Below, piece after piece: positions 1 to 64,000 of a stretch of 64,000 bases of DNA; position 1 is the stretch's first letter, and every line of letters begins with the position of its first letter. Position numbers and translations under genes: made by a program. Under the pieces are notes generated by a model. The model searched no databases, was not told where the DNA came from, and saw nothing but the letters and a program-made list of their open reading frames with translations. This DNA is from Leishmania mexicana MHOM/GT/2001/U1103 (taxonomy: Eukaryota > Euglenozoa > Kinetoplastea > Trypanosomatida > Trypanosomatidae). The DNA lies in the NCBI RefSeq assembly GCF_000234665.1, contig NC_018332.1, forward strand, positions 615,755-679,754. Direction: 5' to 3'.

Positions 1-582
1 CCGACTCATCGCCCCCCCCCCTTCCCTCCTGCCTGCCTGCCTGCCCCCCTTCGCATCCCCACCACACCCCCTTTCCCTGGCACGCTAATCGCCTTCACTG
101 GTGTCCACGCACGCATCTGCGCTTATGGATAGGTCTGACATTGCGTTGCTCGCTGCCTCGCCGCGTGCGCGTTCCGTATCGACGGTCCCTCGTCATCGAA
201 TAACCGGAAAGCGGTGCACATCTGAGCTTAGAAGAGACACACGCCTTTTACGCGAGCGGTGAAGGGTAGCCGGCATCATCAGAGCCTCTGTGGGCACAGA
301 GAGAAAAGAAAAACACACCGGCGCGTTCACTGCGTGGCCCAAGTCGCTCCTCGACCACTTGAACACCCGCCGCCGCCGTGCTGTCTGTATGTGTGTGTCT
401 GTATGTGTGTGTGTGTGTGTGTGCGTTTGTGCTTGTGTATGTGCGTGTACATCCCCTCAAGCGCCCTGCAGAAGTGCGCCTGTACGATGACAGGGCCCCC
501 TCCCGCTGTGGCCGCACGCGCAGCAAGGGGCATGCCAACTGCACATCACGCCAACCTTCTTCATCTTCCCCGACACGACGCG
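1..582. other. Intergenic spacer / 3' flank of the 798-residue protein gene
   Basis: No convincing gene is seen here. The stretch lies downstream of the minus-strand gene ending at 583, so it should hold that gene's 3' UTR and then the trans-splicing signals of the next gene beyond the window. It contains CTGCC repeats near 30-46 and a GT-rich tract at 389-424. The short open frames over the GT tract are low-complexity translations and were not annotated. Confidence 0.7.
389..424. repeat. (GT)n dinucleotide tract
   Basis: An almost pure GT microsatellite, typical of trypanosomatid intergenic DNA. On the transcribed (minus) strand it reads as CA repeats and would lie in the 3' UTR or spacer of the upstream gene. 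Confidence 0.9.
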
Positions 583-2979
583 CTACACTAGCCTCACAAT
601 GCGGTCCCCAGAGATGGCGAAGACATCCGTCATGGCGCCGAGCGTTGCCACCGTGCCGTGGCGGGAGAAGTACCGCTGCAGCGCCAGCGGCACGCGGGTG
701 CGCAGCGACGCCAGCGTCGTCCCACCTTGCGGGATCAGCGGCAGCACCATCCGCACGATGTCGGCCTTCTCCAAGTTGGGCTGCTCCACTTTCGCGCGCT
801 GCACCACAATAACGGAGGGGTCATCAGGGTAGGGCCAGGTAGTGAAGTACTCGGGGTAGCTCTCCAAAACAGCCTGCACGGCTGCCAAGTCGCGCGGCAG
901 GGCGTCGCGGACCGCCGGTGGGACCAAGCTGAGCACCTCATCCAGCTCTGCGCACTGCATGAGAGGCAGCGCATCATACAGCGCCCGCACGGCCCAGTCC
1001 GCGTTCGACTCTGGCGCCATCTCCCTCGGGATCTTCAGTACCGGATCGTCCGGCCGTAGCGAGTTCATCCGCAGTCGCTCATCCATCAGAGTGTCCACGC
1101 ACGCCTCATACTCTGGCAAGAACCTGTACACCTTCATTTTATCCGCCGAAACGACGATCTCCTTGCCATGCATGCGCAGAAACGTCGGGAAGGAGCGGCA
1201 CTGTGTCTTCACCTGCGTCTTCTCTGCCTGCGTGAGGAGGCTGTAAAGGTGGCCGGTGGACACAGCCGCCGACGCCTTCTCCTCCGCGACGCCATAGTTC
1301 TTCCCCGCCGCTGCCTCCGTCACGACCGCCAACACCTTGGTGAAGATGCTTGGCAGCGGAGACGTCGAGGCGTCCCGGTCGTCGAGCGAGTTGGGCGCGA
1401 CGCGGTACGGACGCGCACGCAGCTTTCCTTGGGACATTTGGAAGTACTCGGGGTACTTGCCGAGCAGCCCAGTCACCCCGAGCCGGGGATCGAAGGCGGG
1501 GTGGCGTGAGATGATGGGGGCAATGTCCTGCAGGACGTCCGCCAGCGGGGTGTACTCCCTCGGCACCTGCGGCGCCACCAGGCCAATCAGATTCGCCTCT
1601 GAGTTCCGCGGTGGACGGCGCAGCAGCGGCGCACCGCTCTGCATACCGTCCACGCCGCTGAAGCCGCCAACCGCGAAGCGCGCGTCGGCATGTCCGCGCT
1701 GCGGATGGTCATAATCAGGCCTCAGCCGAATCTCCAGTGAGCCGTGCGAATGGCGCATGTCAATGTAGTGCCTGAACCGCTTCAGATAAAAGCGAAAGGT
1801 GGTCTCCGCGTACAGTCGCTGTATCTCACTCGGTAACGTGGGCTCAATGGCCTCGATAGACACGAAAACGGTGGGGATATACGGCACAAGAGCCTCCATT
1901 ACCTGCAGCGTCGACCGCAGAGGTACAGGGGTGCCGGACTCTGGCTCGCCCGCCTCTGCCGGCGCTGCATCCGCAGAACCTGGGGACGCATTGGGAGCAC
2001 ATGCACCACCAAAGTGAGCTCGCGGCGCCATCAGCCCACCACCGGCCACAGCGGCGACTTTGCCACCGCTGCTGTGGCGCCAGCTGTTGCCTGGTGGCAT
2101 AGGCGGTGGTGGAGGTGCAATTCTCTCCGCATGTGTCGCGGCGGTGCACAGCGAAGCAGGAAGCCTTGAGGTGCTCGACCGTAGCGAGTGCTGCGGCGGA
2201 GGTGGCGCTGTGTTGTGGGCGGAGGCTTGCTGTGCTGGGTCCGCTGGAAAGGATCCTGCTGCTTGAGAGCCGTCGAGAGGTGTGGCAGTGCTGCCAGTGC
2301 TGGGCAATGCGGCATCGTCACTAGCAAGCGGCATATTGGTGCTTGTCGGCGCAGCCCCCACTCCAGAAGTCGACGCTTCGCAAGGTCCGGCCGGGGCATA
2401 CGGCGCGCGCAGGGCCAGGTGCCCGCTGGGCAGCAGCACAACCTCCTTAGGGAAGTGGCAAAGCATGTACTGCGTTAAAGCCGGCTGCTCGCCAGGCTGT
2501 GGTGTCCCCACTGAAGGCTGGCCGCCATCTGTACGGCTTTTCAAACGGTATTCACGTTCGAGAAACTGCCGCAGAGTGCGAGGAAGTTGCTGATGCACCT
2601 GAGCTGGCCGATTCCGGAGCTCCCTCGTGCCTGTTCGCGTGGCAGCGCCATGCCCTGTGGGTACTAATTCGGTGGGTAAAAGCGGCAGCACCATCGCCCG
2701 CACCTCCCACGGCGCGTACAAGACCACATCATCATCGCACACGGCAGCCGAAGAGGCTGGGCGCCGTTGCGGCTGCCCCGACGACGGCAGCTTCGTGGAA
2801 CAGTGGCGCAGAGCGCACTGCACTGCTGACGGCGGTCTCATCGATGGTGGCGGGAAAAAGATGACGCTGGCGGGCAGTACAGCTGCAGCAGTGGATGACG
2901 CCGTCACCACATGCGAGCGCCAGATGATACGCACACCACACCACGCGCGCGCCGAGCCGGCGGCAGAAAGTTGATGCAT
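583..2979 (-). CDS. Repeat-module protein of unknown function, probably mitochondrial (798 aa)
   Basis: I do not recognise this protein as a named family. The N-terminus (about residues 1-30) is rich in Arg, Ser and Ala with no acidic residue, like a mitochondrial presequence. About five or six modules of some 60-70 residues recur at roughly 83-196 (split by an insert), 355-421, 478-525, 577-622, 664-728 and 738-798. Each has a hydrophobic helix (for example LVPYIPTVFV or MVLPLIPQ), a Leu/Pro-rich turn, then a Phe/Tyr-rich helix ending in a short strand with Val/Ile, which suggests tandem winged-helix-like units. Residues 200-350 are a disordered Ser/Pro/Ala linker. A pyrimidine tract ends in an AG only a few bases before the first ATG, which supports this start. 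Tandem modules plus a presequence would fit a kinetoplast RNA-processing or mitoribosomal factor, but that is inference only. Confidence 0.88.
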   Translation of the reverse strand: MHQLSAAGSARAWCGVRIIWRSHVVTASSTAAAVLPASVIFFPPPSMRPPSAVQCALRHCSTKLPSSGQPQRRPASSAAVCDDDVVLYAPWEVRAMVLPLLPTELVPTGHGAATRTGTRELRNRPAQVHQQLPRTLRQFLEREYRLKSRTDGGQPSVGTPQPGEQPALTQYMLCHFPKEVVLLPSGHLALRAPYAPAGPCEASTSGVGAAPTSTNMPLASDDAALPSTGSTATPLDGSQAAGSFPADPAQQASAHNTAPPPPQHSLRSSTSRLPASLCTAATHAERIAPPPPPMPPGNSWRHSSGGKVAAVAGGGLMAPRAHFGGACAPNASPGSADAAPAEAGEPESGTPVPLRSTLQVMEALVPYIPTVFVSIEAIEPTLPSEIQRLYAETTFRFYLKRFRHYIDMRHSHGSLEIRLRPDYDHPQRGHADARFAVGGFSGVDGMQSGAPLLRRPPRNSEANLIGLVAPQVPREYTPLADVLQDIAPIISRHPAFDPRLGVTGLLGKYPEYFQMSQGKLRARPYRVAPNSLDDRDASTSPLPSIFTKVLAVVTEAAAGKNYGVAEEKASAAVSTGHLYSLLTQAEKTQVKTQCRSFPTFLRMHGKEIVVSADKMKVYRFLPEYEACVDTLMDERLRMNSLRPDDPVLKIPREMAPESNADWAVRALYDALPLMQCAELDEVLSLVPPAVRDALPRDLAAVQAVLESYPEYFTTWPYPDDPSVIVVQRAKVEQPNLEKADIVRMVLPLIPQGGTTLASLRTRVPLALQRYFSRHGTVATLGAMTDVFAISGDRIVRLV

Positions 2980-2984
2980 CGTAA

Positions 2985-3036
2985 CTAGCGAGAGGAAGGA
3001 AGGGAGGGAGGGGGAGGGAGAGGGAGGAAGGGAGAG
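2985..3036 (-). promoter_or_regulatory. Putative trans-splice acceptor of the 798-residue protein gene
   Basis: On the minus strand a long C/T tract (plus-strand GGAAGG/GGGAGG run at 2991-3036) is followed by AG at 2986-2985. This would leave a leader of only 5 nt before the ATG at 2979. Other AGs further upstream remain possible. Confidence 0.5.
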
Positions 3037-4179
3037 AGTTTGGAGGGTGGCAAGCGTCAGTCACGTTTCCTGCTTTTTTGGTTCCTGTACGGCACCCGTT
3101 ATGGCGAACAACCGCCCAAGGCAGTATTCGACTGATGAAATGGGTATGCTGTTTCTTCCTCCTCCCCCCTCCCCCAATACTCTGCCCACATGGCAGTGCA
3201 GCGCGTGCCGAGATGTAGCGAGAAAGTCGTCCCAACCGTCACTGTAATATGAGGCGCACCAGCATTGCTCTTCGCGAGCATGTCCAGCGCAGCCATCTGT
3301 ATACTACCATGCACAATGGAGTGTTTCGTGACTCTGTTCAGGAGCACAGAGCCCACCTCCATCCACCACTACCACCGCCGCCGCCACTCGCCGCTCCCTC
3401 CCCCTCCCCTCAAAAGCGCAAGCGCCTGAAAGAGGCGGCATCCGCGTGGATGTAGGACTCATTGGTAGAGTATCGGCAGAGCCCTGAGCCACCCGCCTGC
3501 TGCGGTGATGAAGGAAGAAGAGGCTGGCATGCGTGCATCTCAGACAACAGCACGTCTGTTCCCGCAGGCACACTGAAACGGCGGGGTGGTGGCGGACTAC
3601 CCGACGAGAGCAACCCCCCGTCCACGACGACGGCGCGCACCCACTTGGCGCACATTGCTGACGCGCAACGCACGCCTTTCTTTTCCATGTCCGCATGTTC
3701 CCTGTGCATGTATCCCAGGAGGCAAGAGGTGTGGTCTCCCTTCTTCTTCAGCAGCAGCAGCGATGTCTGCAAACCAAAAACACAGCCGGATGTGTGCGAG
3801 ACAGGGCGAGGAGGGGGGGAACAGCGCATGGAAGGACAAGAACGGAGGGAGGAAACAGAAACGTCAAAGGCTGGGCATACCGTGAACGCGCTCGACACCG
3901 ACACCGAGGAAAAGGGCGCGTATAGGGGGGTGGGAGGGGGAGGAGGAGGAGGAGGCGACAGCGGCGAATGACGGTGGAGTGTGAAGGCACAAAAGAGGTG
4001 CCCACTCAGCAAGCCCCATGGGAATCATACATCTTTCCCCATCATCCCCCCCCTCTCTACAAAGAGTAGCGGCAGCCGTGCCTGGGTGCTTGAGTGGGAT
4101 GGCCGCCGCAGGAAGCTATCAGAGCGCGCGTTCGCGCTTCTGTGTGGGCCGTGTGTGCCCGTAATACGGCAGCTCTTCC

Positions 4180-4200
4180 ACCCACCCACCCACCCACCCC
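4180..4200. repeat. (CCCA)n tetranucleotide repeat
   Basis: Five tandem CCCA units in the spacer downstream of ZFK. On the transcribed strand this reads TGGG and is G-rich. Confidence 0.85.
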
Positions 4201-5245
4201 CGGGCGTGCGGAGAGGGTAAAATTCAAAACAGAGGGTAGCGGAGGAAAAAACTGAAGTCCCTCAGGCAATACGCCTCGCACGTGCTCGCGTACTGTGTTC
4301 GTCGTTGTCTCGTGCTTCACCACGGCAGCTTTGCAGAGCTCCCCCACCCCCTCCCCCATTCGTCTAGTCCCGCTGGCAGCTTGCGCTGTACACGACTGCA
4401 GCAAGTACCTGTGTTCATTGTTGTGCGCAAAGAGGACCTGCAGACCTCTCGATAGCCAGCGGTCTAGTCAGCTTGAACGGCAAGTGAGCTCATCTTCGCG
4501 GTACTGGGGTCGCCCTACTACCAAGAAGAGGGAAGGGGATGCGTATGCGCAGTCGGAGAAGGGAAAGGAAACGGCATGGAGAGACAGGGGGAGGAGGGGG
4601 AGGGGGCAGCGTGTGAGGCAGCGATGACGGCACTGTCGGCATGGAAGAGAGAGAGGTATAGAAGGCGTCATGGGCGCCCGCAACCGCCGCACTGCGCATC
4701 GGCTTGGAGGGAGGGGCGGGCCGTGATCCGCCTCACGCGACACAGATAGAGAGAGCAGGACGGATTCCATCGGATGTGCGCATGAACACCCACTGCGAAG
4801 GAGGGATATGAAAGCAGCGCATTCCTCCACGTCCAAAGTGCGGAGGAATAAAGCAAAGGGGGAGGGAGGGGGCAGCTGCCGCTCCGTCCGTGTCCGTGTC
4901 TCTTGGTGCTACTCTAACGGTACCCTTTCCCTGCGTCCCAATCCTCTGGTACGTGACTCGCCCTCCCCCGTCCCCCCTCCCCCAGTACCGGCGTGCACAC
5001 CCGCAAATCAGCACAACAGATGAGAGGCAGCGAGACACGCGAGGGGAAAAGCACACACACACACGGACACACAGGACGAACGTTGGAGAAGACGGCACGA
5101 AAAAAAAGGCATTCTGGTCGCAGGAGAGAGAGAAGCAACACCAGACATCCGAACCGCAGGAAAGTAAGGCAGGACGGTGAGACAAGGCAGTGCGGATTCA
5201 CAGGAGGGACTTGTCAGACAGGCATCCACCGGAACACATCCACTG

Positions 5246-8200
5246 CTACGACACCTTCTCAAACGCAAGAGAAGTGAAGGCGAGAAAGTCCTGCTCCAGT
5301 GCGCGCTGTGGCCGGGTCGAGAGACGTAGCACGACGCGGCGCTCCAGAGACGGCGGCGAGCGTGGCGACTGCGTTGTGGCAGCCGCAGCGTCTCTGTCAT
5401 GTCGGTGGCCGGCGTCCCCAACGATGGCAGCCTTGTCACTGCTCCTCCTCGCCTCACCCTCCTCGTCCTCTAAGCCACCGAGAGACCCGGCTTCGCTGAC
5501 GTGTCGGCGGTTACCGGTGGCGCCGCCACCGCTGTCGCCCTCCGCATCTGCCGTGCTCGCCCTGCGACCCGAGGGCACCGCGGCGCCGGACGAGGCGGTG
5601 CCGGCGTTCTTCTCGCTTCCCTTGCTCTCTGGCTCTCCCTCGGTGGCCAACGGATCCAGTGGCTCGGTATGCATGCGGTACTGGAAAACAGTGTTGGCGA
5701 GCATCAAGTTCGGGCACAGGTTGCCCTCCGAGAAGTGCCGCACGATGCCACAGCCGTCATCCATCGAGGATGGGAAGAGGTGGAAGCGGCCAAAGCTTGC
5801 CACGTAGGAGCAGTACGTGTCGCACAAGTCCTCCTTCGGCAGCTGCGTCACACGCTGCACCGGCCCAACGGGACGCCGAGCACCCGACGTCAGCTGCAGA
5901 CTGAAGCGGCCACCAGTAGTGTATACGAGAACCCCTGACACATCGCCACCCCACGGGAAGATGACCCGGCCGTCATCCACAGCGTGCACCTCGATAGAGA
6001 CGACGCGCCACGTGCCGTGGAAGCTCCGCTGCGCCTCGGCCATTGAATGAAAGAAGCGCACCGGCTCACGAAGCCTCTGATTGTCAGTGGCGTGCACAGG
6101 CGGCGGAAGTGTCAGCGAGAGCGACGAGGTGCGCATGTCTCCGTGCACCTGTTGCAGTGAGTGAGAGGCGAGCAACGGTGTGGCGGTTGCGGAGGAAGTG
6201 GGCATGGCACTGGTGTCATCCACCAGTTCGGACCCGGCAGGCGCGGCAGTGCGGCTCAGCGGGAAGTTGTCGAAGCATTTCGTGAGTGCCTCTATGGAGG
6301 CCCGCGTCATGTTGGTAAGCGGCGGCACTGAGGCCCACTCCGACACAAATTCGCGCTTGAAGTGCCGTACGTCGTTGTCACGCATGTCGCCCGGGATGCA
6401 GGGGGCCGGCAGGCGGCGCCGCCGCAAGTTCTCCCAGTCGAGGCCGTGGAAGAAGGGGTGCCGCTTGATCGCGTTCGCGTCCTGCAGTCGCATCGACGGA
6501 TCTCGAGCAAGCAGACCCGTCAGCAGCGACGCCGCCTCCGGGGAAAAGCCTCTGAACCTTGGCGCCTCCTCGGCTACCCCCGGCTGCGACGCCGAAGCCG
6601 CAGTAGCGCCTGCGCCGTCGTCGGCAGGCAGCACGGGCAGTGCTAGCTCCTTGTGAAGAACGTTGTCGTAGACTTTATTGTTGTTTCGCGCGTGGAACGG
6701 GGTTCTGCCAGCCAGCATTTCGTACAGCATCACCCCAAAGCTCCACCAATCCACGGCAGCCGTCTGCACCTGGCCCTGGATCGTCTCCGGCGCCACGTAC
6801 TCGGGGCTACCGACGAAGCTGCGCCGGCGGCTGCGCGAGAATGCGCGGCGGGCAAGGCCAAAGTCCGTCAAGCAGATGTGCCCATCCGCCGTCAGCACAA
6901 CATTCTCTGGCTTCAAGTCGCGGTGCACCACATCCTGGCGGTGCAAGCACTCCAGCGCCAGGACAAGCTCTGCCGCGTAGATGCGCGCCGCCTCGGGAGA
7001 AAGGCGGAGTGTGGGGTAGATGTAGTCGTACAGCTCGCCGCCAGGGAGGTAGTCCAGGACAAAAATGAGGTAGTACTCTGTCTGGAACGCGTAGTGGCAG
7101 CGCACAATGTACGGGCTCGGGCGTAGGCTTGTCAGGATAGCCTTTTCCTCCTTCATGTAGGATGTCATGCACCGCCGGTACACGGTCGCCTTGTTCATGA
7201 TCTTCATGGCGTACACCTTGTGCGTTGCGCGCATCTGGACCTTGAGCACGTTTCCAAACGTGCCCCGCCCAATGACGGTGAGTAGCTGAAAGTCTTGGAA
7301 GCCGACAGGTGACGGGGTGCCACTTCGACCGGGTAAGGCGCTTCCGGGCAACGAGAGCGCGGGGTGCGGGATGGGTGATGCGGGGTTGGCCACGCGCTGG
7401 TGCACTACCACCGGACTGCTCTCCTCTCCAACGCAGCTGCGCGCACTCATGGCGGGCGATAAGCCCGCCACAGAGGACGACTGCGAGTGACCACCGGATG
7501 GCACCGGCAGGCCTTGCTGGGCCGGTGTACTGAGCGTTGACTGCATGCCTCTGTAGGCGCCGCCACCAGGAGCGGTGCCACAGCGGTCGAGACGGCGACT
7601 GTAGTTCTCCGCACACTGAAGGCAGGCGGGAACCGTGCTGCCGGCTGCCTTTGCGTGCGTAGAGAGCGGTTTTGTGCCCTCCGCCAGGCCACGCACGGGG
7701 TCAATGCCACCCGTGGTCGTCGTCAATGCGCGCCCCGGCGACAACGCGCTCTCAAGCACCGTCAGCTGCTGCAGGCAAGCAGAGCAGAACTGGACCAGGC
7801 AGAAAAAGCACCGGCGCGGGTACAAGAAGGAGGTAAACTCGGCGTTGCACTGCGCGCAGTTCGCCGACGCTGGGGGCAGCCGCTCATCCGAGAAGCTCAC
7901 CTGCATGGGATCCGCCGCCGTAAACGCAGGCCCACCTACGAGGCTCTGCGCAGACTTCTTCGCCAGCCTCACCTTGTTCGTGCCGACCACATAGTTGGGT
8001 CGCCCCTCTGCACCGTTTGCCTCCACGTCATCGTCTGCCTCGTCCACGACTGCCGCGCCGGCTGTCTGCGTGCCCGTGCATACCTCTCTTGTGGTGAGTG
8101 TCTTCGGCAACTCCCTGTTTGTGGCGGAGGTAACGGCGCTGCTGGGTATTGACGATGTTGTCCTGGTTGTGGCGGCAGTGGCCTCCGGGCTTCTCGCCTC

Positions 8201-9214
8201 CACTTTTCCGTTACCGGTGGCATCCGGAGAACCTGAGGCCTCGGCGGCTCTTGTGTGACTCGCGCAATCAGTTGGGGCCGCAGGGAAAAAGCCGCTCGCC
8301 CTGGGAAGCGAGCGTGCTGCATCTGCCGCGATTCCTGACACAACCGTCGCCACCCTTTCAGCAGCGTGGAGACACTGCTTCGGTTGACGGGACTGCGTCT
8401 CCTGCAGCTCGCGAAGAATCGCTTCATCGTCGCCTTCGGCATTCACAAAGTCCGTGCGCGTGCTGATCAGCCCCAGAAGCGGCTGAATGCCAGTGAGCTT
8501 CAGCTGCGTGGGCACCTCGCCATCGTGCAGAAAGTCGTAGAGCTGGGTGCGAGCCACGTAGAAGAGATTCCTCGGCACGAGCAGCTGCTGAAGATAAATC
8601 TCTAGGTAGCGGCGCCGCTGCTCGACCAGCTCCGGGCTCTGGTTCGTCACATCCATCCAGTGGCTACCCGGAAGTACCGGCACGACACCGTAGGCCCCGT
8701 GGTTTGACCCGTGCCGGCTGCTGCAGGTCTGCTTAAGATCGTGGTCGAGCGCCTTGAACTGCTGATACCGCCGATAGACGCGCCAGGCGTCGTGACCGCG
8801 CACGCACTCGATAACGTACTCCACGTAACTCTCCTTGACGCGGTAGTGGGTGATAACTACGGAGGTGATGGAGTACTGCTGCGCCAGCAGGACGAGCGCA
8901 TTGGCGTCTTTCTCTGGGTCCAGCGGGTACTGCCGTGCCGCGTGCAGGTGCCCGAGCAGACGCTCCTCGCCTTCAAAGACGCGGCGATCACCACCGTGGG
9001 CCACAGGCGATGCAGCGCTGCCGTTCGGGTGCGGCGGGGCAGTAGTTGCCGCTGCCTCCCTCAGGGTGAGGGGGCTCGGGCCTGCGTTGTCGTTACGCAA
9101 TTCGTTTGCTCCTGCCGGCGCCGCTGTGGTGCCGCTTTCGCCGCTTGCATGACGACCTGAAGTTGCTGGTACGCTGCGCGCGGTGTAGCGGCGGCGGAAG
9201 AGACTGTAGAACAT
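5246..9214 (-). CDS. ZFK: AGC protein kinase ZFK with PX, FYVE-related and lipocalin-like domains (1322 aa)
   Basis: Ser/Thr kinase matching the PX- and FYVE-related kinase ZFK described from Trypanosoma brucei, where deletion affects the rate of differentiation. Domain order: PX about 115-235; FYVE-related zinc finger about 453-545 with CxxC pairs CAQC, CFFC, CSAC and CLQC, but lacking the RHHCR patch of true FYVE domains; AGC kinase about 639-920 with glycine loop GRGTFGNV, lysine in YAMKIM, HRDLKPEN, DFG, and T-loop SFVGSPEYVAPE; AGC tail with FDNF near 981; then a lipocalin-5-like domain about 1063-1181 (FHGTWRVVSIE, GVLVYTTGGRFSLQL). PX and the zinc finger suggest endosomal phosphoinositide binding. 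The frame stays open upstream to 9322, but that extension crosses a T-rich tract and AG at 9271-9296, so the start MFYSLFRRR at 9214 is preferred. Confidence 0.92.
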   Translation of the reverse strand: MFYSLFRRRYTARSVPATSGRHASGESGTTAAPAGANELRNDNAGPSPLTLREAAATTAPPHPNGSAASPVAHGGDRRVFEGEERLLGHLHAARQYPLDPEKDANALVLLAQQYSITSVVITHYRVKESYVEYVIECVRGHDAWRVYRRYQQFKALDHDLKQTCSSRHGSNHGAYGVVPVLPGSHWMDVTNQSPELVEQRRRYLEIYLQQLLVPRNLFYVARTQLYDFLHDGEVPTQLKLTGIQPLLGLISTRTDFVNAEGDDEAILRELQETQSRQPKQCLHAAERVATVVSGIAADAARSLPRASGFFPAAPTDCASHTRAAEASGSPDATGNGKVEARSPEATAATTRTTSSIPSSAVTSATNRELPKTLTTREVCTGTQTAGAAVVDEADDDVEANGAEGRPNYVVGTNKVRLAKKSAQSLVGGPAFTAADPMQVSFSDERLPPASANCAQCNAEFTSFLYPRRCFFCLVQFCSACLQQLTVLESALSPGRALTTTTGGIDPVRGLAEGTKPLSTHAKAAGSTVPACLQCAENYSRRLDRCGTAPGGGAYRGMQSTLSTPAQQGLPVPSGGHSQSSSVAGLSPAMSARSCVGEESSPVVVHQRVANPASPIPHPALSLPGSALPGRSGTPSPVGFQDFQLLTVIGRGTFGNVLKVQMRATHKVYAMKIMNKATVYRRCMTSYMKEEKAILTSLRPSPYIVRCHYAFQTEYYLIFVLDYLPGGELYDYIYPTLRLSPEAARIYAAELVLALECLHRQDVVHRDLKPENVVLTADGHICLTDFGLARRAFSRSRRRSFVGSPEYVAPETIQGQVQTAAVDWWSFGVMLYEMLAGRTPFHARNNNKVYDNVLHKELALPVLPADDGAGATAASASQPGVAEEAPRFRGFSPEAASLLTGLLARDPSMRLQDANAIKRHPFFHGLDWENLRRRRLPAPCIPGDMRDNDVRHFKREFVSEWASVPPLTNMTRASIEALTKCFDNFPLSRTAAPAGSELVDDTSAMPTSSATATPLLASHSLQQVHGDMRTSSLSLTLPPPVHATDNQRLREPVRFFHSMAEAQRSFHGTWRVVSIEVHAVDDGRVIFPWGGDVSGVLVYTTGGRFSLQLTSGARRPVGPVQRVTQLPKEDLCDTYCSYVASFGRFHLFPSSMDDGCGIVRHFSEGNLCPNLMLANTVFQYRMHTEPLDPLATEGEPESKGSEKNAGTASSGAAVPSGRRASTADAEGDSGGGATGNRRHVSEAGSLGGLEDEEGEARRSSDKAAIVGDAGHRHDRDAAAATTQSPRSPPSLERRVVLRLSTRPQRALEQDFLAFTSLAFEKVS

Positions 9215-9270
9215 CTCAAGCTGAGCCAAGCGGCCTTCGAAACGGCACAAGATCGCGCACGCGGGTGTTT

Positions 9271-9300
9271 CTAGCGAGCCGCCAAAAAAAAAGAAATACA
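9271..9300 (-). promoter_or_regulatory. Putative trans-splice acceptor of ZFK
   Basis: On the minus strand a T-rich tract (plus A run about 9284-9296) is followed by AG at 9272-9271, giving a leader of about 56 nt to the ATG at 9214. The tract lies inside the longer in-frame extension, so that extension would be removed from the mature mRNA. Confidence 0.65.
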
Positions 9301-9370
9301 GGCAGAGGGAGAGCAGCTCCACGAAGACGAATCGCCCAGGCTCAGCGGCGGCAGAACGGTGGGACAGAGA

Positions 9371-9390
9371 GGCAGGCAGGCAGGCAGGCA
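9371..9390. repeat. (GGCA)n tetranucleotide repeat
   Basis: Five perfect GGCA units just upstream of the ZFK acceptor. On the transcribed strand they read TGCC. Confidence 0.9.
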
Positions 9391-11692
9391 GATAAACTCA
9401 GCATACAAAAGAGAGATGTATATAAGCAGCGCCAACAAGAAAAAAAATAACGAAGCGCTGCTATGGGAGACAGACCAGAACAAACAAGGAGGTTGCCCTG
9501 AACGGGCGATGTTGGAGAAGGATGTGCGTGATGGCGTGTGCACCGAATGCCCACTGCTGCCGAGGTGCCTCCTCTTTGTGCGTGCGTGCGTGCGTGTTGC
9601 TCTGTTCTCCCGCTTGCACAGACGGCTGTATATACATGTGTCTGTCTGTCTGTGTGCAGGTGTGCGCAGGTGCCGTCACAGTACCCTGCACTGTTGATGC
9701 GTGGTGTGCGCGTGACGCGCCAGCGCCGAGACCGACAGAGAAGCGGAACCGCAAGAAAAAAGAGGTCGAAAGGGAGACCGAAAAAACGGGGAAGACGCGG
9801 GAGGGTAAAGCAAGTGTGAAAAACGTTGGATGACGGAGCGCATGGCACTCCCATCAGCGGTGAATGGTGTGCAGCGCAGTGCCGTGCCGTGCTGTGCTGT
9901 GCTGTCGCGGTTGTTTTTTCTCGCTGTAGAACGACACGGAATGGAACGATCGGTAAGAGCGGAAGAGGCAGAGAGGGAGAGATAAAGGGACGGACAGGAG
10001 AACACGGAGAGTCGCCCACATGTACGCGCACGCCTTCGGGAAGTAGCGGAGGAGACGAAGTGCACACGCAGCACAACGCGCAAAGCATAATGCGGGTGGT
10101 GGTGCGATCGGGCGGAGAAAGTGAGAGAGCGCGCGCGGTGCTCGGATCACTCCTCCCTCCTCTTCCCCCCCCCCCCCTCACCACCACCACCACCACCGCG
10201 CGGTGGCAGTTGTTCGAGGAGCGTAGAGAGACCAGAAGAAGCAGAATGAAGTCAAAGGCACCCAAAAAGAAAAGAAAAAAATGTCTGAGAATGCGCCAGT
10301 GCGACCAAGCACACGCCCGTCCGCAGAACTGGAGGGAAAGGGGCGGCGGGGAGGAGGAGGAGGAGGAGGGGGGGGTGCAGCGTCGGCATAGGAAGCGGTC
10401 GCACATGGAAAATCATCATCATGAGAGCTGACAACGAACATAGAGCCAGAGGAGATGCAAGATAACTGCGGCACGAGCAGCGGTGCGCAGCATCGATGAG
10501 GCGCAAAGGTATGAACAATAAACGAACACAAACAGCGCGCGCGTAGTGTGTCGTGCTTGTGTGTGTGTGTGTGCATGCGTCGCCTCTCAGTCGCAGCTAC
10601 AGAGATGCAAGAGCCCGGCTGAGCACGCGTCAGAGGCACCACAGCACTACCACCGCAGCTGCGGGGCCAAGAACAGATGTAAAGAAGTGCAGGAGGAAAG
10701 ACGATAGACCATGCACGAGCCTTCTCGTCGCCTTGCTTGCACGCAGCCCCACAGAAAACGACAAAGAACAAAGGACACAGGATCGACGGAGGCAAGTGGC
10801 AGCTGGTGAGCTGCCACCCCCCCCTTGCTCTGCGCGTAGGGTTTGGGGAGCGGGGCAGAGAGAAAACAGCGTACTCTGCTGCCGTGCACGCCGAAGAGGA
10901 AGGCGAGTGTACCCCCTCCCCAAGCAAGAACTGCGATAGAGAGCGAGACGCCCGGGGAAGGGCAAAGAGGGGCTGGCAACGGCGCGGGTGGTGTTGGTGT
11001 AGACTGAGCAACCGATCACACACACCCGCGTGATGGCTTCCCGTCAAGCATCACACACGTGGACCGCTTTGTTTTGCCTTTTTTTCGTCTGGAGACGGTC
11101 CCCGCGCGACTTCGACAGTGCGCGCACCAACCCTTCATCTCCCAAGCACGCGCGCGCGTGGCTTGCACCTGTGCAAGGCTCACCCACTAAGCGTCTGCGC
11201 CAAACGCGTAAGGTGGATCCGGCCATGAAGATGACGAGAATCAGCATCGCTCTTGACCTCTAAGCTGCGTGTTCGTCTACTCGGTGGAGGCCACCTCGGA
11301 GCCGCTCGCGAATGTATTAGATGGCTTGGGGCGTACGGGCACGGTTGTTGTGTACCACACTGATATCGAGAGCGCCTTTGTCGACCCTGCTTCGTCCACC
11401 TTGGATGTCACCGCACGTGTCGGCTGGTGCTCAGCGCCCGTTTCTCTGCCGAGGCTGCGACTTCCTCCCCACACTCGCACGCACCATCCCAGCGGAGACG
11501 ATGCGGGTCGCCCTACGCAAACATTCATCGAGCACAAAATCAAGAAGCTCTCCCACAGAAGACGCGCATGCGCCACAACAGCATGACCCGAACACGACAC
11601 AGACTTCTGTCGCCTTCCCTCCTGGTTCGCGCCATCTTTTTCGCCCTTGCACGTCGGCGAGCGACCAGCCACATACACATACGCATGCACGT

Positions 11693-14219
11693 CTAATGTG
11701 GCGAGGAGGACGAGGCTGTCTGCGAGCGTACGGCGCTCTCCACCTCCTTCATGAGGAGCACAAAGTCGTTCAGGTTCAACCCCTCGTGAATGCGTCGCAT
11801 CGGTGTCACGTTCGAGACGCGGTGCTTCATCTCTTGCACCATGGCCGTCCGACGCCCGGCCTCTGGCGTCATGAGCACTGTTGCCTCCTTGGCCAGGTCC
11901 TGTGTGTTTGCCGGCACCGCCGTCATGGATCGAGATCGCAGCTTCGGCTCGCGCTGCGGCGGCGGCGCGAGAGCAAGCGTCGACATGTTGGTGACGCGTC
12001 GGTGCACGTGGCTTCGCGCTTTGTCCTCACCAGAGTCCGACTCTACCCCGCTGCCAGCGACGGCCCGCTCAGGTGCGTCAGAGAGCGAGAGCGGCGATGT
12101 CGCCAATCTCGCCGAGCCGGCGCCATCCGCGACCAATGTCGCCGTCGCGTCCGGGTCGTTGGGCACGGGGACAAGATGCTGCACGTGCGAGGGGCTGCGA
12201 GCAAAGACGGCGAACCCCTCCGCGGACCTTCCGCCAGATGCAGCCGAAAAAGCAGCCGCGTTTCTGCCGCCCGCAGCGGTGAGGTACGACGCCGGATCGC
12301 TGCTAACGCAGCTGGTGCCACCGCTCGGCGCGAAGGAGAGCATAAGTGGACTCGAAGGGACCGCTGCCGTTCGCCCCATGCCGCCGCCAGCCGCCGACGG
12401 CGCGCCAGCCGCTGCCATCGTCTCCACCAGCTCTTCACCCTCCTCGCTGTCTCCGCCGCCGGCTGCTGTGTTCGCTGCTGTATCGGCTGCACTTGGGGTG
12501 TCACCGTCCTCATCACCGTCGCCAGCACGGCCCAGGTTGAAGAGCGGGAAGTCCTCCAGGATGGCCGCATGCGCCTCATCGGCGTCTCCGAGAGAGAGAT
12601 AAACCTCCATCGAAACGTAGTACATTGCGTGGTAGATGGCGGCGAGTCCGAGGCGCAGCTCGCGCTGCTGCTGGTCGTAGTCCACATCTGAGCGGAAGAG
12701 TAAGTGCAGACGACGCATAGCCGTCGCCACTTCCGCGTCGGTGTAGCTCACGTTGCGGCGACGAAAAATCTTGAAGATGAGGTGGCGCATGTAGAGCTGG
12801 TGGGTCGCCTCCATCTCCTCTTTGCTCGGCCGACTGAAGCCCTCAACCGTGGCGCTCTCGAAGAGGCACTGCAGCACGCCTTCGACGTGGAGATAGGAGG
12901 TGAAGTACAGACGTGTGCACCCCTCGAAGTCGGCTGCCGCGGCACGCGTGCACGCCTCTTGCTTAGGGAGAGAGATGAAGGGAACGCGAAGCCGAAACTC
13001 GCGCTCCTGCGGCGTCTCTCGCGCCCAGACGTCGTTTCGCCAGGCAGAGCCGCCGTGCTCGTCCGCCCTACGCTTCTTCTTTCGCCAGCACGGGAGACGT
13101 GAACACAGGCCAATCATGTGGCGAACATCTTGCTCGACGCCGCCGTTCTCCGCCATGTACTGCGCCTGCGCCTTGAGCAGCAGCTCTTGCACGCCGCGCT
13201 CCTCATCAGTCATGGCCAAGTCCTGGAAGTCGTTGTGCAGTCGCCGCAGCAGCCCATCACTGACCAGCGAGCCGATAATAAAGCGCTTGCTGCTGTTTAT
13301 CCCGACCAGCACATTCTCGCCGATGCGCGACAGGTACTCGGTGATCTCAGAGAAGCGCTGCAGGGCACGAGCGAAGCGGCGCAGCTGAAACGCCGCCACC
13401 GGCTCCTGCATAGACGCGTGCAGCTGCAGCACGAGAGGAAGATTGTACGTCACGTCGTAGGAGCCGTAGTCTCGCAGCTTCGACACGTCGCTCACATCGA
13501 AGCACGGGGCAGCGCCTGGTAGGCCGCGGGAGTAATGGCCGCGGCCACAGTCGTGCCCAGAAAGAGGGTGGAAGGGCCCAGAGCCCGTATGAAGCAGCCT
13601 CGGCTGCGTGTGGCCGCCGTTGCCGCTGCCGTTCCTTGTTCGCTGTTGCGCGGGCGCAGGACAGCGGCTGTGATTGCCCCGGCCATGCTGGGGCTCACCT
13701 GCGCGACCACCGCTCAAGGCGGGCATCGTGAGATGCGACGGCCCCGCTGTTGCCAGCGTCCCACCAGCCGCTGAGGGGTCGCGCCGCGGGGGCAAGTCGG
13801 GATCCAGTTCAGTGTCCCCAACTAGCTGGGCATCGAACCCGTCCTCGTCAGACGATCCGCCCGTCTCCTCCATCGCCTCCAGGAGCATCTGCTGCTCCGT
13901 GTCCTCATCGAATCCTGATGGCTCCGCCGGCCTCAAGGTCCTCGCCCCCGGCGAGGCCGGTATCTTGGGATCACCAGAGCTCATCATGTGCACGGAGTGC
14001 TTATAGCCGCTGCGAATTCGGCGCTTAGCACCCTTAAAGTTTTTCAACATCGCCTCGTACCGACGCTGCAGCTCCTGCAGCGTCTCGTAGTTGCTCAGTG
14101 GCACTTTAGCGAGGTACACCGGAAACTCCAGCGTGGACAAGATCGTCATGAGCTCCTCCAGCTCCTGCAGAACTTGATACGGGGTGTAGAACTCGTCCTG
14201 CCGGCGACAGTTGTAGCTT

Positions 14220-14250
<31 letters not shown>

Positions 14251-17200
14251 GTATTGAAAAAGCACGGCTGCCGTGCGTGACGTCCTGTGCGCCGTTAAAC
14301 TGAGTGCTGCGCGGATCGCCTTCACATGCAGTCCGCTTCCTGCTGCGGCACGAAGACGGCGGAGGACAACCGTGCAGCCCCGGTGCCCTGTCGTTCTCAG
14401 AGTTCTTGCTGACAGTCTGGCTGAACATGTGCGTCGCCCCGTTGTCGCTCCCATCACTGTCGTCATGCTCGCTGCCAACCCAGAGACCAAGGCGATCTCG
14501 CGGCGGGATGGACAGTAGCTGGCGGAAGCCTGGGATGTGAAAGAAATGCCGGGCCGCTGCGGCGGACTCGATGTGGAGTAGCGACTCGAAGCATCGGTAC
14601 TCCTCCTGGAGCAGACGCTTCGCAACTGGCCCCAGCGTCTTGGTGAGGCCATCATTGAGCACAATGTCGCAGCGGTGCAGAGTGGCGCCGGAGGTCTGCG
14701 TGAGGGCATTCGCCACGACAAGCGCCGTGTTCACCACCCGATTCTCGTCGGACGCCGTCACGAGCGGGTGACGCGTGAACTGAACGAGGCGACGCAGCGG
14801 CAGGTCTCCTGCTGCGTAGAAGCGTGCAAACAGCTTCTCGCCCATCACATGCGCCTGCAAGATCCCGGACTTGGTCAGTACACCGCCCCATTTCACCACG
14901 AGAAGGCCCACAGTCGGTTCGCCCGAGTCGTCGTCAGCGCTACCGCTTCCGCTGCTATGGCGACTCGGTACGCTGCCGCCGACTTTCCACCTTGCACTAC
15001 CGCCGTAGTGAACGTACCTCTGAGGGGAGGTCCGCTCACTCTCGGTAAACGAAACGGTACCCGAGGTGGACGTCATACGCGCCTTGACCTGGATCTTGAG
15101 TCCATCCGGGTGGCTTCGGACAATGGACAAGACACGCGCCCAGCTCTCTGCCGTGGATGCGGAGATCCGGCCTGTGAAGGGGCTGGTAGTGCCAAGGAAC
15201 GAAGCATCCAGCATGTCCGCGGACCCCGGAGAGCTCATATTTGAGGCTGGCGTCTCCAAGAGCAGCCGCTCCACCACCGCAAAGAACTCCGTCAGCTCAT
15301 CAACGCTGCGCTTCGTCCGGCGCACATCACGCCCTTGGAAGGCTAGCTGCAGCAGAGTCGGGTCGTTGAAGAGCAGCTTCTTCTTCTGCTTCGGCGTCAC
15401 CTCACCATGGCGAATGACACCCAGCACGCCGACAAGCTCGCGATCGGGCGAGTATGTGGAGAGCTTCTTCAGCGTGGCAAGGTGACGCACAAGGCTGTCC
15501 TGCTGCTGCTGCTGTGGTGGGTCTTCATCGTCTCCATCGTCGCCGTCATCGTCCACGTTCGGACCCGATAAGTCCACGGAGGTCGTGGGGCTGTTGTGTG
15601 GCAGCTGCGATGAGAAAATGGAGGCCTCGGTGCGCGCTGCCTTGCCTCGGCCACCCTCCGCTCGGCTGGGCCGAGGCGATGTCTCGTCAGGCGACGTCAC
15701 CACAATTTGTGGTGTGTTCGGGGTCAAAGGCGCTGCTGCTGCCGCTGCGGTGCCGCCCGCCACGGTTGGGGAGGCGTTCTCTGCCTCCAGTAGCGACAGG
15801 AAGGACGGCACGCAGCCGTCCCCTGTCGGCAGCCGTGCCGTCTCCATCACGACGTCTGTCAAGAAGGACACGTTCGGGTACGGTGCGGTGTCCACGTTGC
15901 CATAGCGCTCCGATATGCACCGCTGCCCAAACGCGATCGCCTCCTCCAGCCTCCTGAAAACGACAGGAAACTTACCGGAGGCCGTAATCTGCTCGATCGA
16001 GATGCGGTCGTACTCCTCTGGCACGTAGATGGGCAGGGCTGCCGAGGCGAGGAGAACCTTCTCCAGCCGTCCGTGGATGTCCGTCAGGATGATGCGCCGT
16101 GGTCGAGTCGGGTCCGACTTGGCGGTGTAGTCGAGGATGAAAGGCAGTGACGCCAGCGCCGCCGCGTCGATGTCGACCACTTTTCCACAGGTCACTATAA
16201 CAACGTCGATGGGGCGCACTTCCGCGGCGATGGCAGCGATGAGACGCTCCTGGAAGTAGCCGATGTTGATGAAATACAAAGGGGCGTCAAAACGCCACAT
16301 CAGGATGTTCGGGTACACGAGCAGCTCCGGGTCCTTTCGGATGTCTCCGTAGCGGAACGTCTGCATGTTGAATCCGACGCTCACCGCACGCGGCCGGGCA
16401 ATGCGAAGCACCACCAAGATGAGAGAGAACGCAATGCCACTCAGCACACCAATTGTAATGCCGCCGATCAGGGTCAGCAGAAAAGTGAGCACCCACACGC
16501 CGGCGTCCTTACGGCTGTAGTGCCACAGCTGCGCTGGCCCCGAGAAGTTCACGAGGCGCCACACACTCGAGACGACAATCGCGGCCAGCGCCTGCTTCGG
16601 TAGGTAGTAGAAGACACCAAGCCTCGTGAGGAACAGAATTGTGATCAGCACGACCGCGCCGGTCGCGTAGGCGGTCAGCGGCGTGTGCACCTTCTGCTCA
16701 ATTAGCACAGAGGAGCAGCTAAACGAGTTCGACACTGGCATGCCAGACATGAGGTTCACAAGCAGATTGGTGATGCCGCCCGCGAAGAGCTCCGTGTTGG
16801 GGTCGATATTCGGCATCACCCGCTGCGCCACCACGTACATCTGCACGAAGATGATCACGGTGATGGTCAGCGTGTACGGCCCCAGCCCGATGAGATTGTT
16901 CATTGGTGGAAAGCGCGGCCAGCTCAGGACGGCCGGAATGTCGCGCACGATCGCCAGGTCGAGGACCTGGTCCAGCCGGAGGCCCCACGTCACAAATGTA
17001 GAAGCGACGACAACGATGAGCTGGTGTGGGATCCAGAGAGGCAGTCCGGCTTTCTTGATCTGGATCAGGTACGTGCAGTACACCATAAAGATCATAAAGC
17101 AGTAGACGTTTTTCGCGGACATCTGCGACGCAAGCGTGATGAGGGTGTTGATGAAGTTTCCGTAGCCCTTGTCCTCTGGCACGACGTTGAACATCACCTT

Positions 17201-17734
17201 CAGCTGGGCCGAGATGGCCAGCAGCGCCGCGGCGCACGTGTAGCCATCGCCGACGGCCTTCGCAAAGATTGTCTTTATGACGGTACCGCAGTCCACAAAG
17301 CTAAGCACCATGCTCAAAATGCCCACCTGCACGCCGAGGCTCTGGAATGTGTCCTTGCGCTCCGCGACCGGGATGCCTGGGATAGAAATGAGCAGCGTCG
17401 TGATCTCCGCCACCGGTCCGATCGACAGCGACGCGCACTGGCCAAACGTGCCGTAAGAGAAGGAGGCGACTAGGGCCGCGATGAGACCGCACGAGAACGG
17501 CAGACCGGCCAGACTGGACCACGAGAGACACGTCGGCACAATCATGACGCCAACGATGAAGCCGGCGATGCCGTCACTGAGGATGATCTTTGGGGTTAGC
17601 AGGCGGTACCATCGCGAGACGGGCACAAAGCGGTAGACGTACTTCATCGCGGTCCTCTTCCACACCTCCCTCGCGCTCACCGGGGGCTCATGGCCGGCCC
17701 TGGCGAGGATTGCACTGGCTGTGACATGAGCCAT
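11693..17734 (-). CDS. SLC26/SulP anion transporter fused to a PPIP5K (Vip1)-type phosphatase domain (2013 aa)
   Basis: Residues about 50-450 are a multi-pass SulP/SLC26 transporter: the conserved LSIGPVAEITTLL segment near 103, and GITNLLVNLMSG with SNSFSCSS near 320-345, then YLPKQALAAIVVSS. A STAS domain follows at about 470-605. After an acidic, Gln-rich linker (606-745) comes a histidine-acid-phosphatase fold of the PPIP5K/Vip1/Asp1 type: IRHGEVTPKQKKK (774-786), LLVVKWGGVLTKSG (944-957), TASDENRVVNTA (993-1004), a YDVTYN segment near 1426, and TRLYFTSYLHV (1607-1617). PPIP5K phosphatase domains normally read RHGDRTPKQK, so the second arginine is Val779 here, while His776 and His1616 remain. 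The ATP-grasp kinase half of PPIP5K is absent. Large disordered inserts (835-945, 1095-1180, 1250-1410) include nine consecutive Gln at 1164-1172. The single frame is uninterrupted. Uptake of sulfate or a related anion tied to inositol pyrophosphate is inferred. Confidence 0.92.
14218..14248 (-). repeat. CAG repeat coding for nine glutamines in the fusion protein
   Basis: A near-perfect CTG run on the plus strand (CAG on the coding strand) encodes Gln 1164-1172, between the two halves of the phosphatase-like domain. A second short CTG run near 15499-15513 encodes five Gln in the linker after STAS. Length polymorphism between strains would be expected. Confidence 0.9.
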
Positions 17735-18917
17735 CGTGGCGTCTCACCTGACCTGTTTTGAAGCTCTGCACTTGTGCTTCGATGTCTGGGCTGCCCGTCA
17801 ATCTTCGTGCGCACGCACACAGAGAGACAGACAGACGGACAAGGAGTCTGCGTGGACGACGACGCCAGAGAAGAATCCGAAAGTTGCTGCAGCGAGGGAA
17901 AGCGGCGCGCCGAGATGAGCAGGGAAAGGAAATGAGATACGTCTCTGTGTACGCGTGTGTGTGTGTGCTGTGCTGTGCTGTGTTAGTTCAAATGGTGCTT
18001 TGTAGTTCTGCGGCTGCGTACGCGGTGCATAACGCCCGGGTCTGTCTCCGCTCAGGCTCTGCGCGTGTGCAGTCAGTGAGCGCGAGCACCACGCTCAACA
18101 TAATCCGCAGTTGTGCAAGAGAGAGAGAAGTGGGGGGATCGACGGCGGATTCGTGGGGTGGCAGGCGACCTCAGAAAGACGAAACAAACAGAAGCGGAGT
18201 GAGCTAGCGATGGACTCAGACACACATGCACGCGCTGAGCAGCGGAGGAGAGGATGAGGGCAGAGCGGGTCGTGAGAGACACAAGGTGGCGCGCCAGCAG
18301 CAGTAGCCCAAGAGGTGCAGCGTTTGGGCACACGAAGGGCCAAGACAAAGACCCTCCCGCAGTTGCTTTTCGTTGCGTCTCAGCTCGCACGTTGCTTACC
18401 CCCCAACCCCTCCCCTCTTCCCTCCCTCCCGGCAAAAGAAAACACCAAAATACGCCAGCACTCGCACACGCACACGCAGACAGACAAGTGCACGTGGGCG
18501 CGCACCCGCGAAGAGAAGCAGCACGGCGTTGCCGGCACTCGAAGACAGCGAAGAATACTGTGTCGCTCAGTACGAGCAATCACGCAAGCACAGGAGAGGA
18601 AGGGAACAAAAAAAAAAATGCGAGGCGCACTGCACAAAATGTGCCGAGGGGGGACGGAGGAGGCGGAGGAGTGGTGGCAAGCACTCCCCGTCACGACAAA
18701 CAAACACAAGAAAGGAGCTGAGGGACGCGGCACCGCTACTGAAGGCGAAGAGGAGGAAGAAGAAGCCTGAGCGTTGTGTATACATGTAGAGATAGATGTA
18801 GATTTAAATATATGTAGGTAGGTGTATGTATAGAGAGATGCGGGGAGATGAGGTGCCGCTCTGTCGATGCTGCTGGTTCTGCGCTCCCTGCTTGAGGGGC
18901 GTGGGTAACTTGCACCC

Positions 18918-18920
<3 letters not shown>

Positions 18921-18957
<37 letters not shown>
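18921..18957. repeat. (GT)n dinucleotide tract
   Basis: Nearly uninterrupted GT repeat of about 37 bases in the spacer. On the transcribed strand it is CA. Confidence 0.95.
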
Positions 18958-18958
<1 letters not shown>

Positions 18959-19239
18959 CTTCCTTGCGTGCTCAGAGGCAGCTGAAAAGGAGACGCAGAA
19001 GAGAAGGAGGGGATGTTGGCAAAGGAGTGGGCGAACGTGCTGGGCTTCGTCCAGCCGGTCGAGGAGGGGGGAGGGAGGGAGGGAGGGGGGCAGGCCCTCA
19101 TCCAAACACCAAGCACGCACACCCCATGCCCACAAGGTGAGAAGAGGCACCTCCTCAACGGTTGGAAAGGGGCGACACAGCGGCAGAAGTGCATCACACA
19201 CGCGTACCAGTCTGCCAAGCAACGACGGCTACACGGCAA

Positions 19240-19255
19240 ATATATATATATATAT
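19240..19255. repeat. (TA)n dinucleotide tract
   Basis: Short perfect TA microsatellite in an otherwise GC-rich spacer. Confidence 0.95.
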
Positions 19256-19828
19256 GGCAATCAGCAGCGGTGCACGGTGCATGGTGAGACGGACAGCAGT
19301 CTAGCCGCATTGCACCAGCGGCCTGTCTTCCATTTTCACCCCGTCCACTTCCCCCAGCAATGCCCACGACGGGTGGGGGAGCGCCGAGCAGGCGGTCACG
19401 ATTTTTTCTTGCTTTACCTTTCTGTTTGTTTTCGTTACAGCCTTTGTTGCGGCTTGCATCACGCAGAGCAGTTGCTACTTGGTTGTGTATCCTGCATGCG
19501 CTACCTCGCGCTGAAGGGAGAGGGAAGGGCGTGCGCCGGCGCTTCAGGGAACATGCAAAAGGCAGAACGCCTTTTGATCCCGTGTGTCCTCCCCTCAGCG
19601 GGTCTCCCCTCCCTGCCATCGAGTGTATCCGGCTCAGACGCCACACCACACCACACCACCACCACTACCAAGCCCTGTCACAGACCCCCACCCGCGTGGT
19701 GCAGCATTGCGCAGACTCAGTCACCGGAGCACCACCCCCTGTCCCAAGCACTACTCACCCGCCCACCCCCGCTTCGCAGGTCGCCTCACACAGTCGCCCC
19801 ACCACCACCACGCCGGTCGCCACCTGGT

Positions 19829-19851
19829 CCCCCCCCCTCGGGGGGGGGGGG
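19829..19851. repeat. C-run / G-run inverted repeat
   Basis: Nine C, then T and C, then twelve G form a near-perfect inverted repeat able to fold into a tight hairpin. The G-run could also take part in quadruplex structures. It lies in the probable 3' UTR of the gene at 20727-22184. A sequencing or assembly artefact at the homopolymers is possible. Confidence 0.7.
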
Positions 19852-20726
19852 TGACACGCACGCTTCCATTACCAGTAAGCAGCGAGGGCCGAGGGTGAGA
19901 TGCGCTCGAGTCGCGCTGACACTCTGCCTCATCATAGAAATGATAGAAGCGCGCTCACTCCTGCAGGCTCCTCCGATGCAGCTCCGTGCACGAGATGACG
20001 GCTTACATGAGTACGGATACATCGTCCTGGGCTCCCTAAGCCGTAGGCACTTGGCCCTGTCACCATCAAAAGTGGGCTTGGCATTGGCAGAGACAGGGAA
20101 AGCGGCATTACTGGGCCCTGAGATACAACGCGCTGAGAGGGGTGAGCAGCGGCAGCAGCAGCAGCAGCACCCTAACACCTCCTCCTATCCCTGCGCCATC
20201 GGGGGAGAAAAGCTCACACCCCAAGCAAAAAAGCATTGGTCTGGTCCGAATAGAAGATGGCGGGCCGGTATCTGCGAGGCAGAGGAACCGCTTCGCATAA
20301 TCACACGAGGCGCAGGCATTGGGACAGACAAGGGAGGGACGCCAGAGGCAGCAGAGCAGAGTTGCGTCATCGACACACACACACACGCACACACGTGCAC
20401 GCGCGTAGGGTATCATCATCAGTGAGGGCCCGCAGTGTCGCCGCCTAAAGAAGCTACTTGCATCGTTCCGTTTCATCGCCCCTCCCCCTCCCCCTTTCTC
20501 TCCCCCAAGCGCGTAGCCACAGAGACGAGCAGCGCCACCCTCACCCCTCTCTCACCCGTCATCCGCGCAGCTTTGCTCGTGGACAGCACGACGCCTATCG
20601 AAGGTAGCGCTGCCGCCGCCGTGAACGCTACCGGGAACTGCTGCGGACCTCTCGAGTTGTGCACTGTCCATACTCTGGGCGCACACACTGAACACAGGAT
20701 TCTCGTTTCGCCTCCCCCCCCGCTGT

Positions 20727-22184
20727 TTAGCGTTGTAGCACGTGTCGTGTGCAGGCGCACGGGTAGCCGATGACAGCGCTCAAGGCACATATCGAGCTCC
20801 CGCATACTTCGGCACCGCAGAAACTGCAGCGGAACTGCAGGGGATAGCCGCATCCGACACACACGCGCGGTGGTGGAAGACCGCTCGTGGGACGGGGGAT
20901 TAACTGTGGCGCCGTATGACGTGCCTTGACGAGTGCACGCAGCTTCTCCTCGTAACTCTTCAGCGACGGTTTGGAGGTCTCTGTCATGCGCAAAACGCAG
21001 CGGCCGCGCGAGATGAATTCCGTGCAGTAGAACGCCTCAGTGCGGCAACCGTACACCACTTCCACTCGCAATGGCAGCTCCAGCGGCGCAGCTTTGGTGG
21101 GCCGCGAGGGGGCAGCCGCAGAGGATGAAGGCAGCGTCGACGTTGCCTTGGCGCACTCCTCTACGGGGCCAGTGGGGCGACGGCCAGGCAGCTTCACCCG
21201 CAGGAGGTGCTCCACAAAGTTCAAGGAAAGTGTGTGGAAGAGAGAGATGGGGTCCAGGAGCACCTGGTTTAGGTAGCCGATCAGGACAAAGGGAACGCAG
21301 CTCCAGAGCTGTGCGGCCTCTTTCGCGATGATGGTCGCCGTGCACTGTGGGAGTGCGTGCACGTCGGGGTAGTGATCCTCCACAAGCGCCTCGTTCACGA
21401 AAACCTTTATGCCAATCAAAAGGTCATCGGCAGGACGGTCATACACAGCAGCCTCGCCACGCTCGAAGCGCATGGTGTTGCTGTACTCCACCGGGGTCAC
21501 TGCCGAGGCACCTGGAGCGGGCGATGTCGGTAAAGACGAAGACAGCGGTACCGATGCTTTGCGACACCCCTGCGTCTGTTGCTCCCGCTGTAGCGCGGTG
21601 CGTCCCTGAACACTTCGGAGCACGATGTCCGGTATCGGAGCCTGATGTCGCCGCACTTGCTGGAGGTACGCGACGCGGCCGCGCCACTGATGCTCGATGG
21701 CAAGCGGCACGGCGTAGAGGTAGGCCATTCCGTAAAGAAGGTCTTTGCCCACCTCGCAGACGGTCAAGGTCTGCGGCTCCCGTCCAGGTAGCGCTAGCAG
21801 CTCCGCCTCCTCAACCGGTACGGGGCGAGGCGAGAAGATGATCTTGCCACGGTGGTCCCGATGGAAGGTGGACATCGGCGTACCAGGCCGCTCGACGAGC
21901 GGCTGAGCATACCAGCTGTTCGCTGGCACCGATGGAAGCGGTGGAGGCTGCTTTGGGCTCGAGGCTGCCTTGGATGCGGGCAGCGAGTGCAGCGGTGATA
22001 TCTCTGCAGTGGTGGAATGCGGGCGCGACATCGTTGCTGGAGGCACTCCCAACGCGGTCTTCACAAGCGCCGCGCCGGGGGGCAAGCCAGAAAGACGCGG
22101 GCGCGGCTGCGAAGGCGGTATGGCGACCTTTGTGGTGGCTGGCGTCGGGACAGACAGTGGAGCGGGTCTCACCGGCTGCGACAT
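20727..22184 (-). CDS. Zinc-ribbon protein of unknown function (485 aa)
   Basis: Not recognised as a named protein. Residues 1-130 are disordered and rich in Pro, Ser and Ala. The central part, about 125-380, looks folded: a segment around CEVGKDLLYGMAYLYAVPLA, and a hydrophobic stretch around LPQCTATIIAKEAAQLW followed by VPFVLIGYLNQVLLDPISL. The C-terminus (about 440-480) has CVGCG, CSFCGAEVC, then further cysteines, a treble-clef arrangement reminiscent of HIT-type zinc fingers but without a clear final histidine. The frame is open up to 22364. The extra 60 codons are Pro/Ser-rich translation of the pyrimidine tract, and an AG at 22195-22194 lies just 10 nt before MSQPVRPA, so 22184 is chosen as the start. 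Confidence 0.85.
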   Translation of the reverse strand: MSQPVRPAPLSVPTPATTKVAIPPSQPRPRLSGLPPGAALVKTALGVPPATMSRPHSTTAEISPLHSLPASKAASSPKQPPPLPSVPANSWYAQPLVERPGTPMSTFHRDHRGKIIFSPRPVPVEEAELLALPGREPQTLTVCEVGKDLLYGMAYLYAVPLAIEHQWRGRVAYLQQVRRHQAPIPDIVLRSVQGRTALQREQQTQGCRKASVPLSSSLPTSPAPGASAVTPVEYSNTMRFERGEAAVYDRPADDLLIGIKVFVNEALVEDHYPDVHALPQCTATIIAKEAAQLWSCVPFVLIGYLNQVLLDPISLFHTLSLNFVEHLLRVKLPGRRPTGPVEECAKATSTLPSSSAAAPSRPTKAAPLELPLRVEVVYGCRTEAFYCTEFISRGRCVLRMTETSKPSLKSYEEKLRALVKARHTAPQLIPRPTSGLPPPRVCVGCGYPLQFRCSFCGAEVCGSSICALSAVIGYPCACTRHVLQR

Positions 22185-22193
22185 TTTGTATGG

Positions 22194-22280
22194 CTGTTTA
22201 TGACGAGGGGAATATAAGGGGGCGGGACAGGAAGGGGAGACCAACACCGATGGAGAAGGAGGGGGAGAGCGGGGAAAGAC
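22194..22280 (-). promoter_or_regulatory. Putative trans-splice acceptor of the zinc-ribbon protein gene
   Basis: A long C/T-rich stretch on the minus strand (purine-rich on plus, about 22215-22280) precedes AG at 22195-22194 and the ATG at 22184. This argues against the longer in-frame start at 22364. Confidence 0.55.
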
Positions 22281-23431
22281 CCAAGACAGGTTCTGGTATT
22301 CGCTGGGTGGGAGCGAGGAGCGGGAGAAGTGCGTGTAGAAGCCTCGTAGGAAACGCTGAAGCACGCCTCACCGGACAACCCGCAATAATACGAGAACAGA
22401 AAAGGATGTCGAAGGGTAAGGCAGGATGATGTATTCCGAAGCATGCTCCCAACTCCGCCTCACGGGACGAGTGGCCTCTCTCCGTGGAAGTGCATGCCGA
22501 CTTCGCATGCCCTTCGTTCGCCGCCCTCGATACCCCCCCCCTCCAGCGCTGGCAGAGCGATCCACGATAATTCTGTGGCCTGCAAGTCCACATCGAGTAA
22601 CGCTACCCCAGGAATAGGTAGGCCTGACTGCCACCTCAAGAGGGAGTGTGGGCGTGGTTGAAGCAAACCCTTACGACGACTTGATTCCAGGAGAGAGAGA
22701 GAGCATGTGAAGAAAGCGGGTAAAAGACGAGTGCTTGGTGATGCATGCACCTCAGAATGGTGCGGTGCGTGCGTGTGTGTGTGGATTAACTCCCATCGCC
22801 TCCGTCTTCTCATTTTTCGGTGAGCCCTCCGTCTTCCACTCTTGCGGCAAACGTTCAGAGAAGGAAACACGAAGAGCACGCGCAGAGGATCGAGAGGATG
22901 GCGAGACGACAGGGTGAAATGGCATATCAGAAAAGCACGGCTGTGTCCTCCGCACTGGCCGGACAGTCTCTCCCTGCGCTCACCCCCCCTCCTCCTCACT
23001 TGATTTTCACCTGGTCAAGGTACGTGTATGTACACGACTGTGCACGCGGGGGAGGGGAGTCGAGTGGGATGTCTGAAAACAATCGGGGGGAGCATGACGC
23101 GCCAGCAGAAGAGCTCATCAGGAGAAGGAGTGAGCTGAGCTGGCCGAATCGATGAGGCCGAGGAAACGCAGAGAAAGCACGAATTATGGGAAGAGAAGGG
23201 AGAGCGAGTAGTCCGGTGAGCGTGTATGGCGAGAGAAGCACAACCACACCGTCGTCTGCATACACTCCGTTGAACATGCGGTGTGTAGGTGAGGAGGGGG
23301 CGAGAGAGAGACGAGGAGGCGGAGGGAGGCGTGTGAAACCACCTGAGGAGATCCATGGCGGTTGTGCACCGCTGCCCAGCAACGGCATCCTTGCTCGAGC
23401 GTGTCTCCCCCTTCGCCGCTTCCTCGAACGC

Positions 23432-23466
23432 GCGTGCGTGCGTGCGTGTGTGTGTGTGTGTGTGTA
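23432..23466. repeat. (GCGT)n/(GT)n tract
   Basis: GCGT units grading into pure GT repeats, about 35 bases, in the spacer. Confidence 0.9.
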
Positions 23467-24038
23467 GGTGTTCTTTTCGTTTTGGTAGTTCATTCCAATG
23501 TAGTGTACATGTGCGTGTGTGGGGGGGGGGGATTGAGCGGTGCCTGCTCTCCGTTTCTTGTCATGCCTGTCGTTGATGCGCGCGTGAGAGCTGGTTCGCC
23601 GGTGTAATGGGGTGGAGGGGGGAGGGAAGAAAGGCAGGAAACAAAAGGAAAAGGCAAGGAAAGCTCACAGAGGAAGCGATACAGAGAGACGAGTCAGGGA
23701 AGGGCATCGGACGTGGGATGTCGCCGGCACACCGTCGTCGTCGGGCACGTTCGCCCCCCCGACACACGCGCGTTCCATCAGAAAAGCAAGAAGACAAGAA
23801 GCAACGTCACATGCCAAAGGTACAGTCGGCACCGCAGACACACACACAGAGAGAGACAGAGACACAGACCGACAGACAGCCTATCAATACATACGGACAC
23901 ATGTGCACGCACGCCGCAGCGCCTCGCTGTCCCACCACCACCCGTGACGCAACAGGCGCTGCGGAGTGCGTGCAAGCGAAGAAATAAACAAGACGCGCCA
24001 GTGCGTCTGCTGCCGCTGGAAAGCCAGATCGCACATTG

Positions 24039-27000
24039 TCAGTGAAAAGGGGAGGGAAAATCGGCCTCCTGCTGAGTTCGCGGTGAGTACATCTTAGAAA
24101 CGCTCTGGAAGGCCGCCGTGCGCTGCAGACGCCGGAGGTAGCGCTCACGCTCTCCGCGTGTTTTCATATCCTCGTACCGGTTTTCCCGGAAGGGAACAGC
24201 GTCAGCGTGTGGCGGTCCACGACCGCGTCGCGGCAGCTTTCGCTGCGGCCAGCCATCCGACCTTTTGCCCTCGTGGGGGCTGCCCCTGTCCTCTCCCTCG
24301 TCCTCCAGGGCGATCCTGTCGTAGCCGAGAAGGAGATGCCGATTGTGGCACCGGTGGATGTCCGCGCGCACGAGCCGGAGCGGAAGCACGCGCCGCTCCT
24401 TTGCCAGACGCATGTAGCGGAACAGGCGGCGCTGCGGAAGGTAGTGGAGGTACCGCGGACATACGTGCGCGTCCGAGACGCCATCGACATCCTGCGCGGC
24501 GTCGAGCGTGTTCTGGCCCCGTTGCCGATACCACGATGCGAAGGGCGCACGAGTGCCGGTCGATGCAGCAGGAAGTTTTGCACCGCCTCTGCTGCGAGAT
24601 AGCGGTGCAAGAGAGGGCGCGTCCATGAGCACGTTGGAGTCAGAGTAGTGGGGTAGCCAGCCATGCACGCGACCGACCTGGCGATCAAGCAGGTAGATCA
24701 GCTTCTGGAGATGGAGCACGCGCTGGTGCTCCAGCGGCCAAGCGGCAGCCAAGCCGCGCTTAACCAAGCGCTGTCTGTATTTGGCGAGGCGCTCACGGTG
24801 TTTGGCCTCGGCGTGCTGCTGCTTCGTCTGCCAAAGCTCTTTCATCTTAGCAATGATGGCTCGCAGCAGCAGTTGGGCCTTCATCTGCTCGTAGAGAATT
24901 CGCTCCACCTCAGCGGCAGCATCTGCACAAGATGCGCGGTGACGCTTCGCTGCCTCATCCATGGCGCCGTCCCTCATGACAAGTGTGTGCCTTGCGCGCC
25001 GCTGCGCCGTTGGCTGTGGCGGGAGCGACCCCAAAGAGGGACGCTGCTTTTCAACACCGTCATCACCGTCTCCTGGTGACGCCACCGCTGCTTGAGAGAG
25101 ACGACTCCGTGTCGATGCAAACGCGCCATGCGACGGCAGTGGCGACACCACCGACGCGCCGTCGCCTGGGCTGTTAGCATGGCTACCTTGTTTTGTCGTG
25201 ATGGCGCTGCTGAGGTTCATCTGCGGTGCACGCAGGCGCAGGTCTGCACCACGGCCCCGCTCAGCCCCATCCGCCTCTGATGCTTCAAACTGCACAAACA
25301 TTGACGGGAGCGAGTTCGATGTGCAGAAAGGCCTCTCATGCGTGAACGATGCTTCTGTGGCGGCAGCGGCTGTATCAGTCAAGCCATCAGCACCGCCTCC
25401 TGCTGGAGACGCCCCACCGCGCACCGCTGGCAAAGGACTACTGTAGAAGGCCTGCTCTGCACCTGCCTCAGCCCCACCCGTTTCTTGCGCAGCCGGTGAT
25501 GATGCTGTACCGTGGGCAGACCCCGGCAGCAGCGCGCGAGCCGCCTGCTCCATCAGCTCAGAGATCACGGTGTCGTAACGCACAGGGTCCATCATGAAGA
25601 GCTCACGAGCATCTTCCTGCAGCTGGTCCAGCTCCGTACGCAGCGCAAGCACGGCTGTACCCTTCGTCGCTTGCGGCGAGCGCTTCTTTGCGGCCGGGTC
25701 AACACCCCCGACTTCAGTCGGGCCGTGACGCGGGGATTCGCCCCTAATGGCTTGCAGGAACTTTTGCACGTGCGATAAAGTCTCCGTATCAGCGGCTGCC
25801 GCTGCCGCAGCCCCAGTTGTGGGCAACACGGAGTACGCCGCTGCCAGGGGTGACAACGGAGCAACAGGAGCAGCGGCCATCGTGTTGTGGAAGGCAGCGG
25901 CGCCTCCTCGTGCGTCAGCATCAAGACCGGCGCGCCTTCCAGTACCGCCGCCGACAGGTCCCACATGCGACATGTCGCGAAGCGACGGGCCTAGCAAGCC
26001 TGCCGCGGCTTCACGTGGGAGCAGCATGTACGGCTTCGCGCTGCCCGGCGTCCGCTCCACCACCACGACCGGTGGCGACACGAACGCCTCCTGCTCTGCC
26101 CTGTCGCTATCCGGATCGCTGCCCTGCGGCGGCGCTGGTGATGTGCGGGCAGCACCAGCAGCAGCGGCTGGCGACCCCGTGGCAGACCTGTGGGAAGGCT
26201 TTGCCTTACGAAGTGCTTTGTGTGGCGGGTGTGGCTTCGCAGGGGACAGTAGTGGCAGAGGTGGCGTGGCCGACGCACCGACTGCACCGTCGTCAGGGGA
26301 GTCGAGGCGAATGAGTCCACCGTCGTGGCTCCCCGCCGCTAAGGAGTGAAGGGGACGTGATTGTGACCTGGTGAGCGATGACGGCGGCATCGTCCTCGGT
26401 TTCGCCGATGGCGGTCTTGCAGAGTCGGAGGCAAGCTGCGCTCTGGATGCCGAGGCCTCTGGCATGAACCGCCCACCTGGGATTCGGTCGGAGGCGGGTT
26501 GCTCGCCTCCACCATGCTGCTCCTGCCTCTTTTGGGGTGATGACGACAGTTGGGGGGCGTCGACGTCAGTGGCGGGGAAGAGCCGTGAAGCATGGCTGCC
26601 GGCGCGAGAAGCGCTACCGCGATGCCCTTCCTCTTCTGATGCTGGCGAGTGAAGTGCATGCGATGCGGCCATTTCCTTCTCGGTCGCCAGCCGCGCGGGA
26701 TCGGTCAATCCTTCCCCGCCCACGCCAGCCCTGAAGCCGCCAGACCTCGCAGAGCCTCCTCTCGCGTCCACGCTGCCCTCGGCAGCATCGTCTTCGCCGT
26801 CAGCGCAGTCCATCATCGCGTGGCGCAGGATCGCCGTCGCGATCGCGTCCACCGCAGAAGAAGCGCCGGCATCGGCCGCGGGCGGACTTTCCGTCATTCT
26901 CTGCCCCTCCGCGCCTTCGCCGGCGAACGCGGCGGCGCCACACAATCGCCACCCCTCCATCACGCTGAGAATATCGCTGTCTTTCACAGACGCGCCGCCC

Positions 27001-30000
27001 CCGCCACACTCGCTCTTCGACTTTGCAGACGACGCTCTTGCAGCCGCCACCCCTTCCTCCGTCCCCAACGTCAGCAGCTGCGCCGCACCGACAGCGTCTC
27101 CCTCATTGCCGGTCTGCAACACTGTCAGTATCACTGCGTTCTTCTCCACCGCCTCCATCTCGGTGTGTGCATGCGGCACTCCCCATTCGTCGACAGGGCG
27201 TGGCACGAAGGAGAGAGGCAGACTCTGAGGCAGCTGCCCTGGCGTCCTCTTCGCTGTCTCGATGTCCGCCGCTGCGACCGGTCCTGATGCGCTTGGCGTG
27301 TGGGCCCGCTCAAGGCGCTGTCCTCCAGGGCTCTTCGACGCGTCGCCGGGCCCCTTCACCCCCTTGGGCTCCTTGCTGCCCTTCTTGCCAGCAACGCTAT
27401 CCTTCGACAGCCTCGAGGCTCCGCCGCCGTCAGACGCTGCGGAACCGGTCGTGAGTGGTGTCCGCTTGACAGGTCGAACTTTGCGGCTGTCCAGAGATGA
27501 GCTACGCGATCTGCTACGGCGACTTTGGTCGCCGGTGGGAAGCGCAAAGGTCGCAGAAGCCATCGAGTTCGCCTCCCACATGTCCTGCGAGGATGGACGC
27601 CGTTGCTCTCTGCTGCGGGCAGCGTCAATAGCGCCAAACACGAAGGCCTGTGCGTAGGAGATGGCCTTGGAGGGCTTCGCAGGCGTAAGCGTGAGCAGCC
27701 GCCGAGCTGGGGCGCCAGAAGTCACCCTCATTGTCACGAGTGGCCCTTTCGCCACCTCCTCCACTGCTGCCCCAGTCTCCACGGTCATCTTCAGGTTCAT
27801 CAATCGAGGCGTGGTCACCTGCACCACCGCGGCCATGGAACTGCCCGGGGCAGGTGCAGGAGTGACGTCGCTGGCGGCACCTTCGAAGCCTGGGCTTGCT
27901 AACGGAGGAGCTGCTAGCGGCTTCTCCACGCGAAGCTCGTAGTAGAGATAGCGATCAGATCCTTTAGCCCCACCGAGAGTTGCGCGATGGCCACTCTTCT
28001 TCTTGGGGTGCGTCGCTGCAGCGCCGGCGTGCGCCTCCGCCGCAGCAGCCCCGTCCCTCGCGAAGTTGTGAGGGCTCTTCTTCACTCCGACAACGGTGAA
28101 GACAAGACCCTTGTCCACGAGGTACTCATGCAGCAGCTCCGTCTCCACTGGCACGGCCGCCACCGCCTCCTCCGCACTTGGACCACTTTGCGCAGCCGCG
28201 CCATCCGGAAGCGTTGTCGCTGAAGGCCTCCTGTCAGCCTGAAGCGCACCGCTACTTGGCGACATCGACCGCGGGGCTGCGGCATTTCTGGGCGGCTTGC
28301 CGCGGCCCTCCTCGGTGGAAACCGTCCGCTGCGAACCACCGGAAGTGACAGACCTCTTGTCGCTACCTGTACGCGGCCTGTTGCTATCTTGTCCCCACAC
28401 CTGCGCCAGCGCGGCCGCCTCCATTTCACGCCTCGCGGCTTCCTCGCGCGCGCGCCTTGCCGCCTCGAGCTGGAGACGATGCCCAGCCAGCCTCTGCTCC
28501 ATCTCTGCCGCGTACTCGGCGTCACATTTGCCGGCACCTTCGGACAGCTCGCGTCGGCGGGTTTCGATAAGCCGCACATAGTTGTGAACTGTGCGCAGCT
28601 CATGCAGGTCGTGCAACAGCCCAGAGCGCAGGTTCCGCAGCTTTGCACGGAGCAGCACCTTCTGACCATGACGCGTACTACTGCCACGCTGGTTCAGCCC
28701 GTGATGTATTGCTTCACAGGAGCGCCAGTGTTTCTCAGACAGGTTGTCTGCCTCTGAAGACTGCGTGCCACCGGCGGCGGCGATGGCGCCTGGCGTGCTC
28801 GAGGGAGGCCGCCGTGCCCGTGACAGGCTGCCCTCCGCACTGCGCCGAGCCCGGTGATCCCTCCCGGCCACCTCCATCGGCTGCAAAAATCCATCATTGA
28901 GGCCTGCCTCCACCACCTCGGCCACGTCGACCTCCTGCTGGGAGTCTTGCTCTGCGGATGGCGACGTCATTTGGTGATGGAGCCGCATCGACGGCGCCGA
29001 TAGCGGTCGGTTCCTACGCAGCTTCGCTGCATCAACTTGCTTCAACTCGTACTGAGCGAGCACCTCCAACATGAAGCGAAGCAAGTTCAGCTGATGCGAG
29101 TGAGCGGTAGACGTGGATGGAAGAGCACCGGTGTCCTTTGGGCCCCTCTGCCGCTGCTGCTGCCCGCTGGCAGTCGGCGTCGGGGCTACCGCGCTTATAC
29201 AGCCCATTTTGTTGCCACCGGTGAGATCGGTGAGGGAGAAAGGCACCATGCTGGGTTCGCTGTGTGTGGTCTCGAGGGAAGCGCGGTGGCGTTCGTGAGG
29301 GTCCGGCCCCGCCTTGCCACACTCTCGTGTCGCCGTGATGGTCGCGGAGGTGGACGGCGAACGGTTCAAAGCGCTGCCGGGGATAGGCTGGCAACGTGTG
29401 TAACGCATCAATGCCGCGGCCGTATCCTCATTCGCCGTCAACGGAATCCCATCGTGCGCCTGTTCCCCGGCCACCGTCCCCGCGCCGGTTGCCCGGTTCT
29501 CGCGCGTCTCCGTTGGCTGGGGATGCTGCATGTCAGTCAGAAGCTCTGTGTCGATGCTCTCCATGAGCCACACCATGTGTAGCAAGTTGGACGAGGCTTC
29601 GAGCAGTTCCTCCTGCTCCTTCTTCGCGCGCTGCAGCCGCTGCCGCAGCGATCGGCGTGGCAGTGGCTCTGCGGCGGCAGCGGCTCCTGCTGTCCCACGG
29701 AGCGGCTGTGCCTCTGAGTCTGTCGATGCCACACCGCCCACCTCCACTTCGAGAGCCTCCTCCACCGAGTCCACATGGTCGTCCAACTGATACACGAGCC
29801 GGTGCAGCTGCGTGGCGTCAAGGTTGGTGCTGCCGTTGCACAAGAGGCCGTTGCTCAGCTTGTGCAGCTGAAACCGCACCGCGGTCAGGTCGAGCAAAGA
29901 CGCCGAGGTCACTCTATCTGTGGCATGTCCGCCGCCTCTGTCTTGGGGGTGTGGGCTTGCTCCACCCGCTGAAGGCGCTGTCGCCACATCGCTTGTAGCC

Positions 30001-31190
30001 TGGGGCGTTGGCATCGGCAGCTGCCTCAGCCGCTCCTCCCGCGTCTTCTCCCTCACGGCGTCGGCCAACTCCACCAAGTCTTCAATATCTGCTACCGCGT
30101 TGGCGCGGCGCCCCACAAGCAAGAGAATCTTCGAGTGCTCCTGTGCAAGAACCTGCGCGGCGCGCTCATTTTCGTCACGAAGCTTCCGGCGTGGAGGCGC
30201 GGCGCTCGCCATCAACGCGGCCGCCTCGGTCACCAACGAGTCTGCCTTCGCCACTACATAGCCTGCCTCCGTTGCGTCCATCTCGCCCGCCGCTGCGTTC
30301 CCTCCACGACAGCGCGCCGACGGGGATACGGTGGCCCTCGTGCCCCGCTCCCTGATGTCGAGGCTCGTGAGGGAGCTGCCGCAGGTACAGCTGCCTGGCC
30401 GGCTCGTGGGACGCGATAAGCGAGGGACGCTGTGCGGCAGGTGCTGATTCGGGCACCCTCTATCGCGTCTGTGCAGGTGACTAGTTAACCCACCCGTAGC
30501 GTTCTCAGACGTCCGCGATGCGGCCAAAGCATCCGAGCCCCTGTGTCGACGTCGCTGAGCGCTACCTGGCGTCTGGGAGAGGTGCAAGCGTGGCATCACC
30601 GAGGGATCGTCGCCGCTTCTAGCATGCGCCAAGTCAGTCGTTGGCAGTGCCGTGTTTGGAGAAGTTAAGGGAGAACTAAGAGGGAAGGCAGAGTCGCCGT
30701 TGCTGGACACCTCAACGGAGGTAACGAGCTGAGGCCTCCGCCGATTGGCAGCACTCGTAGACGCCGACTCGCCGTCCTGCCGTGTGTCCACAACACCGGC
30801 GGTGAGGGAGGAGGCCAGCGATATGGCACCGAGGCCTCTGTGGGCACTGTGTTGAGGGCGCATGGATGGCGCCTTGCCACCGCCGGTACGCTCGCCCTTG
30901 GCTGCGGCGACGTCATTGGCCAACTCGTCCAGGCGGGCCCCGTTCCTTCTGCCTGCACCGCAGATGAAGGTGTTCCCGAGTCGCTGCAGGTAGCGGGACG
31001 CGATCTCCTCGGGATCCTTCGACATTACCCTCCCGCAACGCGGCGGCGGCGCCGGCAGAACGATTGAAAAGGCGGAGTCGGCCGCCACCGATCCTGGCGG
31101 ATCAGTGGTGCTGGCGGCGGCGGTGCTCACCGGCGTACGAAAGCTGACGGAGGAATACACGTTAGACGGTGGTAGCATTGCTGTCCTCAT
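24039..31190 (-). CDS. Giant low-complexity / coiled-coil protein of unknown function (2383 aa)
   Basis: I recognise no family domain. Most of the chain is disordered and rich in Ala, Ser, Gly and Pro, with basic patches. Segments predicted by eye to be helical or coiled coil are a Glu/Arg/Leu-rich stretch near 345-400, a long Arg/Glu/Ala-rich helix near 870-960 (around RRRELSEGAGKCDAEYAAEMEQRLAGHRLQLEAARR, not written further), and a C-terminal block near 2080-2180 with repeated Lys/Arg/Glu/Gln and AEAKHRERLAKYRQRL. The C-terminal 200 residues are Arg/Tyr-rich and look folded. There is no signal peptide or membrane span. The composition suggests a cytoskeletal or flagellar/basal-body component of kinetoplastids, but this is only a guess. 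An AG lies a few bases before the ATG at 31190, and a second Met occurs at codon 5. Confidence 0.88.
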   Translation of the reverse strand: MRTAMLPPSNVYSSVSFRTPVSTAAASTTDPPGSVAADSAFSIVLPAPPPRCGRVMSKDPEEIASRYLQRLGNTFICGAGRRNGARLDELANDVAAAKGERTGGGKAPSMRPQHSAHRGLGAISLASSLTAGVVDTRQDGESASTSAANRRRPQLVTSVEVSSNGDSAFPLSSPLTSPNTALPTTDLAHARSGDDPSVMPRLHLSQTPGSAQRRRHRGSDALAASRTSENATGGLTSHLHRRDRGCPNQHLPHSVPRLSRPTSRPGSCTCGSSLTSLDIRERGTRATVSPSARCRGGNAAAGEMDATEAGYVVAKADSLVTEAAALMASAAPPRRKLRDENERAAQVLAQEHSKILLLVGRRANAVADIEDLVELADAVREKTREERLRQLPMPTPQATSDVATAPSAGGASPHPQDRGGGHATDRVTSASLLDLTAVRFQLHKLSNGLLCNGSTNLDATQLHRLVYQLDDHVDSVEEALEVEVGGVASTDSEAQPLRGTAGAAAAAEPLPRRSLRQRLQRAKKEQEELLEASSNLLHMVWLMESIDTELLTDMQHPQPTETRENRATGAGTVAGEQAHDGIPLTANEDTAAALMRYTRCQPIPGSALNRSPSTSATITATRECGKAGPDPHERHRASLETTHSEPSMVPFSLTDLTGGNKMGCISAVAPTPTASGQQQRQRGPKDTGALPSTSTAHSHQLNLLRFMLEVLAQYELKQVDAAKLRRNRPLSAPSMRLHHQMTSPSAEQDSQQEVDVAEVVEAGLNDGFLQPMEVAGRDHRARRSAEGSLSRARRPPSSTPGAIAAAGGTQSSEADNLSEKHWRSCEAIHHGLNQRGSSTRHGQKVLLRAKLRNLRSGLLHDLHELRTVHNYVRLIETRRRELSEGAGKCDAEYAAEMEQRLAGHRLQLEAARRAREEAARREMEAAALAQVWGQDSNRPRTGSDKRSVTSGGSQRTVSTEEGRGKPPRNAAAPRSMSPSSGALQADRRPSATTLPDGAAAQSGPSAEEAVAAVPVETELLHEYLVDKGLVFTVVGVKKSPHNFARDGAAAAEAHAGAAATHPKKKSGHRATLGGAKGSDRYLYYELRVEKPLAAPPLASPGFEGAASDVTPAPAPGSSMAAVVQVTTPRLMNLKMTVETGAAVEEVAKGPLVTMRVTSGAPARRLLTLTPAKPSKAISYAQAFVFGAIDAARSREQRRPSSQDMWEANSMASATFALPTGDQSRRSRSRSSSLDSRKVRPVKRTPLTTGSAASDGGGASRLSKDSVAGKKGSKEPKGVKGPGDASKSPGGQRLERAHTPSASGPVAAADIETAKRTPGQLPQSLPLSFVPRPVDEWGVPHAHTEMEAVEKNAVILTVLQTGNEGDAVGAAQLLTLGTEEGVAAARASSAKSKSECGGGGASVKDSDILSVMEGWRLCGAAAFAGEGAEGQRMTESPPAADAGASSAVDAIATAILRHAMMDCADGEDDAAEGSVDARGGSARSGGFRAGVGGEGLTDPARLATEKEMAASHALHSPASEEEGHRGSASRAGSHASRLFPATDVDAPQLSSSPQKRQEQHGGGEQPASDRIPGGRFMPEASASRAQLASDSARPPSAKPRTMPPSSLTRSQSRPLHSLAAGSHDGGLIRLDSPDDGAVGASATPPLPLLSPAKPHPPHKALRKAKPSHRSATGSPAAAAGAARTSPAPPQGSDPDSDRAEQEAFVSPPVVVVERTPGSAKPYMLLPREAAAGLLGPSLRDMSHVGPVGGGTGRRAGLDADARGGAAAFHNTMAAAPVAPLSPLAAAYSVLPTTGAAAAAAADTETLSHVQKFLQAIRGESPRHGPTEVGGVDPAAKKRSPQATKGTAVLALRTELDQLQEDARELFMMDPVRYDTVISELMEQAARALLPGSAHGTASSPAAQETGGAEAGAEQAFYSSPLPAVRGGASPAGGGADGLTDTAAAATEASFTHERPFCTSNSLPSMFVQFEASEADGAERGRGADLRLRAPQMNLSSAITTKQGSHANSPGDGASVVSPLPSHGAFASTRSRLSQAAVASPGDGDDGVEKQRPSLGSLPPQPTAQRRARHTLVMRDGAMDEAAKRHRASCADAAAEVERILYEQMKAQLLLRAIIAKMKELWQTKQQHAEAKHRERLAKYRQRLVKRGLAAAWPLEHQRVLHLQKLIYLLDRQVGRVHGWLPHYSDSNVLMDAPSLAPLSRSRGGAKLPAASTGTRAPFASWYRQRGQNTLDAAQDVDGVSDAHVCPRYLHYLPQRRLFRYMRLAKERRVLPLRLVRADIHRCHNRHLLLGYDRIALEDEGEDRGSPHEGKRSDGWPQRKLPRRGRGPPHADAVPFRENRYEDMKTRGERERYLRRLQRTAAFQSVSKMYSPRTQQEADFPSPFH

Positions 31191-32515
31191 GAACGCTAAG
31201 CTGCTTCGAGAGAAGATCGTCCTCTGGGTATCGCGTATTGTTGCACAGGTGCGTGTGCTGGAGAAGTCTGCAAGCTCCTACAGGCTGTGTCAAGAGTGAG
31301 TCGGTCTGCGTGTATGTTTATCGCCGTGCACATCTGTTTTGCTGCAGCCAGCGCCTTCACAGGTGCTGCTGCTGCAAGTGCGGCAGCAGCAGTGGGTAGG
31401 AGAGGGGGTCCGGTCGGGTAAGCAGATGACGCAAAGGAAAAGAGAACACGAGTCCTTGTGGACCTGCCGCAGCCGTGCAGTGCCGTACAGGGGCGGGGAA
31501 AGAAAGCGAGGGAGAGGGGATGCGGTACGGGCGCGTGACGAGGAAAGTGGCAAGGTCAGCTTTACTCATCTCAACATGGGCGATCCGTTGCGATGGGAGG
31601 GAAGAAGCGAAGACGGGGAGGAGTGGGAGGAGGGAGGGTTGATCGGCCTCCCCTTTCCTTCTGTGTAACACACAGTCACAGAAACACGCCAAGCGAGATG
31701 AGTGAGGAGCGGCGGCGTATTGTCTTTCTCTCCCTCCCTCCTCCCAATGTGTATCTCCTACGGTCGTGAGGGGTGGTGGCGATGGTGATAGTGGCGACAA
31801 AGCGGCGCAGACAGAAATGCAAACACCCCACACGTCCGGAAACAACACCCACAAGTCGAACAGGGACACACACACACACAAACGGCCCGCGCTGCGAGGA
31901 GAGTGCCCCGTCTTTCCTTGCCGACAGGAGAGACGATATACCACGGGAGCGCAGAGCGCGCCAAACTCCTTGCAAGGATGACGCACATCACATCACGGCG
32001 GGCGGGAGGGCGCACAGAGTTCGCACACGGAGAAAGAAGAAAAAGAGCTTGGTAGCGAGGAGGAGAGCCCGTCCGTAACGACATAAGAGGAGAGGGTTCA
32101 GCCACCAGTTTGTTGCTGCGTCGAGGACACCCGTGCGCGTCCAACATGTAAGAAAGAGCGCTGCGTGCACAGGGACGAGAGGGGAGTCGATTTTCGGAAA
32201 AGGGTCGCGTCGTTGCAGGGTGAAGGCCCGAATGTGCTTCTGCCCCTGAACCGCGCACTCTCCCCTCCGCACACTCGTAGCGGCACTGCCTTTTGCAACG
32301 GGGGTGATCGGCCTCCCACGAGGACAGTCGCCGTGGGAGGTGGCACAAACACACACACACTGCGCACAACGGCTCGCATGCCGTCATTGGCAGTGCCGCC
32401 ACTGTCCCTCTACGCCTTATTTTCCCATTGTATACACGTGTATGCCGCGGAGACGTTTTGCAGGATTGCCGCGCTCGCAATCCCTTCGCTCCCTCCTCTC
32501 TCCCCTCTTTCGAGG
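31191..32515. other. Intergenic spacer between the MDM12-like gene and the 2383-residue protein gene
   Basis: About 1.3 kb with no supported gene. It carries the 3' UTR of the MDM12-like gene and the leader of the next gene; on the minus strand a C/T-rich run and GCTTAG lie just before the ATG at 31190. GCTGCT-type short repeats occur near 31360-31390. Confidence 0.7.
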
Positions 32516-34384
32516 TTAGCTGCCGCCAAAGGATACCGGTATGCGAACAGAATGCGGTGCGACGAGCGTCTCGCGCAAGATGGAGCGCAGCTCATGCAGC
32601 ACAAATTGCGACACCTCGTGCTCATTCACGTACACGCCGCTCCCCTCCTCCCCGCCGTCGCCGTCGGAGATGCTGCTGCTGCCAAAATGAGAATAGAAGT
32701 CAGTCGAGGAGCCGCCATCGTCGTCGTCCCCGCCGACGATCGCGGTGATTCTCAGCCGATTTACCACGGACGGCGAGAGTGGGCCAGGCTCGAGCCACAC
32801 CTCGCACGTGTTGTGCTTCATGTTCACGCAGATGTAGCAATCGAGGTCGAGGTTAGCGATGCAGAACATCATGGGCAGGCTGACACGCAGTGCAACAGCG
32901 CCCAGTCGAATCTCATGCTGCACCGCAATGTTCAGCGAGAGGTGCATCGAACCGCCGTAGGTCACGTGGAAGCGCACGTAGAGGCCGCCAGGGCCCAGAA
33001 CCGAGGCCAGCGAGTCCACCGGCTCCGGCTGCGACGGAAACTGTGAGGAAGAGGAAGAGGCCGGTTGCTGGTGGGGATACATATCAACACCGCCAACACC
33101 GCCGCCGCCGGCGCTTGCCCCGTCGAAGAGTCGATGTGACCCGGTCACCGGATGCGGAGTCTTGCCCCCGGTGTGCACGCGGGAAGGGAGCCCGTGCGAG
33201 CACTCGCTGATGTTGTCCGCCGCGGCGGCAAAACCTGTGCCAGGCTCCACGGCGGCGGTGGAGGTGGTCATAAGAGTCTCCGTTGACATGGAATGGCTCG
33301 AGGTGTACGGGGAAGTTCCGCGCGTCTCGGGACCGGTGGTCCCCTGCCCGTCTCTGCCACCACCAAAGTGTGCCCTGCCCTGCTGCTGCTGAAGGTGCTG
33401 GCGCGTGCGGCCAGGTGGTCCGTCAACCGCGTTTTCGAAGGCGACGATCTCGACGAATGGCGGAGTCGTCCCCCATTCCACCCGGCCCACCTCCAAGTAC
33501 ACAATCGGCGGCACCTTGCTCGCGCTCTCCGCTGCGTCTGGGGAGGGGGACGACGCCGGCGCGGCGCCCGGCACGTGGGCAGTGCCGCCAGCAGCAGAAG
33601 TGGCAGTAGCGCACGACGCCGCGGCGGTGGAGCTCGCTGAGCCAAAGCACGGCCACGAGCCGACGGGAGTACGATTGATGGCCGCGGCGGGCGCCGCGAT
33701 CGGCTCACCCGCGAAGGAGGCACTCTCTGACGGCCCGCCACCATTATTGCCATTATGCGTGTCTGCTGCAAGCACGGTTGCACCTGCGCCATGATAGCCG
33801 CTGTTGTGCTGCTGGGCGGTGGTGCTGATGGCTAGTCCCGATATAGAGACCCCTGGGCCAACGCCGCTGCCACCACTACCGCCAACAGAACCGCCCGCGC
33901 TCCAAGGTAGAGGCATCTCTGCCGCTGGTGCTGGCGCTGCCGCTCCAACTGCTGACAGACCAGCACTGCTGTAGGGTACCTGCGTGCCAGAAGGGTGCAG
34001 TCCCGCCACACTCGCGAGCGTGGAGCTGGCCGACGGGTCAGGCATCGACTCCCAGCGACTCGTGGCGGCGCCGGCTGCCGTGCTCGCCGTTACGGCAGTG
34101 AAGCCAGCCACCGTCTCCTGCGGGGAGCCGTTGCTGCTGCCGTTGAGTGAGTACTCCGACTTGCCCGCCCCAGCAGCGCTGCTGCCGCCACCGGGGACCG
34201 TGGTGGGAGTGGTTGCACGCGTCTTCGCGGTCGCTGAGGCTGATCCGGCAGCGGCGTTGCTTTGCTGCGCGGCATTCCGGCTGTTGATGCACTCCACCAC
34301 CTCGGCGAGCCGTTTGTTGATAAGTTGGCGCAGTGCCTCTGCGCACGTCTCCTCTAGCCGACTCCAGTTGAAGTGCAGCGACAT
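32516..34384 (-). CDS. MDM12: SMP-domain protein resembling the ERMES subunit MDM12 (622 aa)
   Basis: The N-terminus MSLHFNWSRLEE with a following helix matches the MS-x-x-x-NW opening of fungal Mdm12. The core continues as PPIVYLEVGRVEWGTTPPFVEI (about 290-312), like the Mdm12 segment around LGTVPPEIEI, and then about 466-622. This includes YVRFHVTYGGSMHLSLNI, a VSLPMMFCIANLDLDCY stretch, and a C-terminal helix HEVSQFVLHELRSILRETL followed by a Pro/Ile/Val strand, all in Mdm12 order. Two large Ser/Gly/Ala-rich inserts (about 45-285 and 325-460) make it longer than yeast Mdm12 (about 270 aa). Mdm12 binds glycerophospholipids through its SMP fold and links ER and mitochondria together with Mmm1 and Mdm34. 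Such a role here is inferred from homology. There is no membrane span, consistent with Mdm12. Confidence 0.8.
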   Translation of the reverse strand: MSLHFNWSRLEETCAEALRQLINKRLAEVVECINSRNAAQQSNAAAGSASATAKTRATTPTTVPGGGSSAAGAGKSEYSLNGSSNGSPQETVAGFTAVTASTAAGAATSRWESMPDPSASSTLASVAGLHPSGTQVPYSSAGLSAVGAAAPAPAAEMPLPWSAGGSVGGSGGSGVGPGVSISGLAISTTAQQHNSGYHGAGATVLAADTHNGNNGGGPSESASFAGEPIAAPAAAINRTPVGSWPCFGSASSTAAASCATATSAAGGTAHVPGAAPASSPSPDAAESASKVPPIVYLEVGRVEWGTTPPFVEIVAFENAVDGPPGRTRQHLQQQQGRAHFGGGRDGQGTTGPETRGTSPYTSSHSMSTETLMTTSTAAVEPGTGFAAAADNISECSHGLPSRVHTGGKTPHPVTGSHRLFDGASAGGGGVGGVDMYPHQQPASSSSSQFPSQPEPVDSLASVLGPGGLYVRFHVTYGGSMHLSLNIAVQHEIRLGAVALRVSLPMMFCIANLDLDCYICVNMKHNTCEVWLEPGPLSPSVVNRLRITAIVGGDDDDGGSSTDFYSHFGSSSISDGDGGEEGSGVYVNEHEVSQFVLHELRSILRETLVAPHSVRIPVSFGGS

Positions 34385-36060
34385 TTTCGATCCGTCTTTC
34401 CAGCACCGCTCACCGCTCTAGGAACAACGACGAAGCGAGACCCGGCCGCCAAGACGGTGGGGAGAGGAAAGAAACGCGCCGCTGCGCCAAGCTGGCGCAG
34501 TGGTGTGCCAGGAGGGGGTGCGAAGAGAGTGGAAGAGCGAGGCGCGGTCGCAAACCACGACGGCAGCACAGTAATTTGTTGTGGGGCCCTGGGAAGGGGG
34601 TGAAGGGGTGGCCGGTGTGTTAACGACGCTTGCGTGCACACGCACCACACCAGCAGCCGGGATAGCGCACAACGATAAAACGAAAGGATACGGTGGCACA
34701 CATACACGCGTGCATGGGTGTGCAGATGGACTTTACAGGAGCGCCAGAGGTGAGCGCCTCGTCGGGCAGACGTTGTTTCTCCTCCTCGTTCCTCGAGTGT
34801 GTGTTCTTCCGTCACATGCTGAAGAGACGACAGAGAGAGCGTGCGTGAGAGATACATGCGAGAACAGATACCAGATATAGACCTACGCTGCGACCCCTCT
34901 CTGGATGCCAGTATGCTTGGATCCGCCTTCACCTTCCTCCCTCCGCCCCCCCCCCGAGGGTGCGAAGTGGAGCAGGGCCACAAAAGTGCACGTCACTTTC
35001 ACTCTGGCGTATTCCCCGGGCACAGCGCAGCAGCCGCGCGCAGAGGCGCATGAAAGCAGTACAGAGAAAGATGGCGGAGGAGGCGGGGGAGGGGGGGACT
35101 GGACGGAGGCACGCGTTGCCGCGTGGCGAAGCGCTTACCTTGTCTCGTATTTTTTTTCTGGCCGCCCACGTCAATCGCACCTCCGGTCAGCTCACCACCC
35201 CCTCCACCCCTTTCCACGCCGACCTCGACCCTTCTCAGCGCCAGGTGCGCGGGGAAAGGAGGCGGACGGGGGACCAACAGATCGGGGGAAAAGTGACGGA
35301 GCGACGTAGCGCTGCTTCGTTTGTTTGATCGCCTGTTAAGAGTTTCGGGCACGCGCGTGTCCATACCACAGCGAAACGGCGCATCACCGCACCGCCAGAG
35401 TGCGTAGTTCGTGCTTGCCCCGATGTGTTTTCTTTTTCTATCTCTGTCTGGAACACGCCTACAGATACAACGCCGAAGGTCCGTCGGTGAAGGCGAACAA
35501 CACGAGCGCGAAATTCACGGGCAAAGGAGCACAGAGAGAGAGGGAGAGAGGTCTGGGGGAAGGCTACATATAAAAGCGGGCGAAGGGAAGAGAAGCGGCA
35601 TGCGGTGGAAGCGTCGCCCTCCCCCTCCTCCTCCTCCTTGTCTCTCCCCCTCACACACACACGCACACGCCCTACGGAGGTCACGTGATGCTGGTGGTCC
35701 CCGATAGACTGAGACACACCTGTACACCCTCTCCTGACCTCGCCACTTTGCAGCTCCACTCTTTACGAAGGGGTCAGCACACGCACAGGAGCGACAACGA
35801 CAGCCACATCGGGCGTGACACAGTGCCCAGAGGAGATGAATACGGAAGGCCTGGGGAAAAGAAGGCGAGTGCGCCCTGATGTATGCGGCGGGCCTGACGA
35901 GACTCCGAAGGAGAGAAAAAGAAAACGGCAAACTGCGTAGGCATCTGCAGGAGTGCCGCCGTGAGCCCTCGGGTAAGGTGGGCGCCAGTCTGTTTTGGGG
36001 TGCCTAAATGCGCCTGTGCAACACGGCCTGCGCCCTTACTCCACCGCGAACGCTGCTGCT
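34385..36060. other. Intergenic spacer between RPN2 and the MDM12-like gene
   Basis: About 1.7 kb with no supported gene. It holds the RPN2 3' UTR and the acceptor region at 34418-34470. CCTCCTCCTCC runs, a CACACACACG stretch near 35651-35670 and a C-run near 34947-34956 are visible. Open frames on both strands are low-complexity. Confidence 0.7.
34418..34470 (-). promoter_or_regulatory. Putative trans-splice acceptor of the MDM12-like gene
   Basis: On the minus strand a T/C-rich stretch (around TTTCTTTCCTCTCCCC and GTCGTTGTTCCT) ends in AG at 34419-34418, about 33 nt before the ATG at 34384. Confidence 0.5.
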
Positions 36061-39036
36061 CTACGGGTAGGCGAAGGGCTCCGGCACAGGGGCCTCGTCA
36101 CGGTCCGACAGCACCACAGGCGCCACCAGCACCTCGGCACCCATCTCAGGCTTCGTGTCCTTGAGGAGGCAGATGCCCATCGGCTTCGGCTTCAGCGGTA
36201 CGTATCGCACGTCTACGTCATGTGAAATGACGGAAAACTGATGCGCCGTCACACGCGCCGGGTTGTGCAGTATCTCAAAGGCCGGTTCCTGCTCCACCGC
36301 CTCACTAGACGACCCGCCGCCATCCTTGTCGCCACCTCTCTTGCTGCCCTCCTCGGCAGTCCCGCCATCACTGCCAGGCGCGCCAGTCGCGGAGGCGCCG
36401 GCGGCCAACCCCGGGCTTCCAGGCCCCTGGTGACGGCGCTGCCGCAGCTCCTCCTCCTTGCGCGTCGTGGACAGCACGACCGCCTGCACTTCGGACGTCT
36501 TCACCCTCTTCTCCTGCAGCACCGACTTGGGCACGGCGTAGGTGCTGGGAGGAGCGTTGGACTTGAACGTGTACTCGGGTAGCTCCAGCGACTCGTTCAG
36601 GCCAATGATGCACGTGGGCTGCATGGCCAGCGTGATCATGAGCAGGTACGGATACCAGTACCAGTACTGCAGGAACATGAAGACGCCGACGACAGCCTTG
36701 TCGAGGCGGTGGCGCTGCTTGTGCAGGGCAAAGGTGCAGTTGCGGCCGCCCGCGTCGAGCAGGCCGGAGGCAAGCACGTAGCCGAATTTGGAGCAGCGTC
36801 CCTCGTTACGGTCCTCAATCTTCTTTTCCAGCAGCAGGCGGAAATCCTTCACCCTCGGATTCTCCTTTTCCGTCAGCTGCACCATCACCATGGCAAGCGC
36901 CATCGCGGCGCCCTGGCGCACGTAGTCCACAATGTCCTCCAGCATGTCCCACAGCACGTCAATGACGGCGGCGTTGCCGGTGCCGGCCGCGCTCACAGCC
37001 AGCGCCATCGCTACACCGTAGCGTACGTGCGGGCTGTAGCTGTCCACGAGCACGCGAATCAGATCGAGGCACAGGTTCGGGTCCTTGAAAGTCAGGAAGC
37101 CAACCATGGTCACCGCGGTGCGGCGGACGTCGTCGGACATGTCCTTCACTGTGACGCTGAGCAGCTTCTCAATCGTCTTGGCGTTCTCGGTGCCGGCGTA
37201 GGCCAGACCGAGCACGAAGCAGCCGCCAAGGCGCACCCACGGGTCACCGCTCTCGAGCAACTCCTCCGCCAACGGGAGCGCCTCGTCTTCGCGGCCGAGG
37301 TTGATGAGCGCCATGGCCATGCACACGCCACGTATGACCTTCTCCTTTTGGTTCTCCTCGTAGGCGACGTTCTTGAGACTCTGCAAGACAATGTCGTTGC
37401 CGCTGCCGAGCATGAGCATGCCGACGCCAACAGACGCGCCCTCAGCCGCCACCGCGTCCATGCCCGTCACGCACGTGAAGAGGGCATCGTAGAGACCCTC
37501 ATCCTGCAGCCCCATCGCCGTGAGGCCGATGCCGAGCGAGGCGCCATGGACCATCTGCACGTTTGTCGAGAATTTCTGCAAGTTCTCCTCAAGGTACTGA
37601 ATAGTCCTGCGGTCACGTGTGGCGCCGAGCGGGGAATAGATGAGGCCGAGCGCGTACAGCGCACCTGCCTCCTGGTACGGCAGCGTCGGCACGCTTGAGC
37701 CCTTCGGCAGGTACTGCACCAGCACCCGCATCGCCTCCTCCGTGTGCCCACGGTGAATAGCACCAGTGCTGGCGACCGCGGTGAACTTGGCCCAGTGCTG
37801 CGCAGCGCCGAGCCACTTCATGTTGTCGCGCAAGAAGCCGTCCATCGTGGTGCCGCTGTACATGAAGGCGTTCGCCACCACCGTCGCGTTGTGAATAACA
37901 GAGTTGCGCGGGTCAGTCATCTTCTTGATATGCGTCAGCACGTACACGTCGGCGACGCAGCGAGAGTAAAGGTACTTCACGTTCAGGTTCGTCGTCACCT
38001 GTCCACTGAGAACGGAGAGCAGCTTCTGCTCCGGCGACTCCGGCACCGCCGCGGCTGCCGGTGCGCCAGACGCATCGCCGGTAGTCGTCGTCAGGGACAG
38101 GGACGTGGAGGGCGAAGACGGCGCTGCCGCCGCGGCGGCAGCGTCAGAGGTACTCGAGGCCGGCTGCACCGCCAGCGCCTGCTCCGCCACCCCGAGCTGC
38201 TTGTCCAAATGGGCGACGACGCCTGAAAGGTATTCCTGGTTGCCGTACTCGAAGAGGTCGAAAGCCAGCTGGAAGGCAACCATCCTGTTGCCGCCCCTCC
38301 ACAACCCACAAATGAGGTTCGACGTCGCCTCCACATCGCCAAGGAACAGCAGGCAGTGGGCCAGGGAGTAGTAGTCGATAGTGGAGAGCCCATCCGTGTA
38401 CAGGTCCGCAAGGAGACGAAGCACCTTGCGGCGGAACGTGATGTCCTGCAGCAGCACATTCGCCACGTAGAAGGTGAAGTTCAGAATCTCGGCCGAGTGC
38501 GTCTTGCTCAGCGCCTGGCGCAGCACCTTCTCCAGGAAGTCCAGCCGGAACGCACGCACGGTGAAGCCGACCATCTCCTTCAAGTCCGCCATACTCTCGT
38601 TCTCCATCACCCATGACTTGGTCAGAGAGACGAAGAGCTCCTCCAGCTTTGGCGGCAGCTCCGCCCGATCGCTCTCTGGCGTCTCCTGGTATGCCACATA
38701 CGTGTCAATACAGCGGCTCAAGATCGTGTCCGTAAAGAGCGACCGCGTCGTCGCGTCGAAGGCGGTGCCGGCGGCGAGCGCATGTTTCACCGAGTTGCTG
38801 TAGTCGCCGAGGTGGAAGTACACCTGCGACGCGACGAGAGACGCGAGGCGGCGCGTCTCATCCGCCAACTTCTCGGAGGCGGCAAGTTCCTCGATGAGGG
38901 GCAGCTTCGCGCTGACCTCGTGCCAGAACGTGTCCATCAAGGACGAGAGCCGCTTGAGTGCAAACAGCACGACCAGGTTCTCCTCCTCACTCAGGAGCGC
39001 CAGAACGGCCTTTGCCGAGGACAACCCCTGCACCAT
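36061..39036 (-). CDS. RPN2: 26S proteasome regulatory subunit RPN2 (PSMD1), 991 aa
   Basis: Largest scaffold subunit of the 19S regulatory particle base. It starts MVQGLSSAKAVLALLSEEE, aligning with the usual Rpn2 opening of a short helix and a Leu-rich pair, and continues with the conserved SLVASQVYFHLGDYSNSVKHAL. A toroid of proteasome/cyclosome repeats spans about 445-725 (for example GVGMLMLGSGN, RLGGCFVLGLAYAGT, VRYGVAMALAVSAAGTGN and RQGAAMALAMVM). The motif GYVLASGLLDAGGRN sits near 755. A Ser/Ala/Pro insert at about 290-335 and an Arg/Gly/Glu-rich stretch near 865-930 are disordered. The length is normal for Rpn2. The frame is open to 39171, but those 45 codons cross a C/T tract and AG at 39107-39106, so 39036 is the chosen start. 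Confidence 0.97.
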   Translation of the reverse strand: MVQGLSSAKAVLALLSEEENLVVLFALKRLSSLMDTFWHEVSAKLPLIEELAASEKLADETRRLASLVASQVYFHLGDYSNSVKHALAAGTAFDATTRSLFTDTILSRCIDTYVAYQETPESDRAELPPKLEELFVSLTKSWVMENESMADLKEMVGFTVRAFRLDFLEKVLRQALSKTHSAEILNFTFYVANVLLQDITFRRKVLRLLADLYTDGLSTIDYYSLAHCLLFLGDVEATSNLICGLWRGGNRMVAFQLAFDLFEYGNQEYLSGVVAHLDKQLGVAEQALAVQPASSTSDAAAAAAAPSSPSTSLSLTTTTGDASGAPAAAAVPESPEQKLLSVLSGQVTTNLNVKYLYSRCVADVYVLTHIKKMTDPRNSVIHNATVVANAFMYSGTTMDGFLRDNMKWLGAAQHWAKFTAVASTGAIHRGHTEEAMRVLVQYLPKGSSVPTLPYQEAGALYALGLIYSPLGATRDRRTIQYLEENLQKFSTNVQMVHGASLGIGLTAMGLQDEGLYDALFTCVTGMDAVAAEGASVGVGMLMLGSGNDIVLQSLKNVAYEENQKEKVIRGVCMAMALINLGREDEALPLAEELLESGDPWVRLGGCFVLGLAYAGTENAKTIEKLLSVTVKDMSDDVRRTAVTMVGFLTFKDPNLCLDLIRVLVDSYSPHVRYGVAMALAVSAAGTGNAAVIDVLWDMLEDIVDYVRQGAAMALAMVMVQLTEKENPRVKDFRLLLEKKIEDRNEGRCSKFGYVLASGLLDAGGRNCTFALHKQRHRLDKAVVGVFMFLQYWYWYPYLLMITLAMQPTCIIGLNESLELPEYTFKSNAPPSTYAVPKSVLQEKRVKTSEVQAVVLSTTRKEEELRQRRHQGPGSPGLAAGASATGAPGSDGGTAEEGSKRGGDKDGGGSSSEAVEQEPAFEILHNPARVTAHQFSVISHDVDVRYVPLKPKPMGICLLKDTKPEMGAEVLVAPVVLSDRDEAPVPEPFAYP

Positions 39037-40325
39037 TTCTTCTGTCGTTTCGTTTGCGGTGTCACCGATCTCCCTGCGTGCGTGCGCGTACTTTGCTGTG
39101 GCGTGCTGTGGAAGGGGGGACGATGAAGGGTTCGACTGCCGGACGCGCAGAGGAGCTCGAAGAAGGGCCAATCAAGCAAAAGATATGCTCGGGGGTGAGG
39201 GGAGAGATGAACAGATACCGGGCGCCGATGCGCTGAGACGCATGCACACTAGAGACACAAGAGAAGAAGAAAGTCGCCGCGCAAGCCCTCGAACGCCGTG
39301 TGCGCGTAATTTTGGCCGGATAAGGGGAGGAGGAGGAGGAGAGAGAGGGGGGAATGGGTATGCGCCTCGAGGCGGGCGGGCGGGCGGGAAGAAGAAGGCA
39401 AAGAAAAGGGAAAGGGGAGGCGCACAGCTAATATGCAAGGCCCAGCGAAAGAAAAAAAAACGTAAGCGAAGACGTACGGCACCAAAACTTGTTGCTGGCG
39501 CACACACACACACGCGCGCAACACAACGCACGAGGCACGAGAGAGGTGTGCGGGTGCGCAGCACGCACGTGTGTGTTCGCGCGCATGAGCACCACCGACA
39601 AAAGCGTCCAGTAGATGGAGCAAGCCACAGAGAGGGAGGGAGGGAGACAGAGAACACAATGACGAAGTTAGCGCTCGACACCAAATCCGCATTGATGGCG
39701 ACAAGACGCGACACGAAACAGAGAGAGCGGGAGAAAGCATCTACTATGTTGGGGGAGGGGCAGGGAGGGTGTGACTGCCCCTCAACGAGAGAGCGTACGG
39801 AGCAGCTTCCACACCCCCTCTCCTCCACCCTTCGATGCGTTGTTTTCGTTCTTGCTTGTCCTGCTCCTCCCCTGTGCCACATTTGGCGGGGGGTTTACTT
39901 ACACGAGAGTCACTAATCAAAGCACGGAAACACACACACACACATGCACACATGCATGTATGGGTGTGTGTCACGCAGACGCGCGGTGATGAGGTCGGTG
40001 CGATCCCCCCTCCCCGGAAGGGCTGCACATCGCACCTCGCAACAAGGCCGCCGCTGCTCTCGCCGCCCCCCTTCACCCCCCGATTTCACGCAGAGAGAGA
40101 GGGAGGAGCACACACGCACGCACGCAAACACGCATGCACACACGCCGACTCGTATTATCAGCCTTTCTCTTGCTCTTCTCCAGTTAAAGGAGGCGGTGGG
40201 GGAGGGAGGGGAGGACGAAGCACAACGGAGTAGATGGTGGAGCCTTTATCGCCTCTTGCGAGGATGTCGTAACACCAAGACATGCACGCACAGACAGAGA
40301 GAGAGACGGAGGGAGGGAGGGACGC
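39037..40325. other. Intergenic spacer between the NSUN5-like gene and RPN2
   Basis: About 1.3 kb without a supported gene. It includes the RPN2 leader, GGAGGA and GGGC repeats (near 39325-39390), CA-rich stretches near 39500-39515 and 39930-39950, and the 3' UTR of the NSUN5-like gene. Confidence 0.7.
39106..39125 (-). promoter_or_regulatory. Putative trans-splice acceptor of RPN2
   Basis: Minus-strand C/T tract (plus GGAAGGGGGGACGA, 39110-39123) followed by AG at 39107-39106, about 69 nt upstream of the ATG at 39036. It falls inside the longer open frame. Confidence 0.6.
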
Positions 40326-42095
40326 TCAGCACACGCGGTCAAAGCGGGCAACGTAGAAGCCGTTCGTCGCGTCCGTCGCCGGATCGCAGCGGATGGTGAA
40401 GCGCAGCGGGTGCTCCTCGCCCTCCCTCTCCACACCACGCGTCTTCCACGTGTTGGGCATAACGTTACTCAGTCTCCACCCACGCGCCTTTACCCGCTCG
40501 TCATCCAGCACCTGCCGCACAACCTCCTCGTTCTCCTCCTCATGCACGGAGCAGGTGGAGTAGACGACGGTTCGGCAGTTGTCGAAGGAGAGAAGGGAGT
40601 GCGCCAGGAGCTTGCGCTGCAGGCGCGCCAGCTTCTTGACCCGCTCTTCCTTCTTTGAGAATTCGTTGCCCTGTGCTGCAGGGTTGATGGCGCCGCTGTT
40701 GGTGCTCTCCTCGTGGTCGCCGCCGTTCAGCTGCCCCTCCTCCGCCGCCGCTTTACGGTCCGCATCCCCGTGATGGCTGCCGCGCCGGCTGCCATGAAGA
40801 GAGGAAACTTTGCCGTCAGCCTGCTGTGCCTTATCCTTGCACTGCTGCTGCGTCTGCTGCTCGTGGTGGTGGTGCTGAAGAGCCACGTCGACGCGCGTCA
40901 TGACACCGCTGGCGCTGCAGCTGGGGTCGAGCAGGATGCCCTCTGTCGCTGCGCGGTCGTCGGAAGAGAGCTGGAAAAAGTCCATGTTCACGACATTGAC
41001 GTAGTCCGCCGCGCCGAGCGACGCCACCCGCTTGGACAGCAGCTCGGCACGCCGCTCATCACGCTCGGTCGCCATAATCTTAATATGTGGTGCACCGAGT
41101 GCAGCGAGCTGCGTTGTTTTGTTGCCCGGTGCGGCACAGGCGTCGATAACGTACTCCAGCGGCTTGCGCGCCGCCGCATCCGTCTCGATGTCCCTCCCCG
41201 TTTCCCTCCCCAGCGCTGTACCACCCTTCGCCTTCTTGCCGCCTTTCGTGCCGCTGGTCTTATCGCCTTCTATCACCTCAACAGGGACAGCGTCAAGCAG
41301 CACCGCTGCAGGAAGGCAGGAGGCGCGATCTTGCAGAATCAGCTGACCGCTGCGCACCGCCGGGTGCGCGTGCAGATCCGTGCCAGGTGGGAAAACCAGC
41401 ACATGCGGCACAACAGGGTCGTGCGTGAACTCGGGAAGCGGGCGGTGTGGCCGCGAAGACGCACGACGTGTGGCGCGCTTGTCACCCTTCTGCTGCTGTG
41501 GGTGAGAGCTAGCAGCGGCGTCGCCGTCACTGTCCTCGGCGTCACGGGCGCGCTTGCGCGCCTCTGCGGAGCGGCGCAGTCGACTCACCAGCTCCTCCAC
41601 CGAGAGTTTGAGAGTGTTGACACGAGCGTAGCGCGGCAGCTGCAGCGAATGGGATGAGGGCGCGTCGTCGCCGCTGCGTCTCTTCCCTCTCGCACCGCCC
41701 TCCGTCTCGGCTGCCACCTCATCTTCCAGCTTTTCATCGCTGCGCGGCGGGATGACGTGATGCTTGCACACCTTCCAGTACGCCTCACGCAGGTACGGGG
41801 CCGACTGCATTACGGCACGCGCGGTGCTGTCGTTGTGGGTGTTAACCCCCTTGCCGAGCACCACGTCGTAGGCCATGCACATCGCAAACTCGTGGTTCGC
41901 CTGCGGGTAGTACTGGAAGAACTCCGCCACCTCCAGCACGTCCTCGAGCAGCTCGTAGTGGCGCAGCGTCTCGCACACGACAGCATAGGTCTGTTTCTTC
42001 TTCTGCATGTCCTTTCGCAGACACAGCGCCTTGGCCGTGCCATTGCCCTCGCGCACGATGCCGACAATCTCAGCCGCCTGACGGTACACGTCCAT
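40326..42095 (-). CDS. NSUN5: NSUN5/Rcm1-like rRNA (cytosine-5) methyltransferase (589 aa)
   Basis: SAM-dependent RNA m5C methyltransferase of the Nop2/Sun family. The N-terminal helix MDVYRQAAEIVGIV and the Tyr/Cys-rich stretch after it match the NSUN5/Rcm1 N-terminal region. The SAM-binding motif DACAAPGNKTTQ lies at about 319-330, motif IV is DPSCSASG near 389-396, and the catalytic motif YSTCSVHEEENEEVV is near 510. The DPSCS form (rather than DAPCS) is typical of NSUN5. In yeast and mammals this enzyme methylates one cytosine of large-subunit rRNA, so nucleolar action on 25S/28S rRNA is the likely role. A His/Gln/Gly-rich disordered insert of roughly 70 residues separates motif IV from the catalytic cysteine region, and a Lys/Gly insert precedes the SAM motif. 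Confidence 0.93.
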   Translation of the reverse strand: MDVYRQAAEIVGIVREGNGTAKALCLRKDMQKKKQTYAVVCETLRHYELLEDVLEVAEFFQYYPQANHEFAMCMAYDVVLGKGVNTHNDSTARAVMQSAPYLREAYWKVCKHHVIPPRSDEKLEDEVAAETEGGARGKRRSGDDAPSSHSLQLPRYARVNTLKLSVEELVSRLRRSAEARKRARDAEDSDGDAAASSHPQQQKGDKRATRRASSRPHRPLPEFTHDPVVPHVLVFPPGTDLHAHPAVRSGQLILQDRASCLPAAVLLDAVPVEVIEGDKTSGTKGGKKAKGGTALGRETGRDIETDAAARKPLEYVIDACAAPGNKTTQLAALGAPHIKIMATERDERRAELLSKRVASLGAADYVNVVNMDFFQLSSDDRAATEGILLDPSCSASGVMTRVDVALQHHHHEQQTQQQCKDKAQQADGKVSSLHGSRRGSHHGDADRKAAAEEGQLNGGDHEESTNSGAINPAAQGNEFSKKEERVKKLARLQRKLLAHSLLSFDNCRTVVYSTCSVHEEENEEVVRQVLDDERVKARGWRLSNVMPNTWKTRGVEREGEEHPLRFTIRCDPATDATNGFYVARFDRVC

Positions 42096-42886
42096 TTTGT
42101 GCGCCTCTGTCTATTACGCCGTCTGCAAGCAGGCGTCTGGGTCTGTGATCGAGGAGAGGCGAGAGAGACCTGGTATGCGCCTCGCCGGAAGAGCGACTAG
42201 GGGAAGGGCACAACACCTTTCCGCGTGTGTGGGTGTGTGGGGGGAAGGGAGGGGAGGGGGTCGGGTAGGAGTGAAGGCCGGCAGAGGTCGGGAAGAAAAA
42301 GGAGAAGCCCGGGAGGCGGTGGGCGGGTGTGGCGGACGGTGGCGAGGGAAGAAGAGTGCCGTCTAAGTGGCCTGGGATGATGAGAGAAACATGCGACAGC
42401 ACCATGCGCCACCCCTTCCCACGCCAGTCGAGGATGGCGCCCAGGATGAGGAATGTCTTCTCACCCCTGCTGCGACGCTGACATGCCCGAGTACTGCTCA
42501 GACAAGATGATGGAGAAGGCAGAGTGGCACTCCCACCGCAACATCGATGATGATGCACCTCGGACGGAAGACCTCTGCTAGACTCCCTCCCTCCTCTGCG
42601 AGTGCAAGGTGCACGGTCTCTTTTCCCTCTCTTCACTATGCAGGCTTCGCAGGCATCTATGGGCATCACGGGTATACATATACATGTATGTGTGCGCGTG
42701 TTCATGTCTACATCTACACATCTGCACAAGGGTTTGTGTCCTGGGAAACATGGAGGGGGTAACTTTGTTGCGGAAGATGCAGCGCACCGCGGATAGCAGC
42801 CCATGCCTCCCTCACAGTATCACTTCTTCGGGAATGTGCCACCACGGCAGCAGCGCCGTGGCCGCCCCTTTCCTTCTCGCCCTCCC
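42096..42886. other. Intergenic spacer between the methyltransferase-like gene and NSUN5-like gene
   Basis: About 0.8 kb, the shortest spacer here. On the minus strand a C/T run (plus GAGGAGAGGCGAGAGAGACC, about 42150-42169) followed by several AGs probably supplies the NSUN5-like acceptor. No gene is seen. Confidence 0.7.
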
Positions 42887-45640
42887 TCAAAAGTAGTGCT
42901 CCCACACGCGCAGATCAACGTCGATGGAACAGGCCGTTGACGGTGTGGTGCTGGCTGGTTGTGCACGACGGCCGCTTGGCACCTTGGTTGGGGGGACGAC
43001 GACGCGGCGGCACGACTTCAGACATCCCGCATCAAACCGAAACGTCGGCGTCACCGGCGGGGACGGAGGAGACGTGCAGGAGAGGGAGGAGGCGTCAGCG
43101 GTGGCGCTGGCGGCGGCGGCAGCGGAAGCGGATACCTTGTCTCGCCCAGCTCCATCGCCGCCACCGGTCACGCTTGATGTCGAGCTGCCGGCCATATGGA
43201 AGGCCTCATTGAGGGCCGTCGCCAGCAGCTGCATCTGCCGAACTGTGAACCGGCCCCGCTTCTCGGTCAGCATCGGCGCACAAACAGTGCTGCTTGCTGG
43301 CCTTTCGGCGGCTCCAGGTGCCCTGTCCCCTGCCTTGTCACGCGCGACGCACACCACCACCGTCTGTGTATGTCCGGCCACCCGCAGCGCCTGCACAGTC
43401 GAAAAACCGCAGCCGAGGAAGTCACGGCGCAAGTTCTCCACGGTTGGTAGCACATGCGCATTCACCAGCAGTACACCACCAGGCCGCAGCCGCCGCGCGC
43501 AGAGCTCGACAAGCGTGGCCTCGTGCATCATGTGTTCCCTATCCGGGTCGTAGCAGTCAAGGAAGATCATGCTGTACTGCGATGATGGAGGCGCGTCGTC
43601 GACAGCTGGCGAGCTTGCAGTTTCTTTCGTTGATGAAGATGTCCGTGACCGCGCCGCGAACCTCGGGCAAGTCTCTTGCTGGGGTGAAGACGGAGCAACA
43701 GGATATGCAGCAGCGTGAGCAGCGTGGGATCCTCGATGCCGGGCAACGGCATCCTGGGCCGCTGTCGAAGTAATGGGAGAGGAAGCGCTGGCTCGCAGAT
43801 AGGCGTAGGCATCTTGCAGAAAGCAAACATACTCGTCCCTGTCTTGCTGCGCCTGCAGCGGTGCTTCTACCGCGGTGCCTGATCCACGAGGCAAACTTGG
43901 CGCACACGTAGCGCATTTTGTGGTGCTAAGAGGCTTTGCAGACGGCGGCCCAGCCAACCTCTCCAACACTACTGGCGCTTGTTGACGCATCGCCCTGAAT
44001 GCGGCTGGTGTGGCGCTCTTGCGGTGGATCAGGCCCGCTGCCCGCTGCATCGCTGCGGGGCACACGAGCGAAGCAGCAGGCGCAGTTTCCAACATCTCTT
44101 CGGAGCTGAGAGGCGAGGCGCCTTTCTTGTGCGAAGCAGATGTCCGTTTCAATGCGTCGCACGACGGCGCGGCGTCGAGGTCCTCTCTCCAGTCGTCCGC
44201 CGCGTTGATCACCGGGAACTGTCCGTGCTCACAGCACGCCTGCAATACCGCCGGCTCCACCTCCACGACGTGCAGCGGCACCGCGGCAGGCAGCAGCGCA
44301 TCTAAGCACTGCCCCAGCACATTGCCGCCGAGGCCAAGAATCAAGACTGCGTCGTGTGATGTGTGAGGCAGCAACTCGACCAATGGCGAGGGGTGCATCT
44401 CTCCACCTGCCCCCGGCGTAGGCAACAACGAGATGGGTGCTGTCGAAGATTCGGATGTGTGCGATGCACCCCACTCCTCGGACTTTTTCTCCAGAGCAGT
44501 GTCACTTCGACTGCCGCGCGATGGCAACACGACTGCATGGCCGTTTTCAGCTGCGGCGCTGCCGCCCTTGCAAGTGCCTCCATGCGATAGCACGCTTTCC
44601 CACGTCCGTGAGCTCGCATGCCACGCAGCGTACACCAACAGGCCAAAGTGCACCATGTGTCGCGGGTAGCACTCCAGTGCCATCTGCCAGCCGGGCTGCA
44701 AGACTGACTGCAGAGCAAAGGACGCAGGACGCACGTTGCTAACCACGTCGCTGTTCACAATGCTCATGCTGTGTAGTCGGAGCATCTGTGTCGCAGGTGG
44801 CGGGGACCCGGCAGAGGTGCGCGGGCGGGTGCCGCCTGAGTGAGAACGACCCCGCGGCTTGCGAGAGCGAATCGTTTTTGCCCTTGCGGTGGTCAAGAGC
44901 GGCGCTGGTGGAGCGGTCACGACCGCTGTTGAGCCGTCAAGCGCGCCGGTGAGTCGCTGCAGCAGGGGACGCAGACCCAGTGGTCGGTGTGAAGAGAAAA
45001 CCAGACGTCGCGAAGAGGAGTGTGGTTTATTGGCGACCTGGGAGTCACGGGAATCGATCACGCCGCTGTGCCGCCGCAACGCTAGCGAACCGTTTACCCT
45101 CGAGTTGCCCTGCATGTGTGCCTCCACCACAGGCGACGCCAGTGAGGACGCTGTTACAGCTGTTTTCGTCGCAACGCACTCAACTTCAAGCACCGATTCA
45201 GCCCACAGTACCACATAGCCTTCGAGCACCCAGCAGGGGTATGCGCATGTGACGTTTGTGGTGCAGCGGCGGCACGTGACCGTGTATGGCTCGGCTCCAG
45301 CCCCACTGTGGGTCGACGGCACCGTTGCGGTTGCCGCCGCGAACTCTTCCAGGCCCTTTTGCAGCTCCTCCACGAGGCTCACGCGTCTGCGCTTGTGTTG
45401 AGGCTGAGATAGCCCAGCGCTGGATGCCGCAACTCCCGCCACTGAATTCGCGGCTGCCGGTGTGCCGTCATCAGCAGCGCCAACGAGGGCAGGTGAAAAC
45501 TCGCGGTAGAGGTAGTCCACCGAGCGCTCCGTTCCACCCCTGCATAGACGGTGATACAGGGCCGTGTAGGGAAAGTACGTGCGAATCTCCGCTTCAATAG
45601 CCGCGTTCGCCAGCGCCAGGAAGGCTGTATCACTGACCAT
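42887..45640 (-). CDS. Spermidine-synthase-like / METTL13-like methyltransferase, function unknown (917 aa)
   Basis: A Rossmann-fold SAM-binding region starts near 430: AVLILGLGGNVLGQCLDALL, then PLHVVEVEPAVLQAC with the acidic residue at the end of strand 2. Near 688 follows SMIFLDCYDPDRE, then LRPGGVLLVNAHVLPTVENL. This order is that of spermidine-synthase-like methyltransferases such as the C-terminal domain of METTL13. The N-terminal 60 residues form a compact helical region, and residues about 120-165 hold CRRCTTNVTCAYPCWVLEGY, a cysteine-rich strand-rich segment. About 170-310 and 475-680 are disordered inserts. Neither substrate nor partner can be inferred. It sits just upstream (in transcription) of the NSUN5-like gene, but the two families are distinct. 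A C/T tract with AG lies immediately before the start. Confidence 0.85.
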   Translation of the reverse strand: MVSDTAFLALANAAIEAEIRTYFPYTALYHRLCRGGTERSVDYLYREFSPALVGAADDGTPAAANSVAGVAASSAGLSQPQHKRRRVSLVEELQKGLEEFAAATATVPSTHSGAGAEPYTVTCRRCTTNVTCAYPCWVLEGYVVLWAESVLEVECVATKTAVTASSLASPVVEAHMQGNSRVNGSLALRRHSGVIDSRDSQVANKPHSSSRRLVFSSHRPLGLRPLLQRLTGALDGSTAVVTAPPAPLLTTARAKTIRSRKPRGRSHSGGTRPRTSAGSPPPATQMLRLHSMSIVNSDVVSNVRPASFALQSVLQPGWQMALECYPRHMVHFGLLVYAAWHASSRTWESVLSHGGTCKGGSAAAENGHAVVLPSRGSRSDTALEKKSEEWGASHTSESSTAPISLLPTPGAGGEMHPSPLVELLPHTSHDAVLILGLGGNVLGQCLDALLPAAVPLHVVEVEPAVLQACCEHGQFPVINAADDWREDLDAAPSCDALKRTSASHKKGASPLSSEEMLETAPAASLVCPAAMQRAAGLIHRKSATPAAFRAMRQQAPVVLERLAGPPSAKPLSTTKCATCAPSLPRGSGTAVEAPLQAQQDRDEYVCFLQDAYAYLRASASSPITSTAAQDAVARHRGSHAAHAAAYPVAPSSPQQETCPRFAARSRTSSSTKETASSPAVDDAPPSSQYSMIFLDCYDPDREHMMHEATLVELCARRLRPGGVLLVNAHVLPTVENLRRDFLGCGFSTVQALRVAGHTQTVVVCVARDKAGDRAPGAAERPASSTVCAPMLTEKRGRFTVRQMQLLATALNEAFHMAGSSTSSVTGGGDGAGRDKVSASAAAAASATADASSLSCTSPPSPPVTPTFRFDAGCLKSCRRVVVPPTKVPSGRRAQPASTTPSTACSIDVDLRVWEHYF

Positions 45641-46926
45641 TTTCTAAGGGGAGAGGCACACAAGCCAGCCCGTTGTGTGTCCACGCGTGCACCTCGCGCA
45701 GTGTGTCTCGCTTTCTTTGCAAGCCAAGACTACAGGGCAATCTGCGCGCGTGTGGCTGCGCGTATGCCCTGGTGCAGCAGATGTCCTCTGCAGATGGAGC
45801 ATCCAAAGTGGGAAGCGAAGGAAGCGTGTGTAGGGGGGGAGTACACACGCACCATACACACACACGGCGGGGAAAGGTGGAGGTGTGGTGGGGAGGTGCA
45901 CAGCGAAGGAAGATGAAAGACAGCGCGAATGGAGAGATTCGAGAAAGACCATCAAGCGTGGCGCGGGAAAGCATCTTTGTAGTTGCCCCCTCCCCCTCTC
46001 CCTCTACCCCAACCCACCAAATGGAGGGTGGCGAGGTCGTCGCACAGACGGAGAAGGTTGTGCGCACGGTGCTACCGCCATCACGGGCGCATTAGGAGCA
46101 CCGCTGCATTCCTTTGTGTGTGTGTGTATATGTGCTTCTCTCTCTGCAGACAAAGGCGGGCACAGGTCCAACCGAGGGGCGACGACCTACGACACAGAGA
46201 AAATAAGCTCGACACCGCGCCAGAGAGCGGGGGGGAAGCGGAAAAGCAAGGAAAGGAGTACAAGCACACAAGGCACACCAGATCATGCATAGGCATGTGT
46301 GTACACGGCAGAAGAACAGAACAGCGGGCGGGGGGAGGGGGCGGGCGACAAAAATGAAGGGAAGAGTGGAGAGTGGTGAGACACAGGGACGTCCGGCGTT
46401 GGAAAGCCTTGCAAGAAGCGCTGCCGACTGCCCGGGCCACTGCTCCGCCCCGCCACTGCCCCCTCCCCTTCCCTCGCCATCCTCCCCGGCAGACACGAGG
46501 AGTCGGCATGAGGCCATCTTGCTTCCACTTTCGCACTCTCCCGCAGCATGGCCCCCTCGGTGTGGTTACGCGTGTTCGTTGCGTTGTTCATCGAAAAGCA
46601 GCGTGCCCATACAGAACAGAAACAGACGCACACAACGGCGGAAAGCAGATACGGCATCCCAGTCACACCACACGCGCGCGCGCTCTCGCGAGCTCCCCCA
46701 TCAGCATGGGCCATGGAATGCTGAAAAAGCGGGAGGAAGGCAACAGAAGGGCGGCAGGTGGTGGCGACCGTGTCCTCTTGTCAGTGAAGGAGACGTGCAA
46801 TGCGGGGGAAGCGTCGAGGTCACGCTTGCAGAGGGATGGCAGCGGCAGCGGCAACACATACCGGTAAACCAGAAAAAGTGCACCCACACGCACACACCAC
46901 TCTCGTCCCTTCGTTTTCGTCTCTCT
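45641..46926. other. Intergenic spacer between VPS15 and the methyltransferase-like gene
   Basis: About 1.3 kb with no supported gene. A minus-strand tract CCTCTCCCCTTAG ends at 45645-45644, immediately before the ATG at 45640, and would leave a 3-nt leader. The rest is low-complexity spacer and the VPS15 3' UTR. Confidence 0.7.
45644..45656 (-). promoter_or_regulatory. Putative trans-splice acceptor very close to a start codon
   Basis: Minus-strand C/T tract CCTCTCCCCTT followed by AG at 45645-45644, leaving only AAA before the ATG at 45640. If used, this is an extremely short leader; an upstream AG would be the alternative. Confidence 0.45.
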
Positions 46927-49900
46927 TCAAAGACTTCCAGGGTCGTTGTCCCACAGCGTCAGCGTGCCGTCGCGGGATCCGGAGAGCAGATAGCATGGCT
47001 CCCCTCCTCCACCGCTGCCACTGTTGCTGAGGCCCCAAGACGCAGAGGATGTGGTGGTCGTGCGCACAGCACACAAGGCGAGGATCGCGTCCGGGGCGTG
47101 TCGCGGAAGAGCGCAGCCGCCGTGGTGGATGTCGCCGCCTTCGCGCACGGTGAGGGAAGCAAGACTCTTGCCGCCGTTCCTGCTCGGTGGGGCAACTGTG
47201 TCGCCACGCACAGCATTCGCTGTAAGCGCCCGCTCCGCGGCACTGGTGCGCACCACGGTGTATGGCGGGGATCGGTACGGCGCGCACACCAGAGTGTGTG
47301 ACGTCTCTGGGCGGTCGGTCGACCAGCTCCGAATATACCCGTCCTCGCTGCCGGTGAAGACGCAGCCGTGTGTCGGCTGCGTCAGCATCGTGCGTATGGC
47401 ACCGCTACCGTTGCGATAGCACTGAAACGCAGGCCAGTAGCTGGCGCTCTGGAGGAGGAGGCGGTACACCGTGCCCCCGGTAGTGCCGAGAAGCAAACTC
47501 GGCCCCGCCGCAAGCTCCGGCTCCCACGACGATGGACGGCAGCTCTGACATAGCGCAGACAAGGGATCCACGCACGCCGTCGTGATGGACACCCGCCTGG
47601 AAGCAAGAGCCGACGCGGACGGTAGCCCTGCCTCGTCATCAACAACGGCAACCCGCTGCGCGCAAAGCTGATAACGCAAGTCGTATAGGCACACGGTGCC
47701 GCCGTAGGTGCCGACGGCTGCGGCGCACGCCATGTCGCCCGTGTAGAGCGGGCACATGCAGCTCGGTGGGCCGTCGAGTGGATTGAGTCGGGTGTGCCAC
47801 ACTGAGGATGTCGAACCCACGGCTGGCTCCTCGTCGTCTGCACGGTCCCTGCCTCGGCACCGCGTGTCCACAACGTGAAGGCCGCCGGCCGCCGTCGTCA
47901 CAAGCAGTGATGCTCGATCCTGCAATGCCAGCCCCGTCAGCCCGCCCTCCAGAGTGCCACCGACAACGATGGATGACACCCACGCATTCTTCTCCACGTC
48001 CAGCACTCTCACCGCGCCATCGGTGCTCGCAAAGGCCACCAAGGAGCCGGAAGCCGAGGCGGGCGCGGAGACGAGCGCGAAGTCTCGCCGCTGACCTAGC
48101 GCACTGATCCACTGGCACGCCGTGTAGGTGTGCACCCCTGCACCAGACGCCGCCGCCGCGACTCGCTCCACCAAGCACAGCTCGCGCGCGTGAGCCGTGC
48201 TCGTGTGCGACGCGGCGACCTGCCACACAAAAGCTTCACCTCGTGCCCCAGCCGATATAACGATCCCGTTGGCTGACGGCGAAGGCGCTGCTGCGTAGAT
48301 GGCCCCCATGTGAGCGCTGACGGAGCTAAGTGCAGCGGCAGTGGGGCGCAACGCCGAGCAAGGTGCTGAGGAGGATGACGTCACCGCGGCGCCAGCCGCC
48401 GCCGCTGGTGAGGCCAGGGAGGGTGGTGTCACTCGGCCGTACAAGACGCGCCCAACACCGCCTTGAGGGCCGCACCGACTCACGCCCGAGGGCGGCGGCA
48501 GTGTGGCGGGCAGCGGCGATACGTCCCTGCTGTGCGGCGGAGTCGGGAGCTGGCACTCCTGTACCGGCAACGCCGCCGCGGCGACAGCGCCACTGCTCGC
48601 TGCCGTGGATGAGGCGACCACATGGGAGGAGGTCAGACTCGACAGAGGCGGCGACAGCGGCGCAGAAGAAGCTGGCAGGGTCAGCGACACAGAGCGACTT
48701 TCGAGCTGCATCCGCGCAACCTCTCGCGCGGTGGGCCGGTAGACAAGTGCCATGCCTTCCGAGTCACCGCCATCATCGGCGACAATGCACGTGTCGGTGG
48801 CGCTGCGGCTGTGCTGGGCGGTCGCTGCAGGCTCCGCGACGCTCGCCTCATGAGACGTCCTCGATCCGGGCGCAGATGACGACGAGGCCTCAGTCAACGG
48901 GAGCCCGTGCAAGAGCGCCGGTGCCGGCCCAGAAGCGTAAGAGTGCGTCACCGCCACAACCTCCGGCAAAACATCTTTGAAGGTGCCTCTGTTGCCTCCT
49001 TCGTCCTCGAAGCCCCGCCCCTGCCCTGGGCGATCCCGTCGCCCATCACCGCCGCCAGTGCCACGGTCCGGCACCTGATTTATCGGCTCATCATCCCCGA
49101 AGATATCCTCGTCTAGCAAGTATGCTGAGCCGGTGACGGACGCTCTGTCCCTCAATGGCGCGCTGCTGACGTAGCTGCACGATCTTGGCCCCGCCGTGCC
49201 CCCTAGGGACATGAACGGCATGGCTAGCTCAGCCCGGATGGCCGTGGCGGCGTAGCGGCGCAGGTGCGCCAGAGGCACCGGAAGCATCAGCAGCGGCCGA
49301 ACAGCGTACTCGAGATGCAGTGCAATGTCGCTCGCCGAGTAGGTCTGTGCTGCCGCCTCAACAACCCCGCACGCCGCCTCGCGCAGCCACAGACGGCTCT
49401 CCACCAGCATCGGCAGCGTCTGGTGGACAAGTGCCATCGTCTCCTCCAGCGGCAGTCTGCGGCTGCGCACCACAACTGCGAGGCTGTGCAGGGTTCTGTT
49501 GAGGCACACGTCGTCCGCGTGCCGCAGGCCTTCATCCACAAACAGCCGAAGCGTCTTTGTTGGCGGACGCTGGAGCAGGGCGTGCAGCAGGATGGCTTGT
49601 GAATAGAGCAGCCTCTGCACCCGCAGCGGCGCAGCCAGGGCCGTGGTGAGGAGAGGTATCAGGTCCTCTGTCACCCGCTCCTCACCCAGAAAGGCGGCGA
49701 CGGTGCTGGAAGACTGCTGCATGACCTCCACGACAACAGCGAGACATGGGTGGTTGTACAGTATCTGCAACATGCTCCAGCCGTTCGTCAGGAGACAGTG
49801 GAGCTGCGCGAGGTACTGCTGCGTGCCAGCAGCGCTGGCACCGTGCACGTCGCCAGCATTCTCTCCATCTGCATCGCTCATCTCGTTCGCCGAATTGCCA

Positions 49901-52900
49901 GCCTCAGTGTGGCGCTCCGCCGGAGCCGGCCTCGCCCGCGTGCCGCCGCTGACGCTCTGCTCACTCAGGATGACAGCCTCGGTGGGGCTGGAGCACAGCG
50001 CGTCACTGCTGCTGGGGGGCGGCGGCAGCGGCCTTGGTGACATCGACGTCGGACTTAGCGTTGCTGACGCTGCCACCACCTTCGCCCTGTCCTCCTCACC
50101 TCCCTTGCTCAAACAGAGATGCTGGCTCGCCTGGTGGTGCGGTGGCGCATGCAGTGGGTCGTAGTGGCTCTGCTGCTCGTGCGCAGCCTCTCCCGGTTGC
50201 CGGGCACGGCGCCCGTGTGTGCCAGACCGACTCTCAACCGTAGTTGACTTCGTTATCACCGCATCGGCCCCGTATAAGAGTTGCCGCCGCTCCGTGATGT
50301 AGCGTGCCAAGAGCAGCAGCCGTGGCAGCCGACTGGCTACCTCCACCAGCACCGCCGTGGGCTCCTGTTCCGCCTGCCGCAGGATGCCGTACAGGCACGG
50401 CAGCACAAGATGCTCCATGAGCACCCACTGCTCCTCTGGTACAGAAGAGCCCTCTCCCGTGTCGCCGGGCTTCGCAGCCGCCGTATCGCGTGAAGTCGTC
50501 ATGGTGCCGCTCACACGCTGCGGCGACCTAAGCGTGAGGTGATGCGCGATGACCTCCGAGATGGAGCTGAGCAGCCGAAGTGCCATGAGGCGCGTTGACG
50601 GTCCGTAGACGTGGGCATCGTTGTTCACGTAGAAGAGCACGTGTGGCAACACTGCGTCCACTAGGCAGGTGAAGCTGCAGTACGACGCGCATCGACGCAG
50701 GCAGAGCAAGCCGCGGTAAGCCGCCTCGTCGCTCGTGCAGCTGCTGTGCAAGGTTTGAAGAAGAAGGGGTAGAAGGAGAGACACAGCCACCTGTCGAGAT
50801 GGGGACACAACCGCCGCCAAGCCGGCCGCATTGGCGCCCACCGCTTCAGCGGACGCCGCTGCCTCAATCTCAGCCGTCGACGACGGGCTACCGCCACCTT
50901 CTGGTGTCGTGTCTAGCTCCTCGCATCTCTGCAGCACCGCCTCCAGCTGGTTGTGGAGAAGTACCAGCCGCGGGTCTGGAGCTGTGGTGAGGAGGCGAGG
51001 CAGCACGGACTCGTAAAGGTAAGGGAAAGAGGCAGGGAAGATGCACTCTTGCAGCCCGCGGTTCACCAGCTCGCGCGCGGACGGTCGTTCCTCTGCCGTG
51101 GCGCACAGCATTGGCAGCAGCAGTGGATGCAGCGCAGCGGGCACATTGGCGTCGCGCAGAACGGGTGCCACAAACGCTTCGCGTTCCTCGCTGTTGGCGA
51201 GGTGGCGCAGGCTCAGCACCTGCGACAGCGTCAGCGGATCTTCCTCCTTGTAAAGGAACAGCACAACGCATGCCGTGGAGAAGACATCCATGGAGGCCGT
51301 GTGGCCATCGAAGTTGACGTTGCTCACATTGTAGGTTGCACTGCCCCGCGTCTTGCTCTCCGGCGGTGGCGTGGGCAGCGACTGGTCGCTGAACTTCTCG
51401 GGAGCCACGTAGCACGCCCTGTTCTCGTCCGTGTCGTAGTAGTAGTCGAACAGCAGCGGGCTGTCCAGCGGCATTTGGCAAGGCTTGAAAAGGGCCATGT
51501 CACACAGCAGCAGGACGCCGGTGCTCTGCACGAGCACGTTGTTTGGCTTGATGTCGCCGTGCGTGAGGCCGTAGGTCTCGTGCAGGTGCGCCACCGCCTC
51601 TAGCAGCTGATAGACCATAAAGAGCTTCTCCTGCGCCGCCCACACAGGGTGCGCCGCAAGACGCTCACGGAGCGTGAAGGCGACATAGGGTCGCTGCAGC
51701 ACACAGAAGCCGTCTCCCTCGCAGACAAGGCTGTACCACAGGCAGTTGCGCGGAGTCGTGTGCTTCAGTGTCGAGTCGACCATGCGCAGCTGCTCACCGG
51801 CGTTATTCATCATCTCGTGCACGTATTTGAGGAAGTACGCCTGGCCGGGATCGTCAGGGGTACGCACAAACACCTTGGTGACGACGTCCTCGACCAGGTA
51901 GCTCTGCTGCAGCGACGTCGGTGACGACAGCAAGCCGGCGCTCGTTGGTGCAGGGGGTACAGTGTGGCGAAGACCACGATAGGCAGCGACTGCGGCGGAG
52001 GACGTGAGCCCAGCGCCGGCACCTCTGCGCAGAAGTAGCTGCACGTAGTTGCCGTAGTTGCTGCGCCACTCCCCGTTCACGCCGGCGACCAGAGCATCAA
52101 TGTTTGGAGTCTGCCCCACTTTCGCCGATGCCGCCGTGGCGTACGACGACGGGGCAGCAGTCCGCAGGGTCATCTGCTGTACCGGTGAGCCCGGTGCCAA
52201 GCCACTGCCATACGGCAAGCTTCCATCCGCACTAGAGAAACGAAAGTTGTAGCGGCTACTACCAGCGGCGGGAATGGCGCTAGAGCGTGTGTCACGGCAC
52301 CAGCTATCCATTGCGGCAGCGCCACCCCCTAATCCCACCTCAGTCCGCAGCGACGACGGTACGGTGCGCCACGGACGGTCGGTCATTGGCAGACGCTGGC
52401 GCCACCGCGCTTGATGCCACGCGGCGCGTTCGCGAGCCAGGAGCTGCGTTGTGTTCGCCGCGGAGTCGTTTAAACCATAAAGCAAGCTGACGCCTCCGCC
52501 GGCGCCGCCTGTGCCTCGCCCACGTCCTCGCCCACGTCCAGCCACCCACGGCGATGACACCACCCTTGGGGACGAGGAATCGGCAGACGCCCCACCTGGT
52601 AAGGGGGCTGAGGGAACGCGGAAGAAGTTGTTGAACCGGTACTCGGGCCTCTGATGGAAGACACCGCTGCCGCCAGGTTTGCCAGCGACCTCCGCCGAGA
52701 TGAAGCCGTAAAAGCACGGTGGGGCATTCGAGCTATGAAGGTAAGACACGGTGCTCCCGCGGCTCGGCACTCGCGCGTGATTCTCAGTGCTGGCTGGTGC
52801 TGTCAATGGGGTGTATGCGAGGCAGTGGAACGTGGCAAAGTAGTTGCGGCCCTCTGCGCCGAGAGGGGCGACGAGCTCCAGATCACCCGATACGTTGGCG

Positions 52901-52938
52901 AGATCAACGGCGGCCGTCGCCGCGAGTTGGTTACCCAT
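46927..52938 (-). CDS. VPS15: VPS15-like regulatory pseudokinase of the VPS34 PI 3-kinase complex (2003 aa)
   Basis: The start MGNQLAATA matches the N-myristoylated MGNQLA opening of Vps15 (PIK3R4). The kinase-like domain lies at about 340-560: lysine in AYFLKYV near 367, THGDIKPNNVLV near 458-469, and LCDMALFKPCQMP replacing the DFG region, as in other Vps15 proteins that read DFASFKP. YVAPEKFSDQ follows. HEAT-like helical repeats fill about 590-1190, and WD40 repeats about 1530-2003, ending with LLSGSRDGTLTLWD. This is the Vps15 order. Vps15 anchors and activates Vps34, which makes PI3P on endosomes and autophagic membranes. The protein is longer than yeast or human Vps15 (about 1350-1450) because of a disordered N-terminal insert (40-330) and linker inserts (1190-1530). 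A T-tract and AG 16 nt upstream fix this start. The open frame extends to 53538 but is low-complexity. Confidence 0.93.
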   Translation of the reverse strand: MGNQLAATAAVDLANVSGDLELVAPLGAEGRNYFATFHCLAYTPLTAPASTENHARVPSRGSTVSYLHSSNAPPCFYGFISAEVAGKPGGSGVFHQRPEYRFNNFFRVPSAPLPGGASADSSSPRVVSSPWVAGRGRGRGRGTGGAGGGVSLLYGLNDSAANTTQLLARERAAWHQARWRQRLPMTDRPWRTVPSSLRTEVGLGGGAAAMDSWCRDTRSSAIPAAGSSRYNFRFSSADGSLPYGSGLAPGSPVQQMTLRTAAPSSYATAASAKVGQTPNIDALVAGVNGEWRSNYGNYVQLLLRRGAGAGLTSSAAVAAYRGLRHTVPPAPTSAGLLSSPTSLQQSYLVEDVVTKVFVRTPDDPGQAYFLKYVHEMMNNAGEQLRMVDSTLKHTTPRNCLWYSLVCEGDGFCVLQRPYVAFTLRERLAAHPVWAAQEKLFMVYQLLEAVAHLHETYGLTHGDIKPNNVLVQSTGVLLLCDMALFKPCQMPLDSPLLFDYYYDTDENRACYVAPEKFSDQSLPTPPPESKTRGSATYNVSNVNFDGHTASMDVFSTACVVLFLYKEEDPLTLSQVLSLRHLANSEEREAFVAPVLRDANVPAALHPLLLPMLCATAEERPSARELVNRGLQECIFPASFPYLYESVLPRLLTTAPDPRLVLLHNQLEAVLQRCEELDTTPEGGGSPSSTAEIEAAASAEAVGANAAGLAAVVSPSRQVAVSLLLPLLLQTLHSSCTSDEAAYRGLLCLRRCASYCSFTCLVDAVLPHVLFYVNNDAHVYGPSTRLMALRLLSSISEVIAHHLTLRSPQRVSGTMTTSRDTAAAKPGDTGEGSSVPEEQWVLMEHLVLPCLYGILRQAEQEPTAVLVEVASRLPRLLLLARYITERRQLLYGADAVITKSTTVESRSGTHGRRARQPGEAAHEQQSHYDPLHAPPHHQASQHLCLSKGGEEDRAKVVAASATLSPTSMSPRPLPPPPSSSDALCSSPTEAVILSEQSVSGGTRARPAPAERHTEAGNSANEMSDADGENAGDVHGASAAGTQQYLAQLHCLLTNGWSMLQILYNHPCLAVVVEVMQQSSSTVAAFLGEERVTEDLIPLLTTALAAPLRVQRLLYSQAILLHALLQRPPTKTLRLFVDEGLRHADDVCLNRTLHSLAVVVRSRRLPLEETMALVHQTLPMLVESRLWLREAACGVVEAAAQTYSASDIALHLEYAVRPLLMLPVPLAHLRRYAATAIRAELAMPFMSLGGTAGPRSCSYVSSAPLRDRASVTGSAYLLDEDIFGDDEPINQVPDRGTGGGDGRRDRPGQGRGFEDEGGNRGTFKDVLPEVVAVTHSYASGPAPALLHGLPLTEASSSSAPGSRTSHEASVAEPAATAQHSRSATDTCIVADDGGDSEGMALVYRPTAREVARMQLESRSVSLTLPASSAPLSPPLSSLTSSHVVASSTAASSGAVAAAALPVQECQLPTPPHSRDVSPLPATLPPPSGVSRCGPQGGVGRVLYGRVTPPSLASPAAAAGAAVTSSSSAPCSALRPTAAALSSVSAHMGAIYAAAPSPSANGIVISAGARGEAFVWQVAASHTSTAHARELCLVERVAAAASGAGVHTYTACQWISALGQRRDFALVSAPASASGSLVAFASTDGAVRVLDVEKNAWVSSIVVGGTLEGGLTGLALQDRASLLVTTAAGGLHVVDTRCRGRDRADDEEPAVGSTSSVWHTRLNPLDGPPSCMCPLYTGDMACAAAVGTYGGTVCLYDLRYQLCAQRVAVVDDEAGLPSASALASRRVSITTACVDPLSALCQSCRPSSWEPELAAGPSLLLGTTGGTVYRLLLQSASYWPAFQCYRNGSGAIRTMLTQPTHGCVFTGSEDGYIRSWSTDRPETSHTLVCAPYRSPPYTVVRTSAAERALTANAVRGDTVAPPSRNGGKSLASLTVREGGDIHHGGCALPRHAPDAILALCAVRTTTTSSASWGLSNSGSGGGGEPCYLLSGSRDGTLTLWDNDPGSL

Positions 52939-52954
52939 AGAACACGCTCGGTGT

Positions 52955-52980
52955 CTAAAAAAAAGCGTGTGTGTCCCCTC
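52955..52980 (-). promoter_or_regulatory. Putative trans-splice acceptor of VPS15
   Basis: On the minus strand a run of eight T is followed by AG at 52956-52955, leaving a 16-nt leader before the ATG of MGNQLA at 52938. It lies inside the upstream open frame, which argues against the 2203-codon reading. Confidence 0.65.
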
Positions 52981-54041
52981 CCTCCCGGTGTGCGTACGCC
53001 TGGATGGGCGTGGCGTGCTGGCGTGTGGAGTGTATGCGCCAGTGCTATTCTGCGAGGGCAGGCATTGACACGGGGGAGAGCGGTGGGGGTGCGGAGCACA
53101 GCGAACAAGCACACACGCGCACGCACACGCAAGCGCACAAGGAAGGCGGAGCGGGAGAAGAGGATGTGGAAGGAGAATGTCGCAAGGCGAAGGATGATCC
53201 GCACTGCACCGCGGCCGGCCGGCCGGCGGGCGGGGGGGAGACAAAGGCGGCCTGCCGCCTGCCTGCCTCCGAGTCGAGTTTACAGAGCAAAACACAAACC
53301 CTTTCTTTCCATGAGTTTGAGCGTGCGCATGATGCGTCACCGCCACGCCCACCACAGTCCGATGCTGCCGCCGTGCACATCGATGCGCCGACACGGATAC
53401 GCCCAGATGTAAGCTCACCAATACACTTATGCAAACGGCACACACGCAATTGATGGCTTCTGGAGACGCCTCTCCGCACAAGAGAGCACTGTCGACTCCT
53501 CCCCCTCCAACCACCACAGGAAGAAGGCGAAGAAGCAAGAAAGCATAAACCCGCCTCCGTCAAGAGCAGGTGCTGAACATACGTATGCTGACATCGAAGT
53601 ATGGACGGCTCACAAACACGCGCTCGAGAACCTGGAGAGGATGAGGACGAGTGCGGTGGGTGGGTGTATGTGTGTGCCTATGCAACTACATGCGACCGTA
53701 TCGGCACAGTCTCCCTTTGCACGGTACCATGATCGTGTGAACGTAAGTGACGAGCGGAACAAAGATAGAGATAGAGAAAATGGCTGTTGACGAGTGCGGA
53801 GGAGGAGATGGGGGGATGGGGGAGGAAGGCACACAGCAACGGCTGCGCAATGAGCGCGCACACAGGGGAAGAGGGACATCACTATGAAGACAGTGGCGGG
53901 AAACAGGGAGAGAAAGCACAAAGTAAAGGCAGAAGGCGGGGTTGGGCACTCCGGGTGTGGTCGTGTTCGGCGGAGAGACGTGGCAGAAGAGAAGAGGAGG
54001 AGTGAGCGGGAAGGGCATACGTTGAGACGTACACGCAACAG

Positions 54042-54067
54042 CACACACACACACACACACACACACA
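54042..54067. repeat. (CA)n dinucleotide tract
   Basis: Perfect CA repeat, about 26 bases, followed at once by GGA triplets. Confidence 0.95.
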
Positions 54068-54420
54068 GGAGGAGGAGGAGGAATAGGAGGAGGGCGGAGA
54101 TGGGGGTGGTGATGGAGCACATCGCGCAAGCGACAACACAAGACAAGAGCAACGATGCGCTTCGCTTTGCCTCGCCGGCGCGTGAAGAACCACGCGAGGG
54201 GCCGAACAATCAACCGAGACGACGACGCTGACAACTACCATGAACAACGCATGCGAACAAGCAGAAGAAAGAGTGAAGGCAGAGAGGAGGCGCGCAAGAG
54301 GAGACGAAGCCACATTGGCCCCATCGACAACCGGCATAGGCAGCACAGCACCGCCTTCACACCCACGGACACGCACACTCACCTTCTGCACACACGTTGA
54401 CAGGAGCAGAGAGCCGCCGC

Positions 54421-54458
54421 ACACACACACACACAGACATATATATATATATATATAC
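54421..54458. repeat. Compound (CA)n-(TA)n tract
   Basis: CA repeat of about 16 bases, a short CAGACA bridge, then about 20 bases of TA repeat. Confidence 0.95.
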
Positions 54459-55008
54459 AAAAACGTGACAATGGGAAAGAGCGTATGCGCTGCTGTTCCA
54501 CCTGACGCAGAGCAGAGCTCACCCCCCCCAAACACGCGCAGTGATGATGAGAGACGGATAGGGAAGCAGGCCAAGAGCGCCGGGCCACGTGCCCACGCCA
54601 CGAAACGCGAGTTCAACCAAGAAAAAAAAGAGAGAGAAGTGCGAGCCACAAGCAAAGCACACACACACAGAGGGGGGAGGGAGAGGGAGGGAGAGGGAGG
54701 GAGATCGGGATCGGCACATGGAAAGGCCATTCACAGCAACCATGAGATGAGAAACGCAAAGTCAGATGAATGTGTGTGTGTGGGTGTGTATACGTGGGAA
54801 AGAGGCGCCATCGCCCTCTCGGCTCTCTGCCTACTGGCACTAGCGCACGACGTCACCACACACACACACAAAGACGCATGCGTACACAGGACAAGCCAGA
54901 CAACACGTCGCGGATGCGCGCGGCGGCCGCCTTTTGTTGTCCCTTTCTCCCACGAGGTGTGACGCTGCCTTTCCCTTATTCGGGGTAGCACGACTTCGCC
55001 GCCTGGGA

Positions 55009-56211
55009 CTACCACGCCATCGGGTACCCGCCCGTGTTTGCCGTAGAATCGCTGCCCGTCTGCCCATACGCCCCAGCGATGGGAGCGGTGCGGAAGAGAG
55101 AGAGAATCTCATCCTTGCTGCAACCCGCGCTCGCGTTGCCGCCGGTGAACAGGTCGTCTCTGTTATCGCGCGCTGTCGGCGGGTTCGGCACCGACTGCAG
55201 CGTGTTCGGCAACGGCACCCCGCTGTTAGCGCCGCCGCCGGTGGGGCAGAGTACACTGCTTGTCGCCACACCAAACTGCGACTCGAACCAGCCCGAGCCG
55301 TTGTTCGCGCTCACCGGTGGCACCGACGGCAGCGGCCCCACCGTTTGCCCCCATGTCGTAGACAGCGAGTGCGCACCGCCTCCAGCCGCCGCATACCCCA
55401 CACCAGTGCCGTGAGTCGGATAGGTGGAGAAGAGCTCCGCAACGTTTGTGCGGGCCCCCGTCGTGCCCTGCATCGCTTTCTGACTCGGTTGATTCGTGTT
55501 GGATGAAGACACGGGCGCGCCCCAGAGCTCCTCGAGCACGGCGCTCTGCTGCCGCGCCTGCCCTGCCCCACCAGCTTGGCGCGGCGGCGCGTTCGATCCC
55601 GGAGAAGACGCTAAAGTGGTGGTCCCGCTGCTGCTTACCCCATCCATCGGGGTCTCCATAAATTGTGCAACGAGCTCTGCAAAGCGCGGGTTGTAGTACA
55701 ACTTTCGCTCATACTTGGAGCGAATGACTCGCTCGATCACGGCGGTTTCGGTCGTGCTGGTCACGTGTTCCGACTGTGGCATGTTGTGCTCGTACAAGAG
55801 TCGTCCTCGCACGTTGCCGATGTGCTCTACCACGTGCATCATAGACTCTGTCCAGGCATCCATGTTGACCGACTTCACCTTTGATACGTGCGTGCCCATG
55901 GAGCGGTGGATACCGGCGCAGCGGAGGCAGAAGAAAATACCAAGGTTGGTGCTCGCCCATCGCGGCTGCTTTGCACCACAGTCGAAGCAATCGCGATTAT
56001 CTGGAAGACGCAGCAAGGCATCGAAGCGCTGCAGCTGTTGCGCCGGCACACCCTCGCCGCGCGCTCCAGTTCTCGACGCAGCGGCGTTGATAGAACGCTT
56101 CTTGGCTGAGTACCGGTTTTCGGAACCGCCAGGATCGGTACCGGTGTTGCTCGCGCTGGGTGGGTACCCGCCCCGCTCCTCCGGCTCGTAGTGTCGGAAA
56201 CTAGTTGGCAT
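55009..56211 (-). CDS. ArfGAP-domain protein (400 aa)
   Basis: Arf GTPase-activating protein. The zinc finger CFDCG (75-79) with CLRCAG (95-100) has the family C-x2-C-x16-C-x2-C spacing, and IHRSMGTHVSKVKS follows with the catalytic arginine at 103. The ArfGAP fold spans about 61-185 and includes WTESMMHVVEHIGN and the YERKLYYNPRFAELV segment. The remaining 200 residues are Gly/Ser/Ala/Asn-rich and disordered, as in SMAP-type and related ArfGAPs that act in Golgi or endosomal coat traffic. No ankyrin or PH domain is present. The frame continues 52 codons upstream to 56367, but a pyrimidine tract and AG occur just before MPTSFRHYE, so 56211 is preferred. Confidence 0.93.
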   Translation of the reverse strand: MPTSFRHYEPEERGGYPPSASNTGTDPGGSENRYSAKKRSINAAASRTGARGEGVPAQQLQRFDALLRLPDNRDCFDCGAKQPRWASTNLGIFFCLRCAGIHRSMGTHVSKVKSVNMDAWTESMMHVVEHIGNVRGRLLYEHNMPQSEHVTSTTETAVIERVIRSKYERKLYYNPRFAELVAQFMETPMDGVSSSGTTTLASSPGSNAPPRQAGGAGQARQQSAVLEELWGAPVSSSNTNQPSQKAMQGTTGARTNVAELFSTYPTHGTGVGYAAAGGGAHSLSTTWGQTVGPLPSVPPVSANNGSGWFESQFGVATSSVLCPTGGGANSGVPLPNTLQSVPNPPTARDNRDDLFTGGNASAGCSKDEILSLFRTAPIAGAYGQTGSDSTANTGGYPMAW

Positions 56212-57242
56212 GCTGCGCTGCCATACAGAAACACAGAGAGTTTGTCGATGGCGTGTATGCCCGCGCGACACGGCGGGTGAACGAGCCACGCGTTCTTGTT
56301 CAACTTGTAGCGTAGACCCTGTACAAGGAGTACCGATAGAAGCACGCTGAGGGATGCTGGGACGCAAGGTGATGGTGAATGAAGCTCACGTGTGCGTGTA
56401 GGTGTACGTGCAGGGCAGAGGGCACAGGACCGTGATATGGGGCCGACGGTGCTGCTGCTGCAGCTTTCCTTTCTTGGGAAGAAGAGGTGTGGAATGGCAG
56501 GGGTCGAAGACCGCGACGATGCGCTACACACTATCCGTGCCGTCGTACGTATCCGTGTGATGCGAAATGGAAGATGGACACGCGAGACTATGCAGAGGAC
56601 ACAGGAGCAGGCTATCTACAGCTAGGGAGAGGATAGGCTGTGGGGAAGGATGGTCGATCGGCGGCAGTGCGGTGATACGAGGACTGTCACCAAACTGCAG
56701 CCAAGGGAAGAAGAGTAGCGAAACTGGCGCAGGGTTTCAGAGGAAAAAGGGAGGAAGGCGGAGTGCAAGAGGGGGTTGGCGGCATTGCCGCACGTGGGGT
56801 GGAGGGGTAGAACACTGGTGGATGCTGCCCCATCATCGACGCACTCTACGCACAATTGTCGAGCAGTTTGCAGTGAAGCAACTTCGCCCTCCCCCTCCCT
56901 CCCTTTCTCCAAAGAGGGCGTCTAGCTGGAACAGCAGGGGCAAATAAAAATAGGAATAATTCATCTCCCAGCTGAACTGAAGCACACGTCGCTGCATCAA
57001 CACGCAGCATCCACAGCGCGCGATGTTGCCGCGTGGCTGACCTCCGCTCAGTTTCATTTTCGCTGCCCACGTTGGTGTGAGGGAGGAGGAAAGGGAGCGG
57101 CCCACAGGCCACGGCAACGCACACAAAGAAGACGGCAGAGAAAGCGCGTGTCATCAACTCACCCCTGCGCGCATGCGTGCACGCCTCGCTTATCCGGACT
57201 TCATTACCGCAACTGAGGACTGACGAAGGGGCTGCGGCGCGC
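56212..57242. other. Intergenic spacer between TOP3B and the ArfGAP gene
   Basis: About 1 kb with no supported gene. On the minus strand TCTCTGTGTTTCTGTATGGCAG, close to the ATG at 56211, is the likely ArfGAP acceptor. The rest is spacer and the TOP3B 3' UTR. Confidence 0.7.
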
Positions 57243-59843
57243 TCACCTGCGATCCTCGCGGTTGCCACGTCCGCGACCACGTCCGCGGCCACGCCCGCCC
57301 CGGCCGCCCCGACCGCCAGCAGCAGCGCCACCGATGCGGCGGAAGTTACCTATGCGGCCGCGCACTTCCTCGCAGAGCGGGCTCAGGCCTGGATGACAGA
57401 AGATGCACGCGACAATGCGGTCCTTGCGGTTGGGCAACACGCTCTTGCCCTCGGGGAACATGATGTCGAGGCAGTTGGCGGCACATTCGAGGCATTCCTC
57501 GGAGGTGACGTAGACTCGCTGCGCTGTCGGGGGCAGCTTAATCATCATGGGGCACTTGTTGCAGCACACTTTCCACTGACCAGCCGTCCGGGGAACGAAG
57601 GCCATGCTGCCGGCGCAGGAGCCGTCCACGCAGTCGCACACGTAGTTCGTGGCGAGGGAGTGCTCGCACGTGGGGTGGCGGCACTCGTCACACGCCATGT
57701 GCCGAGTGGATGGTGCCGTCGTCGCCGCTGCCCCTCCACCGTACCCGCGGTGGTGGTGCTGTATGGCGGGGCGCATGTCCTCAAAAGGCGGGTTGTTGTA
57801 GCATTGAGGGCAGATGGGAAACGACTTGCCGCCTTCGATGTGACAGATGACGAGCTCGAAGTTGTCGATGGGGCACTTGAAGCTGGAGTACTGCTTGATG
57901 GCGCCGCCCTGCGGCAGGGCGAACGTCACCTCGCAGTAGGGGCAGTAGAGCCGCTGAGGACGGGTATCCAGGTGCTTCAGGTAGCGCATGCAGTTGCCGC
58001 ACCGCGTAATCGGTTTCCCGGTGGCGGAGATGGCGGAGAAGGAGGCGCCCATGAGGGCATCGAAGACGTCTATGTGCTCCTTGAAGAACTTAAACTTGGA
58101 GAAGAAGAGGTCGAGCGAGTAGCTGAGCACGTCGTCGAGCTGCGCGCGGCCCTCGGCGATGTGGGTAACATACTCCTCCACGCGACTGCGCACGAGCGGC
58201 AGCACCAGCTCCGGGTCGATAGCCTTGATGCCGTGGATGAGCACGATCCCAAGCTTTGATGGCTTCATGACACGCCCTGCCTGCACACTGCAGTACCCGC
58301 GCTCTACAATGTTGTTGACGTGGGTGGAGATGGACGCGTCGGTTCCGATACCGTTCTTCTCCATCAGCCCAATGAGGTCCGACTCCGTCAGGTACGACGG
58401 CGGCTGCGTCTGCCCCGCCTGCAGCCGCACATCGGACAGCTGAAAGGAGTCGCCCTTGTTGATGCCGGTCGGCATCCTGTCGTCCTCGACGCGGGCGTGC
58501 GGCATGATCTCCGTGAAGCCGGGGTCCTCCACCACCTTGCCCGAAATGCTAAAAAACTCACCGCCAAGCTCGATCGTGATCTTCGTCTTGATTAGCCGGC
58601 AGTCGGGCGACACGGAGGCGATGAAGTGCCGCGTGATGTACTCGAAGATGCGCCACTCATCCCCGGAGAGCTCGCCAGGGGACGCGCTTCGCATCGGCGT
58701 GATCGGCGGGTGATCGCCAGCGTCCTTGCCTGCCTTGGGGCGCGCGTGCCCTTGCTGCAGCAGCGCCGTTACGTAGGCCCCCCACATGGAGTGGTTTTTC
58801 TGCTGAGCGAGGGTGCCAGCAAGGTTAAAAGATGGCGGGTATGCCGTGGATTCGGTACGAGGGTACGAAATGTAGCCGCGGATGTACAGGTTTTCGGCGA
58901 TGCTCATCACGTAGTGGGGACCGATGCCAAGGGCCCTGCTTGCAATCTTCATGAGATCCACTGTGTTGAGGCCGGTCGGCCGCGGACGCGTGTCGTTGCT
59001 GACGGACACGTTGGCGACAGTGGCCACCTTACCGTTCTTGGTGATGCGCTGAAGGATCAGCCGCGCCATCGTCTCATCGAAGAGGCGTCCACGATCCCAC
59101 TCAAACTGCAGCAGTGCGCCGCCGCGTGTGGCGACCGGGACGAGGCGCCAAAAGTTCTCCGGCTTGAAGTTCAGGATCTCATCATGGCGCTGCACGCAGA
59201 AGCCGAGCGTCGGCGTCTGGCATGGGCCGTAGCTGATTACGCTGGCATCCAAGTCGCCGTACTTGCCCTGGAAGTACTTGGTTTGAAACCGGGTGAAGGC
59301 TACGCCGACCTTCAGGTCCAGTTCCTGCCGGCACGTCACCGCGTCGCTGACGTTCTTGTTCGGCTTCCCGAGATTGCGGAAGGCGTGGAAAATCTCCTCC
59401 GCCGTGATGGCCGAGAAGTGTGCACGGAAGATGTTGTTGTGGTTGTAGATCTCTCGCCGCACGACCTGCATCACCTCAAAACAAATGTTCTCACCCTCAC
59501 GATCACAGTCAAGCCACAGCACCAGTGTATCACAGCCTTGCGCCTCATGCTCGAGGTGGTGGGTCACCTTCCCCGACGTGTCCTTCCACGTGATCGGCGC
59601 GGTGAAGAGCTGCTCCTCATCCGTGCGATCCCAGTTTTGATGCTGAGAGGTGAAGTCGCACGAAAAGACGTGACCGGTGGTGCTCGTCACCTTGAAGTAT
59701 GCTGGACTGCCCATGAAGTTCCCCATGTACTCGTACACCGGCAGCGCACGGGTGCGGCGGGAGCAACTTCCGTTGCTCAAGATCGTCGCGATGCTCTCTG
59801 CCAGCGACGGCTTCTCAGCCACCATCAACACATTGCGGCCCAT
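57243..59843 (-). CDS. TOP3B: DNA topoisomerase III, beta type (866 aa)
   Basis: Type IA topoisomerase that passes single strands through a transient break. MGRNVLMVAEKPSLAESIA opens the Toprim domain, with WLDCDREGENI near 115. The catalytic tyrosine is in RGYISYPRTEST near 325. GIGTDASISTHVNNI near 500 is a conserved type IA segment. Four cysteine-rich zinc-finger units run from about 610 to 830 (CGNCMRYL, CPYCEVTF, CPQCYNN, CDECRHPTC, CNKCPMM, CLECAANC), and an RGG/RG-rich tail ends the chain. The length (about 860) and RGG tail indicate TOP3-beta, which in animals also acts on RNA with TDRD3. The frame extends 11 codons upstream to 59876 through a GT repeat; MGRNV at 59843 is the family start. 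A C/T tract at 59932-59955 probably belongs to its acceptor. Confidence 0.96.
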   Translation of the reverse strand: MGRNVLMVAEKPSLAESIATILSNGSCSRRTRALPVYEYMGNFMGSPAYFKVTSTTGHVFSCDFTSQHQNWDRTDEEQLFTAPITWKDTSGKVTHHLEHEAQGCDTLVLWLDCDREGENICFEVMQVVRREIYNHNNIFRAHFSAITAEEIFHAFRNLGKPNKNVSDAVTCRQELDLKVGVAFTRFQTKYFQGKYGDLDASVISYGPCQTPTLGFCVQRHDEILNFKPENFWRLVPVATRGGALLQFEWDRGRLFDETMARLILQRITKNGKVATVANVSVSNDTRPRPTGLNTVDLMKIASRALGIGPHYVMSIAENLYIRGYISYPRTESTAYPPSFNLAGTLAQQKNHSMWGAYVTALLQQGHARPKAGKDAGDHPPITPMRSASPGELSGDEWRIFEYITRHFIASVSPDCRLIKTKITIELGGEFFSISGKVVEDPGFTEIMPHARVEDDRMPTGINKGDSFQLSDVRLQAGQTQPPSYLTESDLIGLMEKNGIGTDASISTHVNNIVERGYCSVQAGRVMKPSKLGIVLIHGIKAIDPELVLPLVRSRVEEYVTHIAEGRAQLDDVLSYSLDLFFSKFKFFKEHIDVFDALMGASFSAISATGKPITRCGNCMRYLKHLDTRPQRLYCPYCEVTFALPQGGAIKQYSSFKCPIDNFELVICHIEGGKSFPICPQCYNNPPFEDMRPAIQHHHRGYGGGAAATTAPSTRHMACDECRHPTCEHSLATNYVCDCVDGSCAGSMAFVPRTAGQWKVCCNKCPMMIKLPPTAQRVYVTSEECLECAANCLDIMFPEGKSVLPNRKDRIVACIFCHPGLSPLCEEVRGRIGNFRRIGGAAAGGRGGRGGRGRGRGRGRGNREDRR

Positions 59844-60938
59844 CACACACACACACACTTTCCAGCCAACCGTCACACCTAATCTTTCAGCTGATGTGTG
59901 GCCTCGATGGTCGCGAGAGGAGCCACGGAGCGGGGGGAGAGAGAAAGAGGAGACCAGTAAAAGCCAACCTGATGCAGCTAAAGAAACGACGGAGCGATGG
60001 AGCGATGAAGAGGGGGAGGGAGGCCCTCACGGTTCTTGCGTTTCGGCTGCACACACAAACACACACGCACACACACAGCGGCAACAATATAAAGCATAAA
60101 AGGTAAGAGAGCCGGTGAATCCTGCGAAAAAAAGGAAAGAGGGAGGAGAAGGTAGATGGCGAAGTGGGAGGAGGAGGAGCAGGAGGAGCGAGAGAGAGAG
60201 GGGGGGTTTGAGGGGGGATGGTCCGAGCACACAGGGAGCAACCAACATGGTAAGAGATGATGAGGTTTGGCGGGAGAGCCGCCACCACCGCATTCGAGAT
60301 CTGCTCGACCCACAAACACACAGCAGACACACACTCCATCGAGGGCCTAAAGGCGGCAGAAGTGGGGAACAGAGGAGGATGGAGGCAGCACCATTTTGCA
60401 TCCCGCCCCGCCCCGCCCCCCTCCCCAGTCCCCTGCCTCTCTCCTTTCACTACCGTCATCCTCGGCGTTCTTTTCAAGCTCTCTCGTGAAGTGCTTGGCA
60501 GGGCCTCCCCCCCCCCCCCGCCTCACCACGTGCGCGGGCGCGTGTTGGGGGGAGAGGGGGAGGGGCTTTACATTGGCGCCTCAGAAATGGAGGCGTGAAA
60601 CAGTCCGCTGCGGCACACGGCCGACAGCCGGACGATGGACTCGGACGTGGCCACACAGACTGTCGCCCCCCCCTCTCACACTGTTCGCCTCTCCTTCTGT
60701 TTTCCTTTTCTGTATCTTCAAAGCGGAATGACTGACAGACGCGGGGAAGGGGAGGGGCCATGTATGTCTGCATGCTGTTGCGTAGAGGAGTACCTACGTT
60801 CCCGTGATCTTTGCCGCATGCCGTCCCTCGTGGAGTCGTCTCGACGGAGAGGGAGGGAGGGAGATCAGGACGGGCGGCAAAAGAGGCGACTCGAATGGGT
60901 AACACAGCGTGGCGCACCTGCGGCGTCATCAGACAGCT
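59844..60938. other. Intergenic spacer between PCH2 and TOP3B
   Basis: About 1.1 kb with no supported gene. CA repeats lie at 59843-59859 directly before the TOP3B ATG (GT on the coding strand), and at 60055-60078. Runs of GGAGGA near 60168-60190 and a C-run near 60508-60521 occur. The PCH2 3' UTR lies at the high-coordinate end. Confidence 0.7.
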
Positions 60939-62693
60939 TTAGGAACCGCTATTCGCATCGAGTACGGCCACCGCAGCTGCTTCCTGTGCAACCTTGAACA
61001 ACGCCTCCAGGTAGTCCCGCAGAGGCAGAGGCGCATCGACGCCACCGCTCTGATCGCCCTGCCACGCCGACTCGCTACGACCGCAGCCGCCGGAGTAAAA
61101 ATTGCACATGCACGCGCCGTACGCCAAGAATGGCAGTTTCTTCAAGGTGCGGCCGTTTAGTCCCACGCACACCTTGGCAATGTGATGGAGCAGCTCACTG
61201 ATCGGGTAGGCAGTGTCAGAGAGGCAGTGCGACGGCAATTGGGGATGCGCTGGTTGCGGGGCGGGGACCGTTCCCGAACTCGTGAATGGCGGCATCATCT
61301 GCTGCGGTAGTTTGTGAAACGGACGCGGCACGTCGTGCAGCGCGGTCAGCTCTTCATTCCACATGTGTGCGGCGTCGGCGGTGCCGCTGTCGCCATCCAG
61401 CAGATGACTGCCAAAGCCTCGGTGCGCGCCTACGTTGCCCCCGTGTGCCGCTTGCCCCTCCGCCTGACAACGCTCGTCCGCGGCAGAGAACCCGCTCAGT
61501 TCGTCAGGCAGCACCGGCGTCCCCGCCTGCGGTGCAGCCACCAACTGCTTGTCCACTAACTCCTGCACGCTCGCATATAGCATGAGGAAGCGCGCCTGCA
61601 CACCTGGCGGGCCGACATACACGCGCTTGTCCGCTCTGTCCAGCAGCGCAACATCAATTGCCGCCGTCAAGTTTGTGGTGGCGAGCACAACGATGTTCTT
61701 GCAGTCCTGTAGTCGATCCATCTGTGTGAGCAGTGCGTTCACGACACGGATCGAGTCAGATGGTTCGTTGCCCTTCATGGCGGAGGTGCGCGCTGCCGCG
61801 AGGCTCTCCACCTCGTCCATCACACAGCACACCAAGCACTCCTTGTCGTCGGCGATGCGGTGCACCTGCTCAAACAACTGCAGGACGCGTTTGCCGCTCT
61901 CGCTGAACCAGCGACTGAACAAGCTGTGAGCGTTGATCTCCAAAAGACACGCGCGAGCATACACCGACGAGGCGAGGCGGATCGACAGTTTCTGCGCCAA
62001 GGCGCGACACAGCGACGTCTTGCCCGTGCCTGGCGGGCCGTGGAAAAGAATAAGTCGATTCCATGTTACAAAGTTAGAGCTAACCCCGGCGTGGGTGAAC
62101 CGCATGGCGGTGTCCACGTAGCTCACGATGTCCCGCTTGAACGCAATCGACGCCGCCTCACTCTCGCCGTAGTACAGCGACTCCCACTGGCCCTCCAGTG
62201 AGATGTGCGGCAGGGGTGTCACGGTAAAGGTCGACGCACTGTCACCTTCGTCGCCGCCGCTGTGCATGCTGTCAGCCGTGCACCACGCCGGCAGAGACGC
62301 CTGGGTAGCCGGGGCGGACGCGGCGGACGATAGTGGCCTACAGAGCGTTTCGCCGTGGAGTCGGTACAGGCGCATGCAGAAGTACACCTGCTCCATATTT
62401 GCCCACGAACAGCCTGCCGGGAAGGAGACATCACACACCCGCATCGACACGACATCGTCTCTCAGCAGAGGCGGCGCGTCTGCGAGAGAGATGGGGGCGC
62501 CAGGGAGAAACGGCGGCAGGTGGCCCGCGGCCAGTCGGCGGCTGGCCTGCACGCGCACGTAGGATCGGACGAGGCTGCTGAGCTCGGGCCAGGCAGCGGT
62601 ATCGGCCGTGGTCCTCACTTCGATCACCACAGGGTACCGCGTCGATTCTCCCTCAGGGGGGAGTGGTGGTGAGCAAGATTGGCGGCGCATCAC
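60939..62693 (-). CDS. PCH2: PCH2/TRIP13-type AAA+ ATPase (584 aa)
   Basis: AAA+ remodeller of HORMA-domain proteins such as Mad2 and meiotic Hop1. Walker A is GPPGTGKTSLCRALAQ near 219; LEINAHSLFSRWFSESGKRV is the conserved pore/SESGK segment of Pch2/TRIP13; Walker B is VMDEVESLAAAR near 290; VRVVNALLTQMDRL and VLATTNLTAAID (sensor 1) follow near 315-345; and DRADKRVYVGPP matches the TRIP13 arginine-finger region. The N-terminal 200 residues would hold the HORMA-binding domain. The protein is longer than human TRIP13 (432 aa) because of an insert near 425-510. A likely acceptor (CACCTTTAG) lies within about 50 nt of the ATG. Confidence 0.93.
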   Translation of the reverse strand: MMRRQSCSPPLPPEGESTRYPVVIEVRTTADTAAWPELSSLVRSYVRVQASRRLAAGHLPPFLPGAPISLADAPPLLRDDVVSMRVCDVSFPAGCSWANMEQVYFCMRLYRLHGETLCRPLSSAASAPATQASLPAWCTADSMHSGGDEGDSASTFTVTPLPHISLEGQWESLYYGESEAASIAFKRDIVSYVDTAMRFTHAGVSSNFVTWNRLILFHGPPGTGKTSLCRALAQKLSIRLASSVYARACLLEINAHSLFSRWFSESGKRVLQLFEQVHRIADDKECLVCCVMDEVESLAAARTSAMKGNEPSDSIRVVNALLTQMDRLQDCKNIVVLATTNLTAAIDVALLDRADKRVYVGPPGVQARFLMLYASVQELVDKQLVAAPQAGTPVLPDELSGFSAADERCQAEGQAAHGGNVGAHRGFGSHLLDGDSGTADAAHMWNEELTALHDVPRPFHKLPQQMMPPFTSSGTVPAPQPAHPQLPSHCLSDTAYPISELLHHIAKVCVGLNGRTLKKLPFLAYGACMCNFYSGGCGRSESAWQGDQSGGVDAPLPLRDYLEALFKVAQEAAAVAVLDANSGS

Positions 62694-63778
62694 TGCAAGG
62701 CTGTACCGCCCCTGTTGTCCCTAAAGGTGGGTGACGGTGCGACGCTATTAGCTTAATGCGTATATGCGAGTGAGGGAGTGAGCGCGGTAACGGGGGAGGG
62801 GAGGGGGACTGTCTATGAAACTGTGTGGTGTCTGGTCGTCGATACGAGTACGTTGTGTGCGTGTGCCGCCTCCTCGAGCCGCACAGGAACCTCGCTTTCT
62901 CACACGCACGCCTTGCCCGGCCTCTTACCGCGAGAAGAGGACAAGGCAGGAGTGGGAAGGACAGGTATGGGGCCGAAGAACAGTTCTGGGCACTCCGAGT
63001 AGCCCTCACACCAGTGTCTGCGTGCGTGTGTGTGGGGGGGGGGAGTTAGAGGGAGAGACCAAAACGAGGAGAGATTTGAGGGGGCGAGGGATGAGCGAGA
63101 CAAGAGTGCGCGCGGTGGGGAGGGGGAGAGGGGGGGCAAGGAGCTAAAGATACTCATGGCAATGTGTACGGATCCATGGCGTCTGTGCCCATCGCGGGCC
63201 AGCGATGCACCACCCCCAACACAGACGCACAGAAGCACACATGCCACTGCGAGCACGCTTCGCCCCCCTCCCCCTCCCCCCGCCCAGCCCACTCCGCCCT
63301 GCTTCTTGGTGTTCACAAATGTGCGAGTGTAGGTGTCAGTGTGTGTGTATGTGGTGGGGAGGCTGTGAGAGCCATTCACTCCATCGGCGTATCGTCTACT
63401 CGTCCTCTGCTCCGATGTNNNNNNNNNNNNNNNNNNNNNNNNNNNNNNNNNNNNNNNNNNNNNNNNNNNNNNNNNNNNNNNNNNNNNNNNNNNNNNNNNN
63501 NNNNNNNNNNNNNNNNNNATGGTCAGTGCATCACCCACACTACACACCAAGCAAGGAATGCCACAAGGGAGCAGGGCGGCGGAAGGCATGCACAGAAACT
63601 CGGCTGTCCTCTCGACTCCGTCTATTCGCCTCTTCAATTCACCCGCAACCCAAGTCGGACTCCCCGGACAGCGCGCACGCGACATGCGCTGTTCATCTTG
63701 CGGTGTGACCGCACTGGATCGCGGGGGATGGAGTGGTTGAAGTTGCATCTCCCTGGTGGAGAAGACAGTTGTCTATAG
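62694..63778. other. Intergenic spacer upstream of PCH2, containing an assembly gap
   Basis: No supported gene. A C/T-rich minus-strand tract (plus GGGGGAGGGGAGGGGGA, about 62792-62808) may belong to the PCH2 acceptor. The gap at 63419-63518 falls in this spacer. An open frame reading through the N run is an artefact. Confidence 0.7.
63419..63518. other. Assembly gap (100 N)
   Basis: Exactly 100 consecutive N, the conventional placeholder for a gap of unknown size. The flanking sequence is low-complexity spacer, which is a common cause of such gaps. Confidence 0.99.
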
Positions 63779-64000
63779 TCATGGGCTTGCTACCCGCGGA
63801 GAGACGCGGTTCGCCTCCCACGCGGCGGGGAGACGTTCGGCAGCGCCTCCGGTGCGTTCGCCGCTGAGGCTGCGCTCGCCCCCGAGAGCTTCCAGTTGCG
63901 TGCGCATCCACTGCGCCACTGCGTGCGCATCCGTGTTTGCCGTCTCCGTCGTCCTTCTATTATCGCTGAACACAAGAGACGCGTGACCGGCGCACTGCGC
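63779..64000 (-). CDS. 3' end of an unidentified gene, cut by the window edge (73 codons seen)
   Basis: A minus-strand frame is open from the window edge to a TGA at 63779. Its translation is balanced (VFSDNRRTTETANTDAHAVA, then QWMRTQLEALGGE, ending RVSPRVASP) rather than low-complexity, and its codons are G/C-ending like neighbouring genes. It is in the same direction as all other genes. I recognise no family. It could be a chance frame in spacer DNA. Confidence 0.5.
   Translation of the reverse strand, partial: AQCAGHASLVFSDNRRTTETANTDAHAVAQWMRTQLEALGGERSLSGERTGGAAERLPAAWEANRVSPRVASP

What the first reader, a model, noticed from the sequence alone, without database searches (positions are those of the whole stretch)
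11693..17734. SLC26/SulP transporter fused in frame to a PPIP5K-type phosphatase domain
One uninterrupted 2013-residue frame encodes a SulP carrier with STAS domain and then a clear PPIP5K (Vip1/Asp1) histidine-phosphatase domain. Several landmarks appear in the family's order: IRHG..TPKQK, LLVVKWGG.LT..G, ASDE.RV, and TRLYFTS.. HV. The ATP-grasp kinase domain that normally precedes this phosphatase is missing; the transporter stands in its place. Inositol pyrophosphates are known regulators of phosphate homeostasis, so a carrier tethered to an enzyme or sensor of these molecules would couple anion uptake directly to that signal. I know of no description of this architecture.
Basis: partly seen in the sequence, partly recalled or inferred. 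Interest (0 to 1): 0.92.

Follow-up and report, generated by a model that had tools for sequence, protein, structure and literature searches.

The report
Transporter fused to silenced signal phosphatase
In Leishmania and its relatives one protein joins an anion-transporter to a domain related to an enzyme that breaks down phosphate-signal molecules; both halves have lost key residues, so the second half likely senses that signal and would control the transporter.

Summary
One open frame on the minus strand (17734 to 11693, 2013 aa) encodes a SulP/SLC26 carrier with a STAS domain, then a PPIP5K (Vip1/Asp1)-type phosphatase region without a kinase. The architecture recurs in 17 further proteins (Leishmania, Porcisia, Novymonas, Lotmaria, Leptomonas, Strigomonas, unnamed sources). 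The predicted fold of a relative matches yeast Vip1 phosphatase best among solved structures. (1) The catalytic RHxxR motif has lost its second arginine in 18 of 18 fused SulP rows, against 0 of 25 PPIP5K rows. Nine ligand-contact residues of yeast Vip1 are unchanged in all 16 rows aligned. (2) The carrier's anion site is also rebuilt: Arg to Cys and the proton-coupling Glu to Gln, 18 of 18. Among 120 SulP relatives Arg is kept in 120, and the Glu position is acidic in 117. So this is probably not a sulfate transporter tethered to a working phosphatase. It is more likely an altered anion permease controlled by an ex-phosphatase that binds inositol pyrophosphates. Binding, loss of hydrolysis and transport are untested. 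I found no paper describing the architecture in the library searched; one database entry name already lists its domains.

The parts
11693..17734 (-). Whole ORF, 2013 aa, SulP-STAS-PPIP5K-type phosphatase fusion
   Evidence: SulP and His_Phos_2 together in P0003-P0018 and P0157
16484..17578 (-). SulP/SLC26 membrane domain (residues 53-417)
   Evidence: Pfam PF00916 E 3.3e-46; only SulP match in the 32.0 Mb genome at E 0.001; best solved relative AtSULTR4;1 7lhv E 9.6e-54
17519..17533 (-). Anion-site residues T68 and W72 (Q112 and Y116 in AtSULTR4;1)
   Evidence: alignment; T 17/17, W 17/17 in the family (P0157 lacks this part); Q in 113 and Y in 120 of 120 SulP relatives
16841..16843 (-). Q298 at the place of the proton-coupling Glu347 of AtSULTR4;1
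   Evidence: Q 18/18 in the family; E 108, D 9 of 120 relatives; role of E347 from PMC8298490
16715..16720 (-). S339-C340 at the place of Ser392-Arg393; the pocket arginine is lost
   Evidence: C 18/18 in the family, R 120/120 in relatives
16142..16330 (-). STAS domain match (residues 469-531)
   Evidence: Pfam PF01740 E 7.3e-6
15830..15973 (-). Conserved post-STAS segment (residues 588-635), also found near the N-terminus of P0158
   Evidence: BLAST of the first 130 residues of P0158 against five family proteins: P0001 591-634, 43.6% over 55 columns, E 1.5e-7 for that small set
15503..15814 (-). Variable linker (residues 641-744), ending in a poly-Gln run
   Evidence: 32.9% mean pairwise identity against 83.5% in SulP+STAS; longest pyrimidine run 8 nt over residues 607-766
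12575..15502 (-). PPIP5K-type phosphatase region (residues 745-1720), interrupted by variable inserts
   Evidence: Pfam PF00328 E 4.7e-10; hhalign to PPIP5K 99.05%, E 2.2e-18; Foldseek top six rows all ScVip1 phosphatase, on a low-confidence model
15398..15412 (-). Catalytic loop R775-H776-G-E778-V779: RHxxR has become RHxxV
   Evidence: V 16, L 1, Q 1 of 18 fused SulP rows against R in 25 of 25 PPIP5K rows
15083..15097 (-). K880-x-Q882-x-K884 strand, equivalent of ScVip1 K623/Q625/K627 in the GAF domain
   Evidence: focused alignment; 16/16 in alignment A2. Not aligned to PPIP5K in A1
14882..14896 (-). V947-K948-W-G950-G951: K644 ligand lysine and hinge G646/G647 of ScVip1
   Evidence: K948, G950 and G951 invariant
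14735..14755 (-). ASDENRV motif (residues 994-1000)
   Evidence: R999 invariant
13481..13498 (-). D1413-V-S1415: ScVip1 D819 and S821 in the alpha-insertion domain
   Evidence: 16/16
13445..13447 (-). Y1430 at the place of ScVip1 His836 (zinc site)
   Evidence: Y 16/16 against H 11/11 in PPIP5K rows
12884..12916 (-). TRLYFTSYLHV (residues 1607-1617); Y1614 at the place of ScVip1 Glu991
   Evidence: Y 16/16 against E 11/11
14204..14500 (-). Variable insert 1 (residues 1079-1177)
   Evidence: 34.8% mean identity; model pLDDT mostly under 50 there
13511..14014 (-). Variable insert 2 (residues 1241-1408)
   Evidence: 33.5% mean identity; model pLDDT mostly about 30
11900..12574 (-). Variable tail (residues 1721-1945)
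   Evidence: 31.4% mean identity
11696..11899 (-). Conserved C-terminal tail (residues 1946-2013) with TPMRRIHEGLNLNDF
   Evidence: 76.9% mean identity; resembles the PLETLHNxLSL tail seen in 5 of 15 PPIP5K rows, no statistic

Best explanation
This single Leishmania protein joins a SulP/SLC26-fold anion carrier with a STAS domain to a PPIP5K-derived histidine-phosphatase domain whose catalytic RHxxR motif has lost its second arginine, and it most likely works as an anion permease controlled by inositol pyrophosphates, with the probably inactive phosphatase domain as the predicted sensor. Shown: the architecture, its conservation, the PPIP5K relationship, the lost residues in both halves and the retained ligand-contact residues. 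Inferred: the C-terminal half lies in the cytosol, as STAS domains of SLC26 proteins do; it still binds a highly phosphorylated inositol (InsP7/InsP8) through its GAF-like lysines but hydrolyses it little or not at all; binding closes the GAF lobe, as in yeast Vip1, and through the adjoining STAS domain changes the state of the carrier. Also inferred: because the carrier's pocket Arg and coupling Glu are replaced by Cys and Gln, transport is probably not proton-coupled sulfate uptake but passive or exchange movement of an anion still to be found. It would thus do with an ex-phosphatase what SPX domains do in phosphate transporters and the VTC complex.
Against: No binding, hydrolysis or transport was measured. 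Of the 13 yeast ligand residues in the paper, K605 is not kept (S/N/E), K817 is Arg in 13 of 16 but Cys in 2 (the window's protein among them) and Leu in 1, and E576 and K732 could not be mapped. The KxQxK match appears in the focused alignment but not in the full-length alignment A1, where those PPIP5K columns are gaps in 10 of 11 rows. Enrichment of invariant residues at the mapped sites is p 1.4e-4 over the whole region with K605 as a miss, but only 0.007 within the ordered blocks. P0158, the relative with an intact RHxxR, has Glu and Lys where K623 and Q625 stand. Loss of Glu991 is not inactivating in yeast: E991A is more active. [quoted passage not shown] The model of the window's own domain is poor (pLDDT 44.8); the fold evidence rests on P0158 and on alignments that contain PPIP5Ks. 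InsP8 is reported for Trypanosoma, not shown here for Leishmania. In the carrier, Trp keeps the aromatic character at Tyr116, Ser392 is kept in 17 of 18, and E347Q of AtSULTR4;1 keeps about 40% of transport.
Confidence: 0.5

Rival explanations
1. The domain is still a working inositol-pyrophosphate phosphatase, held at a membrane by the carrier; it removes the signal locally and the carrier is its anchor or is regulated by Pi or sulfate.
For: Arg547 and His548 equivalents and the ASDExRV arginine are invariant. P0158 keeps RHAER. Yeast Vip1 phosphatase is inhibited by Pi and less by sulfate, a possible link to an anion carrier (PMC11836120). Branch 1 histidine phosphatases (recalled, not tested) manage without an arginine at this place.
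Against: R551 equivalent lost in 18/18 fused SulP rows; R551A alone greatly reduces yeast Vip1 activity. His836 equivalent is Tyr in 16/16, the same His-to-Tyr change listed for S. pombe Asp1 H686 from a suppressor screen.
Confidence: 0.2
2. The phosphatase-derived part is a degenerate scaffold or dimerisation and protein-docking platform that binds no inositol phosphate; the carrier works on its own.
For: Catalytic and zinc residues have changed. Long variable inserts and a variable tail surround it. Conserved parts without a known role include the C-terminal tail.
Against: Residues that touch 1,5-InsP8 in yeast are mostly kept while R551, H836 and E991 are not: 9 of 11 mapped sites invariant (p 1.4e-4 over the region, 0.007 within ordered blocks). 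The hinge is kept 18/18.
Confidence: 0.2
3. Two genes joined by error, or one frame giving two separately trans-spliced transcripts.
For: Linker 641-744 is variable (32.9% identity), and trypanosomatid genes are closely packed and trans-spliced (general knowledge). The pyrimidine-run test is weak, since the downstream flank has no run over 11 nt either.
Against: Same fusion in 16 other proteins and in Strigomonas. No pyrimidine run over 8 nt in the linker, against 19 and 15 upstream of the start. P0158 also begins before the linker, in the post-STAS segment.
Confidence: 0.03

Closest known systems
PPIP5K / Vip1 / Asp1 / VIH (bifunctional inositol pyrophosphate kinase-phosphatase)
   Same: C-terminal phosphatase domain: RH..TPKQK, GAF-like lobe, KWGG hinge, SDExRV, R(F/Y)DxS, LYFTS..H and possibly the LHNxLSL-like tail; best structural match for the relative P0158
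   Different: No ATP-grasp kinase; RHxxR has become RHxxV/L/Q; His836 and Glu991 equivalents are Tyr; joined to a SulP carrier
SulP/SLC26 anion transporters (AtSULTR4;1, BicA, prestin, SLC26A9)
   Same: SulP domain and STAS in the usual order
   Different: Extra region of about 1400 residues after STAS; pocket Arg to Cys, coupling Glu to Gln, Gln to Thr, Tyr to Trp. The paper says that Gln112 is universal in eukaryotic homologs and that only SLC26A9, a chloride channel, lacks Arg/Lys at 393 (PMC8298490)
SPX-domain transporters and the VTC complex
   Same: Idea of a cytosolic inositol-pyrophosphate sensor fixed to a membrane transporter (recalled for SPX)
   Different: No SPX domain found in this protein; the sensor would be an ex-phosphatase. 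Two short SPX matches, one just over the cut-off, exist elsewhere in this genome
Histidine acid phosphatase pseudoenzymes (flea protein 8gdl)
   Different: Not of the PPIP5K type and not fused to a carrier, as far as its title tells
T. brucei TbSULT (Tb927.5.1260)
   Same: Annotated sulfate transporter of a trypanosomatid, located to acidocalcisomes (PMC11537032, passages)
   Different: 63 kDa, too short to carry the phosphatase region; its sequence was not compared here

Membership tests
PPIP5K | N-terminal ATP-grasp kinase domain (PF18086) | tested here: not met
   Not in the ORF. A whole PPIP5K (P0020) searched against the genome hits only this ORF's phosphatase part. The PF18086 search of the genome gave nothing but had no ringing control. 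PMC8024741 Table 1 lists 0 PPIP5K for L. major
PPIP5K | Histidine phosphatase domain homologous to that of PPIP5K | tested here: met
   focused alignment
PPIP5K | GAF insertion in the phosphatase fold | tested here: inconclusive
PPIP5K | Catalytic RHxxR motif | tested here: not met
   RHGEV here; V/L/Q in 18/18 fused SulP rows
PPIP5K | Zinc-site histidine (ScVip1 H836) | tested here: not met
   Tyr 16/16 against His 11/11 in PPIP5K rows. H651 is His in 1 of 18 fused rows but also in only 4 of 25 PPIP5K rows; C793 was not mapped
PPIP5K | Hydrolysis of 1,5-InsP8 | not testable with these tools
   needs enzyme assay
SulP/SLC26 | Sulfate_transp domain followed by STAS | tested here: met
H+/sulfate symporters of the SulP/SLC26 family (plant SULTR type) | Sulfate-site Arg393 and H+-coupling Glu347 of AtSULTR4;1 | tested here: not met
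   Cys 18/18 and Gln 18/18
SulP/SLC26 | Anion transport | not testable with these tools
   needs flux assay
SPX-gated transporters | SPX domain | tested here: not met
   no SPX match in the ORF at E up to 1
Histidine phosphatase pseudoenzyme | Loss of a residue needed for catalysis | tested here: met
   R551 equivalent, needed in ScVip1 (PMC11836120)
Histidine phosphatase pseudoenzyme | No catalytic activity | not testable with these tools
   needs enzyme assay

The most novel reading that the evidence does not exclude
A PPIP5K phosphatase that was captured by an SLC26 carrier, lost its catalytic arginine and became a receptor: an SPX-independent, inositol-pyrophosphate-gated anion channel or permease. 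Its pore also swapped its pocket arginine and coupling glutamate for Cys and Gln, so both halves had been rebuilt by the common ancestor of Strigomonas and the Leishmaniinae, in a group of parasites with no known PPIP5K, where InsP8 is nevertheless made (shown in Trypanosoma).
Probability: 0.38. Interest if true: 0.9.

Novelty: new variant of a known kind. Interest (0 to 1): 0.76.

Why it matters
Known inositol-pyrophosphate control of transport runs through SPX domains (recalled). This would be a different receptor, built from the enzyme that breaks the signal down. It would also show that kinetoplastids, scored as having no PPIP5K, kept its phosphatase half in a new job, and it gives a testable handle on how these parasites link anion balance to the InsP7/InsP8 signal. 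The loss of signature residues in both carrier and phosphatase makes the 'sulfate transporter' label of the one SulP match in this genome doubtful.

Tried and rejected
Misjoin or separate transcripts: rejected mainly on conservation; the pyrimidine-run test is weak support, because the downstream flank also lacks a long run, and inside the ORF there is one 12-nt run (nt 268) and one soft tract (nt 4743), neither in the linker. RNA not available. Other acid phosphatases as the source of the domain: the genome has nine His_Phos_2 matches; I read the open frames of two of the other eight (L008, L009), which look like ordinary secreted or membrane acid phosphatases; L010 was fetched and not read. 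Second PPIP5K in the genome: none found with P0020. Short SulP relatives in trypanosomatids: the SulP-only search listed 120 of 142 hits, all at 31% identity or less; most have no name and none of the named ones is a trypanosomatid. In all three protein searches only the roughly 8000 candidates sharing most words were scored, so absence from Trypanosoma or Bodo is not shown. Structure of the window's own domain: poor model; its Foldseek result (one row at E under 0.001) is kept only as support. The ITPK search and the PF18086 search had no ringing control, so they say nothing about absence. The tree used 14 of the 20 fused or fused-like proteins at hand and 13 of 26 PPIP5Ks; it has long branches (P0158 2.98), so the place of P0158 is a best estimate. 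P0158 itself holds no SulP domain; that it comes from a fusion is inferred. PPIP5K control rows were 25 of the 26 at hand (P0164 left out) and include many near-identical isoforms. P0002 is the window's own protein and was left out of counts; P0005 (second L. donovani) is but not in A1/A2. P0157 is a partial protein without the first membrane helices and without the last part of the phosphatase region, so it enters only some counts. The full-length alignment A1 did not align the KxQxK stretch to PPIP5K; the focused alignment did. Literature: searches gave no paper on this fusion; I judged most papers by listing only, and opened nine for passages. The library lacks most subscription journals. 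Passages seen: PMC11836120 (and its section 10 in full), PMC8024741, PMC13384419, PMC13375126, PMC11537032, PMC12077091, PMC8298490, PMC3990616 (its sulfate transporter is a separate, putatively bacterial gene of Crithidia) and PMC9542443 (mentions leishmaniasis only as a disease). LmjF.28.1690 as a possible gene name is recalled and matched no paper.
Full report
OBSERVATION. The frame 17734 to 11693 on the minus strand of the window encodes 2013 residues without a stop. Pfam finds Sulfate_transp at 53-417 (E 3.3e-46), STAS at 469-531 (E 7.3e-6) and His_Phos_2 at 766-1016 (E 4.7e-10). The window lies in a 32.0 Mb genome in 545 contigs, and this is the only SulP match there at E 0.001. Protein relatives indicate a Leishmania or a very close relative: 88% identity in the queried part to L. 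donovani, 78% to L. tarentolae.

HOMOLOGY OF THE C-TERMINAL HALF. A search with residues 740-1760 returned 35 proteins. Seventeen carry both SulP and His_Phos_2; P0002 is the window's own, and the other 16 come from Leishmania, Porcisia, Novymonas, Lotmaria, Leptomonas and unnamed sources. The other 18 carry PF18086 and PF00328, which is PPIP5K, at E 1.4e-6 to 9.1e-4. Profile-profile comparison with ten PPIP5Ks gave 99.05%, E 2.2e-18, over 194 columns of the first part of the domain. A profile of three phosphatase regions found two more relatives: P0157 from Strigomonas culicis (partial, with SulP, STAS and His_Phos_2) and P0158, 867 residues from an unnamed contig. P0158 begins inside the post-STAS segment of the fused proteins (43.6% identity over 55 columns, E 1.5e-7 in a set of five proteins), so it is probably the C-terminal part of a fusion. 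The kinase half of PPIP5K is absent from the ORF, and a whole PPIP5K finds only this ORF in the genome. A published table also gives 0 PPIP5K for L. major and T. brucei (PMC8024741, passages).

THE CATALYTIC SITE IS CHANGED. Raia and colleagues (author name recalled; PMC11836120, passages, section 10) showed that changing R547, H548 or R551 of the RHxxR motif to alanine greatly reduces hydrolysis by yeast Vip1. In the focused alignment the R551 place is V in 16, L in 1 and Q in 1 of 18 fused SulP rows, and R in 25 of 25 PPIP5K rows; P0158 has R. The His836 place (zinc site) is Tyr in 16 of 16 fused rows and His in 11 of 11 PPIP5Ks, and Glu991 is Tyr in 16 of 16 against Glu in 11 of 11. Loss of Glu991 alone is not inactivating in yeast. 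On a tree of 14 fused or fused-like and 13 PPIP5K rows the two groups separate at 100/100 and P0158 splits first within the fused side (long branches). The simplest reading is that the arginine was lost after the fusion, in the line to Strigomonas and Leishmaniinae.

THE LIGAND SITE IS MOSTLY KEPT. The paper names 13 residues that bind or channel 1,5-InsP8 (one lysine appears as K557 in one passage and as K556 in the methods; K556 fits the sequence printed). Nine (K554, K556, K558, K623, Q625, K627, K644, D819, S821) are the same and invariant in 16 of 16 fused rows. K605 is not kept; K817 is Arg in 13, Cys in 2 and Leu in 1; E576 and K732 were not mapped. Against a background of 249 invariant columns in 975, nine of eleven has p 1.4e-4; against the ordered blocks alone (246 of 595), p 0.007. 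The KxQxK strand aligns in the focused alignment but falls in a gap in the full-length one. The hinge P553, G646, G647 is kept 18 of 18. A yeast domain with all three catalytic residues changed to alanine still held 1,5-InsP8 with the GAF lobe closed, so a domain without catalysis can bind; in that crystal the ligand's 1-beta-phosphate faced away from the active site and the protein was a disulfide-linked dimer.

THE CARRIER IS CHANGED TOO. In AtSULTR4;1 the sulfate site includes Q112, Y116, S392 and R393, with E347 for proton coupling (PMC8298490, passages). Q112 is called universal in eukaryotic homologs, R393 is Arg or Lys in all of them except SLC26A9, and E347Q keeps about 40% of transport but little dependence on the pH gradient. 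The fused family has T 17/17, W 17/17 (P0157 lacks that part), S 17/18, C 18/18 and Q 18/18 there. Among the 120 listed SulP relatives R393 is Arg in 120, Y116 is Tyr in 120, Q112 is Gln in 113, and E347 is Glu in 108 and Asp in 9. The SulP+STAS part is nevertheless the most conserved stretch of the protein (83.5% mean pairwise identity; phosphatase core 82.7%), so it is under constraint and not decaying. A proton-coupled sulfate transporter is therefore not the best guess; an exchanger, channel-like permease or carrier of another anion is more likely (inference).

CONTEXT. The genome has two IPK and one IPPK matches and two short SPX matches, one of them just over the cut-off. InsP8 has been reported in trypanosomes with no known PPIP5K (PMC13384419), and the enzyme making IP8 in T. 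cruzi is called unknown (PMC12077091). T. brucei TbSULT is 63 kDa and acidocalcisomal (PMC11537032), too small for this fusion. A VTC neighbour study in L. tarentolae does not use the word sulfate in its main text (PMC13375126).

MECHANISM. The best-supported model is an anion permease whose cytosolic ex-phosphatase reads inositol pyrophosphates and signals through the STAS domain. The steps of binding, loss of hydrolysis and gating are inferred. A membrane-tethered active phosphatase and a pure scaffold remain possible at about 0.2 each.

CONSERVED TAIL. Residues 1946-2013 are 76.9% identical across the family and contain TPMRRIHEGLNLNDF, which resembles the PLETLHNxLSL tail found in 5 of 15 PPIP5K rows, all five from animals where named; no statistic was computed. 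If real, it argues that the whole C-terminal half came from a PPIP5K.

NOVELTY. No paper with this architecture was found in a library of 5.39 million open papers (listings, and passages of nine papers). Database names record the domain list for one entry. The PPIP5K origin, the lost arginine, the kept ligand residues and the rebuilt carrier pocket appear in none of the listings or passages that I saw.

Noticed in passing
window 17519-17533, 16841-16843, 16715-16720: SulP anion site rebuilt: Gln to Thr, Tyr to Trp, Arg to Cys, Glu to Gln, fixed in the family and nearly absent among 120 SulP relatives. Gln112 and Arg393 touch each other in AtSULTR4;1, so the change may be a coupled one. The true substrate is unknown.
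   Followed up: partly
window 11696-11899: Strongly conserved C-terminal tail after a 225-residue variable stretch; resembles the LHNxLSL tail of animal PPIP5Ks.
   Followed up: partly
P0158 (867 aa, unnamed contig): Relative with intact RHAER and KYDTCHN but with Glu/Lys at the K623/Q625 places; possibly an active earlier form of the fusion, organism unknown.
   Followed up: partly
L009 (G000:C20 2465742-2468981): Acid phosphatase gene with a long Ser/Thr-rich repeat tail, apparently a secreted acid phosphatase.
   Followed up: no
window 40326-42095, 57243-59876, 60939-62693 (minus strand): Neighbouring genes: NSUN5-like RNA methyltransferase, topoisomerase 3-beta-like, TRIP13-like AAA ATPase; five of eight ORFs scanned had no Pfam match.
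   Followed up: no
window 15500-15514 and 14219-14245: Poly-Gln runs (5 and 9 Gln) at the end of the linker and in insert 1 of the protein.
   Followed up: no
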